The notes under the pieces: model-generated
Databases searched by the model: none
What the model was told of the DNA's origin: nothing
The model's input: only the letters and a program-made list of their open reading frames with translations
Assembly: GCF_002812805.1 (NCBI RefSeq)
Contig: NZ_NMUM01000019.1
Location: 1-64,000 of the forward strand
DNA from: Microbacterium lacus
Lineage (GTDB): Bacteria; Actinomycetota; Actinomycetes; Actinomycetales; Microbacteriaceae
Reading direction: 5' to 3'
Length of the DNA: 64,000 nt
In this document: positions 1 through 64,000 of the stretch, in pieces
Position numbering within the stretch: the first letter of the stretch is position 1
Layout of the letters: the number at the start of each line of letters is the position of its first letter
Translations under genes and position numbers: made by a program

Positions 1-18
1 CTAGGTGCGCGGGTCAGA
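1..18. repeat. Left terminal inverted repeat of the IS
   Basis: Sequence CTAGGTGCGCGGGTCAGA. It pairs with 1715-1732 with a single mismatch at position 10 (C here, T in the partner's complement). Confidence 0.9.
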
Positions 19-160
19 ATCGGGTGGCGTGGCGCGCGGCGTTGACTCTGGCATCGCGCGCTGACGGTCGCGAACGGGAACGGGCGGGCCGTTGCGGTGT
101 GAGAGCGTGCGGGATCGCACGGCGAGGGGCTCGTGGCGACTGTCGGTGCGTGCTGTGACG

Positions 161-176
161 CCCAGGGACCCCTGGG
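161..176 (-). terminator. Hairpin just after the transposase stop
   Basis: CCCAGGG-ac-CCCTGGG forms a 7-bp stem about 6 nt past the transposase stop codon on the minus strand. No clear T-run follows. It is a plausible transcription end for the transposase or a block to read-through into the element. Confidence 0.4.
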
Positions 177-181
177 GAGGC

Positions 182-1651
182 CTATGCGGGCGCCAGCCCG
201 GCGGCTGTAGCGACGCGGAGCTTGCGGAGGTTGTGGCAGATCGTGTGGAGTAGCCATTCGCCTTGGGCGCCGGCGAGTCCGCGTAGCCGGAGCTGTCCGG
301 CGTTTTGCCGGGTCTTCATCTGCCCGAACGCGGGTTCAACGATGGCTTTGCGGCGCGCGTAGTCGGTGCGGCCCTGCTCGGTGCGCAGCGCGTGCGCCAT
401 CCGCTCCCGCCGGCTCGCGTCCTCTGGGGCCGGGTCCGGGGCGCCGGCGGTAGGGAAGCTCTCGCCGTGACGTTGCCGTCCCGTCGCGATCAACACCTGT
501 GCGTCCAGATCGTCGGCGGCTTCGAGGTTGGCTTCCGAGCAGTAGCCCGCGTCAGCGAGGACGACCTCTGGGGAACGCTCGATTCCTGCCGCGTCGAGGT
601 TCCGTAGGGTCTGCTCGGCCATCGGGACGAACTGCTGGATATCGGTGGCCTGCTGGGTGACCTCGGCGCTCAACACGATCTGGTGGCCCTCATCGACAAC
701 GGCCTGCGCGTTGAACGCGTAATCGAAGCCGCGGACCGTCTTCATCATCCGCGCCTCAGGATCGGTGAAATTGCGTTGCGCTTTCGGCTTCGGCGCCGCC
801 GTGTCCACCGCAGTCGCGACGGCCGCGTCGGCCTGCTCAGGGGGCTGACCGGCGGCGTCGGCCTTCTTCCGCGCCACGGCTGCCGCCTTCTCGGCGGCGT
901 CGGCCTCGATCGCGTCCTTCGCGGCACGTAGTTTTGCCAGGCGCCCCTCACGGCGGGCCAGCTCCGGGGCGACCTCGTCCCCGCGCCGGTCCTGGCCGAA
1001 CTGCTGATCCTCGGCCTCATCGACCGCCTCCGCCTCGGCGAGCAGCGCAGCGACCTCGGCTTGGAGCTGATCGATCTTCGGCACGATCCGGTCATAGCTC
1101 ATCGCCTTATGCCGCGACGCGTTCGCAGCCAGCTTCGTGCCATCCAGCGCGACCCGCCCCAACCGCACCAGCCCCGCCTCCGCGCAGACCCGCAGCACCT
1201 GCAGGAACAACCCCGGCAGGGCATCCAGGTGACGCCGACGAAACCGGGCCAGCGACCGGTAGTCGGGCGCCTGGTTGCCCGACAGCCACCGGAAGGCGAT
1301 ATCGCGCTTGCAGCGCCGCTCCAACTCACGAGACGAGGTCACGCCCGTCGCGTACGCGAACAGCAGCAGCTTCAACATCATCCGCGGGTCATACGGAGGC
1401 GCACCCGAGGCGGACGCGTACGACGCGTAGACCGGCGTCAGATCCAAGAGCTCTTCGACGACCTCGGAGATGAACCGGGCCTCATCATCCTCGTCCAGCC
1501 AGTCATCCAGACTCGGCGGGAGCAGGAAACACTGCCCCTGGTCATACCCACGGAACGTCTTGCCCGCACCCGCCGGTGCAGCCGATCCCGGCGCCCGCGC
1601 CTCACCCGGCTCGACCTCGAACAGACCCTCCAGGCTGGCAGTCACCGTCAT
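182..1651 (-). CDS. IS1182-family DDE transposase
   Basis: Catalyses cut-and-paste movement of the surrounding element. The N-terminal half has the DUF772-type helical DNA-binding region (DPRMMLKLLLFAYATG, then RDIAFRWLSG). The DDE catalytic triad is visible: Asp in RVALDGTKLAAN, Asp in VVLADAGYCSE, and Glu in the C-terminal KAIVEPAFGQMK. A charged Ala/Glu-rich segment between the first and second Asp looks like coiled coil. I chose the ATG at 1651, which has GGGAG 9 nt upstream; a GTG at 1693 would add 14 residues. The frame is intact, so the element could be active. Confidence 0.9.
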   Translation of the reverse strand: MTVTASLEGLFEVEPGEARAPGSAAPAGAGKTFRGYDQGQCFLLPPSLDDWLDEDDEARFISEVVEELLDLTPVYASYASASGAPPYDPRMMLKLLLFAYATGVTSSRELERRCKRDIAFRWLSGNQAPDYRSLARFRRRHLDALPGLFLQVLRVCAEAGLVRLGRVALDGTKLAANASRHKAMSYDRIVPKIDQLQAEVAALLAEAEAVDEAEDQQFGQDRRGDEVAPELARREGRLAKLRAAKDAIEADAAEKAAAVARKKADAAGQPPEQADAAVATAVDTAAPKPKAQRNFTDPEARMMKTVRGFDYAFNAQAVVDEGHQIVLSAEVTQQATDIQQFVPMAEQTLRNLDAAGIERSPEVVLADAGYCSEANLEAADDLDAQVLIATGRQRHGESFPTAGAPDPAPEDASRRERMAHALRTEQGRTDYARRKAIVEPAFGQMKTRQNAGQLRLRGLAGAQGEWLLHTICHNLRKLRVATAAGLAPA

Positions 1652-1714
1652 GAATCGATTCTCCCAGCACCCCGCGCTATCCACCGGATTCACCCCGGCG
1701 CGTTAACGGAAGGA

Positions 1715-1732
1715 TCTGACCCACGCACCTAG
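1715..1732. repeat. Right terminal inverted repeat of the IS
   Basis: TCTGACCCACGCACCTAG, the inverted partner of 1-18. Its last three bases form part of the putative -10 box of the following gene. Confidence 0.9.
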
Positions 1733-1735
1733 GCT
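1730..1735 (+). promoter_or_regulatory. -10 box TAGGCT spanning the IS junction
   Basis: TAGGCT sits exactly 6 nt before the ATG at 1742, the leaderless layout seen before many genes here (the same hexamer precedes 43347 and 49925). Its first bases belong to the IS end or target CTAG, so the IS has replaced everything upstream of the -10, including any -35. Confidence 0.5.
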
Positions 1736-1741
1736 GGGCCC

Positions 1742-3568
1742 ATGCGTGCATTGCTTCGAACGGGACTGATCGTCGCGATATCGATCGCGATGTCGATCGT
1801 CGTCGCGGGGGGAGTGGGCGCCGGTGTTCCCCCGGCGTCCGCCGCGGAGCGGGGTACGGGGTCCGACTTTGCCGCCGCCGTTCCGAGCGATGTCGACGAC
1901 TTTTCGTTTGCGAGCCTCGACGTCGAATACACCCTGTCCCGGGCAGAAGACGGCACCAGTCGGATGCGGGTGATCGAGACGTTCGTCGCCGTCTTCCCCG
2001 AGAGTGATCAGAATCGGGGCATGCGGCGGCTCATCCCGAACAGCTATCTGAACGCACCCCTATTCCCCTCTCTCGTTTCGGTGACGGACGAGACGGGTGC
2101 CGAGAGGCCCGTCGAGACCGACGACGAAGACGACTTCCTCATCGTCACCTCGCGAGCGGATGACTACGTGCACGGCGCGCAGACCTACGTCTTCACCTAT
2201 GACCTTCAGAACGTCACGCGGGGCTTTGATGACACGGGCGTCGACGAGCTGTACTGGGACGTCAACGGAGAGGAATGGGCGCAGCCGTTCGACCGCGTGG
2301 ATGCGCGCGTGGTGCTCGACGGAGACCTGGCCGAGGCGGCGATCGGCGATGTCGCGTGCTATCAGGGATCAACCGGCTCGACCGATAACTGCGAGATCGA
2401 CGTGGCGACCGATGCGACGGGCGCCGTCGTCTCAGCGCGCGCCGATGCCTTGGCGCCGCGCCAGACGATGACAATTGCGGTTGCCTTCGAGCCCGGCACG
2501 TTCGCCGCGTTCGATTCGTCGCCCTTCGCTTCACCGGTCGGTTGGTTGCAGGGCGGGGCGACTCTCGTCGCTGTGCTGGCCGTGATCTGGGCCGCGGTCA
2601 TCCGGCGCCGTCGGCTGCAGGACGACCCTGGCCGGCCGACGGTGATCGCCGAGTACGACCCACCGCCAGGCCTCGACGCGCTCGAGTCCGCGGTGCTGTG
2701 GGGCGCGCAGACCAAGGGCATTCCGGCGGAGGTGCTGGAGCAGGCGATCGCGGGCTCGATTCGAATCGTCGAGGGCGAGCGCAAATGGGGCAGTCAGACA
2801 TTCGAGCTCGAGCTCGTCAACCGTTCGCTGGCTGACGAGAACGGCCGCGAGCTGCTCGACGGGATGTTCCCCGACGGGAAGACGACGTTCACGCTCGGCA
2901 AGAGCGACGCGCGGGTGTCGCGCACGGCGCAGAAGATCCTGAAGGAGGCGGATGCGACGCTGGCCGCGATGGGTGTGCGGCGCGAGGTGCCGGGAATCGT
3001 GCGAGCGCGGCCGATCCTCGTCGGAGTCCTTGCGGCGGTCGCGTCGGTGATTCTGGGCGTTGTCGGTCTCGAGGGTGGGATCACCCCCGCCTGGTCTGTT
3101 CCGCTGCTCGTCGCGGCGCCCATCCTCGCGATCACGGCGGGTGTGCTGGTCTCGCGCCGGCCCCTGACCTCGCGCGGTGCGGAACTGCGCGACCACCTCG
3201 CCGGGGTGAAGGTGTTCATCGAGTGGGCGGAGGCCGACCGCATCCGGATGCTGCAGTCGCCGCAGGGAGCCGAGCGCACGTCGATCGCCGTCGACGATCC
3301 GCGACAGATGATCAGGCTGTACGAGCGTCTGCTGCCCTACGCCGTGGTGTTCGGCCAGGAGAAGAAGTGGGCCGAACACATCGTCGTCTACTACGGCGAC
3401 TCCACGCCCGGCTGGTACTACGGCACGAGTGCTTTCAGTGCGGCCGCTTTCTCGTCGAGCATCTCTTCCCTGTCGACGAGCTCTTCTACGGCATCCACCT
3501 CGGGTGGATCGTCCGGCGGCGGTTCCGCGGGCGGTGGCGGCGGCGGAGGTGGCGGCGGCGGGGTGTAG
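1742..3568 (+). CDS. DUF2207 family membrane protein
   Basis: Predicted secreted-then-anchored membrane protein of unknown function (YciQ-like DUF2207). A signal peptide covers about residues 1-36 (hydrophobic core, ASA cleavage motif). A large extracytoplasmic domain follows, then a membrane segment near 267-288 with a basic RRRR stop-transfer. After a cytoplasmic stretch there are two more membrane segments near 420-442 and 450-470. The C-terminus is Ser-rich then almost pure glycine, typical of this family in actinobacteria. Length (608 aa) fits the family. The start has no Shine-Dalgarno and looks leaderless. The IS end is 9 bp upstream, so native expression has probably changed. Confidence 0.85.
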   Translation: MRALLRTGLIVAISIAMSIVVAGGVGAGVPPASAAERGTGSDFAAAVPSDVDDFSFASLDVEYTLSRAEDGTSRMRVIETFVAVFPESDQNRGMRRLIPNSYLNAPLFPSLVSVTDETGAERPVETDDEDDFLIVTSRADDYVHGAQTYVFTYDLQNVTRGFDDTGVDELYWDVNGEEWAQPFDRVDARVVLDGDLAEAAIGDVACYQGSTGSTDNCEIDVATDATGAVVSARADALAPRQTMTIAVAFEPGTFAAFDSSPFASPVGWLQGGATLVAVLAVIWAAVIRRRRLQDDPGRPTVIAEYDPPPGLDALESAVLWGAQTKGIPAEVLEQAIAGSIRIVEGERKWGSQTFELELVNRSLADENGRELLDGMFPDGKTTFTLGKSDARVSRTAQKILKEADATLAAMGVRREVPGIVRARPILVGVLAAVASVILGVVGLEGGITPAWSVPLLVAAPILAITAGVLVSRRPLTSRGAELRDHLAGVKVFIEWAEADRIRMLQSPQGAERTSIAVDDPRQMIRLYERLLPYAVVFGQEKKWAEHIVVYYGDSTPGWYYGTSAFSAAAFSSSISSLSTSSSTASTSGGSSGGGSAGGGGGGGGGGGV

Positions 3569-3595
3569 GTCCTTGCCCGGCCTCTAGCCCTGCCC

Positions 3596-5080
3596 TCACC
3601 CTGGCCGCGCTCGTGTTCCTCGCCGATGCCCGTGTGGGTGCACCGGGCGCCAGGGCCTGCGGGCTTCGACCCAGGCCGGTGCGCGGGTTTCGGGCACCCC
3701 GTTGCGCATGCGCACCTCCCATCCGCTCGTCTCGAGGGTGCGGTGGTGGAACCAGCACAGCAGGACGCCGTTGTCGGTGTGCGTCGGTCCGCCGCGGGCG
3801 TGGTCGGTCGCGTGATGGACCTCGCACCAGGCCGAGGGGACGTGGCATCCCGGGATGACGCATCCGCCGTCCCTCGCGATGATCGCGCGCCGCTGGTGCG
3901 CCGTGAAGACGCGCTGTGGTCCGCCGAGTTCGATGATGCGGCCGTTGGCGTCGAGAACAAGGCGCTGGATGCCACCGGAACACGCAACCTGTCGAGCGAA
4001 CGTAGCGGGAATCGGCTGGGCAACCGCGTCGGCGCCCATGTCGTCGCTCAGGTGCGCGGCGTCGAGTAGGCCGAAGCCGTCGCGACGCTCGAGTTCGGAG
4101 GCGCTGATCGTGACGAGCAGCGTCGGTGCGCTGCCGCCGATCGAGGGCGACTCGGCCGCGCGCGCTGCCACCCCGAGGATCGCCGCGAGAGCGTCGTGCT
4201 GTCGCTGCGCCCGGGTGCGCGAGTCATCCCTCGCGTGCGCGGCGTCGTGCGCGCCGGCCGTGTCCTCAGTGAAGGCAGGGCGCCCGCGGTCCGCCACGCG
4301 CGGGCTGATCTGGGCGTCGAAGAGTCGCTGCAACTGCGCCGCAACGTCGATCGTCAGCGCGCCCGAGAGGGGAGTCAGGCCGTCGCGCTCGCGTCCGAGC
4401 GTCAGGCCTCGACGCCGCATGGTGCGATCAGGATCGGGCAGGACGCCGTCGGGATCGAGGTAGAGAGCCCAGAGCTTCGCCTGCATCCGGATCTCGTCGG
4501 CTGCGGCCGGCGGCGCCCCGTCGGGCGCGGTGCCCGTGGCGGCCGCAACCAACTCGCCCTCGGCCGCAGCGACCGCCTCAGCCCCGCACCGTTCGGTCAG
4601 GGAAGAAAGGGTGCCGGTGATGGCGACCAGCGAATCGATGCCCAGCTCGCCGGCGCTGAACGCCGCCCGCGCCGCGGGAAAGTCTGAGGGAAGAGTTTCA
4701 CCCGCGAGGCCGAACCTCGGCGCTATGTGCGCGCCGAGTCGCAACCGAGTCCGCGCCGTCGCGCCCGACACCGAACACAACCGCTCGAGGAGTTCAGCCG
4801 GGTTGCGGCATCCGAGGCGTGAACTCAGCCCCTCCGCGCCCCGCTCGGGTCCTGACCGGCGTCCGACCTCCGCGGCCGCGAGCGTTCGCAGCGCATCCGC
4901 CCGCCTGCCCAGTTCTTCCGCAACGCGCGTGAGCTCCAGGAGCTCGTCGTCGGGCAACAGGCCCAACTGATCCCGTGCGGGGAGTACGTGCGCGTCGAGC
5001 AGGGCGGTTGCCTCGGCCACACCAGCCCGCAGCGTCGTGCCGAGGGATGCCCCCGTGTCGCGGGGTGCGGTCGTGAACAT
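3596..5080 (-). CDS. DUF222 / HNH endonuclease domain protein
   Basis: Member of the actinobacterial 13E12-repeat-like family: an N-terminal helical DUF222 region followed by a C-terminal HNH nuclease motif (GGCVIPGCHVP, then EVHHATDHARGG and LCWFHH). The Cys pairs and His residues expected for metal and catalysis are present, giving about 494 aa. These genes are often multicopy and suspected to be mobile or nuclease-associated, but no function is established. I chose the ATG at 5080 because a GATTCT -10-like hexamer lies 6 nt upstream. The open frame continues upstream to 5290, but that would run backwards through the dispersed repeat, so the longer form is unlikely. Confidence 0.8.
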   Translation of the reverse strand: MFTTAPRDTGASLGTTLRAGVAEATALLDAHVLPARDQLGLLPDDELLELTRVAEELGRRADALRTLAAAEVGRRSGPERGAEGLSSRLGCRNPAELLERLCSVSGATARTRLRLGAHIAPRFGLAGETLPSDFPAARAAFSAGELGIDSLVAITGTLSSLTERCGAEAVAAAEGELVAAATGTAPDGAPPAAADEIRMQAKLWALYLDPDGVLPDPDRTMRRRGLTLGRERDGLTPLSGALTIDVAAQLQRLFDAQISPRVADRGRPAFTEDTAGAHDAAHARDDSRTRAQRQHDALAAILGVAARAAESPSIGGSAPTLLVTISASELERRDGFGLLDAAHLSDDMGADAVAQPIPATFARQVACSGGIQRLVLDANGRIIELGGPQRVFTAHQRRAIIARDGGCVIPGCHVPSAWCEVHHATDHARGGPTHTDNGVLLCWFHHRTLETSGWEVRMRNGVPETRAPAWVEARRPWRPVHPHGHRRGTRARPG

Positions 5081-5225
5081 GCCTCCAGAATCCCATCGAC
5101 CAACGACATTGACGGCGACAAAAGACCCGGTCAAACGTTTGTTCTGTGGATAACTCTCGGAGACTTGTCCTGTGGAGGAGCGAATGCGCGCCGCGGCACG
5201 CAGGCAGGTCGCAGACGGCAAGAGT

Positions 5226-5325
5226 AAGGGCCGGTCAGAGAGGCTTCTGACCGGCCCTTGTCCCTTGCACCAAGAGTGTCCTGCAATCACATGTCGGGAG
5301 CTGCCACAGCAAACAACTTCCGTGC
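5226..5325 (-). ncRNA. Candidate small RNA encoded by repeat copy 1
   Basis: Reading the minus strand, TTGCTT (complement of 5354-5359) and TATAGA (complement of 5332-5337) are separated by 16 bp, a good housekeeping-sigma spacing. A transcript starting near 5325 would run about 100 nt and end in the 14-bp hairpin at 5226-5259. The same arrangement is kept in copy 2. The U-tract after the hairpin is weak, and no known RNA family is recognised. This is inference from layout and conservation only. Confidence 0.35.
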
Positions 5326-5382
5326 TTGCACTCTATAACGGCGAGGTAACGACAAGCAAGGTTTCCCGTTATCTATCTGTGA
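5226..5382. repeat. Dispersed ~155-bp repeat, copy 1
   Basis: Nearly identical to 7171-7328 and in the same orientation. It opens with a hairpin (14-bp perfect stem, AAGGGCCGGTCAGA, 6-nt loop) at 5226-5259. A highly conserved 70-bp block follows, then a more variable part, then a conserved end CGTTATCT-N-TCTGTGA. It carries no conserved protein of convincing length. On the minus strand it has the layout of a promoter followed by ~100 nt and a terminator. Between copies the best-conserved parts are the hairpin, the central block and the promoter-like boxes. It could instead be a solo end or miniature of a mobile element. Confidence 0.85.
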
Positions 5383-5396
5383 TGTTTTCGTCGAGC

Positions 5397-5402
5397 TAGA
5401 TT
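5397..5402 (+). promoter_or_regulatory. Leaderless -10 box TAGATT
   Basis: TAGATT ends 6 nt before the ATG at 5409, with no Shine-Dalgarno between them. Confidence 0.5.
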
Positions 5403-5408
5403 CGCCTC

Positions 5409-6002
5409 ATGAGGCTGACACCATTGCCTTCCGCCGAGAGCTGGAATCACCAGGGGCTGCGGGTCGGCTTCGAGGTTGCGTTCTTCCGTGATGTGCGGCT
5501 GGGTCATCGTTTGACGGGGCACACAACAGCGAACGAGTCGGGCGCCCTGTGGTCGGTCGGCTACGACCTGACCGTGGATCCTTCGTGGACGACGATCTCG
5601 GTGCGGGCGTCTCGCTTGAGCGCTCAGGGGACGGGCGAGATGACGATGACGCGTGACGCGCAGGGTCATTGGATTGTCGGCGGGACGCAGCGCCCGGACC
5701 TCGACGGATGCGTTGACGTGGACTTCGAGTCATCCGCTGTCACGAATACTCTTCCGATCCACCGGCTCGACTTCATCGTCGGAGCCAGCGTCGACGTGCC
5801 CGCGGCTTTCGTTCGCGCCGATGACCTTCGGGTGGAACGACTGGAGCAGAGATACACCCTGGTCGGGACCACGCCCGACCGGTTGCTGTTCCACTACGAG
5901 TCATCGACGTTCGATTTCGCGTGCGACATCCCGTTCGACCGTGCGGGGCTCGTCGTGGAGTATCCCGGTATCGCCGTTCGGACCCCTACCGGGCGCGGGT
6001 GA
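5409..6002 (+). CDS. Putative glycolipid-binding family protein
   Basis: 197 aa, soluble, without signal peptide or membrane segment. It resembles the putative glycolipid-binding family (PF06475, formerly DUF1089): a beta-rich single domain with motifs near GLRVGFEVAFFRDVRLGHRLTGHT, then WSVGYDLTVDPSWTT, and later LHRLDFIVGAS-type and FACDIPFDRAGLVVEYPG segments, which is the usual order and length. The ligand is not established for the family. It has its own leaderless promoter immediately after repeat copy 1, and it converges on the orphan response regulator. Confidence 0.65.
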   Translation: MRLTPLPSAESWNHQGLRVGFEVAFFRDVRLGHRLTGHTTANESGALWSVGYDLTVDPSWTTISVRASRLSAQGTGEMTMTRDAQGHWIVGGTQRPDLDGCVDVDFESSAVTNTLPIHRLDFIVGASVDVPAAFVRADDLRVERLEQRYTLVGTTPDRLLFHYESSTFDFACDIPFDRAGLVVEYPGIAVRTPTGRG

Positions 6003-6014
6003 GCCCGGCGCGCG

Positions 6015-6686
6015 TCACGGCCCGCCCATCCAATGGTCGATCCGGTGGGTGTCGGGGGTGAATCCGTGGGCGACGCCATACAGCACGGCCTGAGTGCGGC
6101 TCGTCGCGCCGATCTTGCGGTAGACGGATCGGATGTATGACTTCACCGTGTTCGGGCTCAGGTAGGTGAGGCTCGCGACCTCGGCGTTGCTCTTGCCCTG
6201 GGTGATGAGCGCGAGAATCTCGGACTCGCGATCGGTGATGCCCTCGAGTCGTCCCGGCCAGTCGAGCCCCGGCGCGCTGGGCGCCCGGCGGCCCTGATTG
6301 CTGATCACGAGTTCACCCGCGTGCACCGCCTCGATCGCCGCGACGAGCTGCGGTGCCGTCAAGGTCTTCGAGAGGTATCCATGGACCCCCTGGCGCCGAG
6401 CCGACTCGATGAGTTCGGGATGGAAGTTCCAGGTGTACATGACGACGCGACGGGCGCTGGGGTTCTTGATGAGCTCGGAGATCTCGTGATGGTCGGACTC
6501 GGGCTGCGCAAAAGAGTCGTACAGCACGACATCAACCGAGTCGCTCACCCCCCTGTTCGCGTCGATCTCGGCGACCAGAACTCGATCACGGTATTCGTCG
6601 AACAGATGCGCCAGCCCCTTCAACACCACGTCGTAGTCATCGACGAGGGCGACGGTGATGGGGCGCGAGGCCGGGGATGAGGGCAT
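6015..6686 (-). CDS. LuxR/NarL-type response regulator (orphan)
   Basis: DNA-binding regulator of 223 aa. The N-terminal receiver-like domain starts ITVALVDDYDVVLKGL and keeps the acidic pocket (DDYD), a candidate phospho-Asp in VVLYDSFA, and a Lys in GYLSKTL. The C-terminal LuxR helix-turn-helix contains LTDRE-like ITDRESEILALITQGKSNAEVA and YLSPNTVKSYIRSVYRKIG. No sensor kinase is adjacent. The receiver is short in its middle part, so phosphorylation may be weak or absent. Two palindromes immediately upstream (6698-6734) suggest it controls itself and the divergent GlsB-type gene. Confidence 0.85.
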   Translation of the reverse strand: MPSSPASRPITVALVDDYDVVLKGLAHLFDEYRDRVLVAEIDANRGVSDSVDVVLYDSFAQPESDHHEISELIKNPSARRVVMYTWNFHPELIESARRQGVHGYLSKTLTAPQLVAAIEAVHAGELVISNQGRRAPSAPGLDWPGRLEGITDRESEILALITQGKSNAEVASLTYLSPNTVKSYIRSVYRKIGATSRTQAVLYGVAHGFTPDTHRIDHWMGGP

Positions 6687-6697
6687 GCTCGAGCTTT

Positions 6698-6734
6698 ACA
6701 CCCCCAGGGGTGTGCCGCCACACCCTGAGGGGTG
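6698..6734. promoter_or_regulatory. Tandem palindromes between regulator and glsB-like gene
   Basis: ACACCCC-CA-GGGGTGT (6698-6713) is a perfect inverted repeat. CACCC-TGAG-GGGTG (6721-6734) is a second. Their centres are 22 bp apart, about two helical turns, so two dimers could bind the same DNA face. The first lies within 12 bp of the regulator's start codon. Likely operator for the orphan LuxR-type regulator. Confidence 0.55.
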
Positions 6735-6825
6735 ATGAAGTCAGGTGTTGTCGCGAATTGCGGCATTCCGCGCATCGAATGGTGCGCGCCCACCACGCCT
6801 CTCGGCGTCGAGAAGAGGAGCAACC

Positions 6826-7113
6826 ATGCTCGGTCTCATCATCAGCATCATCGTCATCGGCCTCATCGCCGGATTCATCGCTCGCGCCGTGGTTCCTGGC
6901 AAACAGGACATGAGCATCCTCATGACCATCGTCCTGGGAATCGTCGGTTCGTTCGTGGGTGGATTCCTCGGCTTCTTGCTCTTCGGGCAGGACGCCGCCG
7001 ACGGCTTCTTCCAGCCGGCCGGAATCATCGGTTCCATCATCGGCGCGATCATCGCGCTGCTGATTTACGTCATGGTCAGGGGTCGTGGCGCCTCAGCGCG
7101 TCGCCGCGGCTGA
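6826..7113 (+). CDS. GlsB/YeaQ/YmgE-family stress membrane protein
   Basis: Small integral membrane protein, 95 aa with three membrane segments (LGLIISIIVIGLIAGFIA, MTIVLGIVGSFVGGFLGF and GIIGSIIGAIIALLIYV) and the Gly-rich pattern of the transglycosylase-associated (GlsB) family. Members are often induced by envelope or osmotic stress; the mechanism is unknown. The start at 6826 has GAGGAG 5 nt upstream; the open frame further upstream has no such support. It is divergent from the orphan regulator, with shared palindromes between them. Confidence 0.85.
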   Translation: MLGLIISIIVIGLIAGFIARAVVPGKQDMSILMTIVLGIVGSFVGGFLGFLLFGQDAADGFFQPAGIIGSIIGAIIALLIYVMVRGRGASARRRG

Positions 7114-7170
7114 TCCGCAGCGCGTCCGTGCGCATCCGGTCGCGATCCACGTCGTCGTCCGGACACAAGT

Positions 7171-7328
7171 GAGGGCCGGTCAGAGAGGCTTCTGACCGGC
7201 CCTTGTCCCTTGCACCAAGAGTGTCCTGCAATCACATGTCGGTAGCTGCCACAGCAAAACAACTACCGTGCGTGAACTCTATAACGGCCAGGTAACGATG
7301 GGCAAGGTTTGTCGTTATCTTTCTGTGA
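7171..7328. repeat. Dispersed ~155-bp repeat, copy 2
   Basis: Second copy of the 5226-5382 repeat in the same orientation. The 13-bp hairpin (7172-7203, loop GAGGCT) is identical in stem and loop. The right end runs into the MMPL gene: its last codons and TAA stop come from the repeat. Here the repeat sits between convergent genes, so the hairpin may also terminate either transcript. Confidence 0.85.
7172..7271 (-). ncRNA. Candidate small RNA encoded by repeat copy 2
   Basis: Minus-strand TTGCCC (complement of 7300-7305) and TATAGA (complement of 7278-7283) are 16 bp apart, the same spacing as copy 1. A ~100-nt transcript would end at the hairpin 7172-7203. No RNA family is recognised. Confidence 0.35.
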
Positions 7329-9432
7329 CTCTTTGCGCCGCCGGTGCCAGAGCAAGCGCATCCGCGCCGGCGGCCGCGGCGTCCGCGTCCCGGAGCTTCG
7401 GCTTGCGGGGCCACCAGAAGGCGTCCTTCGTGATGAACGCGAGCGCGGGAACGATCACCGTGCGTACGAGCAGCGTGTCGATGAGCACACCGATGCACAC
7501 GATGATGCCGATCTGCGTCAACGTGATGAGCGGGAGCACTCCGAGCACCGCAAACACCGCGGCCAGCAGGATTCCCGCGCTCGGGATCACCGCGCCCGTA
7601 GCGGCAAGGGCACGAATCATGCCCTGCGTGATGCCCAGGTGGTCGGACTCCTCTTTCGCCCGCGTCACGAGGAAGATGCTGTAGTCCACGCCGAGTGCCA
7701 CGAGGAACAGGAAGCTGAACAGCAGCACGTTGGCGTCGATGGCGGGAAAGCCGAAGAGCGGCGTCTGGAAGAGCCACCAACTCAGGCCGATGGCCGAGAA
7801 GAAGCTCGCCACAACCGCGAGGAGCAGCAGGAGTGGCGCGACGAGCGCGCGTAGCAGCACGACGAGGACGATGAATACGAGCACCAGGATGAGCGGAATG
7901 ATCAGGGCCTGATCGCGCGCCTGCGCGTTCGTGACGTCGAGGGCTTGGGCGTCGAGCCCACCCACCAGACCCTCGCCGGTGCCGACTCCGTCGAGGGCTG
8001 CACGCATCCGCTCGACCGTGGCGAAAGCCTCCTCGGTCTCGGCGTTCGCGCCGAGCGTGACATCGATCCGGGCGAGGTCGTCGGTCGTCTCGCCGATCGC
8101 CGCTGAATCGACTCCCTCGAGGGCGGCCAAGGCGCTCTCGGCCTCTTCGGCTTCGTCGAGCGGAACGATGACGATGGAGGGCGAGGTCGTTCCGGCCGAG
8201 AAAGCCTCGGCGAGGACCTCCTGTCCCTGAACGGCCTCGGGCTTCTGCAGGAATCTGTCGTTTTGCGAGAGCCCGGTCTGGACGAAGAACAGCCCGCTCG
8301 CCATCACACCCAGCACGATGAATCCGCCCGTAGCCACGATGACCGGACGCTTCGAAACCGCGCGGCCGAGCTTGCCCCAGACGCTCCGGGCGATCGCGTC
8401 GGGCGAGCCGAAGCGCGGGATGTAGGGCCAGAAGAGTCCGCGGCCGAACAGCACAAGCGCCGCGGGCAGAACGAACAGGGCGAAGATCATCGCGACGACG
8501 ATGCCGACGGCGCACGCCAGTCCGAGTGCCCGGTTGCCGGCGAGCTCGGCGAGCAGCAGCGTCAGCAGCGCGAGCGCGACGGTCGAGCCGCTCGCGATGA
8601 TCGCGGGGCCGGCTCCCCGCAGGGCGCGCTGCATCGCGTCCCGGCGATCCTCATGCAGGCGTAGCTCGTCGCGGTACCGCGCGATGAGCAGCAGTGCGTA
8701 GTTCGTTCCCGCTCCGAAGACCAGTACCGACAGGATGCCGGTGATGGATGCATCGAGCTGCACCCCGACCGCGCTCGCCACCTGTCGCGCGACGATGCCG
8801 GCGAGCCCGTCCGCGACCCCGATGACGACGAGTGGGACGAGCCACAGCCAGGGGCTGCGGTAGGTGATGAGCAGCAGCACGGCGACGACGATCACGGTGG
8901 TCAACAGAAGGGTGAAGTCGGCCCCCGCGAAAACAGCAGCGATATCGACCTCAAAGCCCTCTGCGCCGGTCAGGTAGACCCGTACCCCGTCGAGGCCCGC
9001 TGACGCCGCATCGCGGAGTTCCTGTGCGCGCTCGCTCTGCGCCGCGACGTCGGTCTCGGGCTCGAGCGGTACGACGACCAGGGCGACCGTTCCGTCGTCC
9101 GAGACCTGCGCGGGAGGAACAAATCCCTCGCGGGAGAGGTCCGCGAGCTCTCCCATGGCGTTCTCGTTGATCAGGGCGAGCGTGTCGGCGTCGAGCTCGC
9201 CCTCATCCGACGCGAAGACCAGCAGGGCTGAGGTATCGTCGGCGCTCGGAAACTCTTCGCGCAGCTGATCGACCTGGACGGACTCGGCGCTGTCGGGCAG
9301 GCCGACCGAGGGTGCCGTTTCGGACTCTTCGCCGCCCGCGATGCTGAACAGTGCGGCCGCTGCGAGAGCGGCCAGGACGAGCACGATCCATGACGTCTTG
9401 GCGGATGTGATGAAGCGCAGCAGGCCGCTCAT
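7315..9432 (-). CDS. MMPL/RND-family membrane transporter
   Basis: Proton-driven exporter of the MmpL/RND type, 705 aa, probably moving lipids or hydrophobic drugs across the membrane. It has the duplicated RND layout: TM1 near residue 15, an extracytoplasmic loop, five clustered TMs, a second TM-loop-TM block (VIVATGGFIVLGVMASGLFF) and five more TMs with the MMPL motif region (DYSIFLVTRAKEE). The start ATG is preceded by GGAG at 8 nt. Divergent from a MarR gene with a palindrome overlapping its promoter, so probably MarR-repressed. Its 3' end lies inside repeat copy 2. Confidence 0.9.
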   Translation of the reverse strand: MSGLLRFITSAKTSWIVLVLAALAAAALFSIAGGEESETAPSVGLPDSAESVQVDQLREEFPSADDTSALLVFASDEGELDADTLALINENAMGELADLSREGFVPPAQVSDDGTVALVVVPLEPETDVAAQSERAQELRDAASAGLDGVRVYLTGAEGFEVDIAAVFAGADFTLLLTTVIVVAVLLLITYRSPWLWLVPLVVIGVADGLAGIVARQVASAVGVQLDASITGILSVLVFGAGTNYALLLIARYRDELRLHEDRRDAMQRALRGAGPAIIASGSTVALALLTLLLAELAGNRALGLACAVGIVVAMIFALFVLPAALVLFGRGLFWPYIPRFGSPDAIARSVWGKLGRAVSKRPVIVATGGFIVLGVMASGLFFVQTGLSQNDRFLQKPEAVQGQEVLAEAFSAGTTSPSIVIVPLDEAEEAESALAALEGVDSAAIGETTDDLARIDVTLGANAETEEAFATVERMRAALDGVGTGEGLVGGLDAQALDVTNAQARDQALIIPLILVLVFIVLVVLLRALVAPLLLLLAVVASFFSAIGLSWWLFQTPLFGFPAIDANVLLFSFLFLVALGVDYSIFLVTRAKEESDHLGITQGMIRALAATGAVIPSAGILLAAVFAVLGVLPLITLTQIGIIVCIGVLIDTLLVRTVIVPALAFITKDAFWWPRKPKLRDADAAAAGADALALAPAAQRVTER

Positions 9433-9459
9433 GGGGGTTCTCCACGTCTGTGAAAGTTA

Positions 9460-9477
9460 TTTGAAGATCAAACTATA
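9460..9477. promoter_or_regulatory. Probable MarR operator overlapping the MMPL promoter
   Basis: TTTGA-AGA-TCAAA (9460-9472) is a perfect short palindrome. It abuts the minus-strand hexamer TATAGT (complement of 9472-9477), a good -10 for the MMPL gene, so a bound repressor would block it. Confidence 0.5.
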
Positions 9478-9500
9478 TGACTATCGAATGAATGTAGCGA

Positions 9501-9506
9501 TATCGT
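9501..9506 (+). promoter_or_regulatory. Leaderless -10 box TATCGT of the MarR gene
   Basis: TATCGT ends 7 nt before the ATG at 9514. This decides the start in favour of 9514 over the GTG at 9505, which lies inside the hexamer. Confidence 0.5.
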
Positions 9507-9513
9507 GGGTCTC

Positions 9514-10014
9514 ATGCAACCGAGGCACGGCGACAGTCCAAGCGCGGACGCGTCCGGGTTCTCTCCGACCCGTCCGGCCACGGCGTCGTTGCGGGAGTTC
9601 ATCGAACTCACCGATCAGTTCGAGCGTGCGATAGCAACCGAGCTCGAGGTCAATCCGACGGATCTGGCGGCCATGGAGCATCTGCTCATGGGTGGTCCGC
9701 TGGGGCCGACCGAGCTGGCGCGGCGCGTGGGCATCTCTGCCGGCGCCGCGACGACCTCGATCGACCGGCTCGTCGCGCTCGGTCACGTGACGCGCGAGCC
9801 CCACCCCACGGATCGCCGCGGCACTCTCGTTGTGCCGCAGCCCGCTTCGCGCGACCGCGCGATGGGGCGGCTCATGCCCATGATCATGGGCATCGACGGC
9901 GAGCTCGACGCGTTCACCGAGGCCGAGCAGGAGGTCATCACGCGGTATCTTGCCCAGGTGGTCGAGCGGTTGCGGATGCACGCAAGTCCCCGGGCATCCG
10001 AAGTCGAAAGCTGA
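9514..10014 (+). CDS. MarR-family transcriptional regulator
   Basis: Dimeric winged-helix repressor, 166 aa. The DNA-binding core is visible: LAAMEHLLMGGPLGPTELARRVGISAGAATTSIDRLVALGHV followed by the wing PTDRRGTLVV. C-terminal helices would form the dimer interface. It is divergent from the MMPL exporter with a palindrome in between, the usual arrangement for a ligand-relieved repressor of an efflux pump. The inducer is unknown. Confidence 0.85.
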   Translation: MQPRHGDSPSADASGFSPTRPATASLREFIELTDQFERAIATELEVNPTDLAAMEHLLMGGPLGPTELARRVGISAGAATTSIDRLVALGHVTREPHPTDRRGTLVVPQPASRDRAMGRLMPMIMGIDGELDAFTEAEQEVITRYLAQVVERLRMHASPRASEVES

Positions 10015-10029
10015 GCTGCGCGCCGCAGG

Positions 10030-11355
10030 TCAATCCATCCAGAGTCGCTCGATCGGGATGTCATGATCCAGGATGCGTGTCGCCGCACGGTGTCCCGAGC
10101 ACATCGCCGCGGTGACGGTGGCCGGGTCATCCGTCCACGTCGCCTCGCCCGCCAGGTGCAGGACGCCGCCGATCGGGGTGGCCAGGGCGTCGTGGTCGTC
10201 GGTCGTCGACCCGAGTGTCATGTACGCATACGAGCCTCGGGCGAACGGGTCGCCCTGCCAGGCGGTGATGTGGACGTGGGACGGTTCCTCGACGCGGTCG
10301 CCGCAGAGCCGACGCAGCTGCGCGAGCACGGACTGGGTGACCCGGTCTGTCGCCCAGCCCCGTGTCTCGATGCCCGCGGGTCCCGCCGCGAAAGTCAGCA
10401 ATGTGGGCTCGCTGTGCAGGGCGGTCAGGTCGTACCACGAGTGCCACCAGCGTCCCTCGGGGCCTTGCTGGCGGATCGCGTACACGTCGTCGTCCCAGAA
10501 CTTCGTCGGGAAGCGCAGGAAGACTTTCTCGAAGGCATTCATCGTCAGGCGTCCGAGCGCGCCCGCCACCGGTTCCGGGAGGGCGGGCTCGATCACGAAG
10601 TCCTCGGATTGCAGCACGCCGACAGGCACGGTGACCACCGCATCGCGTGCGGCGAATGTTCCGCGATCGGTCGTCATGACGACTCCATCGGTGCTCCACT
10701 CGACACGAGACACCACATGCTCGAGTCGCACGTCGAGCCCCTCCGCCAACCCCGCCGCCAGCGCGTCGTACCCCTGCGGGAACACCACTTCGTCGCCGTC
10801 GATCGAGTCGTCGTCGAGGCCGTGGGCTGCGAGATCCTCGATCCACGCGCCGTACTGCTCCTCGGCGCGGTGCTCGAGGTATTCGCGGACGCGCTGGACG
10901 CGGTCCTCGCTCCAGTTCTGAAGCGCGAGGGCTGCTTCTGTCACATCACGGTACGAGGCATCCGGGCTCGATGAGGCGATCACGTTGACGAGAGCCGCGT
11001 CGACCGCATGGATGTCTGAGACATAGGCCTGTGCGGCGGCGTTCGAGAGGCGGTGCCCGTCGGGCCCGTAGTGGGCGATCGGGCGACCGTCGGGCTGATA
11101 TCCGCCGACCGTGAACTCGACCATCGGCATCCCGAACGCTTTTGCTACCGCGGCGACGGGGGAGTCGGTGATGCCGTGGATCCAGGATGCGCCGAGGTCG
11201 GTGACGAGCCCCTCGCTACGGTCAGTGTGCACCCGGCCACCCACGCGGTCGCGCGCCTCGAGAATCACGACGCGGCGCCCTTCTCTCGTCAAGAGGCGCG
11301 CTGCGGTCAGTCCTGCGATGCCCGCGCCGACCACGATCGTGTCGAAAACGTCCAC
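10030..11355 (-). CDS. Flavin monoamine oxidase family protein
   Basis: FAD-dependent amine oxidase, 441 aa, expected to oxidise a primary or polyamine to an aldehyde or imine, releasing H2O2. The N-terminal Rossmann motif VVGAGIAGLTAA is followed by the ARDRVGGRVHTDR motif and LGASWIHG, as in polyamine/monoamine oxidases. The C-terminal LAGEATWTDDPATVTAAMCSG matches the second FAD-binding motif. A GTG start with GAGAGG 7 nt upstream is used. No signal peptide. Substrate cannot be read from sequence. It converges on the MarR gene and is divergent from the sulfur operon. Confidence 0.85.
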   Translation of the reverse strand: MDVFDTIVVGAGIAGLTAARLLTREGRRVVILEARDRVGGRVHTDRSEGLVTDLGASWIHGITDSPVAAVAKAFGMPMVEFTVGGYQPDGRPIAHYGPDGHRLSNAAAQAYVSDIHAVDAALVNVIASSSPDASYRDVTEAALALQNWSEDRVQRVREYLEHRAEEQYGAWIEDLAAHGLDDDSIDGDEVVFPQGYDALAAGLAEGLDVRLEHVVSRVEWSTDGVVMTTDRGTFAARDAVVTVPVGVLQSEDFVIEPALPEPVAGALGRLTMNAFEKVFLRFPTKFWDDDVYAIRQQGPEGRWWHSWYDLTALHSEPTLLTFAAGPAGIETRGWATDRVTQSVLAQLRRLCGDRVEEPSHVHITAWQGDPFARGSYAYMTLGSTTDDHDALATPIGGVLHLAGEATWTDDPATVTAAMCSGHRAATRILDHDIPIERLWMD

Positions 11356-11453
11356 GGCGAAACCTCTCTCGACGCGCCCGCATGGCGCGATCCCGACGCT
11401 ATCGCTCCGACCTTGTCAAGCGCGAGGGATCGCCGGTTCGGCGGCGCAGATAG

Positions 11454-11472
11454 ATACCCCCCGGGGTATGCT
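11454..11472 (+). promoter_or_regulatory. CstR/CsoR-type operator with overlapping -10
   Basis: ATACCCC-CC-GGGGTAT (11454-11469) is a perfect palindrome of the ATACCC-N4-GGGTAT class known for CsoR/CstR repressors. TATGCT (11467-11472) overlaps its right arm and is a likely -10 for the gene at 11505. Confidence 0.75.
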
Positions 11473-11504
11473 AACGTGAGTCAGAAGGACCAGAGAGGTC
11501 AGTT

Positions 11505-13193
11505 ATGTCCAGGATCGTGATCGTCGGTGGGGTCGCCGGGGGAATGAGCGCCGCGGCCCGTGCGCGCCGCCTCGACGAGTCGGCCGAGATCATCGTGCTC
11601 GAGCGCGGCCCGCACGTATCGTTCGCGAACTGCGGCCTGCCCTACTTTGTCGGCGGCGAGATCGAAGATCCCGCGAAGCTCCTCGTGCAGACGCCGGAGA
11701 CGCTGCGCGCGGCGCTTGCGCTGGATGTCCGGCCCGGGCATGACGTCATCGCCGTCGACACTGCCGCGAAAAACGTGACCGTGCAGACGGCGAATGGTCT
11801 CGAGGTCATCGACTACGACGCCCTCGTGCTCGCTCCGGGTGCGGCCGCGGTCATCCCCGCGATCCCGGGAATCACCTCCGCCCGGGTTCGCACGCTCCGC
11901 ACCGTCGACGACGCCCTCGCGCTGCGCGACTCGGTCACGGGCGGCGCGCGCCGTGCTGTCGTGCTCGGCGCAGGGTTCATCGGCGTCGAGGCTGCCGAAG
12001 CTCTGGCCGCGAGCGGTCTCGAGGTGTCGATCGTGCAGAGCTCCGCGCATCCGCTCAGTCCCTTCGAACCCGAACTCGCCTGGCTCTTTTCGCAAGAACT
12101 GCGAGCGATCGGAATCGACGTGCACGCCGGCGCGACCGCGACCGTGATCGAGGAAGGTGCAGGCCACGACATGGTGGTGCTCTCGGATGGCTCACGCCTT
12201 GCCGCCGACATGATCGTGCTCTCCGTCGGGGTTCGTCCGGATACGGCGAGCTTCGAACGCGCCGGCATCGCGTGCGTGCGCGGTGCGATTGTGGTGGATG
12301 ACCACGGCCGCACGAGCGTGCCCGGGGTCTGGGCTGTCGGAGACGCGACCCTCGGCGTCGATCCGATCACGGGCGCCCGTCACCCCGTGGCGCTCGCGGG
12401 ACCCGCCAACCGCGCCGGACGCCTGGTGGCCGACGACATCCTGCGCCCGGCGACGGCGCGAGCGATTCCGCCTGCGCTCGGCACCGCGATCGTGCGCGTG
12501 GGTTCGCTGACCGCCGCGCTGACAGGCGCGAATCGTGCGGTGCTCCACGCCCACGGCATCGCGCACACCACCCTGCATCTGCACGCGAATCAGCACGCTG
12601 GGTACTTCCCGGGTGCGAGCCAGATCCATCTCGTGGTGCACATCGACCCCGACACGGGGCTCTTGCTGGGTGCCCAGGCTGTCGGAACCGAGGGCGTCGA
12701 CAAGCGGATCGACGTGCTCGCCACGGCCATCCGCGCGGGCATGGCGGTCGACGAACTGATCGACCTCGATCTGGCCTACTCGCCGCCCTATGGACAGGCG
12801 AAGGACGCCGTGAACCTCACCGGCATGGTGGGCGAGAACGTGCTGAACGGGACCCTGTCGCTCTGGTACGCCGAAGACCTCGACGAGGTGCTGGCTACCT
12901 CACTGGTGCTCGACGTGCGCCGCGACGACGAGTGGGCCACCGGCCATGTTCCCGGTGCGCTGCACATTCCGCACACCGAACTGCGCGAGCGCATCGACGA
13001 GGTGCGGGAGCGTGCGGCCGGCCGCCCGGTGCGCGTGATGTGCGCCTCGGGCGTGCGTTCGGCCATCGCCCACCGCGTCGTGACGCAGGCGGGTCTGGAC
13101 TCGGCATCGCTGTCGGGAGGCATCCTCACGCTCCGGGCGTCGCTCGGCTCACGTGCTCGCGACGTCCTCGTCGTCGACGCAGCCGTTCGCTGA
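11505..13193 (+). CDS. CoA-disulfide reductase with C-terminal rhodanese domain
   Basis: Flavoprotein disulfide reductase (about residues 1-450) fused to a rhodanese domain (about 460-555), 562 aa in total. Such fusions reduce CoA disulfide or CoA-/polysulfide persulfides and handle sulfane sulfur. FAD motif IVIVGGVAGGMSAA; catalytic Cys43 in SFANCGLPYFVGG; NAD(P)H motif VVLGAGFIGVEAAE; FAD motif VWAVGDATLG. The rhodanese catalytic Cys lies in VMCASGVRS. AGAGG precedes the ATG. The gene follows a CstR-type operator and is followed by a Cys-rich small protein, with the cognate repressor nearby. Confidence 0.9.
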   Translation: MSRIVIVGGVAGGMSAAARARRLDESAEIIVLERGPHVSFANCGLPYFVGGEIEDPAKLLVQTPETLRAALALDVRPGHDVIAVDTAAKNVTVQTANGLEVIDYDALVLAPGAAAVIPAIPGITSARVRTLRTVDDALALRDSVTGGARRAVVLGAGFIGVEAAEALAASGLEVSIVQSSAHPLSPFEPELAWLFSQELRAIGIDVHAGATATVIEEGAGHDMVVLSDGSRLAADMIVLSVGVRPDTASFERAGIACVRGAIVVDDHGRTSVPGVWAVGDATLGVDPITGARHPVALAGPANRAGRLVADDILRPATARAIPPALGTAIVRVGSLTAALTGANRAVLHAHGIAHTTLHLHANQHAGYFPGASQIHLVVHIDPDTGLLLGAQAVGTEGVDKRIDVLATAIRAGMAVDELIDLDLAYSPPYGQAKDAVNLTGMVGENVLNGTLSLWYAEDLDEVLATSLVLDVRRDDEWATGHVPGALHIPHTELRERIDEVRERAAGRPVRVMCASGVRSAIAHRVVTQAGLDSASLSGGILTLRASLGSRARDVLVVDAAVR

Positions 13194-13218
13194 CCGCAAC
13201 ATCTCCAGGAGACAGACC

Positions 13219-13380
13219 ATGTGCTACCAAGTGGCGTGCAAGAAGTGCGGCAAGGCGAGCTGGGCAGGGTGCGGCCAACACGTCGATCAGGTGATGCGAT
13301 CGGTTCCGCGCTCGCAGCGGTGCGAGGGCCACGCGAAGGAGCCGTCGACCGGATTCTTCGCGCGATTCTTCGCCCGCTGA
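13219..13380 (+). CDS. Small Cys-rich zinc-ribbon-like protein
   Basis: 53 aa, starting MCYQVACKKCGKASWAGCGQH. Cys at 2, 7, 10, 18 and 35 with His at 21 and 38 could bind zinc or carry persulfide. AGGAGA lies 8 nt before the ATG. Only 25 bp separate it from the reductase/rhodanese gene, so it is probably in the same operon and repressor-controlled. Similar small proteins occur beside sulfur-handling genes in actinobacteria, but no function is known to me. A persulfide carrier or sensor is a guess from context. Confidence 0.7.
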   Translation: MCYQVACKKCGKASWAGCGQHVDQVMRSVPRSQRCEGHAKEPSTGFFARFFAR

Positions 13381-13398
13381 GCCCGCGCTGAGCTCGCC

Positions 13399-13737
<339 letters not shown>

Positions 13738-13765
13738 TTACACGCCATTATTCCACGAAAAGCAG

Positions 13766-13781
13766 ATACCCCACCGGGTAT
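13766..13781. promoter_or_regulatory. Second CstR-type operator
   Basis: ATACCC-CACC-GGGTAT is a palindrome with the same 6-4-6 frame as the operator at 11454. It lies between the divergent repressor and lgt genes and suggests autoregulation. It also sits 20 bp upstream of the lgt -10 box, so lgt could be affected. Confidence 0.7.
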
Positions 13782-13800
13782 CGCATACAGGTCCGAGGAC

Positions 13801-13806
13801 TACAGT
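13801..13806 (+). promoter_or_regulatory. Leaderless -10 box TACAGT of lgt
   Basis: TACAGT ends 8 nt before the GTG at 13815. There is no Shine-Dalgarno. It decides the lgt start. Confidence 0.5.
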
Positions 13807-13814
13807 TGCCCCTT

Positions 13815-14684
13815 GTGATTCGAGCCAGCATCCCGAGCCCCGACCCCGTCTTCGCCCAGTTCTCGCTCGGGCCGCTGACGATCCACACGTACGCGCTGTG
13901 CATCATCGCGGGCATCATCGCCGCGGTGCTCATCACGCAGCGACGCCTCGGCAGTCGCGGGGCGGAGCCGGGGACTGTTCTCGACGTCATCATCTGGGCG
14001 GTGCCGCTCGGCATCGTCGGCGCGCGTTTTTACCACGTGTTCACCCACGTCGGGGATTACTTCTACCCTGGCGCGAACATCTGGGCGATCTTCGCGATCT
14101 GGGATGGCGGCAACGCGCTGTATGGCTCGCTGCTCGGCGGAGCGGTGGGTGCGTGGATCGGATGCCGCATCGCGGGCATTCGGCTGTGGTCGTTCGCCGA
14201 CGCACTCGCCCCGGCCATGCTGGTGGCGCAGGCGATCGGGCGCCTCGGCAACTGGTTCAACCACGAGCTCTTCGGTCTGCCCACCACCCTGCCGTGGGGG
14301 CTGGAGATCGAATCGACGAACCCGAAATTCCCGGAGGGTCTCGCCGAGGGGACGCTGTTCCATCCACTGTTCCTGTACGAGATGATCTGGAACCTCGTCG
14401 GGGTTGCGATCATCCTGCTGCTCGAACGCCGCATCGCGCTGCGCTGGGGCAAGGCGTTCGCGGTGTATCTGATCTGGTACGGCCTGGGTCGCAGCTGGCT
14501 CGAGGCGATCCGCATCGATCCGACCAGCGATGGTCTGTTCGGAATCCCGGCCAATGTCTGGGCCTCGTTCGTGGCGATCGGTCTCGGCGTCGCGCTGTTC
14601 GTGATCCAGAGCGTCCGTCACCCGGAGCCGGAGCCGAGCATCTTCCGCGATGGGGTCGGTCCGAAGGCCGCACAGCCCGCCTGA
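13815..14684 (+). CDS. lgt: Prolipoprotein diacylglyceryl transferase
   Basis: Integral membrane enzyme that transfers diacylglycerol from phosphatidylglycerol to the lipobox cysteine of prolipoproteins, the first step of lipoprotein maturation. 289 aa with about seven membrane segments. Diagnostic parts include GARFYHVFTH, the Lgt signature around AQAIGRLGNWFNHELFGLPT (with the invariant Arg, Asn and Glu), and the late HPLFLYEMIWN. Substrates within this window include the lipobox proteins at 29661 and 58260. The leaderless GTG start is chosen from the -10 box; longer in-frame starts have no support. Confidence 0.93.
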   Translation: MIRASIPSPDPVFAQFSLGPLTIHTYALCIIAGIIAAVLITQRRLGSRGAEPGTVLDVIIWAVPLGIVGARFYHVFTHVGDYFYPGANIWAIFAIWDGGNALYGSLLGGAVGAWIGCRIAGIRLWSFADALAPAMLVAQAIGRLGNWFNHELFGLPTTLPWGLEIESTNPKFPEGLAEGTLFHPLFLYEMIWNLVGVAIILLLERRIALRWGKAFAVYLIWYGLGRSWLEAIRIDPTSDGLFGIPANVWASFVAIGLGVALFVIQSVRHPEPEPSIFRDGVGPKAAQPA

Positions 14685-14702
14685 TCTGACCTTTACGCAG
14701 AA

Positions 14703-14721
14703 CGGATGCTTGACGCATCCG
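14703..14721 (+). terminator. Hairpin after lgt
   Basis: CGGATGC-ttgac-GCATCCG, a 7-bp stem 19 nt past the lgt stop. It lacks a T-run and partly overlaps the putative -35 (TTGACG, 14710-14715) of the next gene. Confidence 0.4.
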
Positions 14722-14724
14722 CAG

Positions 14725-14766
14725 TACTCAGTGTTACTATCTACCAGTACCTAGTGACACTGAGTA
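14725..14766. promoter_or_regulatory. Probable PadR operator and promoter
   Basis: TACTCAGTGTTACTA (14725-14739) and TAGTGACACTGAGTA (14752-14766) form a 15-bp inverted repeat with one mismatch. TACTAT (14735-14740) is a likely -10, with TTGACG at 14710-14715 as a -35 (19-bp spacer). A bound PadR dimer would cover the promoter, which fits autorepression of the exporter operon. Confidence 0.6.
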
Positions 14767-14781
14767 ATGAGGCGATTCCGG

Positions 14782-15126
14782 ATGGGTAAACAAGCGACCG
14801 AGATGCTCAAGGGCGTGCTGGAGGGCATCGTGCTGGCGATCCTCGCGACGCAGTCCGCGTACGGCTACGAGATCACGGCCCGGCTGCGTGACGAGGGCTT
14901 TGCAGACATCGCCGAGGGCACGATCTACGCCCTGCTGATCCGTATCGAGCAGCGGGGGCTCGTCGATGTCGAGAAGGTCCCGTCGGAGAAGGGTCCCCCG
15001 CGCAAGGTTTATTCGCTGAACGCTCAGGGCCGCGACTACCTCGACGAATTCTGGGGAACGTGGGGCTTTCTCACCACGCGGCTTGAACAGCTCCGCACCG
15101 CATCAACCGAGACCGAAGGGAACTGA
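14782..15126 (+). CDS. PadR-family transcriptional regulator
   Basis: Winged-helix regulator, 114 aa, with the PadR core: ILAILATQSAYGYEITARL, then EGTIYALLIRIEQRGLVDVE, and the wing region PPRKVYSLNAQGRDYL. PadR proteins repress adjacent exporter genes and release on binding a drug-like ligand. The ATG at 14782 (MGKQATEMLKG) has GAGG 9 nt upstream; a second ATG at 14767 abuts the operator and would add five residues. It is the first gene of an operon with a DUF1048 protein and an ABC exporter. Confidence 0.88.
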   Translation: MGKQATEMLKGVLEGIVLAILATQSAYGYEITARLRDEGFADIAEGTIYALLIRIEQRGLVDVEKVPSEKGPPRKVYSLNAQGRDYLDEFWGTWGFLTTRLEQLRTASTETEGN

Positions 15127-15127
15127 C

Positions 15128-15487
15128 ATGTGGATCGAGAAATTGACCGGCGACCTCGCCGACAAGAAGCACTACCGCGAATACAAGGCGCGGGTGAAGG
15201 CTCTGCCCGAGCCGTACCGTGAGGCTGCCGGGGGCCTCGAGCGCTACCTGATGTACCTCGGCCCGAGCGACGACGGCAAGAGCCTGATCGCGATGTTGAC
15301 GGACCTGGCCGAACTCTTCGAACAGGCAGTCGCCGACGAAACACCCGTGCGCGACCTGGTCGGCAGCGACCCGGTCGAGTTCGCAGAGACGTTCATGCAG
15401 AACTACGGCGGGGGCAGTTGGATCCGCAAAGAACGCGCGCGCCTCGAGAAGACCATCGATCGCGCCGTCGAGGAAGAGGGGCGCTGA
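15128..15487 (+). CDS. DUF1048 family protein
   Basis: 119 aa, soluble, mostly helical (MWIEKLTGDLADKKHYREYKARVKALPEPYREA). DUF1048 proteins usually sit directly after a PadR regulator and before an ABC exporter, as here. Their biochemical role is unknown; an accessory part of the regulatory circuit has been assumed from linkage. It begins 1 nt after the PadR stop codon, so translation is probably coupled. Confidence 0.8.
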   Translation: MWIEKLTGDLADKKHYREYKARVKALPEPYREAAGGLERYLMYLGPSDDGKSLIAMLTDLAELFEQAVADETPVRDLVGSDPVEFAETFMQNYGGGSWIRKERARLEKTIDRAVEEEGR

Positions 15488-15489
15488 GC

Positions 15490-16284
15490 ATGTCCGCCGC
15501 GGCCATCGCTGTGCGCGGGATCGAGAAGTCCTTCGCGGATGTCTCGGTGCTGCGCGGCGTCGACCTCGACGTGCAGGCTGGGAGCATCTTCGCCCTGCTC
15601 GGATCGAACGGCGCGGGCAAGACGACGCTCGTGCGGATACTGTCGACACTGCTGAAGGCGGACGCGGGCACGGCATCCGTCGCCGGGTTCGACGTGGCCG
15701 CGGCTCCCGCCGACGTGCGCGAGTCGATCAGCCTGACGGGACAGTTCGCCGCGGTCGATGAGGTGTTGACCGGGCGCGAGAACCTCGTGCTCGTCGCGAA
15801 GCTGCGGCATCTGCAGGATCCGGGCGCGATCGCCGACCGCCTGCTCGCGCAGTTTTCGCTCGTCGAGGCTGGCGGTCGCCGAGCCGGTACGTACTCGGGC
15901 GGTATGCGCCGACGCCTCGACATCGCGATGAGCCTGATCGGCGATCCGCCGGTCATCTTCCTCGACGAGCCCACGACGGGCCTCGACCCGCAGGCTCGTC
16001 TCGAGGTGTGGCGCGCGATCACCGACCTCGCCCGGGGTGGCACGACCGTCCTGCTGACCACGCAGTACCTCGACGAGGCCGAGCAACTCGCCGACCGCAT
16101 CGCGATCCTGCACCGCGGCACGATCATCCAGAGCGGCACGCTCGCCGAGCTCAAGAAACTTCTGCCCCCGGCGAAGGTCGAGTACGTCGAGAAGCAACCG
16201 TCGCTCGAGGATGTCTTCCTCGCCCTGATCGGCGAGACCGAACCACCCGAACGATCCGGAGCATCCGAAGGAGAGCCGTCATGA
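15490..16284 (+). CDS. ABC transporter ATP-binding protein (DrrA-like)
   Basis: Cytoplasmic ATPase of a drug-type ABC-2 exporter, 264 aa. Walker A GSNGAGKTT, signature YSGGMRRRLDIAMSL, Walker B VIFLDEPTTGLD, and switch-His region TTQYLDEAEQLAD are all intact. It resembles daunorubicin-resistance DrrA proteins. The ATG follows the DUF1048 stop by 2 nt, and its own stop overlaps the permease start (ATGA), so the four genes form one transcriptional unit. Substrate unknown. Confidence 0.93.
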   Translation: MSAAAIAVRGIEKSFADVSVLRGVDLDVQAGSIFALLGSNGAGKTTLVRILSTLLKADAGTASVAGFDVAAAPADVRESISLTGQFAAVDEVLTGRENLVLVAKLRHLQDPGAIADRLLAQFSLVEAGGRRAGTYSGGMRRRLDIAMSLIGDPPVIFLDEPTTGLDPQARLEVWRAITDLARGGTTVLLTTQYLDEAEQLADRIAILHRGTIIQSGTLAELKKLLPPAKVEYVEKQPSLEDVFLALIGETEPPERSGASEGEPS

Positions 16285-17045
16285 GCGCCCACGTTCTCGC
16301 CGACACGAGCGTCCTCACGGGGCGGTCGCTGCGACACATCCTTCGCAGCCCCGACACGATAATCACGACCGCCGTCACCCCGATCGCGCTCATGCTGCTG
16401 TTCGTCTTCGTGCTCGGCGGTGCGATCAACACAGGCTCGGGGGAGTCGTACGTCAACTACCTCCTCCCCGGCATCCTGCTGATCACGATCGCGTCCGGAG
16501 TCGCGTACACCGCGTATCGGCTGTTCCTCGACATGCAGGGCGGCATCTTCGAACGCTTCCAGTCGATGCCGATCGCCCGATCGAGCGTCCTGTGGGCCCA
16601 CGTGCTGACCTCCCTCGTCGCGAACGTCGTCTCCATCGCGCTCGTCATCGGCGTTGCACTGCTCCTGGGTTTCCGAACGGGGGCAACGGTCGGGGCGTGG
16701 CTCGCGGTAGCGGGCATCCTGATCCTGTTCACCCTGGCGCTGACGTGGATCGCCGTCATCGCGGGGCTCTCGGCCAAGACCGTCGACGGCGCGAGCGGCT
16801 TCAGCTACCCGCTGATCTTCCTGCCCTTCATCAGCTCGGCGTTCGTGCCGACCGATTCGATGCCGGGCCCGGTGGCGTGGTTCGCCGAGAACCAGCCGGT
16901 CACATCGATCGTCAACACGATCCGTGCGTTGTTCGCCGGCCAGCCGGTCGGTGGCGAGATCTGGATCGCTCTGGCGTGGCTCGCGGGCATCCTGGTCGTC
17001 GCCTACGGCTTCGCGATCGTGATCTATCGGCGCAAGGTCCGCTGA
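16281..17045 (+). CDS. ABC-2 type exporter permease (DrrB-like)
   Basis: Membrane partner of the preceding ATPase, 254 aa, with six predicted membrane segments and the ABC-2 type fold (ITTAVTPIALMLLFVFVLGGAI, then YLLPGILLITIASGVAYTAYRLFLDMQGGIFERFQSMPIARSS). The coupling helix region ERFQSMPI is typical of DrrB. The ATGA overlap with the ATPase gene indicates translational coupling. Probably exports a hydrophobic toxic compound that also binds the PadR regulator. Confidence 0.9.
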   Translation: MSAHVLADTSVLTGRSLRHILRSPDTIITTAVTPIALMLLFVFVLGGAINTGSGESYVNYLLPGILLITIASGVAYTAYRLFLDMQGGIFERFQSMPIARSSVLWAHVLTSLVANVVSIALVIGVALLLGFRTGATVGAWLAVAGILILFTLALTWIAVIAGLSAKTVDGASGFSYPLIFLPFISSAFVPTDSMPGPVAWFAENQPVTSIVNTIRALFAGQPVGGEIWIALAWLAGILVVAYGFAIVIYRRKVR

Positions 17046-17086
17046 GTGGCAGCGTAGGGTGTGACGTCACCGGAAGGCGGACGCCG

Positions 17087-17797
17087 ATGATCGCGCGATT
17101 CGAAGAGCTCGACTGGCAAGAGACGCGGATGGGGGAGTTGAACCTCCGCCGCCGTACCGACAGCCAGTCCGGCGAACTCATCTACGAGGTCAAGCTCGGC
17201 GATGAATATCTCATGTCGAGTCTGTTCACTGTCGCGGAAGAAGAGCTGGCACGGCTCGGCCTCGCGGCGACCGACGGCGGCTCGCTTGCGGTCTTGGTTG
17301 GAGGCCTCGGCCTCGGATACACCGCGGTGACAGCGCTCGAGGACAACCGTGTCGCCCGCCTCGATGTGATCGACGCCCTCCCGGCCGTGATCGGATGGCA
17401 CGAGCGGCATCTGCTGCCCGTTTCGACGAAGCTCGTGGATGACCCGCGCACGACGCTCGTCCACGACGACTTCTTCGCGGTGATGCGTCGCGCCGCCGCT
17501 CCAGACGAGGCGCCGTACGACGTCATCCTGCTCGACGTCGACCACTCGCCCCGCCATACCCTCGACCCGAGTCACGCCGATCTGTATACCGCCGCGGGAC
17601 TCGAGCGTCTCGCCGCTCATCTGGCCGATCGCGGGATCTTCGCCCTGTGGTCGGACGATCCGCCCGACGCCGACTTTATGACGGTGCTCGCCTCGGTTTT
17701 CGACGAAGCCCGAGCCCTCGAGGTGGCGTTCGAGAACCGCCTGACCGGTGGTAGCTCGTCGAACACGGTGTACGTCGCGCGGCGCCGGTCACTCTGA
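17087..17797 (+). CDS. Spermidine synthase-like methyltransferase-fold protein
   Basis: 236 aa with a Rossmann SAM-binding fold: VLVGGLGLGYTAVTALEDNRV (glycine-rich loop), LDVIDALPAVIGWH (acidic end of strand 2), and VILLDVDHSPRH. It resembles the polyamine synthase-like family common in actinobacteria. The GGxGxG-type loop is present, but the N-terminal beta-hairpin domain of true spermidine synthase is reduced, so aminopropyl transfer is uncertain; an O- or N-methyltransferase is equally possible. The ATG at 17087 has GGAAGG 9 nt upstream. Confidence 0.7.
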   Translation: MIARFEELDWQETRMGELNLRRRTDSQSGELIYEVKLGDEYLMSSLFTVAEEELARLGLAATDGGSLAVLVGGLGLGYTAVTALEDNRVARLDVIDALPAVIGWHERHLLPVSTKLVDDPRTTLVHDDFFAVMRRAAAPDEAPYDVILLDVDHSPRHTLDPSHADLYTAAGLERLAAHLADRGIFALWSDDPPDADFMTVLASVFDEARALEVAFENRLTGGSSSNTVYVARRRSL

Positions 17798-17829
17798 CGC
17801 GTCGGACGCGCACGGCAGAATGGGTCGGG

Positions 17830-18471
17830 ATGGACGACCAGCTGATCGACGAACTCCGGATGCTGCGGACCCGGGCGTACGGTCCGGAGCCCGACATCCA
17901 ACACGACCCGTCCGCCCTGGCCCGCTTGCAAGACCTCGAGCGCCTCGCCCGCGGACCCGAGGTCGAACAGCTGCCGCCGAAGCCGCCGCTGCCCGTGCAG
18001 ACCGAGCCTGTCGTTGACGTCGAGCCGCTCGTCTCGGCGGAGCCGTCCCCCGACGAGGTCGCCGTGCTGGGAGTCGACGCGTTCGCCGAGTGGCCTGGAG
18101 CGTTCTCCAACTACTACGTCGCGCAAGACGGATCAGAAGAGAGATCCGACGTGCCGGAAGGGGGCAGGGCTTTTCAGACCTTCCACGGACTGGCCCTGTT
18201 CAGCATGCCGAGTGGGCCATTCAGCTACGGGACCGGGCAAACCTGTTTGATGGTCGTGGCGTCAACGAACATCGACAGCGAGTCCAGCTCCCTTGAGGGG
18301 CCGTTCTTCAACGGGTGCACGGCGGGCGACTTCGCGGCGACCATCGAAATCGTCGTCACCGAGGACTATCAGGGCCTCCCCGACGAACTCCTCCAGGTCT
18401 TTCCCAAAGGCACCGGCCTGCAGTTTGTCCTCGAGGGCGACGAGGTCGTCGTCCTGAGCGACCAGGACTGA
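17830..18471 (+). CDS. Hypothetical acidic protein
   Basis: 213 aa, not recognised. Residues 1-60 look helical and charged. A Pro/Glu-rich linker (about 57-80) follows. Residues 85-213 form a beta-rich domain with one pair of Cys (Cys141 in TGQTCLMVV, Cys164 in FNGCTAG) that could be a disulfide. There is no signal peptide or membrane segment, although the linker-plus-Cys-domain layout suggests relatives with a membrane anchor. A CAGAAT -10-like box 8 nt before the ATG suggests leaderless expression. Confidence 0.6.
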   Translation: MDDQLIDELRMLRTRAYGPEPDIQHDPSALARLQDLERLARGPEVEQLPPKPPLPVQTEPVVDVEPLVSAEPSPDEVAVLGVDAFAEWPGAFSNYYVAQDGSEERSDVPEGGRAFQTFHGLALFSMPSGPFSYGTGQTCLMVVASTNIDSESSSLEGPFFNGCTAGDFAATIEIVVTEDYQGLPDELLQVFPKGTGLQFVLEGDEVVVLSDQD

Positions 18472-18475
18472 ACGC

Positions 18476-19027
18476 TTAGGCCTTCGGCGGCGGGTGATGC
18501 GGGATCGGCCGTGGCGGCCGCGCACGCTCGGAGTTGATGATGGGCCCTGTGCGCGGCGTCGCCCCCGACGCGCCCCCGTCGCGGATCCTGATTCGGCGGC
18601 CACTGATCGTGACGACACGCAAACGAATAACGTACGGCTTGCCGCCCGAGTTCACCGACGCGAGTCGCAGAACACCGGATGCCTCGATCTCGGCATCTGT
18701 CGCCGCATCAACGTCCGTCTCCAGGCGCGCAGCCGTACCGCGAGCGACAACACTCCAGCGGTGATCGTCGCCCTCCCCGTCGATCTCGATCGCGGTCTCG
18801 GGGTGTTCGGCGATGACGCTCAGCTTGGACCCCTCGGCGGAGCGGGCGTACAGCGCGCCGTCGTGGGCGAGGACGTTGAGGGGAAAGACATCCGGCTTCC
18901 CGTCCGCGCCCGTCACAGCAAGTCGCCCGATCGCGGGGTCGGCGAGTAGTCGCCAGCATTCCGCGGGGCTCAATCGTTGGAAGGCGTGTGCTCCCGACGC
19001 CCCGGGCCCAGCACTTGATCGAGTCAT
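18476..19027 (-). CDS. Pyridoxamine 5'-phosphate oxidase-fold protein
   Basis: 183 aa, flavin-binding split-barrel family (PNPOx-like). The core reads LSPAECWRLLADPAIGRLAVTGADGKPDVFPLNVLAHDGALYARSAEGSKLSVI, the usual flavin or F420 binding region in actinobacteria, followed by WSVVARGTAARLE. The Pro-rich basic tail is non-conserved. GGAGG lies 8 nt before the ATG at 19027; the longer frame to 19078 has no signal. Such proteins are often F420-, FMN- or heme-binding reductases of unknown substrate. Confidence 0.8.
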   Translation of the reverse strand: MTRSSAGPGASGAHAFQRLSPAECWRLLADPAIGRLAVTGADGKPDVFPLNVLAHDGALYARSAEGSKLSVIAEHPETAIEIDGEGDDHRWSVVARGTAARLETDVDAATDAEIEASGVLRLASVNSGGKPYVIRLRVVTISGRRIRIRDGGASGATPRTGPIINSERARPPRPIPHHPPPKA

Positions 19028-19133
19028 CGCACGTGCCTCCGTTCGATCACTTCGATTCAACTCCGTTGACCCGCGCACCGCTAGGGGTCAACCCTCTGAA
19101 CGAGAAAGTCGAGCGCGGCTAAGGTCATGGCTC

Positions 19134-19748
19134 ATGACGGACGAATCGCGTGTACCCGTATCTCTCTCGCTCGACGCCTGGCTGGATCGCCTTTCGCAGC
19201 GCGGCGGTGAGCCGGGCGGTGGGGCGGCCTCGGGTGTGATGATGGCGATCGGTGCCGCGCTGCTGCACATGGTCGCGGCGTACACCCCCGACGACGAACG
19301 AGCGCAGCAGAGCGGCCAGCGCTCGATCGAGTTGCGTGTTGAGGCGCTGCAGGCGGCGGAGGATGACGGGGTGCGCTCGGCCGCCCTGGGCGCTGCGCTC
19401 GCGGCCGAGTCCTCCCCGGAGCGGGACGAGCGCATCGTGGCGACGGGCACGGCCGGCGCCGAGTCATCCGCGACTCTGGTCGGGATCGGCGCCGCGCTCG
19501 CCGCTGAACTGCGGGTGCTCGCCGATCGCGGCAACCCGCACCTGATCGCGGATGTCGCGGTTGCGGCAGAGGCGATCGGCGCGGGCCTCGGCGGCGCGCT
19601 GACGAACCTGCGCGCGTGCCTCGCGCTTGCCCGCAAGCACCTGCCCGCGGGGGCAGGGTTGTCTGGCGATTTCGACCGTCCGCTCGCAGAGGGCTCCGCG
19701 GCGCGAGCCGACGTTGCGCTACTCGCACAGGCGGTCGAAGAGCGCTGA
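19134..19748 (+). CDS. Cyclodeaminase/cyclohydrolase family protein
   Basis: 204 aa, all-helical FTCD_C (formiminotransferase-cyclodeaminase C-terminal) family. Features are the substrate-loop GEPGGGAASGVMMAIGAALLHMV, a central helix rich in Ala/Glu, and ATLVGIGAALAAELRVLADRGNPHLIADVAVAAEAI. In folate metabolism it would convert formimino- or methenyl-tetrahydrofolate; free-standing actinobacterial members are not well characterised. A TAAGGT box 8 nt before the ATG supports this leaderless start over longer frames. Confidence 0.75.
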   Translation: MTDESRVPVSLSLDAWLDRLSQRGGEPGGGAASGVMMAIGAALLHMVAAYTPDDERAQQSGQRSIELRVEALQAAEDDGVRSAALGAALAAESSPERDERIVATGTAGAESSATLVGIGAALAAELRVLADRGNPHLIADVAVAAEAIGAGLGGALTNLRACLALARKHLPAGAGLSGDFDRPLAEGSAARADVALLAQAVEER

Positions 19749-19757
19749 GGCTCGGCT

Positions 19758-19821
19758 GCTCCCTTCGACAGGCTCAGGGAGCGTGCTTCGTCACCCGGTC
19801 ACTGAGCTTGTCGAAGTGACC
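19758..19821. repeat. REPIN-like pair of inverted REP palindromes
   Basis: Two 25-bp imperfect palindromes, 19758-19782 (around CCCTTCGACAGGCTCAGGGA) and 19797-19821 (around TCACTGAGCTTGTCGAAGTGA), are inverted copies of the same REP core (CTTCGACA-GCTCA), 14 bp apart. They lie between convergent genes, where they could also act as a bidirectional terminator. Confidence 0.7.
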
Positions 19822-19839
19822 CGTAGCGGGGCGCCCTGA

Positions 19840-20475
19840 TCAGCGCTCTGCGGCCGCCAGGTTGGCGCGAAGTTCGTCCGCGTCCTGGCGCACGCCATAC
19901 GCCGGAGTGTCGCGCTCGACACGCCAGCTGTCGGCGAGCGGGCCGATGTTGACCGTGTCGTATCCGAAAGCGTCGTAGAGGTCGGTCACGAACTGCGCTG
20001 CCTCGGGTGCGTCGCTCGCCGTGGCGAGAGCACGACGGCCTGGCGTGCCCTGAGGTGCGCCCGCTGTCAGGATCTCTGCCGCGCCGATGTGATTGAACGC
20101 CTTGGCGACCTTCGACTCCGGCAGGTGTCGCTGAAGCATCTGCGAGGTCGTGATCTGCTTCTCGTCGAGCTCGAGGATGTGCCCGTCGCGCTCCCAGTAG
20201 TAGTTGTTCGTGTCGAGCACGATCTTGCCCGCGAGGGGGGCGACGGGGACGGTGTCGAGCGCCTTCAGCGGGACGGTCACGATGACCCACACGCCGGCCT
20301 CTGCGGCCTGCTCCGGTGTTCCGGCGGTCGCGCCGGCGCCGAGCGTGGCGACCAGATCGGCGAGGGTCGCGGGCCCGCGAGAGTTGCTGATCACGACCTC
20401 GTAGCCGCGGTTGACCAGCCCCTGCGCGAGTGCCGATCCGATGTTTCCTGCTCCGATGATTCCTACGCGTGTCAT
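19840..20475 (-). CDS. NADP-binding F420-type oxidoreductase
   Basis: About 211 aa with an N-terminal Rossmann domain (TRVGIIGAGNIGSALAQGL) and the NADP-oxidoreductase/F420-dependent (Npd, F420_oxidored) family pattern: VISNSRGPATL, then VIVTVPLKALD and KIVLDTNNYYWERDG. It probably transfers hydride with NADP(H); the partner substrate is unclear. The frame extends to a GTG at 20520, directly after the sigma-factor stop, but the ATG at 20475 places the Rossmann strand at the N-terminus as usual. Neither start has a strong ribosome site. Likely co-transcribed with the ECF42 genes. Confidence 0.75.
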   Translation of the reverse strand: MTRVGIIGAGNIGSALAQGLVNRGYEVVISNSRGPATLADLVATLGAGATAGTPEQAAEAGVWVIVTVPLKALDTVPVAPLAGKIVLDTNNYYWERDGHILELDEKQITTSQMLQRHLPESKVAKAFNHIGAAEILTAGAPQGTPGRRALATASDAPEAAQFVTDLYDAFGYDTVNIGPLADSWRVERDTPAYGVRQDADELRANLAAAER

Positions 20476-20520
20476 GTACGGCCCAACGCCGGTGGGCACG
20501 TCGCGCATTCCCTCGTGCAC

Positions 20521-21783
20521 CTACAGTGCTGCGGCCTTCGCCTCGAGAACGGCGCGTTCGCGCGTGTTCGCCGTCAGCCCGGCCGCGGTGAGCAACTCGG
20601 AGCGCGCCTCGGACACGCGGCCGAGCCGGGCGAGCAGTTCGCCACGCACGCTCGGCAGCAGATGGGACCCCCGCAGGGCGCCATCCGAGGCCAATCCATC
20701 GATGATGCGGAGGGCGCTCGCCGGGCCCGTGCTCATCGAAACCGCGACCGCGCGGTTGAGCTCGACGATCGGGCTGGGGGCGATCCGCCCCAGCGCCTCG
20801 TACAGGATCACGATGCTCTCCCAGTCGGTCTCGTCCACGCTCGGCGCGGCGGCATGGCATTCGGCGATGGCTGCCTGGAGGCCGTACGTTCCTCTCCCGC
20901 GTCCGCGTCGACCCGAGGCATCCGCTCGCTGGAGCGCCGCGCGACCCCGCGCGATCTGTGCGCGGTCCCACTTCGTACGGTCCTGATCTGCCAGGAGGAT
21001 GGGCGACCCGTCCGCCGCGGTACGAGCGCCGAAGCGGGATGCTTGCAGCTCCATCAGAGCGAGAAGTCCCTGCGCCTCGGGCTCACGCGGAACGAGGCCC
21101 GCGAGCACGCGACCCAGCCGAAGCGCTTCGTTCGCCAGATCGACGCGCACCCAGCGGTCGCCCGACGTCGCCGCATACCCCTCCGTGAAGATGAGATAGA
21201 CCACGCTCAGCACCCCGGTGAGACGCTCTGCCCACGCGGCGGGATCGGGCACCTCGAACGGCACGGCCGCCGCAGACAGCGTCTTCTTGGCCCGGGTGAT
21301 GCGGGCCTGCACGGTCGCTACGGGCACGAGCAGCATCCGGGCGATCTCTTCCGATGTCAGCCCGCCGACGACACGCAGGGTCAGGGCGACCTGCGACTCG
21401 CGCGAGAGAACCGGGTGACACGCGACGAAGATCAAGCGCAGCACGTCGTCGTCTATCGGCTGCCAGGTGTCGGCGTGGTCCGATCGTTCTGTTTCGTCGG
21501 CCAGATCGTGAGCGAGGGCGGCGTAGCGGTCATCCAGCCGCTCGCGCCGCCGCCATCCGTCGATCGCCCGGCGCTTCGCCACCGTGGTCAGCCAGGCTCC
21601 GGGATTGCTCGGCACGCCGCGTTCGGGCCACTGCTCGAGGGCCTCGACCACCGCCTCCTGGGCCAGGTCCTCGGCGAGCCCGAGGTCGCCCGTGGCCTTC
21701 GCCAGTGTGGCGACGACCCGGGCGCCCTCGATGCGCCACACGGCGTCGACGCGGCGGCGGATGTCTGGCGCCGGCCTACTCAT
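20521..21783 (-). CDS. ECF42-group RNA polymerase sigma factor
   Basis: 420 aa. The N-terminal ECF sigma domains are visible: region 2 (LAEDLAQEAVVEALEQWPERG, then GAWLTTVAKRRAIDGWRR) and region 4 (LTLRVVGGLTSEEIARMLLVPVATVQARITRAKKTL). A long C-terminal helical, TPR-like extension (DUF6596) from about residue 180 marks the ECF42 group, whose activity depends on that extension rather than on an anti-sigma factor. The ATG overlaps the stop of the upstream YCII gene (ATGA), the standard ECF42 pairing. Regulon unknown; relatives respond to antibiotics or stress. Confidence 0.92.
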   Translation of the reverse strand: MSRPAPDIRRRVDAVWRIEGARVVATLAKATGDLGLAEDLAQEAVVEALEQWPERGVPSNPGAWLTTVAKRRAIDGWRRRERLDDRYAALAHDLADETERSDHADTWQPIDDDVLRLIFVACHPVLSRESQVALTLRVVGGLTSEEIARMLLVPVATVQARITRAKKTLSAAAVPFEVPDPAAWAERLTGVLSVVYLIFTEGYAATSGDRWVRVDLANEALRLGRVLAGLVPREPEAQGLLALMELQASRFGARTAADGSPILLADQDRTKWDRAQIARGRAALQRADASGRRGRGRGTYGLQAAIAECHAAAPSVDETDWESIVILYEALGRIAPSPIVELNRAVAVSMSTGPASALRIIDGLASDGALRGSHLLPSVRGELLARLGRVSEARSELLTAAGLTANTRERAVLEAKAAAL

Positions 21784-22205
21784 TTCGTGCCGAGCTCCTC
21801 GCGCCACTGCTCTTCCTTCTGCACGTACTCGTTGTCGGCGTAGTCCGCGAAGTCGGACTCATCCGTGACGCGCCGCACCTCGAGCTTGCTGCCGGGTCCG
21901 AGGGGGCAGCGCTTCGCCCATTCGGCGGCCTCTTCCTTCGAGGATGCCTGGATGATCCAGAAGCCGTTGAACAGCTCGTGCGTCTCGCCATAGGGGCCAT
22001 CCGTGACGATCGGGGTCTCGCCGGCGAAGTCGACCACGAAGCCCTCCTTCGCATCGGAGAGCCCCTCGCCCGCGAGCAGCACCCCCGCCTTCATCATCGA
22101 TTCGTTGTACGCGCCCATCGCGTTGATCACGGCCTCGAAGTCCATGGACTCGTAGTCCTCGACGGCGGCCTCGTTCGACCGCATGATCAGCATGTATTTC
22201 GCCAT
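21780..22205 (-). CDS. YCII-related (DGPF) domain protein
   Basis: 141 aa, starting MAKYMLIMRSN, with the DGPF-type motif VTDGPYGETHELFNGFWIIQASS and the downstream PLGPGSKLEVRRV. YCII proteins are dimeric ferredoxin-like folds with unknown chemistry. They occur in front of ECF42 sigma genes and may be targets or sensors. GAGGAG lies 6 nt before the ATG at 22205. The stop overlaps the sigma-factor start, so the two are translationally coupled. Confidence 0.88.
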   Translation of the reverse strand: MAKYMLIMRSNEAAVEDYESMDFEAVINAMGAYNESMMKAGVLLAGEGLSDAKEGFVVDFAGETPIVTDGPYGETHELFNGFWIIQASSKEEAAEWAKRCPLGPGSKLEVRRVTDESDFADYADNEYVQKEEQWREELGTK

Positions 22206-22359
22206 CGTCTGCTCCTCTGTGTCATCTCTGTGCCATCGGCCGATCCCGGCCGCGGGTGGGCGCTCGTGCGTCCTCCTACTATCGCGTCGAACGGCACCGA
22301 GCGAAATCGACATCGTCGCGAAAGTTCTTGCAGTCCCGGATGTGGGCCAGGATGGCAAC

Positions 22360-23193
22360 ATGCTCTCCATCCCCGAAGTAACCCTCAACGACGGTCACCG
22401 CTTCGCCGAACTCGGTCTCGGCACATACGGGCTGCGTGCCGAAGAAGGCATCGAGTCGGTCACTGCGGCAATCGATTCCGGGTATCGGCTGCTCGACACC
22501 GCCCTCAACTACGAGAACGAGTCCGAGGTCGGCGAGGGCATCCGCCGCAGCAGCGTCGACCGCGACGAGCTGATCGTCACGACCAAGCTCCCCGGACGCG
22601 ACCACGGCTACCACGAGACCATCGCGAGCGCCCAAGCCTCGCTGGCCGCCCTCGGCCTCGATCGAATCGACGTGTACCTGATCCACTGGCCGAACCCCCG
22701 CGTGAACAAGTACGTCGACACGTGGAAGGCGATGATCCACCTCCGCGACGAGGGTGTGCTGCGCTCGATCGGCGTCTCGAACTTCACGGTCGGGATGCTC
22801 GAGCGACTCGCCGACGAGACAGGCGTCGTACCGGCGGTCAACCAGGTCGAGCTGCATCCGTATTTCCCGCAGGCGGAGCTGCGGGCCTATCACGCAGCGC
22901 ACGGCATCCGCACCGAGAGTTGGAGCCCGCTCGCCAAGCGCAGCGAACTGCTGAACGAGTCGATCGTGCAGGAACTGGCAGAAGTTCACCGCGTCACGCC
23001 GTCGCAGATCGTGCTGCGTTGGCACGTCGAGCTCGCGAGCACCCCCATCCCGAAGTCGGCCGACCCCGACCGTCAGCGCGAGAACGCCGATGTCTTTGGA
23101 TTCTCGCTCGACGCCGAGGATGTCGCCGCGGTCTCGGCCCTCGAACGGGGTCGCCTCTGGGGCGGAGACCCCGAGACGCACGAGGAGTTCTAG
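22360..23193 (+). CDS. Aldo/keto reductase
   Basis: NADPH-dependent TIM-barrel oxidoreductase, 277 aa. Motifs are GLGTYGL; the catalytic Asp/Tyr region DSGYRLLDTALNYENE; Lys in TTKLPGRDHG; DRIDVYLIHWPNP; IGVSNF; NQVELHPYF; and the C-terminal cofactor-binding IPKSADPDRQREN. This is the 2,5-diketo-D-gluconate reductase-like branch, which acts on small carbonyls and sugar-derived ketones. The start at 22360 is preceded by CAGGAT at 6 nt. It stands alone, divergent from the YCII gene. Confidence 0.88.
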   Translation: MLSIPEVTLNDGHRFAELGLGTYGLRAEEGIESVTAAIDSGYRLLDTALNYENESEVGEGIRRSSVDRDELIVTTKLPGRDHGYHETIASAQASLAALGLDRIDVYLIHWPNPRVNKYVDTWKAMIHLRDEGVLRSIGVSNFTVGMLERLADETGVVPAVNQVELHPYFPQAELRAYHAAHGIRTESWSPLAKRSELLNESIVQELAEVHRVTPSQIVLRWHVELASTPIPKSADPDRQRENADVFGFSLDAEDVAAVSALERGRLWGGDPETHEEF

Positions 23194-23205
23194 GGGGGGG
23201 TTCGC

Positions 23206-23613
23206 TCAGCTCGCGTTGAGCGCGACCATCCAGTCGATCCCGAATCGATCGGTGAGCATGCCGAAGCGACCACCCCAGGGTGGTGTCTCGAACGGCATAC
23301 CGACGGTTCCGCCGTCGGCCAGCGCGTCCCAGTAGCGCTCGAGTTCGGCCTCGTCGTCCCCGCTGATCGAGATCGAGACGCCCGCCGCGGGCGTGTAGGG
23401 CATCGAGCTCGGTGTGTCGGCCGCCATGAGGACGAATCCTGCGGGCGTCTCGAGCTGGCCGTGCATGATTAGGTCGTTTTCGCGGGGATCCTGGCCCATG
23501 TCGAACGCGGCGAAGGTATCGAGGTCCAGTTCGCCGCCGAACACCGAGTGGTAGAACTCGAGGGCGGGGCGTGCCTGATCCCGGAACGAGATGTACGGGT
23601 TGAGGCGGGTCAT
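23206..23613 (-). CDS. VOC-family (PhnB-like) protein
   Basis: 135 aa vicinal-oxygen-chelate fold protein of the PhnB/glyoxalase-like type: PYISFRDQARPALEFYHSVFGGEL, then IMHGQLETPAGFVLMAADTP and the ending FGMLTDRFGIDWMVA. Such proteins are annotated as glyoxalase/bleomycin-resistance-like, but their activity is usually unknown. AGGAG precedes the ATG at 23613 by 7 nt. The frame stays open far upstream, but that region is antisense to the alditol oxidase gene. Confidence 0.88.
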   Translation of the reverse strand: MTRLNPYISFRDQARPALEFYHSVFGGELDLDTFAAFDMGQDPRENDLIMHGQLETPAGFVLMAADTPSSMPYTPAAGVSISISGDDEAELERYWDALADGGTVGMPFETPPWGGRFGMLTDRFGIDWMVALNAS

Positions 23614-23709
23614 AACGGTGCTCCTGTCGTGACACGATTTCCGCTTTTGCGCGGCACGCTCAGTGTCTTCCCTGCCTCCGACATCCGCAAGAGCCCCGAC
23701 AATGGAGGG

Positions 23710-24969
23710 ATGTCTCAGCAGAACTGGTCGGGAAACATCCGCTTTCGCGCGCGTGCCATCGAGTCGCCGGCGGATCTCGACCAGCTCCGCCGGATCGTGA
23801 CCGACAACGAACGCGTGCGAGCTCTCGGGTCGCGACATTCGTTCAACGACATCGCCGACACGGATGGCGTTCTGATCGATCTCACCCGCCTGAATGCGCC
23901 ATTCGAGATCGACGTGAAATCCCGCTCCGCGTGGGTGCCCGCCGCGGCTCGATACGCCGAGATCGCCTCGGCGGTCGAGGATCACGGGCTGGCGCTCCGC
24001 AACATGGGGTCGCTGCCGCACATCTCGATCGGCGGGGCGATCGCGACCGGGACGCACGGATCGGGCGATGGCAACAGAATCCTCGGCGCATCCGTCACCG
24101 GCCTGGAGATCGTCCGCGCAGACGGGCGCTTCGAGGTCCTCGAGAGTGAGGATCCGCGCTTCGCCGGATCGGTCGTCGGGTTGGGTGCGCTCGGTATCAC
24201 CACGCGCGTGCGCCTGGACCTCGTGCCCTCCTTCGATGTGCGGCAGGACATCTTCCTGAACGCTCCGTGGGATGAGGTACTCGCCGGGTTCGACGCCGTG
24301 ATGGGGTCGGGTTACCGCGTGAGCCTCTTCATCGCCGACTGGGGGACGGACGTCGTCGATCAGGTCTGGATCAAGTCGGTGGTCGGTACGACCAACGCCG
24401 AGGCGGTGCTTCCCGCCGGCGTGACGGCCGAGCGGGCGACCCGACAGATCGGCCCCATCGCATCCGGTCCCACCGACTCCGTCACGCCGCAGCTGGGCGA
24501 ACCGGGGCGCTGGCTCGACCGGCTGCCCCACTTTCGGCGGGACGCGCCACCGAGCAACGCGGGCGACGAACTGCAGTCCGAGTTCTTCGTGGCGCGCGAG
24601 GATGCTCCGGCGGCGCTCGCCGTGCTGCGAACACTGGCCGCGAGCATCTCGCCGGTGCTGCTCGTTTCAGAGGTCCGGAGCATCGCCGCGGACGATCTGT
24701 GGCTCAGTGGAGCCTACGGTCGCGACACGATCGCGCTGCACTTCACCTGGCGGAACGATCCGGACGGCGTCGCGGCACTGCTGCCGACCATCGAGACCGC
24801 GCTCGCACCCTTCGACGCACGCCCGCACTGGGGCAAACTCTCGGCCACGGGCGGCGGCGCGTCCGTCGATCGCTATCCGCGCGGGGGAGACTTCCGTGCA
24901 CTCGTCGCGGCGGAAGACCCCGCGGGGCGGTTCACGAACGAGTACCTGCGGCGCGTGCTCGGTTCCTGA
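23710..24969 (+). CDS. aldO: FAD-linked alditol (xylitol) oxidase
   Basis: 419 aa VAO-family flavoenzyme oxidising the C1-OH of sugar alcohols (xylitol, sorbitol) to aldoses with H2O2 release. It matches the Streptomyces AldO pattern closely: N-terminal NWSGNIRF; LGSRHSFNDIA with His43 as the likely covalent FAD anchor; LRNMGSLPHISIGGAIATGTHGSG; LGALGITTRV; and late ELQSEFFV, DLWLSGAYGRDTIALHFTW and HWGKL. Length equals the family's. A GACAAT box 6 nt before the ATG suggests leaderless expression. The alditol link fits the pentose and xyloside metabolism suggested at 27-36 kb, though it is not in that operon. Confidence 0.88.
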   Translation: MSQQNWSGNIRFRARAIESPADLDQLRRIVTDNERVRALGSRHSFNDIADTDGVLIDLTRLNAPFEIDVKSRSAWVPAAARYAEIASAVEDHGLALRNMGSLPHISIGGAIATGTHGSGDGNRILGASVTGLEIVRADGRFEVLESEDPRFAGSVVGLGALGITTRVRLDLVPSFDVRQDIFLNAPWDEVLAGFDAVMGSGYRVSLFIADWGTDVVDQVWIKSVVGTTNAEAVLPAGVTAERATRQIGPIASGPTDSVTPQLGEPGRWLDRLPHFRRDAPPSNAGDELQSEFFVAREDAPAALAVLRTLAASISPVLLVSEVRSIAADDLWLSGAYGRDTIALHFTWRNDPDGVAALLPTIETALAPFDARPHWGKLSATGGGASVDRYPRGGDFRALVAAEDPAGRFTNEYLRRVLGS

Positions 24970-24976
24970 GCGCGGC

Positions 24977-24991
24977 GAGCCCTCAAGGCTC
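24977..24991. terminator. Short hairpin between convergent genes
   Basis: GAGCC-ctcaa-GGCTC, a 5-bp stem centred between the stops of aldO and the small membrane protein gene. It could weakly terminate both. Confidence 0.3.
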
Positions 24992-24994
24992 CGG

Positions 24995-25213
24995 TCAGAG
25001 CTGGATGCCGTGGTTTTCGTCGTTCACGCCGGCATTCCGCCCACGCCACGACTCGTACGCGATCAGCCAACCCAGGGACACCGCGATGCCGATGACGAGT
25101 CCCAGCCAGACGTTCGAGAGGCCGAAGCCCACGAGCGCTCCCGCGATGAGCAGACCGATGGTTCCGAGCAGCCACTGCACACGGCCGCGCGGCCAACGTT
25201 TCTGTCCTGACAT
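24995..25213 (-). CDS. Small two-TM membrane protein
   Basis: 72 aa, not recognised. A basic N-terminus (SGQKRWPRGR) is followed by two membrane segments (WLLGTIGLLIAGALVGFGL and VWLGLVIGIAVSLGWLIAY) and a polar tail. A TAGGCT -10 box lies 6 nt before the ATG on the minus strand (complement of 25220-25225), indicating leaderless transcription. Function unknown. Confidence 0.7.
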   Translation of the reverse strand: MSGQKRWPRGRVQWLLGTIGLLIAGALVGFGLSNVWLGLVIGIAVSLGWLIAYESWRGRNAGVNDENHGIQL

Positions 25214-25238
25214 GCCCCCAGCCTAGAGGGAGGGCGCG

Positions 25239-26192
25239 TCAGCGTGCCCGGTGGTCTTCGGGGTGCAGGCGTGGTCCTCGGCGCTCTTCGCGGGCGCCGC
25301 TCATGCGGATCAGCCGGATGGCTCGCTGACGCTGCCCCGCCCACGGCTCGAGCAGTTCGAGCATGCCGTCATCGTCCACGCGGTGACCCGTCAGCGCATA
25401 GCCGACCTCGTGGGCTAGGTGGTAGTCGCCGACGCTCACCGCATCTGGATCCCCGAAGGCCCGGATGCGGGTCTCGGCCGCCGTCCACAGGCCCACGCCG
25501 CGCACGCTCGTGAGCACGCGGTCGCGATCGGGGCCGTCGCCGGCGCGCTCCGCGGCAGCCACGAGCGAGCGGCCGATACGAGCCGCGCCCACGATGGTCC
25601 GCGCCTGCGGCGGTTCGAGACCCGCCCGGTGCCACGACCACGAGGGGATGCTCCGCCATCCTTCGATCGTCGGCGGGGCGTGCAGAGGCACCGGCGTCGG
25701 CCCCGGGGCGAGCTCGCCGTGCCAGCGCACCAGCCGGCGCCACGCCGCGAACGCCTGCATTCCGGTCACCTTCTGCTCGATGATCGCGCCGGCAAGCGCG
25801 TCGAAGACCAGATCCGTGCGGCCGAGTCGGAGCTCGATACTGCGGCGGTGGGTGTCGCGGAGGAGGGGATGGTCTCGGGGGTCGAAGGCGTCGGGGTCGT
25901 CGGAAGCGCCGCACAGGTCGGGGACCTGGGCGAGAGCCCACCCGGCTCCGTCACCCCACGCGGCAGCGCGGACAGCGCCCGACGAATCCTGTCGCAGGGC
26001 GACCGTCGCCGTGCCCTCGGGAGTTCGGCTCGCACGCCAGATCACCGGACCGTCCTGCAGGATCGTCGGATCGCCGCCCCCGCGTCGCTGGAACATGATG
26101 ACCTGCGCCAGATTGAGTGGGTGCGCGGGGCGATAGACGGTCTCGATCGGCCGATCGAAGACGCGTCCCGTTGCGCTCAGACTCAACGTCAT
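25239..26192 (-). CDS. AlkA-like DNA-3-methyladenine glycosylase family protein
   Basis: 317 aa base-excision-repair glycosylase of the HhH-GPD superfamily. The glycosylase core has IEQKVTGMQAFAAWRRLV, the helix-hairpin-helix LTSVRGVGLWTAAETRIRAFGD, and the catalytic Asp in AVSVGDYHLAHEVG. The N-terminal part (LNLAQVIMFQRRGGGDPT) resembles the AlkA N-domain. It would excise alkylated purines from DNA. A TATGGT box 6 nt before the ATG suggests a leaderless transcript. The Arg/His-rich C-terminal end is not conserved. It stands downstream of the orphan winged-helix gene, separated by about 50 bp. Confidence 0.82.
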   Translation of the reverse strand: MTLSLSATGRVFDRPIETVYRPAHPLNLAQVIMFQRRGGGDPTILQDGPVIWRASRTPEGTATVALRQDSSGAVRAAAWGDGAGWALAQVPDLCGASDDPDAFDPRDHPLLRDTHRRSIELRLGRTDLVFDALAGAIIEQKVTGMQAFAAWRRLVRWHGELAPGPTPVPLHAPPTIEGWRSIPSWSWHRAGLEPPQARTIVGAARIGRSLVAAAERAGDGPDRDRVLTSVRGVGLWTAAETRIRAFGDPDAVSVGDYHLAHEVGYALTGHRVDDDGMLELLEPWAGQRQRAIRLIRMSGAREERRGPRLHPEDHRAR

Positions 26193-26243
26193 CGCCCCAC
26201 CATACGGCGCCCGTCCGACACCGGGGGCCCAAGGCGGATCGGC

Positions 26244-26960
26244 TCAGAACCGGTCGGGCGAGGGCGTGCCGTGGCCGTAGCGGATCGAGACATCCGCGTG
26301 CCGGTCGAACCGGTAGCCGACGCCGCGGACCGTCCGCACGATGTCTTCGTAGCGTCCGAGCTTGGCGCGCAGTCGCCGGACGTGCACATCGATCGTGCGC
26401 TCGCCGGGGGCATCGTCGTCGGCGGCCGACCAGAGCGACGACACCAACTCGGTGCGCTCGATCGTGCGTCCCTCGCGGAGCACGAGGTACTGCAACAGCT
26501 CGAACTCCTTGTAGGTGAACGCCGCGGATTCGCCGTCGAGCAGCACCTTCTTGCGCGAGATGTCGACGACGACGCCGACGGATGCCGCTTCGGTCTCGTC
26601 CGAGTCGCGGCGGCTGCGTGCGACCGCGGACGGCTCGTGCAGTGCCAGGCGCACAAGATCGACGTCGCGTCCCCCGGCGTCTGTCGGCGCAAGCGCGACC
26701 GTTGCGTAGGTCTCGGCGTCGGGGGCCAGGTCGGCGAGGGTGCGGCGGAGGGCTTCGACGAGGGTGCCGAGGCTGACACCCGCCGCGGCGGCCTTCTGCT
26801 CATCGAGACCGACGTACAGGGCGAAGCCGCGCGGTGCGCTGCGCGGAGCGGCCGCGCGAACCGGTTGCGCAGCGGGGGTGCTCGGTGCGGGAAGGGATTC
26901 GACCGGCCGCAGATGTGCGGGTCGAGCGAGGGGAGCTTCGAGAAGGGCGGTGTTCGACAT
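26244..26960 (-). CDS. Orphan OmpR/PhoB-type winged-helix regulator without receiver
   Basis: 238 aa. Residues about 150-228 form an OmpR-type DNA-binding domain (FTYKEFELLQYLVLREGRTIERTELVSSLW, then ERTIDVHVRRLRAKLG and VRTVRGVGYRF). The N-terminal part is not a receiver: it is a Pro/Ala-rich segment, then an unusual small domain (FALYVGLDEQKAAAAGVSLGTLVEALRRTL) with no phospho-Asp pocket. It therefore probably acts without a kinase. The ATG at 26960 is taken as MSNTALL; upstream sequence looks like a long leader starting near 27231 with its own promoter and a leader peptide, so expression may be attenuated. Confidence 0.8.
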   Translation of the reverse strand: MSNTALLEAPLARPAHLRPVESLPAPSTPAAQPVRAAAPRSAPRGFALYVGLDEQKAAAAGVSLGTLVEALRRTLADLAPDAETYATVALAPTDAGGRDVDLVRLALHEPSAVARSRRDSDETEAASVGVVVDISRKKVLLDGESAAFTYKEFELLQYLVLREGRTIERTELVSSLWSAADDDAPGERTIDVHVRRLRAKLGRYEDIVRTVRGVGYRFDRHADVSIRYGHGTPSPDRF

Positions 26961-27129
26961 GATGAGGTCTTCTTCCGGGAGGGAACCCTGCGGGTTCTCC
27001 GAGGTACGGCGATGTGTCGGCCGGTGGCCGGGTGAGGGGTGTCCGAAATCCCCGACTTCTGCGGGGGTGGCACCCGGGGCCGTCGCGGCCGCGTCGGCGG
27101 CGGCGTGAGGGCCCGGCTGGGTCACGAGA

Positions 27130-27231
27130 TCAGCGACACATTCGACAACACAGGGCAACGCGACCGGCGCTCATCGTGCCGGCACTCCGGTTCGCCTCCC
27201 AGGCGGACACAGGGCGTGCGTTGTCACTCAT
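27130..27231 (-). CDS. Leaderless 33-aa leader peptide ending in a Cys-rich motif
   Basis: The ATG lies 7 nt after a strong -10 box, so it would be the first codon of the transcript. The peptide begins MSDNARPVSAWEANR and ends LCCRMCR before TGA. Cys-ended leaderless uORFs act as cysteine attenuators in mycobacteria and relatives, where ribosome speed over Cys codons sets downstream expression. Three Cys codons within the last six sense codons match that plan. About 170 nt separate its stop from the winged-helix gene. This is the only feature seen in the 355-bp gap. Function is inferred; a chance reading frame is possible. Confidence 0.45.
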   Translation of the reverse strand: MSDNARPVSAWEANRSAGTMSAGRVALCCRMCR

Positions 27232-27238
27232 GCCGCCG

Positions 27239-27268
27239 ATTATCTCCGAGATCCCCGGGATGTGTCAA
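27239..27268 (-). promoter_or_regulatory. Strong sigma-A-type promoter for the winged-helix transcript
   Basis: On the minus strand TTGACA (complement of 27263-27268), an 18-bp spacer and GATAAT (complement of 27239-27244). This is the best consensus promoter in the window. It implies a ~270-nt leader before the winged-helix gene. Confidence 0.7.
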
Positions 27269-27315
27269 ACTGCGCGGGCATCCCGGCATTCTCGGTGGCC
27301 GGTTTCGCATTCTGC

Positions 27316-28296
27316 TCAGTCGGCGCCGAAGCGCTCCGCCAGCCAGGAGACCTGTCGCAGCCACTGGTGGTGACCGCCTCCCTCGTGACCGTTGTACTCG
27401 TACACTTCGATGTTTTTGTCTGCCGATGACACCGCGTTGTAGGCGGCGAAAACGCTCGCCGGGAGGACGATCTCGTCCATGAGGGCCACCGAGAACAGCG
27501 CCGGCGCGGTGATCCGCCGCGCGAGGATCGCGCCGTCGAAGTGAGAGAGCGTGTGCAGGGCCGTCGCGGCGGCGGCGCGGTTCACCGACAGGTAGCGGGT
27601 GATTTCGGTAAACGGGTCGTGGGGTGTGCGGGTGATCGAGCGCGGGAAGTCGCAGAGGAAAGGTACGTCGGGCATGACGGCGGCGACCAGAGGCGAGAGA
27701 GCAGCCGCCGCGATAGCGGTACCCCCTCCCTGGCTACCGCCGGTCACGGCGATGCGGTCCCGGTCGATTCCACGCAGCTCCGCGACAGTTTCAACGAGTC
27801 GCACGGCGTCGGTGAACATGCGCCGGTAGTAGTACTGCGATGGGTCGTGGATGCCTCGGGTCATGACCCCCTGCGCTGCTGGTCCGGACCCGTGCGGGTC
27901 GGGAGTGTCCCCGCCCGATCCCCAGTTGCCGCCCTGACCGCGGGTGTCCATGAGGACGTGCACATAACCGCAGGCGGCCCACTTCAGGTGTTCACCCGGT
28001 AGACCCCGACCGCCCCCGTAACCGAGGTACTCGATCACAACCGGGCGGGACTCGCTCGATCGCGGGCGTGAGATCCATGCGCGGATGGGGTCTCCGGCGA
28101 AACCCGAGAACTCCAGGTCTTCGATCACGATCTCAGAGATCGGGGTGCGCGCCGGCGCGATGACCGGATCGGATGCGGCGGCCCGCGCCTCATCGAGCGT
28201 TTCGCTCCAGAAGGCATCGAGTCCGGTGGGCTCGGCGAGTTTCGGGGAGTAGACCCGTAGCTCGTCCAGGGGTAGGTCGGTGAACGAAAGCGCCAT
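27316..28296 (-). CDS. CE7 acetylxylan esterase / cephalosporin-C deacetylase family
   Basis: 326 aa alpha/beta-hydrolase that would remove acetyl groups from xylo- or other short oligosaccharides inside the cell. Family marks: RGQGGNWGSGGDTPDPHGSGP (the RGQ motif region), nucleophile Ser in the GGSQGGG elbow, Asp in VALMDEIVLP, and His in YNGHEGGGHHQ. There is no signal peptide, consistent with action on imported oligosaccharides. It is divergent from the LacI gene with operators in the gap, suggesting membership of the same regulon as the transporter and glycosidases. Confidence 0.9.
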   Translation of the reverse strand: MALSFTDLPLDELRVYSPKLAEPTGLDAFWSETLDEARAAASDPVIAPARTPISEIVIEDLEFSGFAGDPIRAWISRPRSSESRPVVIEYLGYGGGRGLPGEHLKWAACGYVHVLMDTRGQGGNWGSGGDTPDPHGSGPAAQGVMTRGIHDPSQYYYRRMFTDAVRLVETVAELRGIDRDRIAVTGGSQGGGTAIAAAALSPLVAAVMPDVPFLCDFPRSITRTPHDPFTEITRYLSVNRAAAATALHTLSHFDGAILARRITAPALFSVALMDEIVLPASVFAAYNAVSSADKNIEVYEYNGHEGGGHHQWLRQVSWLAERFGAD

Positions 28297-28392
28297 CGAT
28301 TCCTCGTTCGGTGCAAGGGAGAAGTGTCCACAACCCTAGGGGAGCGTCGATGCGTTCACCGCTCGATAAGTTGTGTCAAACGCCAAAAGGTC

Positions 28393-28422
28393 TTGCTTTT
28401 GTTCGAGGGTGCGGCATAGAGT
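28393..28422 (+). promoter_or_regulatory. lacI-type gene promoter
   Basis: TTGCTT (28393-28398), an 18-bp spacer and TAGAGT (28417-28422). The operators begin 6 bp downstream, in the region of the transcription start, so a bound repressor would block initiation. Confidence 0.55.
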
Positions 28423-28428
28423 GCCTGT

Positions 28429-28453
28429 CGAAGCGCTTCCGCGAAACGCTTCG
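28429..28453. promoter_or_regulatory. Two LacI-family operators
   Basis: CGAAGCGCTTCC (28429-28440) and CGAAACGCTTCG (28442-28453) are adjacent near-palindromes of the GAAnCGnTTC class typical of LacI/CcpA-type regulators, with centres 13 bp apart. A perfect version stands before the transporter operon at 29572. Confidence 0.75.
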
Positions 28454-28509
28454 ACATTCCGATCCGCTCTCAATCCTCAGTTCGACAACACTCAGACAAC
28501 GGAGTCCGC

Positions 28510-29538
28510 ATGGCGAAGATCAACGAGGTGGCCAAGGCCGCCGGCGTCTCGATCAGCACCGTGTCGTATGCGCTGAGCGGGAAGCGCCCCGTCTCACCCG
28601 ACACGCGTCGGCGCATCGAGGACGTCGCTCGCGAGCTCGGCTACGAGCCGAACGCGGGAGCTCGCATGCTCGCGGGTAGCCGCACGCATATCTTCGCCCT
28701 GACCGAGCCGTTGCGCGTCGACACCCACGCGCCGACCCACATGGCGTTCGTGCTCGCGACCGCCGTCGCCGCGCGCAGGCAGGGCTACGACATCCTGCTG
28801 CTGACCGACGAGCAGGCGTCCGCGGGCATGCGGAGGGTCGCGGCGAGCGACCTGGCGGACGCGGTTCTGGTGCTCGATGTGGCTCCTGATGACGAGCGAG
28901 TGGCGATCGCGCGCTCGATCGCGATCCCCACGATCTTCATCGGGATCCCGAACGACCATGAGGGCCTGGTCTGCGTCGACCTCGACTTCGAGGCCGCAGC
29001 GCGCATGGCTGTGGATCGCGTGGCGGACGCCGGGCACAGGCGTGTCGCGATGATCGGGCAGCCCGCGGTCGCGTATCGACGATCCAACTTCCCCCCTCGC
29101 GTCCGCACCGCGTACGAGGCGCGAGCGCAGACACGAGGCCTGGCGCACTCATTCGGCGCGAGTGGCGAGCTTCAGATGGAAGCCCATGCCGTCCGGGCAG
29201 AACTCACCGCGGCGCTGGAGCAGGGCGCGACCGCGCTTCTCCTGCACGGAGCGGACGACATGCACGTCGTCGTTCTGGCCGAGCTTGCCGCCCGCGGACT
29301 CGAGGTCGGCCGTGACATCTCGGTGCTCTCGGTTGCCGCCTCGTTCGACATGGCACTGCTGCCGATGGCGCTCGACACGATCCCGCTCATCCCGCAGGCG
29401 TCGTGTGAACGGGCGGTCGAATTGGCTGTGCAGGCCCTGGGGCCCGACCGGCTGCAACCGGCGGTTCACCTCATCGATCCCCTCTACGTGGCTGCGGGCA
29501 CCGTCCTCGCCCCCGCCGCACTCGCCGAACGGGCGTGA
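28510..29538 (+). CDS. LacI-family transcriptional regulator
   Basis: 342 aa. The N-terminal DNA-binding domain is canonical (AKINEVAKAAGVSISTVSYALSGKRPVSPDTRRRIEDVARELGY), with the hinge helix GARMLAG, then a periplasmic-binding-protein-like effector domain (VLVLDVAPDDERV, GHRRVAMIGQPAV, PLIPQASCERAVELAVQAL). Operators in its own promoter and before the downstream transporter indicate a local, autoregulated repressor induced by an imported sugar, probably a xyloside or glucoside given the enzymes. Confidence 0.92.
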   Translation: MAKINEVAKAAGVSISTVSYALSGKRPVSPDTRRRIEDVARELGYEPNAGARMLAGSRTHIFALTEPLRVDTHAPTHMAFVLATAVAARRQGYDILLLTDEQASAGMRRVAASDLADAVLVLDVAPDDERVAIARSIAIPTIFIGIPNDHEGLVCVDLDFEAAARMAVDRVADAGHRRVAMIGQPAVAYRRSNFPPRVRTAYEARAQTRGLAHSFGASGELQMEAHAVRAELTAALEQGATALLLHGADDMHVVVLAELAARGLEVGRDISVLSVAASFDMALLPMALDTIPLIPQASCERAVELAVQALGPDRLQPAVHLIDPLYVAAGTVLAPAALAERA

Positions 29539-29571
29539 GCGTGAAGAACACGCACACGACCATGTCATCAA

Positions 29572-29585
29572 TCGAAGCGCTTCGA
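29572..29585. promoter_or_regulatory. Perfect LacI-type operator before the sugar operon
   Basis: TCGAAGCGCTTCGA is a 14-bp perfect palindrome 75 bp before the binding-protein gene. It shares the GAAGCGCTTC core with the sites at 28429. A further perfect palindrome CACACGC-A-GCGTGTG (29596-29610) follows; its role is unclear. I could not identify a convincing -10 here. Confidence 0.75.
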
Positions 29586-29660
29586 CGAATACCCCCACAC
29601 GCAGCGTGTGCGGTTCACCGATCCCGACCAATGCGGGTCACCAAGAAAGGAGTGCCGACG

Positions 29661-30974
29661 ATGGCACAACACAGCACCAGAAAGAAGAACACGCGGCTCA
29701 TCGCCGCCGTCGGCGCGATCGCCGTCGGCGCGCTCGCCCTCAGCTCCTGCTCGGGCGGATCCGGGGGAGGCGAGGACGACAACACCCTCACCCTCTGGCA
29801 CTACGAAGGAGCCAACAGCGCGATGGGCATCGCATGGGCCGAGGCGATCGAGGTCTTCGAGGAGGAGACCGGCGCGACGGTCGAATTCGAGGAGCGGAGC
29901 TTCGAGCAGATCCGCTCGACCGCGAGCCAGGTGCTGAACTCCGACGAGGCCCCCGACCTCATGGAGTTCAACAAGGGCAACGCCACGGCAGGATTCCTTG
30001 CCAGCCAGGGTCTGATCAGTGACATCAGCGAAGCCGTCGAAGAGTACGGCTGGGACGACATGCTGGCCCCCGCCCTCCAGACCACGGCGCGCTACACCGA
30101 AGACGGCGTCATGGGCTCCGGCGAGTGGTACGGCATTCCCAACTACGGCGAGTTCGTCACCGTGTACTACAACAAGGACGCCTTCGCCGCTGCGGGGCTG
30201 GAGGTGCCGACGACCTACGACGAATTCATCGAGGTGCTCGACGCGTTCCAGGCGCAGGGCATCACGCCGCTCGCCGAGGCAGGCCTGGAGTACCCCCTGG
30301 GTCAGCTCTGGTACCAGCTCGCGCTGAGCCAGGCGGACCGCCAGTGGGTCAACGACTACCAGCTGTACGAGAACCCCGTCGACTGGACAGGGGATGAGAT
30401 CACGTACGCCACCGAGACCGTCAAGGAGTACGCCGACAAGGGCTACTTCTCGCCCGACGTCACGGGCATCAAGGCCGAGGATGCGGGTGTGTCCTTCATC
30501 AACGGTACGGCGCCTATCTTCGTCTCGGGCAGCTGGTGGTACGGCCGCCTCGTCGACGAGATCTCGACCTTCGACTTCGGCGTCTTCCCGTTCCCCGACA
30601 GCCAGCTGAGCCTGGGTTCGTCGGGCAACCTGTGGGTCGTTCCCGAGCGTGCGGCGAACAAGGAACTCGCGTACGAGTTCATCGACATCACGATGCGTCC
30701 CGAGATCCAGGCGCTCATCGGCAACAACGGCGGTCTGCCCGTCGCCGCCGATGTGGCCGACATCACCGACGAGAAGAGCCTCGAACTCATCGAGGCCTTC
30801 AACGCCGTCAACGAACTGGACGGCCTGTCGTTCTACCCGGACTGGCCCACCCCCACGTTCTACGACACCCTCGTCGCCGAACTGCAGGAGCTCGTCAACG
30901 GCACGAAGACGGCAGCTGAAGTCCAGGAGGCGCTCGGCGCCGAGTACGACTCGTACGTCGACGACTTCCGTTGA
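29661..30974 (+). CDS. Sugar ABC transporter substrate-binding lipoprotein
   Basis: 437 aa family-1 (CUT1) solute-binding protein. A lipoprotein signal with lipobox ALSSC (Cys30) anchors it outside the membrane. Mature features are LTLWHYEGANSAMGIAWAEAIEVFEEETGATVEFEE, NKGNATAGFLA, YYNKDAFAAAGLEVPTTYDEFIEVL and a Trp/Tyr-rich sugar-binding region (GSWWYGRLVDE, LGQLWYQLAL). AAGGAG lies 9 nt before the ATG. It is the first gene of the transporter/glycosidase operon; a strong hairpin after its stop may raise its level over the permeases. No ATPase gene is in the operon, so a shared MsiK-type ATPase is likely. Confidence 0.92.
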   Translation: MAQHSTRKKNTRLIAAVGAIAVGALALSSCSGGSGGGEDDNTLTLWHYEGANSAMGIAWAEAIEVFEEETGATVEFEERSFEQIRSTASQVLNSDEAPDLMEFNKGNATAGFLASQGLISDISEAVEEYGWDDMLAPALQTTARYTEDGVMGSGEWYGIPNYGEFVTVYYNKDAFAAAGLEVPTTYDEFIEVLDAFQAQGITPLAEAGLEYPLGQLWYQLALSQADRQWVNDYQLYENPVDWTGDEITYATETVKEYADKGYFSPDVTGIKAEDAGVSFINGTAPIFVSGSWWYGRLVDEISTFDFGVFPFPDSQLSLGSSGNLWVVPERAANKELAYEFIDITMRPEIQALIGNNGGLPVAADVADITDEKSLELIEAFNAVNELDGLSFYPDWPTPTFYDTLVAELQELVNGTKTAAEVQEALGAEYDSYVDDFR

Positions 30975-30979
30975 TGCAC

Positions 30980-31013
30980 CGGTGGTGGCTCGCCCGTGTG
31001 CGAGCCACCACCG
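30980..31013 (+). other. Intercistronic RNA hairpin after the binding-protein gene
   Basis: A perfect 14-bp stem CGGTGGTGGCTCGC / GCGAGCCACCACCG with a 6-nt loop sits 5 nt past the stop codon and 57 nt before the permease start. With no T-run, partial termination or protection of the upstream mRNA from 3' decay is expected, giving more binding protein than permease. Confidence 0.75.
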
Positions 31014-31070
31014 ACCGCGCTGCTCCGGCAGCATCCTTCTGTTCGCACGAACCTCCCGAGGAGCCCGGCG

Positions 31071-32048
31071 ATGACCGCTGTCCCGTTCGTCCGCACGCCG
31101 CGGACAAAAACGAAACTCCCACCCGAGGAGCCGCTGATCCCCCAGCGTCGGGGTGGCACGGCCGGGTACTGGCTGTATCTCGTTCCGGGCCTCGTGCTGG
31201 TGACGGTCATCATCGTCGTCCCGCTCGTCTGGAACGTGTACCTCAGCTTCACCGACTGGCGGGGCATCCGTCCGCCGGAATTCATCGGGCTTGCGAACTG
31301 GATCGAACTCGCCGGTGATGCGAAGTTCTGGACGTCGTTCGGCAACAGCATCTGGATGATCATCGCGATGGTGATCTTCCCGACCATCATCGGGCTCGTG
31401 CTGGCGGCCCTGCTGTTCGACGTCATCGGCCGGAAGTTCGGTGGCCGCTTCGCCAGCTTCCTGCGCGCCACCTATTACCTGCCGCAGATCCTGCCCGCGG
31501 CGATCGCGGGCATCGTGATCGGTTGGATCCTCCGTCCGCAAGACGGAGCGCTCAACACCATCCTCGAAGACATCGGTCTCGGATTCCTCGCCCACAACTG
31601 GCTCGGCTCGCCCGACACTGCTCTCGCCAGCATCATGGTCGTGCTGGTCTGGATTCAGATCGGCTACCCGGTCGTCGTGTTCATGGCGGCTCTGCAGCGC
31701 GTGGACCCCGAGCTGTATGAGGCGGCGGAGCTCGACGGTGCGAACTGGTTCCAGCGGTTCCGTGCCATCACGGTCACGATCATCCGGCCCGAGATCTACG
31801 TCGTCACGCTCACGTGCACGATCGCGGCCTTGAAGGTGTTCGGGCCGGTGTACGTGCTGACCCGCGGTGGTCCCGGCGACTCCACGATCGTGCCGGCGTA
31901 CTACGCATACAGCGAGTTCTTCCAGTCGCAGCAGGTCGGCTACGGCTCGACCATCGCCACGGCGCTGACGATCGTCATCGCGGTCGTATCGATCCTGTTC
32001 ATCCGCGCGCAGAACGCCGCGGAGCGCAAAGAAAGGGCGGGACTGTAA
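31071..32048 (+). CDS. Sugar ABC transporter permease, MalF-like
   Basis: 325 aa, six membrane segments after a basic N-terminus (WLYLVPGLVLVTVIIVVPLVWNVYLSFTDW). It carries the binding-protein-dependent permease EAA loop (YEAAELDGANWFQRFRAITVTIIRP), which docks the ATPase. A start at 31071 with GAGGAG 8 nt upstream is used rather than a longer frame. The stop overlaps the next start (TAATG). It forms the CUT1 transmembrane pair with the next gene. Confidence 0.92.
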   Translation: MTAVPFVRTPRTKTKLPPEEPLIPQRRGGTAGYWLYLVPGLVLVTVIIVVPLVWNVYLSFTDWRGIRPPEFIGLANWIELAGDAKFWTSFGNSIWMIIAMVIFPTIIGLVLAALLFDVIGRKFGGRFASFLRATYYLPQILPAAIAGIVIGWILRPQDGALNTILEDIGLGFLAHNWLGSPDTALASIMVVLVWIQIGYPVVVFMAALQRVDPELYEAAELDGANWFQRFRAITVTIIRPEIYVVTLTCTIAALKVFGPVYVLTRGGPGDSTIVPAYYAYSEFFQSQQVGYGSTIATALTIVIAVVSILFIRAQNAAERKERAGL

Positions 32049-32941
32049 TGGCCGCCACAATGGCAATGACCACGGTGCGAGGCGGCAAGAAGGCCCCCGC
32101 GCCGCGCGGCGGAATGACCAAACGCCGGGGCGTCGACTGGCTCCTCGTCGCGTTCGCGGTCGTTGCGGCGATCCTGATCATCGCGCCCTTCTACCTGATC
32201 CTGATCAACTCGTTCAAGTCGCCCACCGACTACTCCAACGGCGGCCCCCTCGCGCTGCCGACGGGTCTCTACTTCGACGGCATCATCGCGTTCTGGGAGC
32301 GCGTGAACTTCCCCGAGAAGGTGTGGAACTCGTTCTTCATCTCGGGCACGGTCGCGGTACTCGCCGTGCTCATCTCGGTGCTCAATGCCTTCGCCATCGG
32401 AATTGGACGCGTGCGCGGGCGCTCGTGGATCGTGCTGCTGTTCCTGCTCGCCAACCTGCTGCCGCAAGAGGCGCTCCTGTACCCGCTGTACTACATGTTC
32501 CGCGAGGTCGGTCTGTACAACAACGTGTGGAGCGTGATCATCGTCTTCACGGTGATCCAGGCGGCGTTCGGCACGTACCTGCTCTCGGCGGTGTACGGCA
32601 CGTTCCCGAAGGAGGTGCTCGAGGCGGCATCCATCGACGGCGCAAGCCGGTGGCAGATCCTCTGGCGCGTCATCTTCCCGATCAGTCGCCCGACCCTGTC
32701 GGTGCTCCTCATCTTCTTCTTCATCTGGACGTGGAACGAGTTCCTCATCCCGCTGACGTTCCTCGTCTCGAACGAGAACCAGACGGTGCCGGTCGCCATC
32801 AGCGTGCTGCAGGGCGACCGCCTGATGGATGTCACGACCACCAGTGCCTCGGCGCTGCTGGGCCTGATTCCGACCCTTCTCTTCTTCCTCATCTTCCAAC
32901 GCACGCTCACCCGCGGCATCACAGCAGGAGCAGTCAAGTAA
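32048..32941 (+). CDS. Sugar ABC transporter permease, MalG-like
   Basis: 297 aa, six membrane segments (WLLVAFAVVAAILIIAPFYLIL at the N-terminus). EAA loop: LEAASIDGASRWQILWRVIFPISRPTL. The ATG overlaps the stop of the first permease and its own stop overlaps the alpha-xylosidase start, so three genes are translationally coupled. Together with 29661 and 31071 it would import an oligosaccharide. Confidence 0.92.
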   Translation: MAATMAMTTVRGGKKAPAPRGGMTKRRGVDWLLVAFAVVAAILIIAPFYLILINSFKSPTDYSNGGPLALPTGLYFDGIIAFWERVNFPEKVWNSFFISGTVAVLAVLISVLNAFAIGIGRVRGRSWIVLLFLLANLLPQEALLYPLYYMFREVGLYNNVWSVIIVFTVIQAAFGTYLLSAVYGTFPKEVLEAASIDGASRWQILWRVIFPISRPTLSVLLIFFFIWTWNEFLIPLTFLVSNENQTVPVAISVLQGDRLMDVTTTSASALLGLIPTLLFFLIFQRTLTRGITAGAVK

Positions 32942-35178
32942 TGAAGTTCACCGATGGTTTCTGGCAGCTACGACCCGGGGTCACGGCCCTGTATGCGCAA
33001 GAGGCCTACGACATCTGGCAGGTCACCGACACCGCGGACGGGGCCGGGTTGCAGATCACGGCGCCGACGGCGGTCATCGCCAAACGCGGCGACGTGCTCA
33101 ACCGGGCCACGCTGACCGTAACGCTCTCGTCGCCGCTCGAGGGCGTCGTGCGGGTGCGGATCGCGCACCACGAGGGCGGTCGCCGCGAGGCGGGCTTCGA
33201 GTTGCCGGGTGCAATCGCGGGCGGTGTGGGCGAAGCATCCGTCACCGAAACGGGCGGATCGTTGACGTCGGGCCCGCTCACCGCGCGGATCACGCAGGGC
33301 GCGCCGTGGTCGCTGTCGTTCGAAGAGGGTGGTCGCCGCCTGACCGGCAGCGGGCACAAGGCGCAGGGCTACGTGCAGCTCGCCCCCGATGCGCAGGTCG
33401 ATTCGGGGATCGTCGGGAACGCCCGTGCCGCGCAGGCACGACCCGCGGCGAACACGTTCGTGCACGAGCAGCTCGACCTGGGCGTGGGCGAACTCATCTA
33501 CGGCCTCGGCGAGCGATTCGGTCCCCTGGTCAAGAATGGCCAGAGCGTTGAGATCTGGAACGCGGATGGCGGGACGTCGAGCGAGCAGGCGTACAAGAGC
33601 GTGCCGTTCTTCCTGTCCAGTCGCGGCTACGGTGTGCTGGTCAACGACCCCGGCCACGTGTCGTTCGAGATCGGGTCCGAGGCGGTCGAGCGCACGCAGT
33701 TCTCGGTCGCGGGCGAGGCGCTCGAGTACTTCGTGATCGCCGGCCCGACGCCGAAGGATGTGCTCGAGCGGTACACCGGCCTGACCGGCCGGCCGCCGGT
33801 CGTGCCGGCGTGGTCGTACGGGCTCTGGCTGTCGACCAGCTTCACGACCGACTACGACGAGGCGACGGTCACGTCGTTCATCGACGAGATGGCGCGGCGC
33901 GAGCTTCCGATCTCGGTCTTCCACTTCGACTGCTTCTGGATGCGCGAGTTCAACTGGTGCGACTTCGAGTGGGATCCCCGGGTGTTCCCGGATCCCGATG
34001 GGATGCTCGATCGGCTGCACGAACGCGACCTGCGCGTGTGCGTGTGGATCAACCCGTACATTGGGCAGCGCTCGCCGTTGTTCGCCGAGGCCGCGGCTGC
34101 GGGCTATCTCGTCCGCCGGGCCGACGGCTCGGTCTGGCAGTGGGACCTCTGGCAGGCCGGAATGGGCCTGGTCGACTTCACCAACCCCGACGCGACCGCC
34201 TGGTTCCAGGGCAAGTTGCGCGCCCTGGTCGACCAGGGTGTCGACTGCTTCAAGACCGACTTCGGCGAGCGAATCCCCGTCGACGTGGTCTGGCACGACG
34301 GTAGCGACCCCGCGCGCATGCACAATCTCTACACGCACCTGTACAACAAGGCCGTGCACGACGTGCTGGTCGACGCCCGCGGCGCCGGCGATGCGGTGCT
34401 GTTCGCGCGCTCGGCGACGGCGGGCGGCCAGACCATGCCCGTACATTGGGGCGGCGACTCGACCTCGACGTTCCCGTCGATGGCCGAGACACTCCGGGGA
34501 GGACTGTCGCTGGCCCTCAGCGGCTTCGCGCACTGGAGTCACGACATCGGCGGGTTCGAGGGGACACCGGATGCCTCGGTCTTCAAGCGGTGGACGGCGT
34601 TCGGCCTGCTCGGCAGCCACAGTCGCTTCCACGGGTCGCAGTCCTATCGTGTGCCGTGGATGTTCGACGACGAGGCCGTCGAGGTCACGCGCGTCTTCAC
34701 CCGCCTGAAGATGCGTCTCATGCCGTACCTGTTCCAGGTCGGAATCGATGCGACGCGCACGGGCGCGCCGATCATGCGTCCCATGGTGCTCGAGTTTCCG
34801 GATGACCCGGGCGCCGCCTACCTCGACCGTCAGTACATGCTCGGGCGCGACATCCTGGTTGCCCCAGTGTTCACCGAGTCGGGTGAGGTCGACTTCTATC
34901 TGCCCGCGGGCACGTGGACGCATCTGCTGACCGGTGAAAAGGTCGAGGGTGGCGGTTGGCGGCGCGAGCGGCATGACTTCCTGAGCCTGCCGATCTATGT
35001 CCGTCCCGGCGCGGTTCTGCCCTGGGGTGCACGGGAGGATCGCCCCGACTACGACTATCTCGACGGACTGACGCTCCGCGTCTTCCCGGGTGGGACCGGT
35101 ACCATCGAGGTAGCGGTCACAACGCCTGACGGGCGCAGAGAGACGTTTTCTGCGGACCGTGCGGAGGTGACCGAATGA
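32941..35178 (+). CDS. yicI: GH31 alpha-xylosidase (YicI-like)
   Basis: 745 aa glycoside hydrolase family 31, hydrolysing alpha-1,6-xylosyl units such as isoprimeverose or the non-reducing xylose of xyloglucan oligosaccharides. The nucleophile is Asp440 in [11 protein letters not shown] and the acid/base is Asp506 in [10 protein letters not shown]. The 66-residue spacing equals that of E. coli YicI, and the KTDFGE form is the alpha-xylosidase variant. Other features: LGERFGP, WLSTSF and [19 protein letters not shown]. No signal peptide, so it is intracellular. Fully coupled to the permease gene (TAATG) and to the GH1 gene (ATGA). Confidence 0.9.
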
Positions 35179-36620
35179 GCATGCAGGGCAACAGCGACTA
35201 CCGGGATGCGGGGCTCGTCTTCCCAGACGGCTTCACGTTCGGGTCGGCGACGGCGTCGTACCAAGTAGAGGGTGCATTCGACGAGGACGGCCGCGGCCCC
35301 TCGATCTGGGACACCTTCAGCAAGACGCCCGGCAAGGTCTGGAACGGCGACACCGGTGACGTGGCTTGCGATCACTACCACCGTGTGGACTCCGACCTCG
35401 ATCTGATGCAAGACCTGGGGCTCGGGGCGTACCGCTTCTCGATCGCCTGGCCCCGCATCCAGCCCACCGGCACGGGTGCGCCGAACCAGGCGGGGATCGA
35501 CTTCTACTCGCGCCTGGTCGACGGTCTGCTGGAGCGAGACATCCGTCCCGTCGCGACGCTGTACCACTGGGATCTGCCGCAGCCGCTCGAAGATGCGGGC
35601 GGGTGGCCGGTGCGGGCGACGGCGGACGCGTTCGAGCGCTACGCCGAGATCATGGGTGCGGCCCTCGGCGACCGCGTGCACACCTGGACGACTCTCAACG
35701 AGCCGTGGTGCTCGGCCTACCTCGGGTACGGGCAGGGCGGTCACGCACCGGGACGCCACGAACCCGCGGCGGCCCTCGCCGCCGTGCATCACCTGAACCT
35801 CGCCCACGGACGTGCCGTGCAGGCACTCCGCGCGACGTCCACGGGCGATCCGGATTACTCGGTCACCCTCAATTTCCACGTGCTCCGGGGTCTCGAGAAC
35901 AGTCGCGGGGAGGACGCCGCTGACGCGATGCGCCGGATCGATGCCCTTGCAAATCGCGCTTTCACCGGTCCCATGCTCCGCGGGGAATACCCTGACGATC
36001 TGCTCGAAGACACGGCATCCGTGACCGACTGGGCGTTCGTGCAGGACGGCGATCTCGAGCAGATCAACCAGCCGATCGACGTGCTCGGGGTGAACTACTA
36101 CTCCACCGCCACCGTGCGTCTGTGGGACGGCGAGTCGCCCAAGCAGCAAAACGATGGTCACAAGGGCGCGGAGGGCGGAACGGCCTGGCCGGGCAGCAAC
36201 GACATCGTCGAGTTCGTCGAGCAGCCCGGGCCGTACACGACCATGGGTTGGAACATCGCGCCCGAGGGTCTGGAAGAGCTGCTGCTGTCGCTGCGCGAGC
36301 AGTTCCCCGAGCAGGCACTCATGGTCACCGAGAACGGGGCCGCCTTCGACGACGCGGTCGCCGGAGATGGCTCGGTGCCGGACGCCGAGCGCCTGGACTA
36401 CCTGCGCCGTCACTTCACCGCGGCACACCGGGCGATGCAGGCGGGGGTGGACCTGCGTGGTTACTTCGTGTGGTCGCTGATGGACAACTTCGAGTGGGGC
36501 TACGGCTACGCCAAGCGGTTCGGGATCGTCCGCGTCGACTTCGACTCGCTCGAGCGCACCGTCAAGGACAGCGGGCTCTGGTACCGCGATCTCGCACGCA
36601 CCGGAGTTCTTCCTGCCTAG
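35175..36620 (+). CDS. GH1 beta-glucosidase
   Basis: 481 aa family-1 glycosidase cleaving beta-linked glucosides. Acid/base Glu176 in TLNEPW and nucleophile Glu386 in VTENGAAF are both present, along with N-terminal [19 protein letters not shown] and [15 protein letters not shown], and C-terminal [27 protein letters not shown]. No signal peptide. It overlaps the alpha-xylosidase gene by 4 nt. After xylose removal from a xyloglucan oligosaccharide, this enzyme would release glucose, so the two act in turn on the imported sugar. Last gene of the operon. Confidence 0.93.
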
Positions 36621-36683
36621 ACCGATCACGGCATTCAGCGTGCGCCCAGCCTCGACCGCTCGGGGCGGGCGTACGCTGTGCCG

Positions 36684-36983
36684 GTGACTTCGCTGACTTT
36701 CACCCACGAACCGGATGCCTCGCGGTACACGTTGCACGACGGGCCCAACCTCGTGAGCGCCCTCGACTACCGCGATGACGGACGTACCGTCGCACTCACC
36801 CGTGCGTACACGGTGCCCACCTTCCGCGGCCACGGCTATGCCGGCGAGGTCGTCGACCGTGCCGTGACAGAACTCGAGCAGGCCGGGGATCGCAAGGTCC
36901 TGCCGGTGTGCTGGTACGTGGCGGAGTGGTTCGAGGCGCACCCCGAGCGCGCGGGAATCCTCGCCGAGCGCACCCGCGCGTAA
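36684..36983 (+). CDS. GNAT-like acetyltransferase (YjdJ/PF14542 type)
   Basis: 99 aa minimal GCN5-related fold: LTFTHEPDASRYTL, ALDYRDDGRTVALTRAYTVPTFRGHGYAGEVVDRAV (the acetyl-CoA loop as RGHGYAGE) and a C-terminal CWYVAEWFEAHPE. The family is small, widespread and of unknown substrate. TACGCT (36672-36677) lies 6 nt before the GTG at 36684, so that leaderless start is preferred over the GTG at 36678. Confidence 0.8.
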   Translation: MTSLTFTHEPDASRYTLHDGPNLVSALDYRDDGRTVALTRAYTVPTFRGHGYAGEVVDRAVTELEQAGDRKVLPVCWYVAEWFEAHPERAGILAERTRA

Positions 36984-37019
36984 CGGTTCGAGCGCTCGGC
37001 CCACCCCTATGCTGGCCGG

Positions 37020-37442
37020 GTGGATACGGAGCAGGCCTTCATCACCGTCGCGGTCGTCTTCGAGGCGGCCGGCGCCCTCGCGATGATCGTCGGCGCGGTC
37101 ATCGCGATCGTGCTCGGCATCCGCACCCTCGCCCGCGGCGACGGTGGCACGGCGGCCTTCACGACGCTCCGCACGACCTTCGGTGGGGCGATCCTGCTGG
37201 GCCTCGAGGTTCTCGTCGCCGCGGATTTGCTACGCACGATCACGTCTAAGCCCTCGCTCGAGGACGCCGTGATCCTCGGCATCATCGTGCTGATCCGAAC
37301 CATCCTGTCGATCTCGATCCAGATCGAGATCGAGGGTGTGCTGCCGTGGCGGCGCGCGCTGCTCACGAGTGGCGCGGGGGTCGTTGCGGGCGAGGTGGCG
37401 CGGGAGCGAAGGGCGAGCGCCGCCCGAACGCCGCGAGATTGA
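37020..37442 (+). CDS. DUF1622 family membrane protein
   Basis: 140 aa with three membrane segments: VAVVFEAAGALAMIVGAVIAIVLGI, ILLGLEVLVAADLLRTI and LGIIVLIRTILSISIQIEIEG. The last, ending in IEIEG near the inner face, is characteristic of DUF1622. Function unknown. TATGCT (37008-37013) stands 6 nt before the GTG, a clear leaderless arrangement. The C-terminal Arg-rich tail is poorly conserved. Confidence 0.8.
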   Translation: MDTEQAFITVAVVFEAAGALAMIVGAVIAIVLGIRTLARGDGGTAAFTTLRTTFGGAILLGLEVLVAADLLRTITSKPSLEDAVILGIIVLIRTILSISIQIEIEGVLPWRRALLTSGAGVVAGEVARERRASAARTPRD

Positions 37443-37539
37443 CGTAGTCCCGCCCCCGAGGTGCGTCAAGCCCCTTGGCTCGGGCGCGGATCCGGGTGAT
37501 GGTTGTCTCGACCACCCGGCTCGATCAAGAGGAGACCCG

Positions 37540-37761
37540 ATGAGCTCGTCACGCGAGGAACTACCCGAGGGCGTCATCGACGCCGATCCGACGGGCGGGT
37601 GGCAGAGCGGCGACACCGCGAATAAGGACTCCGGAGAGCCGGTCGCACCCGACGCTCCGATCGAGGGTTCCGAGCCCGGCCAGGTGGCCGACCCCGATCT
37701 GAGCGACGATGTAACGGACGAGTCCGTCGAATCCGACGGCGATGACAGGAGCGACTCATGA
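37540..37761 (+). CDS. Small acidic, disordered hypothetical protein
   Basis: 73 aa, not recognised. Very rich in Asp, Glu, Ser, Gly and Pro (VADPDLSDDVTDESVESDGDD near the end), without hydrophobic core, so probably disordered. AGAGGAG lies 6-7 nt before the ATG. The stop overlaps the start of the next gene (ATGA), so the two are made together. Confidence 0.65.
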   Translation: MSSSREELPEGVIDADPTGGWQSGDTANKDSGEPVAPDAPIEGSEPGQVADPDLSDDVTDESVESDGDDRSDS

Positions 37762-38051
37762 CCTCGGGAGAATCCGCGCACGACAACACCCCCACGGAGA
37801 AGGCCACGGCCGAGCGCGACGCCGTCCACGATTCGCCGATCGTCCGGACGGGCGACGTTGTGCAGACCGAGCCCGCGATGGACATGAATGACACGACAAC
37901 GTCCGAAAAGATCGACGGCATCGTCGCCCAGACGCGAGCGGATCACGCCGCCGATGGTCACGACCGCATCATCGCGGTCCTGAAGCAGCGCCTCGATCAG
38001 GCGGGCATCGAGATGTCGGACGACGAGATCGTCCAGCTCGCGAAGGACTGA
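37758..38051 (+). CDS. Small acidic hypothetical protein with C-terminal helical domain
   Basis: 97 aa, not recognised. The first 50 residues are polar and probably disordered. The rest looks like two or three helices (DGHDRIIAVLKQRLDQAGIEMSDDEIVQLAKD). Translationally coupled to the preceding acidic protein. The pair precedes sbcCD, but that operon has its own promoter, so a link is not shown. Confidence 0.65.
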   Translation: MTSGESAHDNTPTEKATAERDAVHDSPIVRTGDVVQTEPAMDMNDTTTSEKIDGIVAQTRADHAADGHDRIIAVLKQRLDQAGIEMSDDEIVQLAKD

Positions 38052-38113
38052 CGCTCGGCGAACCGCGGCCGGGGATCCGGGCCGATGTCGGTGCTCCCGC
38101 ATAGCGTGGGAGC

Positions 38114-39298
38114 ATGCGCATCCTGCACACCTCCGATTGGCACATCGGGCGCTCGTTCCACGGGCACTCGACACTCGCCGCGCTCGCGGTAGTGCTGGAC
38201 GAACTCGTGTCGCAGGTCGCCGAGCGCGACGTCGATCTCGTCGTGGTGGCCGGCGACGTCTTCGACTCCGCAACGCCCGCCGCGGGCTGCTATCCGCTGC
38301 TGACCGACACCCTCGCGGCGATCCGTGCCGCGGGGGCAGAAGTCGTTGTCACGAGCGGCAACCACGACAGCGCCGCGCGGCTCGGCTTCCAGGCGCCGTT
38401 CGTCGCGGCAGCGGGCATCCACATCCTCACCCGATCCGATCGCGTGGGCACTCCGGTGACCCTGCACGACGAGCACGGGCCCGTGCACGTCTACGGCATC
38501 CCGTTCCTCGAGCCCTCGCTCGTTCGTCATGTCTGGCCGGACGTGACGCTGCGGACGCAAGAGCAGACGATGGGGCATGCGATGGGGCTCGTGAACCACG
38601 ATCGGGCCGAGCGCGGGGGCCGCTCGATCGCGATCGCGCATTGCTTCGCCGCGAACGTCGAGGCGACACCGGGGGTCGAGCGTGAGATTCGGCAGGGCAC
38701 GCTCGATGTCGTCCCCCTGTCGACCTTCGACGGCCCCGACTACGTCGCGCTCGGTCACATCCACGGACGCAACGAGCTCTCCGAGCGGGTGCGGTACGCG
38801 GGTGCTCCGCTGCACTACTCCTTCGGCGAGCAGCACAAGCCACGCGGTTCGTGGCTCATCGACCTGGATGCGGAGGGCCTGGCGGCGGTCGAGTGGGTGC
38901 CGCTCACGGTGCCCCGACGCCTCGTCACGATCACCGGGACGCTCGACGAACTGCTGACCGATGCCCGCTTCGAGTCCGAGGCCGACGCCTGGGTGTGCGC
39001 GCAGTACACCGACACGACGCCGCAGCGCGACCCGATGCGGCGGCTGCTCGCGCGTTTCCCGCACTGCGCGACCGTGCAGCATGTCCCGGCTACGGTGCCG
39101 GAGTCGAGCGAGCGCTCGTACTCGGCGCGGGTGCGCGAAGCACGGGACGACGGTGAGTTGATCTCGGCGTTCCTCGCGCACGTGCGGCAGGGCCAGGCCG
39201 CCGATCAGGCCGAGGCCGAGATCCTGGCCGAGGTGATCGTGGAGGGCGCCGACGAGCGCGCTCTCGCCGAGCGCACGGAAGGCGGCGTGCTCGCGTGA
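38114..39298 (+). CDS. sbcD: Exonuclease SbcCD, subunit D (Mre11-like)
   Basis: 394 aa metallophosphoesterase nuclease subunit acting on double-strand ends and hairpins. Phosphoesterase motifs are in order: ILHTSDWHIGRSFHG (I), VVVAGDVFDSATP (II), VVTSGNHDSAARL (III), IAHCFA and YVALGHIHGRNEL (IV/V). A TAGCGT box 6 nt before the ATG suggests a leaderless transcript. The stop overlaps the sbcC GTG start. Length is typical. It works with the next gene in DNA repair and palindrome processing. Confidence 0.95.
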   Translation: MRILHTSDWHIGRSFHGHSTLAALAVVLDELVSQVAERDVDLVVVAGDVFDSATPAAGCYPLLTDTLAAIRAAGAEVVVTSGNHDSAARLGFQAPFVAAAGIHILTRSDRVGTPVTLHDEHGPVHVYGIPFLEPSLVRHVWPDVTLRTQEQTMGHAMGLVNHDRAERGGRSIAIAHCFAANVEATPGVEREIRQGTLDVVPLSTFDGPDYVALGHIHGRNELSERVRYAGAPLHYSFGEQHKPRGSWLIDLDAEGLAAVEWVPLTVPRRLVTITGTLDELLTDARFESEADAWVCAQYTDTTPQRDPMRRLLARFPHCATVQHVPATVPESSERSYSARVREARDDGELISAFLAHVRQGQAADQAEAEILAEVIVEGADERALAERTEGGVLA

Positions 39299-42200
39299 GG
39301 ATGCATCGGCTCGAGATCGAGGGTTTCGGGCCGTTCCTGCGCCCCCAGACCGTCGACTTCGACGCATTCGCCGACGACGGGATCTTCGTCATCTCAGGCC
39401 GGACGGGCGCGGGCAAGTCCAGCATCCTCGACGCGATCTGCTTCGCGCTGTATGGGTCGGTCCCGCGTTACGACACGGGCGAGAAGCGCCTGCGCAGCGA
39501 CCACAGCGGCCCCGACGATTCGACGATCGTCGCCCTGGAATTCAGTGCGGGTGGCGAACGCTGGCGGGTGGAGCGTTCACCGGAGTACGACCGTGCCAAG
39601 CGCAACGGAACGGGAACGACGACGGCCCCGCCGCAGGCGCGATTGTTCATCTGGACGAACGGCGGGTGGGAGGGCCGCGCGGCGCGTCCCCGCGACGTGG
39701 GCGAAGCGCTGCACGAGATCCTTCCGCTCACGCAGGAGCAGTTCCTCCAGGTCATCCTCCTGGCACAGAACCGCTTCGCGCGGTTTCTGCTCGCGACGCA
39801 CGGCGAGCGGCAGGCTCTCCTACGCACCCTCTTCGGTACGCGCCGCTTCGAGGAGTACGAGCACGCGCTCGAGCAGCGCCGCAAGGACTCCGAGGCGCGC
39901 GTCGCCCGCGACGGCGACACCCTCGCCCACCGCCTCGACGACGCCGAGCGGCTGATCGCGGATCACGACCTCCGGGGTGAACTCGGGCGAGAGGATGCCA
40001 AGGGTGGGGCACCCGCGAATACCGCCGTGCGGATCGATGCGGTGCGCCAGGCGGCGCAGCGCGCGGCGTATCGCGCCGATACCGCCGCCCTCGCACAAGA
40101 CGCCGCTCGAGCCGCGCGGGATGCCGCCGAGTCGGCCCTCGCGGATGTTCTCGCTCGACGGGACGTGCAGGAACGCCGCGACCGTGCGCGCCGCAGCGTC
40201 GCGGCTCTCGAGGCGGATATGGCCCGCATCCAGAGCGTGCGCGACGAGCGCGACACCGCGACGCGCGCCGAGCTGGCGCGTGAGGGTATCCGGGCGCTGG
40301 ATCTGGCCCGTGCCGAAGCCGCGCGTGCGAACGACGCGCGCGAAGTCGCGCTTGCGCAGTGGCGGGCCCTGGCTGGCACGGTCGGTACCGACGCCACGCC
40401 ACCAGGGACCACCGAGCTTGCTGCGCGTATCGATGAGGTCAAGCACGCCGTCGGCGGATGGCGGCTCCTGCTCGCGCGCGAAGAGAGCATCGCCGAGCGG
40501 CGCGCCGAGCTCTCGCAGGGCCGAACCGATCTCGCAGCCCTGCAGGCTGCCGTGGACGCCAGCCGTACGGAGCGTGACGTCGTTGTCGCGCGTCGCGATC
40601 GGGTCGACGCCCGACTCATGCAACTCGCGCCCAGCGTCGGGGGCAGAGGCACTGCCGAATCTCGCCTCGCAGACCTCGATGCCCGCTCGGCGGCCGCCGC
40701 GGACGCCGAGCGCCTCGAGAACGAAGCCGCAACGACCGAGCGGAAGGCGCTGACGGCCGATCGGGCGCTTGCTGAGGCATCCGTCGCCCTGGCGGATCTT
40801 CGTGAGCGCCGCCTGCGCGGGCACGCGGGCGAACTCGCCGCCGAACTCGTGCCGGGCGAGCCGTGCGCCGTATGCGGGGGCGTGGACCACCCCGCGCCAG
40901 CCCCACGCGGGGAGGATCCCGTGAGTGCCGACGACATCGAGTCGGCCGAGGCGCGGGTCGTCATCGCCGTCTCGGAGCAGCGTGAGGCATCCGACGCACT
41001 GGCGACCGTCCGGCAGGCGGCGGCGCGAGCGCGGGGGCGAGCGGGGGATCGATCGGCCGAACAGCTCGCCGCCGAGCGGGCTGAGGCTGCGCAGGCGCTC
41101 GCGATCGCCACGAAGGCCGAGCTCGAGGTGACCACGCTCCGCGCGGAACGCGAGGACTGCACGACGACCCTCGAAGCGCTCGACGCGGCGCTCACGGAAG
41201 CAGCGCCGCGCATCGAGTCCCTGGATCGGTCTCTCGTCGTCCTCGATGCGGGCATCGCGTCGGACAACGAGGCTCTGACGGAAGCACGGGGCGGCTTCGC
41301 GTCCGTCGCGGAGCGGATCGCGGACGCGGAGAGCATCGCCGAAGCTGCGGAGCGACTGCGCGATGCCATCACGACGGCCGAGCGCTGCACGAGCGCCGAG
41401 TCCGCCGCGCGGGCGCGAGTCGAGGTCGATCTCGCCTCAGCCGGTTTCGAGTCCGCAGATACCGCCGTCGCGGCGCTCCGGGACGCGGCCGCTCGAGCCC
41501 GCCTCGACGAGACCATCCGCGAGCACGAGACAGCGCTGTCCGCGGCCAAGTCGGTTCTCCTCGACCTCGAGTTGCAGATGCTGCCCGAGGAACCGATCGA
41601 TGCCCGCGCCGCCGAAACCGCGCGCCAGGACACCCGAGAGGCCTGGACCGCCGCGGTACAGAAGACCATCGCGGCCGATCAGATCCGCGACCGCCTGTGG
41701 GAACTCGCCCGGCAGGCCGAGGCGGCCCAGTCGGGTATCGCCGCGGCCCTCGCCGAACACGAGACGATCGAAAGGCTCGCCCACACGGTGGCGGGCAAGG
41801 CGCCGAATACGCACCGGATGAAGCTCGAGACCTTCGTGCTGGCGGCCGAACTCGAAGAGATCGTGCAGGCGGCGAACCTGCGTCTTCACGACATGTCGGA
41901 TGGTCGCTACCGTCTGCTGCACACGGATTCCCTCGCCGCGCGCGGGGCCGCCTCCGGCCTCGGCCTCGACGTGCTGGACGCCTACACGGGGCGCCCGCGC
42001 CCGCCGCACTCGCTCTCCGGCGGAGAGACCTTCCTCGCCTCTCTCGCGCTGGCGCTCGGCCTCGCCGAGGTCGTGACCGGACGCGCCGGGGGAATCGAGC
42101 TCGACACACTGTTCATCGACGAGGGCTTCGGCTCACTCGACGCCGAAACCCTCGACACGGCCATGCGGACGCTCGACGAACTACGACAGGGCGGCCGGAC

Positions 42201-42318
42201 GGTCGGAGTCATCAGCCACGTCGAGGCGATGAAGGATCAGATCCCCGCGCAGCTGCTCGTCGCCGTCGCAGAAGACGGCTCGAGCGAGGTCGCTGCCCAC
42301 GCCATCATGCCCGTCTGA
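39295..42318 (+). CDS. sbcC: Exonuclease SbcCD, subunit C (Rad50-like)
   Basis: 1007 aa SMC-like ATPase. N-terminal LEIEGFGPFLRPQTVDFD and Walker A SGRTGAGKSSILDAI; two long coiled-coil arms; a zinc hook at residues 524-527 (PCAVC in a GEPCAVCGGVDH context); C-terminal signature PPHSLSGGETFLASLALALGLAEVV and Walker B TLFIDEGFGSLD. It forms the M2R2-type complex with SbcD. The GTG at 39295 overlaps the sbcD stop; an ATG two codons later (39301) is an alternative. The long open frames on the opposite strand here are Ala/Arg-rich shadows. Confidence 0.95.
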   Translation: MRMHRLEIEGFGPFLRPQTVDFDAFADDGIFVISGRTGAGKSSILDAICFALYGSVPRYDTGEKRLRSDHSGPDDSTIVALEFSAGGERWRVERSPEYDRAKRNGTGTTTAPPQARLFIWTNGGWEGRAARPRDVGEALHEILPLTQEQFLQVILLAQNRFARFLLATHGERQALLRTLFGTRRFEEYEHALEQRRKDSEARVARDGDTLAHRLDDAERLIADHDLRGELGREDAKGGAPANTAVRIDAVRQAAQRAAYRADTAALAQDAARAARDAAESALADVLARRDVQERRDRARRSVAALEADMARIQSVRDERDTATRAELAREGIRALDLARAEAARANDAREVALAQWRALAGTVGTDATPPGTTELAARIDEVKHAVGGWRLLLAREESIAERRAELSQGRTDLAALQAAVDASRTERDVVVARRDRVDARLMQLAPSVGGRGTAESRLADLDARSAAAADAERLENEAATTERKALTADRALAEASVALADLRERRLRGHAGELAAELVPGEPCAVCGGVDHPAPAPRGEDPVSADDIESAEARVVIAVSEQREASDALATVRQAAARARGRAGDRSAEQLAAERAEAAQALAIATKAELEVTTLRAEREDCTTTLEALDAALTEAAPRIESLDRSLVVLDAGIASDNEALTEARGGFASVAERIADAESIAEAAERLRDAITTAERCTSAESAARARVEVDLASAGFESADTAVAALRDAAARARLDETIREHETALSAAKSVLLDLELQMLPEEPIDARAAETARQDTREAWTAAVQKTIAADQIRDRLWELARQAEAAQSGIAAALAEHETIERLAHTVAGKAPNTHRMKLETFVLAAELEEIVQAANLRLHDMSDGRYRLLHTDSLAARGAASGLGLDVLDAYTGRPRPPHSLSGGETFLASLALALGLAEVVTGRAGGIELDTLFIDEGFGSLDAETLDTAMRTLDELRQGGRTVGVISHVEAMKDQIPAQLLVAVAEDGSSEVAAHAIMPV

Positions 42319-42319
42319 T

Positions 42320-43273
42320 TCAGGCGGGCGACCAGGTCGAGACGCGGCCCAGCTCGTCGAGCTCAGCAGCGGACAGCTCCAGCGTGCCGGCGGCGAGCAG
42401 GTCGGCGACCTGGTCCGCCCGGGAGGCACTCGCGATCGGCGCAGCGACCGTCGGTTGGGCGCGCAGCCACGCGAGCGCGGTCGTGGCGATCGATGCACCG
42501 TGCGCGGCGCCGATCGACTCGAGCGCATCGACGATCGCCAGGCCCTCCGGTGTGGCGTACTTCGCGGCACCCTTCGCCCGCGGCGAGGTGTCCGCCGCAT
42601 CCGGAACATCGGCCGAACGGTACTTGCCCGTCAGGAAGCCGCTCGCCAGCGCGTAATAGGGCACGAGGCCCAGGCCGAACTCTTCCGCGACCGGGACGAT
42701 GCTCTCTTCCACGGTATTGCGGTGCACGAGGTTGTAGTGCGGCTGCACGGCCACCGGGAGGGCAGAGCCCGCGGCGCTCGCGTAGCCGACCCACTCGCGG
42801 ATGCGGTCGGCTGAGTAGTTCGAAACCGCGGTGTGACGAACCAGCCCGTCCGTCACGAGGTCGCCGAAAGCGGCCACGGTCTCTTCGAGGGGCACGGTCT
42901 CGTCGTCGTAGTGCGCGTAGTACAGGTCGATCGTGTCCACCCCGAGGCGCTTCAGCGACGCCTCCGCAGCGGCGCGGACGTTCTTCGGCGCGAGCCCGCG
43001 GAAGTCGGGGTGCTGGCTGACCTTCGTCGCGATGATGACGTTCGCCGGGCGCCTGGCGGCGAGCCATTCACCGATGATGCGCTCGCTGTCGCCACCCGTG
43101 TTTCCCGGAACCCACGCGCTGTACGAATCGGCGGTGTCGATGAAGTTGCCGCCTCCGCCGTGGAACGCGTCGAGGATGCGGAAGGATTCGTCCCGATCCG
43201 CCGTCCACCCGAAGACATTGGCGCCGAGGCAGAGGGGGAAGACATCGAGATCACTGCGGCCGATACGGGTCAT
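42320..43273 (-). CDS. Aldo/keto reductase (AKR, class with NADPH barrel)
   Basis: 317 aa. Motifs are RIGRSDLDVFPLCLGANVFGW; DTADSYSAW with the catalytic Asp/Tyr; IATKVSQHPDFRG with Lys; TIDLYYAHYDDETVPLEETV; AVSNYSADRI; VQPHYNLVHR; GLVPYYALASGFLTGKY. This is the YajO/Tas-like branch that reduces ketones and aldehydes. AGGAG lies 4 nt before the ATG. It converges on sbcC with a 1-nt gap and stands alone. Substrate not predictable. Confidence 0.88.
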   Translation of the reverse strand: MTRIGRSDLDVFPLCLGANVFGWTADRDESFRILDAFHGGGGNFIDTADSYSAWVPGNTGGDSERIIGEWLAARRPANVIIATKVSQHPDFRGLAPKNVRAAAEASLKRLGVDTIDLYYAHYDDETVPLEETVAAFGDLVTDGLVRHTAVSNYSADRIREWVGYASAAGSALPVAVQPHYNLVHRNTVEESIVPVAEEFGLGLVPYYALASGFLTGKYRSADVPDAADTSPRAKGAAKYATPEGLAIVDALESIGAAHGASIATTALAWLRAQPTVAAPIASASRADQVADLLAAGTLELSAAELDELGRVSTWSPA

Positions 43274-43346
43274 GCTGCTCCTTGCTCGAGAGATCGGCGA
43301 CCCGGATGCTGCGCGGGAGCGCCGTCGATCAGCCTAGGCTGGAGGA

Positions 43347-43529
43347 ATGAAGACCGGCACCCTGTGGACAGTCATCGGCGTCATCGTCGCCATCATCATC
43401 GCGTGGGTGCTCGTGAACGTCTTGTTCTCGGTGCTCGCGTTCGTCTTCAAGCTGCTGGCAGTTGCGGTCGTCGCCCTCATCGTGTTCGTCATCCTGCGGA
43501 TGGTGTTCGCACGATCGTCGGACGACTGA
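43347..43529 (+). CDS. Small hydrophobic membrane protein
   Basis: 60 aa, not recognised. Almost all of residues 5-52 form two hydrophobic segments (LWTVIGVIVAIIIAWVLVNVLF and VFKLLAVAVVALIVFVILRMVF), ending in ARSSDD. TAGGCT (43335-43340) lies 6 nt before the ATG; GGAGGA in between could also act as a ribosome site, but it is too close. Function unknown. Confidence 0.7.
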   Translation: MKTGTLWTVIGVIVAIIIAWVLVNVLFSVLAFVFKLLAVAVVALIVFVILRMVFARSSDD

Positions 43530-43533
43530 CCCC

Positions 43534-44091
43534 CTACAGCTGGTAGTCGGCGCGGAAGCTCTGCCAGAGCGCCGCGCTGCAGGTTGCGACGACCTCGTCC
43601 CACAGCTGCGTCGCGCCGTCCTGCGCACGGTCCGATACGGCCTTGATGATGCGCAGCGGCACACCGAACTCACCGGCCACATACGCGTAGGCGTAGGCCT
43701 CCATGTCGACCAGCACGGCGTCGAGGTCGCGGATCCGGACGACCGCATCCGCGTCGTCGACGAAGATGTCGCCTGTGGCGATCGCATGACCGTCGTTCGG
43801 CAGGTCGATGCGGGCGGGCAGTGAGACGTGCTGCCCGACGATGCCGTCCAGGTCGCTCACATCGTGCTGAAGCACGGTGCCGACCTCATGGACGGCCGCC
43901 TCGAGCTCGGGATCGAGCGCGCCGGCGGTGCCGACCACCACGATTTCGCTGTACTCGCGCGCGGAGAGGGCCCGGGTGAGGGCAACGGCCGCCTTCAACT
44001 TGCCGGGTCCGGTGACGAGACGGTCGAAACCGTCGATCTGAGCGGGGAATGCCACGAGTTCGGCGTCCAGCGCCGCGACGAGAAGTCTCAC
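43534..44091 (-). CDS. Nucleosidase / MTA-SAH nucleosidase family
   Basis: 185 aa, shortened phosphorylase/nucleosidase fold (PNP_UDP_1). Recognisable parts: LLVAALDAELVAF, VTGPGKLKAAVALTRAL, IVVVGTAGAL, VDMEAYAYAYVAGEFGVPLRIIKAVSDRA (purine and ribose site with catalytic Asp). It would hydrolyse the glycosidic bond of adenosine-like nucleosides. CAGAAT 8 nt before the GTG at 44091 supports that leaderless start. Divergent from adenosine deaminase, consistent with a purine-salvage cluster. Confidence 0.82.
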   Translation of the reverse strand: MRLLVAALDAELVAFPAQIDGFDRLVTGPGKLKAAVALTRALSAREYSEIVVVGTAGALDPELEAAVHEVGTVLQHDVSDLDGIVGQHVSLPARIDLPNDGHAIATGDIFVDDADAVVRIRDLDAVLVDMEAYAYAYVAGEFGVPLRIIKAVSDRAQDGATQLWDEVVATCSAALWQSFRADYQL

Positions 44092-44182
44092 GGTCACCCA
44101 TTCTGTCCCGTTACGGCCGCGAAACACGCATCGGGCAAGCTGAACGGGTGCCGTCGCCCGACCGGCGCCCCCGAGGAGCCAC

Positions 44183-45241
44183 GTGCTGAGCTACGCCGAC
44201 TATCTGCAGCTGTTGCCGAAGACCGAGCTGCACTGTCACTTCACGTCCACGATGACCGCCGAGCTGTTCGTCGCACTCGCCGGCAAACACGGCGTCGAGC
44301 TGCCCACAAGCGATCCGGCCCATCTCTTCGCGTATGCCGACCTGCGCGAGTTCTTGGTGGGTTTTGAGCTCGCCCACGACGTGCTGCGCGACCCCGAAGA
44401 CATCGAGGCGGTCGCACTCGAGGGTGTTCGCGTCGGCGTCGAGGCGGGCCTGCGCTACCGCGAGTACTACGTCAATCCGCAGTACTTCATCGCGCGCGGC
44501 ATGTCCTACGCGGATGTCATCGATCCCCTCATCTCGGGGCTCTCGGCCGCGGAAGCCCAGTACGGGGTCGGGTTTCGCATCGTCGTCGCGGTCAATCGTG
44601 CGGAGAGCGGTGCCGAAGCCATCCGTCTCGTTGAACTCATGGCCGAGAACCCGCGACCGAGCGTCGTCGGACTCGGGATGGATGATCTGACGCCCGAGGG
44701 GCTCGAGGCGCCCGAACGGTTCGCCGAGGCGTTCGCGCTCGCCCGGAGCGCAGGCCTCCGTCTCACCGCCCACGTGGGCGAGACCGATCGGTCCGAGGCG
44801 CACTCCGTGCGTTTCGCGATGCACGACCTCGGTGTCGACCGCATCGACCATGGCTACCGCGTGCTCGATGATCCCGACCTCGTCGCGGAGGCGCGGGAGC
44901 GTCGCCTGCCGTTCTGCGCAACGCCGGTGTCGACGACGATCTGCTCCGACTGGCAGCTCACGCCCGATCACCGCATCGCCCGGATGATCGAGGCCGGGCT
45001 CGCCATCAACGTCTCGACGGACGACGCCATGTTCTTCCGCACCGACATCGGACGCGAGTTTCGCGAAGCCCTGCCAGCCCTCGGAGTCGACGCGGCGACC
45101 GCGCGTCGGATCGCGTTCAACGGCATCGACGCCGCGTTCTGCGACGATGATCAGAAGGCGCGTCTGCGCTCACAATTCACGGCCGAGTTCACGGCCCTCG
45201 ACGCCCTATTTCAGCGCGACGCGCTGCTCCCGGAGGACTGA
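44183..45241 (+). CDS. add: Adenosine deaminase
   Basis: 352 aa zinc amidohydrolase-fold enzyme converting adenosine to inosine. Metal and catalytic motifs: PKTELHCHFTSTM (HxH), a later GLRLTAHVGETDRSEAHSV (zinc His and catalytic Glu in HVGE), IDHGYRVLDDPDL and LAINVSTDDAMFF (Asp pair). Note the metal motif reads HCHFTST rather than the usual HxHLxG. A GTG start with GAGGAG about 4 nt upstream is used. It is followed closely by a nucleoside deaminase, so both probably serve purine salvage. Confidence 0.9.
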   Translation: MLSYADYLQLLPKTELHCHFTSTMTAELFVALAGKHGVELPTSDPAHLFAYADLREFLVGFELAHDVLRDPEDIEAVALEGVRVGVEAGLRYREYYVNPQYFIARGMSYADVIDPLISGLSAAEAQYGVGFRIVVAVNRAESGAEAIRLVELMAENPRPSVVGLGMDDLTPEGLEAPERFAEAFALARSAGLRLTAHVGETDRSEAHSVRFAMHDLGVDRIDHGYRVLDDPDLVAEARERRLPFCATPVSTTICSDWQLTPDHRIARMIEAGLAINVSTDDAMFFRTDIGREFREALPALGVDAATARRIAFNGIDAAFCDDDQKARLRSQFTAEFTALDALFQRDALLPED

Positions 45242-45244
45242 CGC

Positions 45245-45868
45245 ATGGACATGGCCTATTTCGCGACCGGATACTCGGTGAACCTGCCCGATTGGATCGG
45301 GGAAGAACTCCACGGCGTTCCCGACATCATTCCCGACCGGGCGGAGCGGATGGCTCTCGTGCACCGTCTCGCCGATCGCAACTGGCGTGAGGGCAACGGC
45401 GGCCCGTTCGCCGCGCTCGTGGCCGAGTCCGACACCGGGCGCATCGTGTCGGTCGGGGTCAACGTCGTGCTCGGCAGCGGCATCTCGTCCGCACACGCCG
45501 AGGTCACTGCGCTCGGCACGGCGCAGGCCCGCGTCGGATCGTGGGATCTCGGGGCCGAGGGGCTCTCGCCCCACGAACTCGTCGTCAACTGGCGCCCCTG
45601 CGTGCAGTGCTACGGAGCCACGATGTGGTCCGGCGTGCGCACGCTCATCGTTGCGGGCTCGGGTCCCGAGCTCGAAGAGATCAGCACCTTCGACGAGGGG
45701 CCGATGGTCGCGGACTGGGCCGAGCAGTTCGAGGCGCGCGGCATCGAGGTCGTGCAGGACGTGCTGCGCGACGAGGCGCTGGCGGTCTTCCGCGCCTATC
45801 GCGCCGCGGTCGACAGCGGTGGCGTCGTGGTCTACAACGCACGCTCGGGGGATGACGCCGCGGAGTGA
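45245..45868 (+). CDS. Nucleoside/nucleobase deaminase (CDA superfamily)
   Basis: 207 aa cytidine-deaminase-fold enzyme. The zinc site is complete: HAE in SSAHAEVTALGTAQARVG and PCxxC in WRPCVQCYGATMWSGVRTLI. Overall length and spacing resemble guanine deaminase-type members (FAALVAESDTGRIVSVGVN), but the substrate cannot be fixed; cytosine or another aminopurine is possible. GGAGGA lies 7 nt before the ATG, inside the end of the adenosine deaminase gene, so the two are in one operon. Confidence 0.8.
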   Translation: MDMAYFATGYSVNLPDWIGEELHGVPDIIPDRAERMALVHRLADRNWREGNGGPFAALVAESDTGRIVSVGVNVVLGSGISSAHAEVTALGTAQARVGSWDLGAEGLSPHELVVNWRPCVQCYGATMWSGVRTLIVAGSGPELEEISTFDEGPMVADWAEQFEARGIEVVQDVLRDEALAVFRAYRAAVDSGGVVVYNARSGDDAAE

Positions 45869-45875
45869 GGCGCGC

Positions 45876-46532
45876 CTAGATGAGGCGGTAGCCGGCGCCG
45901 CGCACGGTTTCGATTCGGTGCGAGCCGAGCTTCTGGCGGAGGTATCCGACGTAGACATCGGCGACGTTCGATCCGGGGTCGAAGTCGTAGCCCCACACTC
46001 GGCTGAGGAGTTGTTCACGGCTGAGCACCTGACCGGCGTTCCGGATCAGCTCCTCCGCGAGGGCGAACTCGCGGGCGGACAGTTCGACCGCCCGTCCGTC
46101 GACGAGTGCGCGACGGGTCCGGATGTCGAGGGTGAGACCTTTGTGCGTCATCTCCGACACGACGGCCGGCTCATCCGTCCGCATCCGCAGCCTGATGCGC
46201 GCGAGTAGCTCGTCGAACCGGAATGGTTTGCCGAGGTAGTCGTCGGCACCGCCCTCGAGGCCAGCGATCGTGTCGTGCAGCTCGACGCGCGCGGTGAGCA
46301 TGATCACGGGCAGGCGGGATCCCGATCCGCGCAGCTGTTCGAGGACCTCGAACCCGTCCATCCCGGGCAGGTTGACGTCCAGCACGAGCAGATCGAACTC
46401 ACCGGTGAGAGCCAAGCTCAGCGCCGAGGGTCCGGTCTTGGCGACGCTCGTCGCGAATCCGGCCGCGCGCAGTCCCTTGTCGATGAATCCCGAGATGCGC
46501 GCCTCGTCGTCGGCGATCAGAATCGACGGCAT
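45876..46532 (-). CDS. OmpR-family response regulator
   Basis: 218 aa. Receiver domain with acidic pair IADDEARIS, phospho-Asp in LLVLDVNLPGMDG, Thr in IMLTAR and Lys in DYLGKPF. Winged-helix effector with LSAREFALAEELIRNAGQVLSREQLLSRVWGYDFDPGSNVADVYVGYLRQKLG and TVRGAGYRLI. The ATG overlaps the stop of the kinase gene. Gene order is kinase first, the reverse of the usual actinobacterial order. CCTAAG/CCTTAG sites nearby (48062-48125, 49277-49315) are candidate targets. Confidence 0.92.
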   Translation of the reverse strand: MPSILIADDEARISGFIDKGLRAAGFATSVAKTGPSALSLALTGEFDLLVLDVNLPGMDGFEVLEQLRGSGSRLPVIMLTARVELHDTIAGLEGGADDYLGKPFRFDELLARIRLRMRTDEPAVVSEMTHKGLTLDIRTRRALVDGRAVELSAREFALAEELIRNAGQVLSREQLLSRVWGYDFDPGSNVADVYVGYLRQKLGSHRIETVRGAGYRLI

Positions 46533-48058
46533 CAGGTGGCCTTCTCGGATTCGAAGGGGAACGGCAGGGGTGGTACCGGCGGACGTGGAGGCACGTCCGA
46601 GGGGGCCAGACTCTGTTCTACCGGACGCCGCAGGGGAACCGAAACCACGAACAGCGCGCCACCGCCCTCGGCCTCTTCGACTCGCGCCGAGCCACCATGG
46701 GCGCGGGCGATGACCTGCACGATGTTCAGGCCCAGGCCGCTGCCGGTGGAGGCATCCCGCCCCTCTTCTCCGCGGTAGAAACGCTCGAAGACTTTCTCGC
46801 GTTCGGTGAGCGGAACGCCCGGCCCGTGATCACGCACGGTGAACTCCAAATTCGGTCCGGCCAGCGAGCTGCCGATCTCGACCGACCCGTCGCCGTGTGT
46901 GACGGCGTTCTGCGCCAACTGCAGCAGGGCCTGCGTAATGCGGTCGGAATCGAGTGCCGCGACGATGTCGACGTGCGAACCTGCTCGCACGGTCGCGCCC
47001 GCTATGCCCTCGGCTTTGCGCACCACCTGACGTGTCAGGTCGGCGACGTCAACCGGGCGCGGCGAGATCGGCGAGGCGCCGTGCAACGAGGCCGAGCGGG
47101 CGAGGTCTTGCACGAGTTGGCCCATCCGGTCGAGCTCGTCCACGGCCAGAGCCTGCGTCTCGCGCACATCCTCTGGATCGGTGGGGTCCATCACCTCGAC
47201 GTACCCGCGGACGATCGTGATGGGGGTCTTCAGCTCGTGCCCGATATCGTGCAGCAGGCGGCGCTGCGAGTCCACCGCGTCGTCCAGGCGATCGAGCATC
47301 GCGTTCATCGTCGCGGCGAGCTCGGATACATCGTCCCGGCCCTGGATCGGAAGCCGCTCCGAGAGCGAGTTGGCCGACACGCGGTCTGCCGTCTCACGCA
47401 TCTGGCGGAGGGGGCGCAGGAGCCGCGTTGCGACGAGCCACGCGACTCCTGCGATGACGACGAGCGCGATTGCGCCGGTGAGCAGATACACCTGCGCGGC
47501 GACGTTGATCTCGGCGAGTTCGGCCTCGACGTCGTACGCCATCGTGAAGAGTGCGGTCTCGGGCGCCGGGGAATCCGGCACCGTGATCGGAGCTGCGAGG
47601 TAGCGCCACACACGGTCGCCGGCCACGTAGGTGCCGATTACGGGTCGGCCATCCGCGCTTTGCTCGGTGACTTCGGCGACGAAGCCGGGGGCGGCGCTCA
47701 GGTCCACGTCGAGCGCCACACCGGGCGCGAGAGCGGGCTGACCCTCGATGACGCCCAAGGCGCCGGTGTTGTCGTCCGGACTCATCCGCTGCACGACGGT
47801 TGTGAGTGCTTCGGTCGACGAGGCCCACGTGCCCGTCTCCGGATTCCCCTGCGAGACGAGGTAGCGGGCCGAGTCGAGGTTCGCCGCGAGCCGATCGTCG
47901 ATCTGCGCGATGATGCGTGCGCGCTCGACCATATACACGGCCGCACCCACCGAGATGAGGCCGAGCGCGGAGACGATCGTGATGACCGCGATGATGCGCG
48001 TGCGGACAGAAAAGACGGTTCGCTTCCGGCTTTTTTCTGCTGATTCCGACGCGCTCAT
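46532..48058 (-). CDS. Sensor histidine kinase
   Basis: 508 aa. TM1 near residues 20-42, an extracytoplasmic sensor loop of about 140 residues, TM2 (LLTGAIALVVIAGVAWLVATRLL), a HAMP domain (LRPLRQMRETADRVSANSL), the H-box LHDIGHELKTPITIVRGYVEV, N-box ALLQLAQNAVTHG, and G-boxes DHGPGVPLTEREKVFERFYRG and STGSGLGLNIV. The C-terminal Pro-rich tail is extra. CATACT lies 6 nt before the ATG (leaderless), with a CTTAG motif at the same place. Signal unknown. Confidence 0.92.
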   Translation of the reverse strand: MSASESAEKSRKRTVFSVRTRIIAVITIVSALGLISVGAAVYMVERARIIAQIDDRLAANLDSARYLVSQGNPETGTWASSTEALTTVVQRMSPDDNTGALGVIEGQPALAPGVALDVDLSAAPGFVAEVTEQSADGRPVIGTYVAGDRVWRYLAAPITVPDSPAPETALFTMAYDVEAELAEINVAAQVYLLTGAIALVVIAGVAWLVATRLLRPLRQMRETADRVSANSLSERLPIQGRDDVSELAATMNAMLDRLDDAVDSQRRLLHDIGHELKTPITIVRGYVEVMDPTDPEDVRETQALAVDELDRMGQLVQDLARSASLHGASPISPRPVDVADLTRQVVRKAEGIAGATVRAGSHVDIVAALDSDRITQALLQLAQNAVTHGDGSVEIGSSLAGPNLEFTVRDHGPGVPLTEREKVFERFYRGEEGRDASTGSGLGLNIVQVIARAHGGSARVEEAEGGGALFVVSVPLRRPVEQSLAPSDVPPRPPVPPLPFPFESEKAT

Positions 48059-48061
48059 ATT

Positions 48062-48125
48062 CTTAGTATGTCGGCGGGCGAGAGGCGGCCGGACTGCCTA
48101 AGGAACATCTCACGAAGCACCTTAG
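48062..48125. promoter_or_regulatory. CTTAG/CTAAG motif cluster upstream of the two-component system
   Basis: CTTAG (48062-48066), CCTAAGG (48097-48103) and CCTTAG (48120-48125) lie in the 89-bp divergent gap between the kinase and phosphotransferase genes. The same CCTAAG...CCTTAG arrangement precedes the secreted protein gene at 49384. Candidate binding sites for the response regulator. Confidence 0.45.
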
Positions 48126-48147
48126 ACGCGGGTGCTGAGATGGATGG

Positions 48148-49281
48148 ATGACTCGAAGCGATCCCGCCGCCGCTGAATCGGCGCTCCTGTGCGATGCGTT
48201 AGAAGTGGCGCCCGAACGCGTGAGCTTCATCCGCCGCGAGCCGCTCGGGCCGGGTTCGGTTGCCGCGTTCGCCGTGTCGGGTGAGCCGGTCGAGGGTGAC
48301 TACTTCGTCGACACCTCGGGTCTGGACGTCGCTGTCGAGACCGGGATGGCGCTGCCGGGTGTCGCGCGCATCTGGATGCATCCGGCCGATCCCCATCTTC
48401 CTGCCCTGGCGCCGACGGCCTACGGCGGCGCCGCGGGGGTCCTGCTCTCTCGCATCGGACACGAGGCGACGGACGCGCCCGCGATGGTCGCCTACCGTCC
48501 CGGTCGACGGGCGGTGCTCACTGTTCCCACGCGAGAGGGCGTGGTGTGGCTGAAGGTCGTCCGCCCGTCGCGGGTTGAGCCGATCGTCGAGTCCCACGCG
48601 TTGCTCGCAGCATCCGGCATCCCCGTCCCGGCGATCCTGGCGTGGTCGCCCGAGGGTCTGATCGCGCTCGCCTCGGCCGAGGGGGCCCCGGCGACGGAGG
48701 TCGCGTGGCATCCCGAAGCGCTGCTCGATGTGGCCGAAGAGGTGCAGAGCAGGTTTGCTCAGGTGCCCCTTCGGCGCACGGCGCGTACGGGGCTGGAGGA
48801 TCGTCTGCCCTGGTACACCGCCAAGCTCGAGGCCGTCGCGGCTCGGCCGGATGGGGTGAGTCTCGTCTCCGCGCAGACGGCTGCCGCGCTCGATGTCGGC
48901 CAGGGTGAAGTCGAGCCGATCCACGGAGATCTCCACCTCGGTCAGCTCTTCCTCACGGGTGAGGGTTCGGAGGTGAGCCTTGCCGGCATCATCGACGTCG
49001 ACACCGCGGGTCGCGGGTTCGCCGCCGACGACAGTGCCGCGTTCCTCAGCCACGCCATCGCGAGCGCCATCCTGACGGAAAACGGGGGCGATGCCCCGCG
49101 TGCGTGGGCGCTCGCCGACGGCGCTCTCGTGCGGTGGGGTGACCGACCCGGCGTCCGCGGGCGGGCGGCCGTGCACCTGCTCGGTCACGCGCTCGCCGCC
49201 GCCGAGGGTGGCGAATTACTGCGGAGCGAGCGGCTGCTGGGCCGTGCTCACGATCTCGTAAGCGAATCGAAGAATACCTAA
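48148..49281 (+). CDS. Aminoglycoside phosphotransferase-fold protein
   Basis: 377 aa with an atypical N-terminal part (residues 1-110) and a C-terminal kinase-like phosphotransferase domain. The Brenner motif IHGDLHLGQLF carries the catalytic Asp, and IIDVDTAG is the metal-binding DxD. The N-lobe has VVWLKVVRPSR with the ATP-contacting Lys. It may phosphorylate a small molecule or sugar (maltokinase-like members share this layout); antibiotic resistance is not implied. Divergent from the kinase gene with shared CTTAG motifs, so it may belong to that regulon. Confidence 0.82.
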   Translation: MTRSDPAAAESALLCDALEVAPERVSFIRREPLGPGSVAAFAVSGEPVEGDYFVDTSGLDVAVETGMALPGVARIWMHPADPHLPALAPTAYGGAAGVLLSRIGHEATDAPAMVAYRPGRRAVLTVPTREGVVWLKVVRPSRVEPIVESHALLAASGIPVPAILAWSPEGLIALASAEGAPATEVAWHPEALLDVAEEVQSRFAQVPLRRTARTGLEDRLPWYTAKLEAVAARPDGVSLVSAQTAAALDVGQGEVEPIHGDLHLGQLFLTGEGSEVSLAGIIDVDTAGRGFAADDSAAFLSHAIASAILTENGGDAPRAWALADGALVRWGDRPGVRGRAAVHLLGHALAAAEGGELLRSERLLGRAHDLVSESKNT

Positions 49282-49315
49282 GACCGCCCTCATGTCCGGC
49301 TTCGAGGGCCCTTAG
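49277..49315. promoter_or_regulatory. CCTAAG / CCTTAG motif pair before the secreted protein gene
   Basis: CCTAAG (49277-49282, overlapping the phosphotransferase stop) and CCTTAG (49310-49315) flank a hairpin GCCCTC...GAGGGC (49286-49309, 12-nt loop). The hairpin may end the upstream transcript. The flanking motifs match those before the two-component system. Confidence 0.45.
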
Positions 49316-49383
49316 CGGGGCTTGCCAATCTGGAGCTATCGAACAGAGCCCGTCCCCCCGGGTCACAGACGAAGGAGAGAAAC

Positions 49384-49803
49384 ATGGACACCAAGAAGAA
49401 GTGGATCACATTCGGCGCAATCGGCGTTGTGGGGCTCGGCATCCTCGCCGGAGGAGCTGCGGCCACCGCCGCGAGCATGGATTTGCGTTCCACGGACGGC
49501 ACCGTTCTTCCCGGTGGCGCGATCACTGGCCGTGAGTCCGGCGTGCTCGATCGCTCGGGTGTGCAGATGAACGTGACGGACACCTCGGTATCGGTCGTCT
49601 CGGTCGCCTCCGTCGTGACGCCGCCCTCGGTCCCGTCGCCCGCCAGCGTCGCCTCCCCGATCACCCCGCCCCCGGCTCCCGCCCCGGCACCTGCGCCCGC
49701 GCAGCCCGCCCCGGCACCCGCCCCCGCCGACTCGCCCGCGAGCATCCCCAGCGCGGCATCCGCGGCCTCCGTCGCGTCGGTCGCATCCGCAGGATCGAAC
49801 TGA
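49384..49803 (+). CDS. Secreted or anchored Ala/Pro/Ser-rich protein
   Basis: 139 aa, not recognised. The N-terminus MDTKKKW is followed by a hydrophobic segment (ITFGAIGVVGLGILAGGAAATAAS), a signal peptide or anchor. A short variable domain follows (about 32-75), then a low-complexity region of alternating Pro-Ala repeats (about 92-118) and a Ser/Ala/Val tail, as in cell-wall-spanning linkers. AAGGAG lies 7-8 nt upstream. A very strong terminator follows. Expression may be governed by the adjacent two-component system through the CCTAAG/CCTTAG motif. Confidence 0.7.
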   Translation: MDTKKKWITFGAIGVVGLGILAGGAAATAASMDLRSTDGTVLPGGAITGRESGVLDRSGVQMNVTDTSVSVVSVASVVTPPSVPSPASVASPITPPPAPAPAPAPAQPAPAPAPADSPASIPSAASAASVASVASAGSN

Positions 49804-49825
49804 CGCCTCCCGAACAGAGGCCGCC

Positions 49826-49862
49826 GATGCGGGTGCCGGGTCCCCAGCCCGGCACCCGCATC
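49826..49862 (+). terminator. Strong hairpin terminator
   Basis: GATGCGGGTGCCGGG / CCCGGCACCCGCATC, a perfect 15-bp stem with a 7-nt loop, 22 nt past the stop of the secreted protein gene. It is followed by gcttta. Confidence 0.85.
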
Positions 49863-49913
49863 GCTTTACGAAATCGGTGGGCGGGGGACATCCGCTCGCA
49901 ACACGACCCGACT

Positions 49914-49919
49914 TAGGCT
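49914..49919 (+). promoter_or_regulatory. Leaderless -10 box TAGGCT
   Basis: TAGGCT stands 5 nt before the ATG at 49925, the same hexamer as at 1730 and 43335. Confidence 0.5.
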
Positions 49920-49924
49920 GAGTC

Positions 49925-50494
49925 ATGGCGCACTCAGACACCTCCCCCTTCGCGGGAGCCTCCGGCACGGTCGTCGCAATCGTCGGTACAGAATCGGCCG
50001 GGGCACTCGCAACTCTTGAGGGCATCCCCGGGGTGGAAACCCTCACGCTGCGGGACGCGGATCCCGCGATCGCCGCTCGCCGCATCTCGGCGTGCAGCAC
50101 GCCCTGGATCGTGCACGATGCAGATCCCCTCGAACATGTCGCGGCCGCGTGGGTCGAGCTCTACGAAGAGCGCGCGACGCTCGGCACCCTCGAGGTCGAG
50201 GTCGAGACAGCTCTCGCCCACTTCGAGGAGGGCACCGCGCTCATGCCCGACTACTACATCGTCCTCGACCCGGACGCGGCGGACGGCACGTGGCGGCACT
50301 GGTGGTGCGGGGCCCTCGGCTTCCGGGCTCCCCGTCGTGTGCTTCCGGCGGCATCCCCCTCGACACCGCGCGACACGGCGATGCGGCGGATGCTCACAAC
50401 TCTGCCGACCTCGCGCCCGTGGCCGGAGCCGATCTCGTGGCTGCCCGGGCTCGCGTTCGAGATCCCCGACCGCGTGGGGTTGCGGGATATCTAA
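49925..50494 (+). CDS. Hypothetical protein
   Basis: 189 aa, not recognised. Compact soluble alpha/beta pattern (GTVVAIVGTESAGALATLEGIPGVETLTLRDAD), with no signal peptide, and a Trp-rich region near residues 118-122 (WRHWWCGALGF). Residues ALMPDYYIVLDPDAADGTW look structured. No cofactor motif seen. Its TAA overlaps the convergent nadE stop by 2 nt. Leaderless start from the TAGGCT box. Confidence 0.6.
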   Translation: MAHSDTSPFAGASGTVVAIVGTESAGALATLEGIPGVETLTLRDADPAIAARRISACSTPWIVHDADPLEHVAAAWVELYEERATLGTLEVEVETALAHFEEGTALMPDYYIVLDPDAADGTWRHWWCGALGFRAPRRVLPAASPSTPRDTAMRRMLTTLPTSRPWPEPISWLPGLAFEIPDRVGLRDI

Positions 50495-52560
50495 ACCGGG
50501 TCGGGAAGGGCCTGTCGGAGCTCCTCGAGCCACACCTGCGCATTGCCGTCCGAGGGGGCCCGCCAGTCGCCACGCGGCGAGAGCGACCCGGCGGCCGAAA
50601 CCTTCGGTCCGTTCGGCAGCGCCGAGCGCTTGAACTGGGCGAACCCGAAGTAACGCTTCAGGAACACCTCGAGCCAGCGCACGATCGTCGGCAGGTCGTA
50701 GGCGACCCGGGCGTCGTCGGGGAATCCCGGGGGCCAGCCCGAGGCATCCGCATCGCTCCACGCTTCGGATGCGAGGAAGGCGATCTTGGAGGGCCGGAAC
50801 CCGTAGCGAAGCACGTGGAAGAGCGTGAAGTCGTGCAGGGCGTAGGGGCCGACGAGCGACTCGGTCGACTGCGTCGCCCCGTCTGCATCCGCGGGCACGA
50901 GTTCGGGGCTGATCTCGGTATCGAGCACCGATTGCAGAACGGCGGCTTCGGCCGCATCCACGCCCTCACCCGCGGCGATGACCCAGCGGATGATGTGCTG
51001 GATCAGGGTCTTGGGTACGCCGGTGTTCACGGCGTAGTGGCTCATCTGGTCGCCGACGCCGTAGGTCGCCCAGCCGAGCGCCAGCTCGGACAGATCGGAC
51101 GTACCGATGACGATCCCGCCGTTCTGGTTGGCGAGGCGGAAGAGGTAATCCGTGCGCAGGCCCGCCTGAACGTTCTCGAAGGTCACGTCGTAGACCGGCT
51201 CGCCGCCGCTGAAGGGGTGCCCGATCTTCTCGAGCATCTCGTTCGCCGCGTCGCGGATGTCGATCGTCTCGATCGAGGCGCCGACGGCCTCCGCGAGGGC
51301 GATCGCGTTGGACTTCGTGTGGTCGCTCGTCGCAAAGCCGGGCATCGTGTACGCCAGGATGTCGGAGCGCGGCCGGCCCATCCGGTCCATCGCGCGAGCG
51401 ATGACGAGCAGCGCGTGCGTCGAGTCGATCCCGCCGCTGACGCCGATCACGGGCTTCGGATCGCCGATCGCGCTCAGCCGCTGAACGAGTCCCGTGACCT
51501 GGATGTTGAACGCCTCGTAGCAGTCCTGGGCGAGGCGCGCGGGGTCGTCGGGCACGAAGGGGAAGCGGTCGAGGGGGCGCCGGAGCCCCGTCTCGCCCGC
51601 GGGAACACCGAGCGTGAACGGAACCGTGACGAACGAGCCGGTGCGCGCGGCGTGGGTGCGCCGGTTGTCGTCGAACGTGCCCTGGCGGGCCCGGTCCTGG
51701 CGGATCCGGTCGAGGTCGACATCCGCGACCGAGCGACGCGGACCATCCGGAAAGCGTTGCGTCTCGGCGAGCAGTCCGCCGAGCTCGTAGATCATGGTCT
51801 GCCCGTCCCACGACAGGTCGTTGGTCGACTCGCCCTGGCCGGCCGCGGCGTAGACGTATGCCGACAGGCAGCGGAACGACTGAGCGCGACACAGGATGGC
51901 GCGCTCGTCGGCGCGGCCGATCGTGATGGGGCTACCCGAGAGGTTCAGCAGAACGGTCGCGCCCGCGAGCGCAGCTTCGGACGAGGGTGGGATCGGAACC
52001 CACACGTCCTCGCACACCTCGGCGTGCAGCACGAGCCCGGGCACGTCTTCGGCGTCGAAGAGCAGGTTCGGCCCGAACGGTGCCTCCATGCCACCGACCG
52101 AGATCCAGCGCGCATCCTCGCTCAGTTCGTCGCCCGCGGCATACCACCGGCGCTCGTAGAACTCGCGATAGGTGGGCAGGTACGACTTCGGCACGACGCC
52201 CAGCAGTTCACCGCCGTGGATCACCACGGCGCAGTTGTACACGCGGTTGCGGTGCCGCAGCGGCGCACCCACGACGAGCACGCTCATCAGATCGCGGGAT
52301 GCCTCGACCAGGCGCGCGATCGCGGCCTCGGTCGCATCCAGCAGGGCGTCCTGAAGCACGAGGTCTTCGATCGCGTACCCGGTCAGGCAGAGTTCGGGGA
52401 AGACGGCGACCGCGACGGCATCGGCGTGGCACTCGCGGGCCGTCGTCAGCACGGCCTCCGCGTTCGCTGCGGGGTCACCGATACGCACCGGGATCGTGCA
52501 CGCCGCCACGCGCGCAAAACCGTGGCGATAGGCGTTGCGGAACGGAAGGCCGGCGGTCAT
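50491..52560 (-). CDS. nadE: Glutamine-dependent NAD+ synthetase
   Basis: 689 aa two-domain enzyme that amidates nicotinic acid adenine dinucleotide to NAD+. The N-terminal nitrilase-like glutaminase has Glu in AVFPELCLTGYA, Lys in GVVPKSYLPTYREFYE and Cys in LHAEVCEDVWVP. The C-terminal synthetase has the P-loop PVIGVSGGIDSTHALL, then NGGIVIGTSDLSELALGWATYGVGDQMSHYAVN. Length matches the long actinobacterial form. The ATG at 52560 is preferred; a longer frame reaches 52644 but runs into the divergent MFS promoter. Confidence 0.95.
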   Translation of the reverse strand: MTAGLPFRNAYRHGFARVAACTIPVRIGDPAANAEAVLTTARECHADAVAVAVFPELCLTGYAIEDLVLQDALLDATEAAIARLVEASRDLMSVLVVGAPLRHRNRVYNCAVVIHGGELLGVVPKSYLPTYREFYERRWYAAGDELSEDARWISVGGMEAPFGPNLLFDAEDVPGLVLHAEVCEDVWVPIPPSSEAALAGATVLLNLSGSPITIGRADERAILCRAQSFRCLSAYVYAAAGQGESTNDLSWDGQTMIYELGGLLAETQRFPDGPRRSVADVDLDRIRQDRARQGTFDDNRRTHAARTGSFVTVPFTLGVPAGETGLRRPLDRFPFVPDDPARLAQDCYEAFNIQVTGLVQRLSAIGDPKPVIGVSGGIDSTHALLVIARAMDRMGRPRSDILAYTMPGFATSDHTKSNAIALAEAVGASIETIDIRDAANEMLEKIGHPFSGGEPVYDVTFENVQAGLRTDYLFRLANQNGGIVIGTSDLSELALGWATYGVGDQMSHYAVNTGVPKTLIQHIIRWVIAAGEGVDAAEAAVLQSVLDTEISPELVPADADGATQSTESLVGPYALHDFTLFHVLRYGFRPSKIAFLASEAWSDADASGWPPGFPDDARVAYDLPTIVRWLEVFLKRYFGFAQFKRSALPNGPKVSAAGSLSPRGDWRAPSDGNAQVWLEELRQALPDPV

Positions 52561-52578
52561 CACCCCAGTTTGGCACCT

Positions 52579-52584
52579 TAGAGT
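52579..52584 (+). promoter_or_regulatory. Leaderless -10 box TAGAGT of the MFS gene
   Basis: TAGAGT lies 7 nt before the ATG at 52592. It sits in the 31-bp gap to divergent nadE. Confidence 0.5.
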
Positions 52585-52591
52585 TGTCAGG

Positions 52592-54067
52592 ATGAGTACG
52601 GCACCCCCGGAAGAGCCCCCGCGCACGCAGGAGATAAAGCTCACCGACCGTCATCGTTGGCGTGCCTACTGGGTCTGTGTCGGTGTCGCCGCGCTCACGA
52701 TCCTCGACCTGAGCAAGGTCAACGTGGCCCTGCCCTCGATCGAGAAGGCGTTCGGTGCCGGATCGACCGAGCTGCAGCTCGTCGTCTCGGGATACGTGCT
52801 GGCTTTCGGTCTGGCGCTCGTTCCGATGGGGCGTCTCGGCGACCAACGTTCCCGACGGGTCCTGTTCATCGTCGGCCTGTCCCTCTTCACCGTAACGAGT
52901 CTTGCCTGCGCCCTCGCGCAGGACGTGACCTTCTTGCTCGTCGCGCGTCTCATCCAGGGTGTCGCGGCCGGCATCCAGATGCCGCAGGTCCTCGGTCTGA
53001 TCCAGCAGCTGTTCCGCGGGGCGGAGCGCGGCAAGGCCTTCGGCCTGTTCGGGGCGAGCATCGGCATCGCGACGGCCTTCGGCCCCACGCTCGGCGGCTT
53101 GGCGATTGCGATCGGCGGTCCGACCGACGGATGGCGCGGCATCTTCTGGATGAACGTTCCCCTCGCGCTCATCGCGATCGCGGCGGCGATCTGGCTGCTG
53201 CCGGCGACGCGGACGAAGTCCCGGCGAAAGCTCTCCCTCGACCCGGTCGGCATCCTGCTCTTCGGGCTCGCGGTCATCTCGCTGCTGTGGCCGTTCCTGT
53301 TCACGACGGGTTCGCCGAGCGATGACCCGAACCGGTGGTGGCTGCTCGTGCCATCCGTCCTCTTCATCGGGGCGTTCATCGTGTGGGAGCGCGCGTACGA
53401 GGCTCGGGGTCATCAGCCGCTCGTGCCTCTCGGACTGTTCGGTGTGTCGTCATACCGCAACGGAACGGTCCTGGCGACGGCCTACTTCGCCGCGCTCCCG
53501 GCGCTCTTCCTGCTCACGACGCTGTTCCTGCAGACCGGCGTCGGGCTCGAGCCGGTCTTCGCGGGCATGGTCACGATCGGATTCGCGCTCGCGAGCGCGC
53601 TGACGTCGTGGTTCGGCGGCCTCTGGGTCAACCGCATCGGCCGCCCCCTCGTCGTATGGGGGCTCGCGATCATGCTCGTGAGCACGGCGGGCCTCGTCGT
53701 CACCGCGCTCTACGTCCCGTCGGGCGCGATCATCTGGGTCATGGCGGCCATCATGATCGTCGCCGGTGCGGGCGGAGGCCTCGTCGTCTCACCCAACCAG
53801 ACGCTCGCCCTCGCCAATATCCCCCCCAAGCGCGGTGGACTCGCGGGCTCTGTCGGGCAGCTCGGTCAGCGCATCGGAACATCGATCGGCACCGCGATCG
53901 CCCTCGCCTTCTTCTACGCGACGGTCTACAGCGAGACCGACACCGCGCCGACCATCGTCGTCTACCACGACGCGTACGCGATCGGAATGGTCACGGTCGG
54001 TGTCGGACTCGCACTCGCCTTCGTGATCTCGCTCGTGGACCTGACGGCACGCGCCAAGTCGAAGTAG
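52592..54067 (+). CDS. MFS transporter, DHA2 (14-TM) drug exporter type
   Basis: 491 aa with about 14 membrane segments. N-terminal motif region LDLSKVNVALPSIEKAFGAGSTELQLVVSGYVLAFGLALVPMGRLGDQRSRR includes motif A (GRLGDQRSRR) and motif D1 (DLSKVNVALP). Motif C-like region: GASIGIATAFGPTLGG. It exports small molecules with proton antiport. Isolated gene, divergent from nadE; no regulator adjacent. Substrate unknown. Confidence 0.9.
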   Translation: MSTAPPEEPPRTQEIKLTDRHRWRAYWVCVGVAALTILDLSKVNVALPSIEKAFGAGSTELQLVVSGYVLAFGLALVPMGRLGDQRSRRVLFIVGLSLFTVTSLACALAQDVTFLLVARLIQGVAAGIQMPQVLGLIQQLFRGAERGKAFGLFGASIGIATAFGPTLGGLAIAIGGPTDGWRGIFWMNVPLALIAIAAAIWLLPATRTKSRRKLSLDPVGILLFGLAVISLLWPFLFTTGSPSDDPNRWWLLVPSVLFIGAFIVWERAYEARGHQPLVPLGLFGVSSYRNGTVLATAYFAALPALFLLTTLFLQTGVGLEPVFAGMVTIGFALASALTSWFGGLWVNRIGRPLVVWGLAIMLVSTAGLVVTALYVPSGAIIWVMAAIMIVAGAGGGLVVSPNQTLALANIPPKRGGLAGSVGQLGQRIGTSIGTAIALAFFYATVYSETDTAPTIVVYHDAYAIGMVTVGVGLALAFVISLVDLTARAKSK

Positions 54068-54121
54068 CTCGCCGGGCCGCTGTCTGAGGCCGCGGGTAGG
54101 GTCGCAGACGGAGAGGGTCCC

Positions 54122-57100
54122 GTGCGTTATATCGAGAACGAAGGCCGGCTGGTCACGAGCGCGAGCGACCTCAAAGCCGCGTCGGAATGCGAGTTCGCGT
54201 GGGTGCGGGCGATCGATGCCCGCCTCGGTCGTGTCCCCCAAGTCGTCGAGCCTGAAGACCTGACGCTCGAGCGGGCGGCGCGACTGGGCGATCGCCACGA
54301 GCAGCGGGTGCTGGATGAGTATCTGGCGGACGATCCGGATGGCGTGGCCACCATCGAGCAGGTCTCGTCGGGCGATGCTTCGGCGCTGGCAGAAGCCGTT
54401 CGGCTCACGAATGCGGCGCTCGCCGACCCATCCGTGCGGATCATCTATCAAGCGGCGTTCGCGACCCGTGACTTCGTCGGTTTCGCCGACTTCCTGGTTC
54501 GCGACGAGAACGGTCGCTGGCTGGTGCAAGACACCAAGCTCGCCCGCCGGGCGCGGGTCACCGCCCTCATGCAGCTGGCGGCATACGTCGAGCGTCTCGA
54601 CGATCTAGGTGTCGAGCGCTCGGATCGCGTCGAGTTGCTGCTCGGCGACGGCACCACGAGTTCACACCTCGTCGACGACATCCTGCCCGTCTACCGGCTG
54701 CGCTACGCGCGCCTGATCGAACTGATCGAGAGCCGTCAGGTCGAGCTGGGTGCGGGGGGAGCGCCGACCGCGTGGGGGGACGACCGGTACTTCGCCTGCG
54801 GTCGATGCGCGACCTGCCAGATCGAGGTCGAGGCATCCCGCGACCTGCTCCTCGTCGCGGGCATGCGGCCGCTGCAGCGCACGAAGCTTCGGGCGGCGGG
54901 CATCCGCACGCTGGACGACCTCTCGGTCGCGCAGACGCCGCCTTCGACCCTGAACGCGGACGTCTTCGGCCTTCTGCGGACGCAGGCGCAGCTGCAGCGT
55001 GCGTCCGAGATCGCCGCGACCGACGCGCCCGACGCCGTCCCTGCGCCGGTGTATCGCGTCGTCGACCGTGCGGGACTCGCGGCGCTGCCCCCGGCCGACC
55101 CGGGTGACCTGTTCTTCGACTTCGAGGGCGACCCGCTCTACACAGAGGGAACGGGGACGGGAACGGGAACGGGCACGGGCGCGAGTACCGGCACGGAGTG
55201 GGGCATCGACTACCTGTTCGGCTGGGTCGACGAGAGCGAGACGTTCTCACGCCTCTGGGCGCACTCTTTCGCGGAAGAACGCGTGGCGCTCCAGCGCTTC
55301 CTCGACTTCGTGGATGTGCACCGCGCGGCTCATCCCGGCATGCACATCTACCACTACGCCCCCTACGAGCCCACTCATCTGCTCGCGATGGCTGCGCGCC
55401 ACGGCACGGGCGAGGCGCAGGTCGATCGGTTGCTTCGCGACGGGGTCTTCGTCGACCTCTACCCGATCGTGCGTCGTGCCCTGCGCGTCGGGTCGCGGTC
55501 GTACTCGATCAAGAAGCTCGAGCCGCTGTACATGGGGCACGAAACGCGTCAGAGCGACGTACAGCGCGGCGACGAGTCGATCGTCCGCTACGTCGAAGCG
55601 CGGATGCTTCAGGATGCGGGCGACGACGAGGGTGCGCGGGCGATTCTCGATGACATCGCCGACTACAACCGCTACGACTGCGTCTCGACCCGTCGTCTGC
55701 GCAACTGGTTGCGCGACCGCGCCGACGAACTCGGGATCGTCGCGATCGCCGACCCCGAACCCGACGCCGCCGGTTACGAACCCTCGCCGCGCGCCGTCGC
55801 GCTCATCGCGCTCGCCGAGTCGGCCGATGGCGAGGATGCCGCGGCCCTCCGCCTCGGATCGGCCGCGATCGACTACTACCCGCGCGAGGCGAAGAGCTAC
55901 TGGGCGACGCACTTCCTGCGCCTGCGCGAGCCCGTATCGGTGTGGGAGCAGAGTCGCGATGTCGCGGTCTTGGATGCGTCGCGCTGTGAGGTCGTCGAGG
56001 ACTGGCACCGTGCCGAGGGGCACCGGGTGGATCGACGCATCCTGCGCCTGCGCGGCGAACTCGCTCCCGGCACGCGCCTCTCGCCCGGAAGCGAGCCGTT
56101 CCTGCTTTACGAGCTGCCCGCGCCCTTCGTCTTCGAGGCATCGCCGCGGTGGTTGCATGCCGATCACCGCGGTCGCGTGTTGGAAGAGTTGGAGGACGGC
56201 GCGATCATCGAGGAGCGCGCTCGGGGCGGATTCACCTGGGGTGAACTCCCCATCGCGATCACGCCGGGCTCGCCGCCGCGTGCCCTGTCGCAGCAGGTCG
56301 CGATCGATGAGTGGGCCGACCGCGTGATCGCCGCGAGCCCCGCTTTCCCGACCGATGCGGCGACCGACCTGCTGCGCCGTCGCCCGCCGCGCCTGCGCGC
56401 GGGGCACCCGGTTGCCGCCGATCCGACAGATCCCGTTCCCGCGATCGTCGCGACGCTGCGCGACCTCGACCACAGCTACCTCGCCGTACAGGGCCCACCG
56501 GGCACCGGAAAGACGTACGTCGGCTCGCACGTGATCGAGCGTCTGGTGCGCGAGCACGCGTGGACGATCGGTGTCGTCGCGCAGTCGCACGCCGTCGTCG
56601 AGCACATGCTCGATCGGATCATCGACGCGGGTGTACCCGCCGCGCGGGTCGGCAAGGCGCCGAAGGACGATTCCGTGCCGGTGCGGTTCACCCCGCTGCA
56701 GAAGAACGGCGTCGCGGCATTCGCGGACGAGCACGCCCAGGCGGGGTTCGTGGTCGGCGGCACGGCGTGGGACTTCAGCCACGAGGGCCGCTTCCCCCGC
56801 GGTTCGCTCGACCTTCTCGTGATCGACGAGGCCGGGCAGTTCTCCCTCGCCTCCACCATCGCGGTCTCGGTTGCAGCGCAACGCCTGCTCCTGCTCGGTG
56901 ACCCGCAACAGCTGCCGCAGGTCAGCCAGGGCACCCATCCCGAACCCGTCGACACGTCGGCGCTCGGATGGATCATGGATGGGTCCGCAGTGCTGCCCGA
57001 CGCTTTCGGGTATTTCTTGCCCGAGAGTCGGCGGATGCATCCGCTCGTCGCCCTGCCCGTGTCGAACCTGTCGTACGCCGGGCGGCTGGCCTCACACCGC

Positions 57101-57670
57101 TCCGCAGCGCTCCGATCCATCGATGGCGTCGAGCCTGGCCTTCATCGGGTTCCGATCGAGCATCACGGCAACGCCACGGCATCGGTCGAAGAGGCGGCTG
57201 CAGTCGTGGATCTCGTGCGTGGGCTGATCGGCACCTCGTTCACCGATCTCGCGCGAGACGGCGGAGAACCCCGGGTAGTCGCCCCGCGGCTGCTCACGGC
57301 GGATGACATCATCATCGTGACGCCCTACAACGCACAGGCGGCGACCGTGTTGGCCGCCCTCGCTGAGGCGCAGTTGCCGCCCGTCCGCGTCGGAACGGTC
57401 GACAAGTTCCAGGGGCAAGAGGCCGCGGTGTCGATCGTTTCGCTCGCCGCGTCGTCGGGGCGGGATGCGCCCCGTGGACTCGAGTTCTTGTTGCTCGCGA
57501 ACCGTCTGAACGTCGCGATCTCGCGCGCCGAAGTGGCCGCGTTCCTCGTCTATTCGCCGGGCTTGCTCGACGATCTGCCGCACACCCCCGAGGGTGTGGC
57601 CCGGCTCAGTGGCTTCGCGCGGCTGGTGGAAGATCCAGGCGCTTCGTCAGCCCGACCACGGCGGCCGTGA
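54122..57670 (+). CDS. TM0106-family Fe-S RecB-like nuclease fused to SF1 helicase
   Basis: 1182 aa. Residues 1-240 form a RecB/Cas4-like PD-(D/E)XK nuclease (FVGFADFLVRDENGRWLVQDTKL), with Cys23 and a CxxCxxC triad (Cys226, 229, 232) that should ligate a 4Fe-4S cluster. Residues about 325-545 are an RNase H-like exonuclease domain (FFDFEGDPL; later IADYNRYDCVSTRRL). Residues about 760-1165 are a UvrD/Dna2/UPF1-like helicase (Walker A VQGPPGTGKTY, VIDEAGQFSLAS, GDPQQLPQ, TVDKFQGQEA, RLNVAISRAE). Role in DNA repair or defence is not established. GTG start, GAGAGGG upstream. Its last 65 nt overlap convergent gntK. Confidence 0.88.
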   Translation: MRYIENEGRLVTSASDLKAASECEFAWVRAIDARLGRVPQVVEPEDLTLERAARLGDRHEQRVLDEYLADDPDGVATIEQVSSGDASALAEAVRLTNAALADPSVRIIYQAAFATRDFVGFADFLVRDENGRWLVQDTKLARRARVTALMQLAAYVERLDDLGVERSDRVELLLGDGTTSSHLVDDILPVYRLRYARLIELIESRQVELGAGGAPTAWGDDRYFACGRCATCQIEVEASRDLLLVAGMRPLQRTKLRAAGIRTLDDLSVAQTPPSTLNADVFGLLRTQAQLQRASEIAATDAPDAVPAPVYRVVDRAGLAALPPADPGDLFFDFEGDPLYTEGTGTGTGTGTGASTGTEWGIDYLFGWVDESETFSRLWAHSFAEERVALQRFLDFVDVHRAAHPGMHIYHYAPYEPTHLLAMAARHGTGEAQVDRLLRDGVFVDLYPIVRRALRVGSRSYSIKKLEPLYMGHETRQSDVQRGDESIVRYVEARMLQDAGDDEGARAILDDIADYNRYDCVSTRRLRNWLRDRADELGIVAIADPEPDAAGYEPSPRAVALIALAESADGEDAAALRLGSAAIDYYPREAKSYWATHFLRLREPVSVWEQSRDVAVLDASRCEVVEDWHRAEGHRVDRRILRLRGELAPGTRLSPGSEPFLLYELPAPFVFEASPRWLHADHRGRVLEELEDGAIIEERARGGFTWGELPIAITPGSPPRALSQQVAIDEWADRVIAASPAFPTDAATDLLRRRPPRLRAGHPVAADPTDPVPAIVATLRDLDHSYLAVQGPPGTGKTYVGSHVIERLVREHAWTIGVVAQSHAVVEHMLDRIIDAGVPAARVGKAPKDDSVPVRFTPLQKNGVAAFADEHAQAGFVVGGTAWDFSHEGRFPRGSLDLLVIDEAGQFSLASTIAVSVAAQRLLLLGDPQQLPQVSQGTHPEPVDTSALGWIMDGSAVLPDAFGYFLPESRRMHPLVALPVSNLSYAGRLASHRSAALRSIDGVEPGLHRVPIEHHGNATASVEEAAAVVDLVRGLIGTSFTDLARDGGEPRVVAPRLLTADDIIIVTPYNAQAATVLAALAEAQLPPVRVGTVDKFQGQEAAVSIVSLAASSGRDAPRGLEFLLLANRLNVAISRAEVAAFLVYSPGLLDDLPHTPEGVARLSGFARLVEDPGASSARPRRP
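55148..55179 (+). repeat. In-frame hexanucleotide tandem repeat
   Basis: About five imperfect copies of GGAACG/GGGACG encode alternating Gly-Thr (residues about 343-353) right after FFDFEGDPLYTE in the RNase H-like domain. The six-base unit keeps frame on slippage, so copy number could vary without inactivating the gene. Confidence 0.75.
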
Positions 57671-58166
57671 CCAGATCGTCGACGGGCAGGCTCGCATCGA
57701 CGGCGAAACCCTCCTCGTCGGCGTCGAGGGGTTCGAGTGTTGCGAGCTGGGAGGCGAGCAGAGAAGCGGGCATGAAGTGGCCCTCACGCGCCCCGGCGCG
57801 GATGGCGAGAACGTCCGCGGGGGCATCGAGATGCACGAACACCGCGCCGGGCGCGGTGGTGCGGATGGCGTCACGGTAGCGCCGCGCGAGAGCGGAACAG
57901 GCGATCACCGCGCCGCCGGACTGTTCGGCCAGCGCCATGCCCACCCGCCCGAGCCACGGCATCCGCTCGATATCGGTCAACGGGATACCCGCCGCCATCG
58001 ACGCGACCGCGGCCCCATCGTGCAGGTCGTCCGCATCCAGGAAGGGGATACCGAGGCGTTCGGCGAGGGCTGAGCCCACGGTCGACTTACCGACGGCCGA
58101 GACGCCCATGACCACGATCCGTGCGGGTACGGAATGCTCGGACGACGGCTCTGTCGGGGCGCTCAT
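57606..58166 (-). CDS. gntK: Gluconokinase
   Basis: 186 aa P-loop kinase phosphorylating D-gluconate to 6-phosphogluconate for the pentose phosphate pathway. Walker A VVMGVSAVGKSTVG; substrate region FLDADDLHDGAAVASMAAGIPLTDIERMPWL; IACSALARRYRDAIR; and FVHLDAP and GREGHFMPASLLASQLATLEPL-like (AREGHFMP) segments. Length is typical. No gluconate permease is adjacent. Its C-terminal codons overlap the 3' end of the nuclease/helicase gene on the other strand by 65 nt. Confidence 0.92.
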   Translation of the reverse strand: MSAPTEPSSEHSVPARIVVMGVSAVGKSTVGSALAERLGIPFLDADDLHDGAAVASMAAGIPLTDIERMPWLGRVGMALAEQSGGAVIACSALARRYRDAIRTTAPGAVFVHLDAPADVLAIRAGAREGHFMPASLLASQLATLEPLDADEEGFAVDASLPVDDLVTAAVVGLTKRLDLPPAARSH

Positions 58167-58259
58167 CCCTCCACGTTATCGCGGGCCCGCGATCGGTACC
58201 CGCCACGCCGAAACGCGATCCTCCAGCGCCGCTGTGCCCGGATCCGCCACACTGATCGC

Positions 58260-58634
58260 ATGAAAACCCGAATCCTGGCCCTTGCTGCCGCTGCCGTGTT
58301 CGCCTCGTTCGCCCTCGCGGGCTGCTCGTCCTCGGGGGATGACAGTGAAGTCATCGCCCCCGTCATCATGTCCGCCGAAGAACTGCAGGGCGCGAGCGTC
58401 GAACTGCGCGTCGGCCAAGGCCTCGACATCACGACGGGCGACCTGGCGGAAGACAGCTACTCGGCCGAGATCGCCGACTCGTCGATCGTGAGCTTCTCGA
58501 AGGGTGGCGAGCGCGATGGCGCGACCTTCAACCCGGGGCTCATCGGCGAGGCTGTCGGCGAGACCGAAGTCACCCTCACGAACGAACAGGGCGGCATTCA
58601 GCCGGTCGAGTTCACCGTGACGGTGACCGAGTAG
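58260..58634 (+). CDS. Small lipoprotein of unknown function
   Basis: 124 aa. Signal peptide MKTRILALAAAAVFASFALAGC with lipobox ALAGC (Cys22) predicts lipid attachment by Lgt/Lsp. The mature part is acidic and beta-rich (ELRVGQGLDITTGDLAEDSYSAEIADSSIVSFSKG, then GEAVGETEVTLTNEQGGIQPVEFTVTV), resembling a small Ig- or protease-inhibitor-like (chagasin/BIG) sandwich. No binding partner can be inferred. CACACT 6 nt before the ATG is a weak leaderless -10. It converges on upp with a 3-nt gap. Confidence 0.8.
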   Translation: MKTRILALAAAAVFASFALAGCSSSGDDSEVIAPVIMSAEELQGASVELRVGQGLDITTGDLAEDSYSAEIADSSIVSFSKGGERDGATFNPGLIGEAVGETEVTLTNEQGGIQPVEFTVTVTE

Positions 58635-58637
58635 GAC

Positions 58638-59270
58638 TTAGACGGTTCCGTACAGTCGATCGCCCGCGTCGCCGAGTCCCGGAACGATGTAGCCCTTTTC
58701 GTTGAGCCGCTCATCGAGCGCGCCCAGCACGAGGGTCACATCGCGTCCGGCGACTTGGCGCTCGATCGCCGCGACACCCTCCGGGGCTGCCAGCAGGCAG
58801 ATCGCGGTGACGTCCTGTGCGCCGCGGTTGAACAAGAACTCGATGGCGGCTCCCAGAGATCCGCCCGTTGCCAGCATGGGGTCGAGCACGAAGCACTGGC
58901 GATCGCTGAGATCGTCGGGCAGTCGCTCGGCGTAGGTCGAGGGCTCGAGTGTCTCTTCGTTGCGGACCATACCCAGGAACCCGACCTCGGCGGTCGGCAG
59001 AAGCGTGACCATGCCCTCGAGCATCCCGAGACCCGCGCGGAGGATGGGAACGACGAGCGGACGCGGGTCGCCGATCCGCACACCCATGGTCGTCGTTACC
59101 GGAGTCTGGATCTCGACCTCTTCGACCCGGACGGCGCGGGTCGCCTCGTAGGCGAGCAGCGTCACCAGCTCGGAGGTGAGTTGACGGAACACCGGCGAGG
59201 GGGTGCGCTTGTCGCGCAGCACCGTCAGCTTGTGGGTGATGAGGGGATGATCGGCGACATGCACACGCAT
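58638..59270 (-). CDS. upp: Uracil phosphoribosyltransferase
   Basis: 210 aa enzyme joining uracil and PRPP to UMP in pyrimidine salvage. N-terminal [29 protein letters not shown]; then [24 protein letters not shown] loop [14 protein letters not shown]; and the C-terminal uracil site [23 protein letters not shown] (complement of 59277-59282) lies 6 nt before the ATG at 59270, fixing a leaderless start; an in-frame GTG two codons upstream lies within that spacer. Divergent from tadA. Confidence 0.95.
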
Positions 59271-59302
59271 AAACACAGGCTACCGAGTCGTATGCTCGGG
59301 GC

Positions 59303-59794
59303 GTGACCGTCGCAGCCCCGGGCAACTCGCCCGCCGACTCCACCGCCATGGCTCGCGCGCTCGCGCTCGCGGCCGAGGCGGGTGCCGCGGGCGACGTCCC
59401 GGTGGGGGCGGTCGTGACGGATGCCGCGGGCGTCATCATCGCCGAGGGCCGCAACGAACGCGAGGTGACGGGGGATCCGACCGCGCATGCCGAGGTCCTG
59501 GCTCTTCGCCGAGCTGCCGAGGTCGCGGGGTCGTGGAACCTCGAGGGTCATTCGCTCGTTGTGACGCTCGAACCCTGTGTGATGTGCGCGGGCGCGCTGT
59601 TGCAGGCCCGGATTTCGCGTGTCGTCTTCGGATCGTGGGACGCCAAGGCGGGCGCCGCGGGTTCTGTCTACGACGTCGTCCGCGATCGGCGGTTGCCCTA
59701 CCGCGCCGAGGTCGTCGGGGGAGTGGCGGCCGAAGAATCCGCTGCGCTGCTCGGGACGTTCTTCGAAACGCGCAGGATGTCCGGCTCGAGGTAG
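59303..59794 (+). CDS. tadA: tRNA-specific adenosine deaminase
   Basis: 163 aa zinc deaminase converting A34 to inosine in tRNA-Arg(ACG) so it can read CGN codons. HAE in DPTAHAEVLALRRAAEVAGSWNLEG and PCxxC in LEPCVMCAGALLQARISRVVFGSWD are complete, and AGAAGSVYDVVRDRRL follows the family. GTG start with TATGCT 6 nt upstream (59291-59296), a clean leaderless case. The final 97 nt overlap the convergent cation transporter gene. Confidence 0.92.
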   Translation: MTVAAPGNSPADSTAMARALALAAEAGAAGDVPVGAVVTDAAGVIIAEGRNEREVTGDPTAHAEVLALRRAAEVAGSWNLEGHSLVVTLEPCVMCAGALLQARISRVVFGSWDAKAGAAGSVYDVVRDRRLPYRAEVVGGVAAEESAALLGTFFETRRMSGSR

Positions 59795-60678
59795 ACGACG
59801 CGCGCGGCGGGAACTGCGGCTCGCACCCGAGCCTCGATCGCATCGATCGTGGCCGCAACCTCACCGAGCGTCTGGTCGGCGGGGAAGGCCAGCTTCGCGG
59901 CGACCATCAACTCATCGGGTCCGAGGTAGAGCGTCTTCACGTGGATCACCGAGACGGGCGCATCGCCGGACTCCAGAGCCCGCACGATCGCGGTGTGGTC
60001 GCCTTCGTTGGCACCCTCGCCGACCAGCAGGCTCTTGGTTTCGATGCCGAGGGTGATCGCCACGACGATCAGCAGCGTGCCGATCATCAGGGTGCCGAGT
60101 GCGTCGAACAGCGGGTCACCCGTGATGGCGGTCAGGCCGACGCCCAGCAGCGCAAACACGAGACCGATCAGCGCCGCGACATCCTCGAGCAGAACGACGG
60201 GCAACTCGGGTGCTTTCGCGTGACGGATGAATCCGATCCACGACTCGCCCTTGGCGCGCACCAGGTTGCTTTCGCGGACGGCGGTGCGGAGCGAGAAGGA
60301 CTCAAGTCCGATCGCGATGACCAGAACGACGAGGGGAATCCAGAGGTTCGTCACCTCATGCGGATCGATGAGCTTCTCGACGCCCTCGTAGATCGAGAAC
60401 AAGCCACCGACGGAGAACAGGATGATCGACACGACGAACGCGTAGACGTATCGTTCGCGCCCGTAGCCGAACGGATGCTCCTGGTCGGCTTTCTTGCGCG
60501 CCTTTCGACCACCGAGCAGCAGCAGGATCTGATTGCCCGAGTCGGCGAGGGAGTGGATGCCCTCGGCGAGCATGGACGCCGACCCGGAGAAGAACCACGC
60601 GACGAACTTCGCCAGGGCGATGCCGAGGTTTGCGAGGAACGCGGCGATGATCGCCTTTCCTCCGCCGGATGCACTCAC
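59698..60678 (-). CDS. Cation diffusion facilitator (CDF) metal transporter
   Basis: 326 aa, six membrane segments and a C-terminal ferredoxin-like cytoplasmic domain. CDF signature near the N-terminus: AEGIHSLADSGNQILLLLG, giving the metal-site His/Asp pair (HSLAD), then HPFGYGRERYVYAFVV. TM5 reads EDVAALIGLVFALLGVG (EDxAA variant). C-terminal VIHVKTLYLGPDELMVAAKLAF. Likely proton antiport of Zn2+, Fe2+ or Mn2+. GTG start with a weak ribosome site. Its 3' end overlaps tadA by 97 nt, which extends beyond the conserved domain. Confidence 0.9.
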   Translation of the reverse strand: MSASGGGKAIIAAFLANLGIALAKFVAWFFSGSASMLAEGIHSLADSGNQILLLLGGRKARKKADQEHPFGYGRERYVYAFVVSIILFSVGGLFSIYEGVEKLIDPHEVTNLWIPLVVLVIAIGLESFSLRTAVRESNLVRAKGESWIGFIRHAKAPELPVVLLEDVAALIGLVFALLGVGLTAITGDPLFDALGTLMIGTLLIVVAITLGIETKSLLVGEGANEGDHTAIVRALESGDAPVSVIHVKTLYLGPDELMVAAKLAFPADQTLGEVAATIDAIEARVRAAVPAARVVYLEPDILRVSKNVPSSAADSSAATPPTTSAR

Positions 60679-60691
60679 GAGGCGCGCCCTT

Positions 60692-61804
60692 TCAGTCCGC
60701 GGACTTCAGGATGATCGCCTCGGTGGGAGGCGCGGGGTCGGCGGGCTGGTCGACGTAGCCGATCACGCGCAGCAGAGCGCGGCGCACCTCGGCGGGGCGT
60801 TCGAGGTGCGGGGTGTGGCCCACACCCTCGAGGGCGATCTCGGTGACGCTGCCACCGCGGTCGGCGTAGCGCGCGAGGACGTCGCGCGTCTGCGACACCA
60901 TCGGCTGGGCCGGCGCGACCTCGGCGCCCGGCCAGTCGGGGATGATGCCGGCCTCGCCCAGATAGCCCGCGTCGAAGAACGACGTGTCGGAGACGATCGC
61001 GTCGTCCTCACCGTGGATCCAGAGGATCGGCGGCTTGGGGTCGAGATCGACGATGTTCGAGACGTCGAAGTACCGCGGCGCCAGGGCATTCATGACACCG
61101 ATCGCCCCGGCCGCGAAGCCGGGCCAGTTCTGGGACGCGACGGTCTCGCCGGGGTAGTTGCCCGTTGCGGTCGAGGTCGAGAGCATCGACTCGACCCAGG
61201 TGTCCTCGTTCTCGGACGTGTAGCCCGGAGCAACATACGCGGTGCGGAAGACACTGCGGGGCGAGGTGGGGGCATCGGTCGACGTGTCGCCCGCGATGAG
61301 TCGCTCGACGAAATCCGGGTTTGCGACGCCCGCGCCCGCTCCGGCGTCGTCGTCCGTCAAGCGCGTGCCGTCGCGCCGCGTTCCCCCGAACCCGAAGGGC
61401 GAGACGGGGGATTCGAGCGTCAGGCTCAGCACCGGGTGATCGAGCGCGTACTGCATGACAACCGCGGCGCCCAGGGCCCAGCCCACGAGGTGTGCCGGTG
61501 TCGCCTCGAGCAGTTCGAGGGTTACGTGCAGGTCGTCGCTGAAATCGCGCACCCCGCGGGTGGCGTCGACGGGGGCGTTCTCGGTCGCGCCGAATCCGCG
61601 CAGGTCGACCGCGATGATCCGCAGATCCGGCGGCAGGTCCTGCATCAGCTCCTGCCAGATCAGGCTCGACGACACCTGACCGTGCACGAACACCAGGGTG
61701 CGCTCGGGAACGGTCGTCGCTTCGTCACTTACGCGCTCGAGAATGTTCACCGTGAGTCTCGAGGTCTCGATCTGACGTGCGGTGATTCCGTCCATGATCG
61801 CCAT
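60692..61804 (-). CDS. Alpha/beta-hydrolase fold protein lacking the nucleophile serine
   Basis: 370 aa. The fold is clear: oxyanion-hole strand LVFVHGQVSSSLIW, IIAVDLRGFGATENAPVD, late acidic LWIHGEDDAIV with Asp, and GVGHTPHLERP with His. The nucleophile elbow, normally G-x-S-x-G, reads HLVGWALGAAVV with Ala110 in the serine position. The codon is GCC, so it is not a one-base change to TCC misread; one transversion (T to G) would be needed. It may be a non-catalytic or differently acting member. GAGGG lies 5 nt before the ATG. Divergent from proC, same strand as the CDF gene. Confidence 0.85.
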   Translation of the reverse strand: MAIMDGITARQIETSRLTVNILERVSDEATTVPERTLVFVHGQVSSSLIWQELMQDLPPDLRIIAVDLRGFGATENAPVDATRGVRDFSDDLHVTLELLEATPAHLVGWALGAAVVMQYALDHPVLSLTLESPVSPFGFGGTRRDGTRLTDDDAGAGAGVANPDFVERLIAGDTSTDAPTSPRSVFRTAYVAPGYTSENEDTWVESMLSTSTATGNYPGETVASQNWPGFAAGAIGVMNALAPRYFDVSNIVDLDPKPPILWIHGEDDAIVSDTSFFDAGYLGEAGIIPDWPGAEVAPAQPMVSQTRDVLARYADRGGSVTEIALEGVGHTPHLERPAEVRRALLRVIGYVDQPADPAPPTEAIILKSAD

Positions 61805-61882
61805 GATGTCCCTCTTCTCGGTGCCATCTCAGTGCCCGTGCGCAGGGCTCCTGTTACCTCGCCGATCCTAGTCCGGCCCTCA

Positions 61883-61888
61883 TAGGAT
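61883..61888 (+). promoter_or_regulatory. Leaderless -10 box TAGGAT of proC
   Basis: TAGGAT lies 6 nt before the ATG at 61895, with no Shine-Dalgarno. Confidence 0.5.
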
Positions 61889-61894
61889 GACCTG

Positions 61895-62752
61895 ATGGTC
61901 GACCACGAAGAATCCGCCCGTCCGCTTCCGTCCGTCGCCATTCTCGGGGCCGGTTCGATGGGCGGTGCGATCCTCTCCGGACTGCTCGCCTCGGGTACAG
62001 CGATCGAGGGCTGCGTCACGGTGACGAACCGGTCGCGTGAGAAGGCCGCGGCGCTCGCGGAGCTCGCGGGTGTGACCTCGATCGCCCTCGCCGACGACTC
62101 CGACGGAAACCTGCGTGCCGTCCGAGACGCCGACATCGTTCTGGTCGGGGTGAAGCCCGCCATGGTGCCCGCGCTGCTCGCCGAGATCGCCCCCGCGTTG
62201 CGTCCGGGTGCGGTTGTGGTGAGCCTGGCGGCCGGTGTCACCCTCGCGACCTTCGCCGAGGTGCTCGGCGGCGAGGTCGCGGTGATCCGCTCGATGCCCA
62301 ACACCCCGGCTGTGGTTCGCCAGGCCGTGACCGGTATCGCGTCGGGCAGTGCCGTGACCCCCGAGCAGGTGGACGCCGTTCGGCGCCTGTTCGAAACGGT
62401 GGGCGTGGTCGTCGAGGTGCCCGAGGACCAGATCGACGCCCTCGGGACGATCTCGGGGTCAGGGCCCGCCTACGTCTTCCTCCTCATCGAAGAATTCACT
62501 CGGGCGGCGATCGCGCGGGGCTTTGGCGAGAGCGAGGCGCGCCTGCTCGCCGAGCAGACGTTCATCGGTGCGGGTGCGCTCCTGGCGGCGACGGGCGAGA
62601 ACCCGGCCGAGCTGCGACGGCGGGTGACGAGTCCCGGTGGCACGACCGAGCGGGCAATCGCGGTGTTGCAGGATGCCGAGCTCGGCACTGTCTTCACGCG
62701 CGCGACCGACGCGGCTCTGGCGCGCTCTCGCGAACTGGCTGAGGGCGCCTGA
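61895..62752 (+). CDS. proC: Pyrroline-5-carboxylate reductase
   Basis: 285 aa NAD(P)H enzyme for the last step of proline synthesis. N-terminal Rossmann VAILGAGSMGGAILSGLL; VLVGVKPAMVPALLAEI; RSMPNTPAVVRQAVTGIASG; and the P5CR signature in LGTISGSGPAYVFLLIEEFTRAAIARGF and PAELRRRVTSPGGTTERAIAVL. Length normal. Single-gene unit with its own leaderless promoter. Confidence 0.95.
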   Translation: MVDHEESARPLPSVAILGAGSMGGAILSGLLASGTAIEGCVTVTNRSREKAAALAELAGVTSIALADDSDGNLRAVRDADIVLVGVKPAMVPALLAEIAPALRPGAVVVSLAAGVTLATFAEVLGGEVAVIRSMPNTPAVVRQAVTGIASGSAVTPEQVDAVRRLFETVGVVVEVPEDQIDALGTISGSGPAYVFLLIEEFTRAAIARGFGESEARLLAEQTFIGAGALLAATGENPAELRRRVTSPGGTTERAIAVLQDAELGTVFTRATDAALARSRELAEGA

Positions 62753-62782
62753 CCGACGCGCTCCATCGAGTGCGAGAGCCGG

Positions 62783-63280
62783 TCAGAGTGCCGCGGCGCT
62801 CTTCGCGGCGCTGATCTTGGCGGTGTGCTCGGCGATCGCCGTGGCTACCGAGTCGAGTGAGCGGGTGAACTGATCCAGCTCTCCCTCACTGAGATGAGCA
62901 GTGGCGCCGCGCACCATGTCGGCGAAGTCCGCGTGAATCCGCTCCATCGTGGAGTGCGCCAGCGGGGTCAGCTCGACGAAAACGCTCCGCCGATCGCCCG
63001 GGTGCTCGGTGCGAACCAGCATGTCGATCTCAACGAGCCGACGGGTGATGAAGGTGATCGCACCCGTCGTGACGTGCATGTGCGAGGCAAGTTGTTTCGG
63101 GGTGACGCGGATGTGCTCGGCGACGTAGAACAGCGCTCGCAGTTCGCTCGCTGAGAGGCCTTCTTCTTCGGCGATGCGCTCACGATTGCGGTCGAGGGCA
63201 CGCGAGAAGCGAACCGCCGCGGTGGGGAACGCGTCGAGCCGGTGGGAACGCCCGATCTGCGCCGCCATCTGCTCCGTCAT
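62783..63280 (-). CDS. MarR-family regulator, possibly CrtR-like
   Basis: 165 aa. MarR core: LSASELRALFYVAEHIRVTPKQLASHMHVTTGAITFITRRLVEIDMLVRTEHPGDRRSVFVELTPLA (recognition helix and wing). GGAGG lies 7 nt before the ATG. It is divergent from the rhodopsin gene across a perfect palindrome. In corynebacteria a MarR regulator (CrtR) divergent from the carotenoid operon senses isoprenoid pyrophosphates; the analogous position next to a retinal protein suggests, but does not prove, a similar role. Confidence 0.85.
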   Translation of the reverse strand: MTEQMAAQIGRSHRLDAFPTAAVRFSRALDRNRERIAEEEGLSASELRALFYVAEHIRVTPKQLASHMHVTTGAITFITRRLVEIDMLVRTEHPGDRRSVFVELTPLAHSTMERIHADFADMVRGATAHLSEGELDQFTRSLDSVATAIAEHTAKISAAKSAAAL

Positions 63281-63339
63281 CTGGTCTCCTCCCGAATCGT
63301 TCAGTGTAACCGCGTTTTCGGGCAGAGGTTGTAATAGCG

Positions 63340-63354
63340 ACTAACTAAGTTAGT
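63340..63354. promoter_or_regulatory. Perfect 7-1-7 palindrome between MarR and rhodopsin genes
   Basis: ACTAACT-A-AGTTAGT, a MarR-sized operator. TATAGT (63361-63366) 6 bp downstream is a likely -10 for the rhodopsin gene, so a repressor bound at the palindrome would cover the polymerase site. Confidence 0.7.
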
Positions 63355-63378
63355 AACTTGTATAGTGACTGTGATAAC

Positions 63379-63398
63379 GGAGTTCCGCCCGGAACTCC
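63379..63398 (+). other. Hairpin in the rhodopsin 5' leader
   Basis: GGAGTTCCG-cc-CGGAACTCC, a 9-bp inverted repeat starting 13 bp past the -10 and ending 7 nt before the AAGGAG ribosome site. As RNA it would form a tight stem near the 5' end of the message; as DNA it could be a second operator. Confidence 0.6.
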
Positions 63399-63417
63399 CC
63401 CGACGAAGGAGTCCTAC

Positions 63418-64000
63418 GTGATACCCGACCTCCTGACCGCCGCGCAATTCTCGACGGTTTACAACGCCCTCTCGTTGGTGATCGCCGCGCAACTGTTCAC
63501 GGCGATATTCCTGCTGATCTCGCTCCCGAGGGTCCTACCGAGATATCGGACCGCCCTCACCATCGCGCTCGTCGTCTGTGGCATCGCCGCGTACCACTAC
63601 TTCCGCATCTTCGATTCCTTCAACGCGGCCTTCACGACGGAAGCCGCGGGAGGGCTGGGTGATTACACCACGACGGCCGGAGCGGCCTTCAACGAGGGCT
63701 ACCGGTACGTGGACTGGCTGCTGACCGTCCCGCTTCTGCTGGTCGAATTGATCGCCGTGCTGGCGCTCGCCCGCCAGCTGCAGAATCGTCTCCTCATGCA
63801 GCTCGTGCCGGCATCCATCCTGATGATCGTCCTCGGTTACCCGGGCGAGATCAGCAGTGATCTCGGTGTGCGGACCGTGTTCGGAATCCTCTCCACGATC
63901 CCGTTCCTGTTCATCCTGTACGTGCTGTTCGTGCAGCTGTCCCGTTCGCTCGCGAACCAGCCCGAGGCTGTTCGCGGCAAGATCAGCCGCCTGCGGTACC
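63418..64000 (+). CDS. Microbial rhodopsin, proton-pump type (partial, cut by window end)
   Basis: 194 residues visible. GTG start with AAGGAG 6 nt upstream. Five membrane helices are seen (about 15-37, 46-66, 95-118, 124-140, 152-175). Helix C has RYVDWLLTVPLLLVE: Arg96, counter-ion Asp99, Thr103 and proton-donor Glu110, the D-T-E pump motif. His60 (AYHYFRIF) matches the conserved His paired with the counter-ion. Leu107 sits at the green-tuning position. Gly156 is 57 residues after Asp99, the spacing of the antenna-fenestration glycine in Gloeobacter rhodopsin. The Schiff-base Lys (helix G) is beyond 64000. Likely a xanthorhodopsin/actinorhodopsin-like light-driven H+ pump. Confidence 0.92.
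   Translation, partial: MIPDLLTAAQFSTVYNALSLVIAAQLFTAIFLLISLPRVLPRYRTALTIALVVCGIAAYHYFRIFDSFNAAFTTEAAGGLGDYTTTAGAAFNEGYRYVDWLLTVPLLLVELIAVLALARQLQNRLLMQLVPASILMIVLGYPGEISSDLGVRTVFGILSTIPFLFILYVLFVQLSRSLANQPEAVRGKISRLRY

Follow-up and report, generated by a model that had tools for sequence, protein, structure and literature searches.

A xanthorhodopsin/actinorhodopsin-type gene of Microbacterium lacus, paired with a divergent MarR gene and lacking one base as assembled

The stretch of Microbacterium lacus DNA analyzed here, 64,000 nucleotides in length and hereafter called the window, ends inside a rhodopsin gene, which an initial annotation took for a light-harvesting, green-absorbing proton pump. 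Does this gene provide the organism with a working pump, how would it be regulated, and where would its retinal come from? Very probably, the locus holds a gene of the pump branch with a likely MarR repressor and with one base missing as assembled, and the source of retinal is the question that remains. The interest of the locus lies in the pairing with MarR and in the retinal question; the pump is ordinary for its branch. The features are listed in Table 1.

Table 1. Positions of the features discussed (contig coordinates; strand or frame where given)
Feature	Position	Strand or frame	Remarks
MarR-family regulator gene, 165 aa	62783..63280	-	divergent, 137 bases upstream of the rhodopsin gene
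Palindrome ACTAACTAAGTTAGT, perfect, 15 bases	63340..63354		between the divergent MarR and rhodopsin genes; candidate MarR operator
Hairpin GAGTTCCGCCCGGAACTC in the leader	63380..63397	+	z of the 66-base leader -2.3; not supported as a conserved element
AAGGAG, ribosome-binding-site-like	63406..63411	+	6 bases 5' of GTG; read from the sequence
Rhodopsin gene, 5' part	63418..64000	+	GTG start; in frame to contig base 64026
Rhodopsin gene, remainder	past the window, stop ending at 64247	-1 frame	three-frame translation
crt cluster	contig C1, about 283.4-289.1 kb		idi, crtE, crtB, crtI, two lycopene-cyclase-domain ORFs, UbiA elongase

Identity of the gene and its carotenoid pocket

The translation of 63418-64000 matches the Pfam family Bac_rhodopsin (PF01036) with 93.3 bits against a cut-off of 24.6. 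Its best match in the PDB is 9hfk (E = 1e-57), followed by Gloeobacter rhodopsin (6nwd; 5.2e-52), and the PDB sequences found at E-values up to 1e-30 are 9hfk, Gloeobacter rhodopsin, psXR, Kin4B8, 5azd, and xanthorhodopsin (3ddl). Every residue named in the initial annotation, i.e., H60, R96, D99, T103, L107, E110, and, 57 residues after D99, G156, was recovered in this translation, and Pfam, the PDB, and alignment to relatives bear out the family, the D-T-E motif, and the antenna-type Gly. As read from its sequence, the gene is of the xanthorhodopsin/actinorhodopsin type of outward proton pumps, a new and in itself ordinary member of that branch.

For comparison, 80 actinobacterial relatives were used, which are the best 80 of 284 matches and hence were chosen for good matching. 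H60, R96, D99, T103, L107, E110, Tyr207, and K234 are present in all 80 of them, and H60, D99, T103, and E110 are identical also in three reference chains. The nearest named relatives are from Microbacterium, with identities of 91% for Microbacterium sp. RU33B, 87% for 'Planococcus' sp. APC 4015, and 84% for M. rhizomatis; in the rhodopsin tree, these three group with the M. lacus gene with a support of 100/100. The titles of six loci clash with their positions in this tree, i.e., those of L006 (Planococcus), L021 and L067 (Acidobacteria MAGs), and L050, L053, and L076 (Bifidobacterium breve MAGs), which look misnamed or misbinned, or transferred. The B-C loop had been called unusually long. 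The stretch does exceed that of Gloeobacter rhodopsin and of Kin4B8 (39 vs. 34 residues from H60 to D99), which otherwise carry the H, R, D, T, L, E, Gly156, Tyr207, and Lys in the same columns, but a spacing of 39 residues is the norm in the clade, being found in 78 of the 80 relatives (38 in the other two).

By analogy with known families, a gene of this branch, held by a few Microbacterium species, would in an intact copy encode a protein with retinal on K234, in which D99 would serve as counter-ion and, together with H60, as proton acceptor, and E110 as proton donor, whilst L107 would tune absorption to green. The pocket of Gly156 and Tyr207 could hold a carotenoid. In xanthorhodopsin itself, these two residues are reported, and Gly153 of Kin4B8 is described as the equivalent of its Gly156 (PMC12308411, in excerpt). 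The Gly of M. lacus aligned with a Gly in all five PDB alignments inspected (9hfk, 6nwd, 9wfa, 7ytb, and 5azd); thus, neither the Trp nor the Phe that would have contradicted the initial annotation occupies the position. Position 207 is a Tyr in all 80 relatives, in Gloeobacter rhodopsin, and in Kin4B8, and a Phe in 9hfk; the Y207 of M. lacus lies 3' of a frameshift discussed below. Gly156 is present in 76 of the 80 relatives. The others, i.e., Ornithinimicrobium sediminis and three Nesterenkonia loci (L008, L026, L029, and L041), have a Phe and form a natural closed-pocket set; they are predicted to lack an antenna, because a bulkier residue at this place blocks zeaxanthin binding in Kin4B8 (PMC12308411, in excerpt). 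Of the light-harvesting antenna that had been proposed, then, the antenna-type Gly stands, but it is an entry criterion only, as binding is not readable from sequence.

A system similar by its description is ActR-13023 of strain IMCC13023, an actinorhodopsin in which Gly145 is the equivalent of Gly156 of xanthorhodopsin and for which a carotenoid of the strain itself was reported to shift the spectrum and to raise the initial pumping rate (PMC8113403, in excerpt). According to the same excerpt, the genome of IMCC13023 has blh, whereas none is seen in that of M. lacus.

A frame break before helix G

The initial annotation had named a frameshift beyond 64000 as evidence against its reading, and in the assembly there is one, at contig position 64026, 26 bases past the window, as revealed by three-frame translation and by DNA alignment with four relatives. 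The open frame persists past 64026, yet the rhodopsin text ends at ...SWGVY, and it is the -1 frame that carries PIAYLLP...SIADIVAKAVY... up to the stop codon. At the break, the DNA is one base shorter than that of the four relatives, and the missing base is located at a short C run where the C-terminal part begins. Tyr207 and K234, the retinal lysine, are both encoded 3' of the frameshift in the -1 frame; the helix-G lysine, which the initial annotation had advised looking for, is therefore encoded, but past the break and in the other frame. Unless the break is a sequencing or assembly error, the protein made by this strain would therefore lack helix G and would not respond to light. With its frame broken as assembled, the gene does not support the working pump that had been assumed.

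All 80 relatives, chosen as they were for good matching, have full-length frames of at least 266 residues each, those of RU33B, APC 4015, and M. rhizomatis included. A single TGA within the RU33B match is that gene's own stop codon, the match extending 3 residues past its 266. Ratios of dN/dS were calculated by NG86 for the first 203 codons and for the rest, between M. lacus and the four relatives and for three pairs among the relatives. They were below 1 in all pairs and in both parts, i.e., 0.07-0.23 in the first and 0.15-0.62 in the second, although dS was high and the values are rough. For M. lacus, they were 0.07 and 0.15 with RU33B, 0.11 and 0.29 with APC 4015, and 0.14 and 0.41 with M. 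rhizomatis, as compared with 0.13 and 0.22, 0.13 and 0.21, and 0.12 and 0.62 in the intact pairs. Both halves of the gene are under purifying selection, and there is no other damage. Together with the full-length frames of all relatives, this means that the break is either very recent or an error. Programmed frameshifting was also considered, but it is disfavored because all 80 relatives have full-length frames, and a slippery heptamer was not seen by eye.

Should the break be a true mutation, the gene would be a pseudogene of very recent origin, and the pump would have been lost from a lineage with no known means of making retinal; we give this the same weight as an error. In favor of a mutation, the assembly, in which the window is bases 1-64000 of contig 41, has 3.49 Mb in 44 contigs, with 99.98% completeness and 0.32% contamination. 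In a control, in which the ORFs of RU33B (140 kb) were compared with the 181-kb contig of M. lacus in both directions, 62 non-overlapping RU33B ORFs had a homolog on that contig, and the rhodopsin gene was the only one of them in which a clean sense-strand break was accepted. Before removal of overlapping ORFs, 6 and 5 ORFs were split in the two directions; thereafter, more than one frame was matched by 5 of the 62 ORFs of RU33B and, in the reverse direction, by 2 of 75 ORFs of M. lacus, one of which was again the rhodopsin gene. Among the other four split RU33B ORFs, one was read as two separate genes and three were judged from their coordinates, and the second multi-frame ORF in the reverse direction is antisense to a stretch of those two genes. 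That no other frameshift was accepted in comparable neighboring genes favors a real mutation and speaks against an error. A mutation is also favored by the failure to find either kind of retinal-forming enzyme sought in this genome (see below). Purifying selection on both halves and the lack of other damage are less expected of a pseudogene, and the three Microbacterium relatives keep the rhodopsin intact, although they, too, lack Blh. A sequencing or assembly error, with an intact pump in the strain, is an equally probable reading: a single base is concerned, at a short C run, and selection acts on both halves of the gene. The searches made did not turn up another strain of the species. Thus, a young mutation and an error are evenly balanced.

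The divergent MarR gene and the palindrome

The regulator gene upstream encodes a MarR domain (PF01047; 45.5 bits against a cut-off of 24.6). Relatives of it are located upstream of and divergent from the rhodopsin gene in 35 of the 80 loci, RU33B, APC 4015, and M. rhizomatis among them, and are missing in 45 (tblastn, E up to 1e-8). The 36 MarR-linked rows of the rhodopsin tree, that of M. lacus included, fall in a clade of 41 rows (support 98/95), and the label requires 4 changes on the tree as compared with 27 in shuffles. Of 198 genomes drawn from the genus, 197 contained some MarR match. However, after that of M. lacus itself, the closest was in genome G131 (71% identity, 233 bits), and the next one dropped to 31% and 52 bits. 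Three genomes of the draw carry this rhodopsin type; two of them thus have the close form, G139 (best MarR 33%) does not, and no rhodopsin-free genome has it. As G139 and the 45 loci lacking it show, the MarR gene is not indispensable to the rhodopsin gene. No description of a MarR-rhodopsin pairing was found in the open-access papers searched; a paper on Nesterenkonia counts a bacteriorhodopsin among its over-represented items (groups AT), and a MarR regulator as well, but its excerpt does not link the two (PMC8875376, in excerpt). The MarR gene accompanying the rhodopsin gene and the palindrome TTACTnAGTAA upstream are therefore possibly new. In 11 loci, mostly of Mycobacteriaceae, a minus-strand gene that looks TetR-like by eye lies upstream of the rhodopsin gene (L035, L037, L038, L044, L045, L047, L074, L076, L077, L078, and L079).

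When 1024 half-sites of five bases were tried with a spacer of one base, against 40 rounds of shuffling, TTACT/AGTAA was the joint top half-site, together with the overlapping register ACTTA; the shuffle maximum for any half-site was 4. With at most one mismatch, TTACTnAGTAA is present upstream of 12 of the 36 MarR-linked rhodopsin genes and of none of the 44 others (Fisher p 2e-5, kinship ignored). The twelve loci belong to Cryobacterium (five), Ornithinimicrobium, Arthrobacter, Pseudarthrobacter, and four MAGs. In M. lacus, the core of the palindrome, TAACTAAGTTA, has 2 mismatches to this motif, as do the best sites of RU33B and M. rhizomatis, whereas no site with 2 or fewer mismatches is present in APC 4015. 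The best imperfect palindrome in the MarR-linked upstream regions had on average 6.9 of 9 pairs vs. 6.3 in shuffled sequences, a slight excess, and 6.5 vs. 6.3 in the regions without MarR. An earlier candidate, AACTnAGTT, was rejected: apart from M. lacus, just 2 of the 80 loci had it upstream, and it occurred twice in the 181-kb contig.

From the observed linkage and motif, we infer that TTACTnAGTAA is the operator of the rhodopsin-linked MarR protein, which would act as a repressor responding to a ligand; in M. lacus, the intergenic palindrome would be its site of action. A precedent is CrtR of Corynebacterium glutamicum, a divergently encoded MarR protein that controls light-inducible carotenoid production. 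Isoprenoid pyrophosphates interfere with its binding to DNA, and its repression is presumed to be exerted over an inverted repeat that separates the divergent genes (PMC5401885 and PMC6739363, in excerpts). The likeness is one of arrangement, i.e., divergence from the gene faced with an inverted repeat in between; however, the MarR gene of the window faces the rhodopsin gene, whereas the CrtR type is divergent from the crt operon. It would be rather doubtful to go as far as a dedicated repressor with TTACTnAGTAA as operator that, as a counterpart of CrtR, senses isoprenoid or retinal and switches the pump on with its chromophore, in mostly Blh-less genomes making retinal by an undiscovered route. 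The regulation of these rhodopsin genes can be approached through the MarR gene, whose ligand might give a clue to how the chromophore is made.

M. lacus has a second MarR gene (L091 11233-11784, plus strand, on contig C1), which is divergent from the crt cluster, with idi first, and is CrtR-like by position. The rhodopsin-side MarR, which faces the rhodopsin gene rather than the crt operon, is 29% identical to it, and the gap between the crt-side gene and idi contains an imperfect palindrome, TCGCTAGCTtAGCTAGCTA, with 8 of 9 pairs.

Other elements were sought in the upstream region. No sigma-70-type promoter was matched in 63250-63500. A riboswitch or conserved leader structure was rejected, as the 66-base leaders of 80 sequences had a mean z of -0.5, with 13 of 80 below -2, and at the gathering threshold Rfam matched only a tRNA among the 8 loci given.

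The source of retinal

The initial annotation had suggested looking for crt genes and a carotene dioxygenase. The former are present, but as a cluster that looks C50-type; of the latter, neither a Blh- nor an RPE65-type enzyme was found in the genome. The profile PF15461 (Blh/Brp) had no match in the genome of M. lacus nor in any other of the 198 genomes of the genus, the positive control coming from other searches, in which it matched 6 of 21 and 26 of 49 handles of rhodopsin carriers, i.e., 32 of 70. G131 shares its coordinates with G199, the genome of APC 4015, and the two are probably one; counted so, there are 69 distinct genomes, 32 of them with a match. No match was thus seen in 37 of the 69 distinct carrier genomes, M. 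lacus and incomplete MAGs included. PF03055 (RPE65), which matched two control genomes, had no match in M. lacus either; among 22 genomes, it was found in G139, Mycolicibacterium chubuense, and Rhodococcus sp. IEGM 1381. Neither profile matched in RU33B, APC 4015, or M. rhizomatis. PF15461 was found in the genomes of 7 of 29 MarR-linked loci, as against 25 of the 38 loci without MarR (Fisher p 0.0012), a difference confounded by taxonomy; this count left out 12 of the 80 loci (L033, L018, L020, L021, L028, L048, L056, L061, L071, L073, L077, and L080) and L072, which is from the same genome as L019.

Within the genus draw, 5 of 198 genomes had any rhodopsin match, M. lacus included. This rhodopsin type is held by three, i.e., M. 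lacus, G131 (87%), and G139 (74% over residues 36-218), the other two matches being distant (33-34%). As only three of 198 carry it and none shows Blh, the retinal route of Blh-less Actinobacteria could be searched for by comparing rhodopsin-bearing with rhodopsin-free Microbacterium genomes. G139, which has this rhodopsin type without the close MarR, encodes an RPE65-type carotenoid oxygenase (C11:546587-547969; 393.7 bits), a candidate retinal-forming enzyme.

M. lacus and its three nearest rhodopsin-bearing relatives, lacking both kinds of enzyme sought, would resemble Aurantimicrobium minutum in this respect. Its rhodopsin, AmXLR, is by its description xanthorhodopsin-like, as that of M. 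lacus, and the species has neither blh nor diox1 but does have the C50-type genes crtYe/Yf and crtEb; endogenous retinal and proton pumping were demonstrated by experiment, in contrast to M. lacus with its broken frame, and cleavage of C50 carotenoids was proposed as the source (PMC7734400, in excerpt). By likeness to the gene sets in that paper, the carotenoid pathway of M. lacus looks C50-type, too: the UbiA prenyltransferase of its crt cluster exceeds the cut-off of NF009608 (elongase). The names crtE and crtB were assigned from family rank and place, and their products score below the NCBIfam equivalog cut-offs. However, C50 cleavage was rejected as a general source of retinal, since NF009608 was found in 27 of 32 PF15461-less and 13 of 17 PF15461-bearing genomes and, therefore, does not discriminate carriers by PF15461. 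Five PF15461-less carriers had no match over its cut-off, one of them with a weaker match. Blh-less rhodopsin carriers and a carotenoid-responsive actinorhodopsin have already been published (PMC7734400 and PMC8113403, in excerpts).

Might the opsin be retained in Blh-less carriers because of some role that needs no retinal, e.g., the scrambling of phospholipids? An acI actinorhodopsin is reported to have scramblase activity, and this function was raised for opsins without the last gene for retinal (PMC12805836, in excerpt); the 37 carrier genomes without PF15461 would fit it. Yet we consider this improbable: H60, D99, T103, E110, and K234 are kept in all 80 relatives, the PF15461-less ones included, as expected of a retinal-binding pump, and A. 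minutum both contains retinal and pumps although it has no Blh (PMC7734400, in excerpt).

A retinal-forming gene adjoining the rhodopsin gene was also considered and rejected. In the flanks (~5-6 kb) of the 80 loci, MarR is the commonest family besides rhodopsin and antisense ORFs; with names given by eye, the families comprise rhodopsin (79 loci), antisense ORFs (43), MarR (35), an unnamed mixed-strand family (12), and TetR-like (11). By eye, a lycopene-cyclase-like flavoprotein gene is located near the rhodopsin gene in seven loci (L021, L023, L027, L031, L067, L082, and L084), and PF15461 was present in all six of their genomes that were searched. Elsewhere in the window, 54122-57670 on the plus strand holds an ORF of 1182 aa that looks nuclease/helicase-like by eye and contains a run of alternating Gly and Thr.
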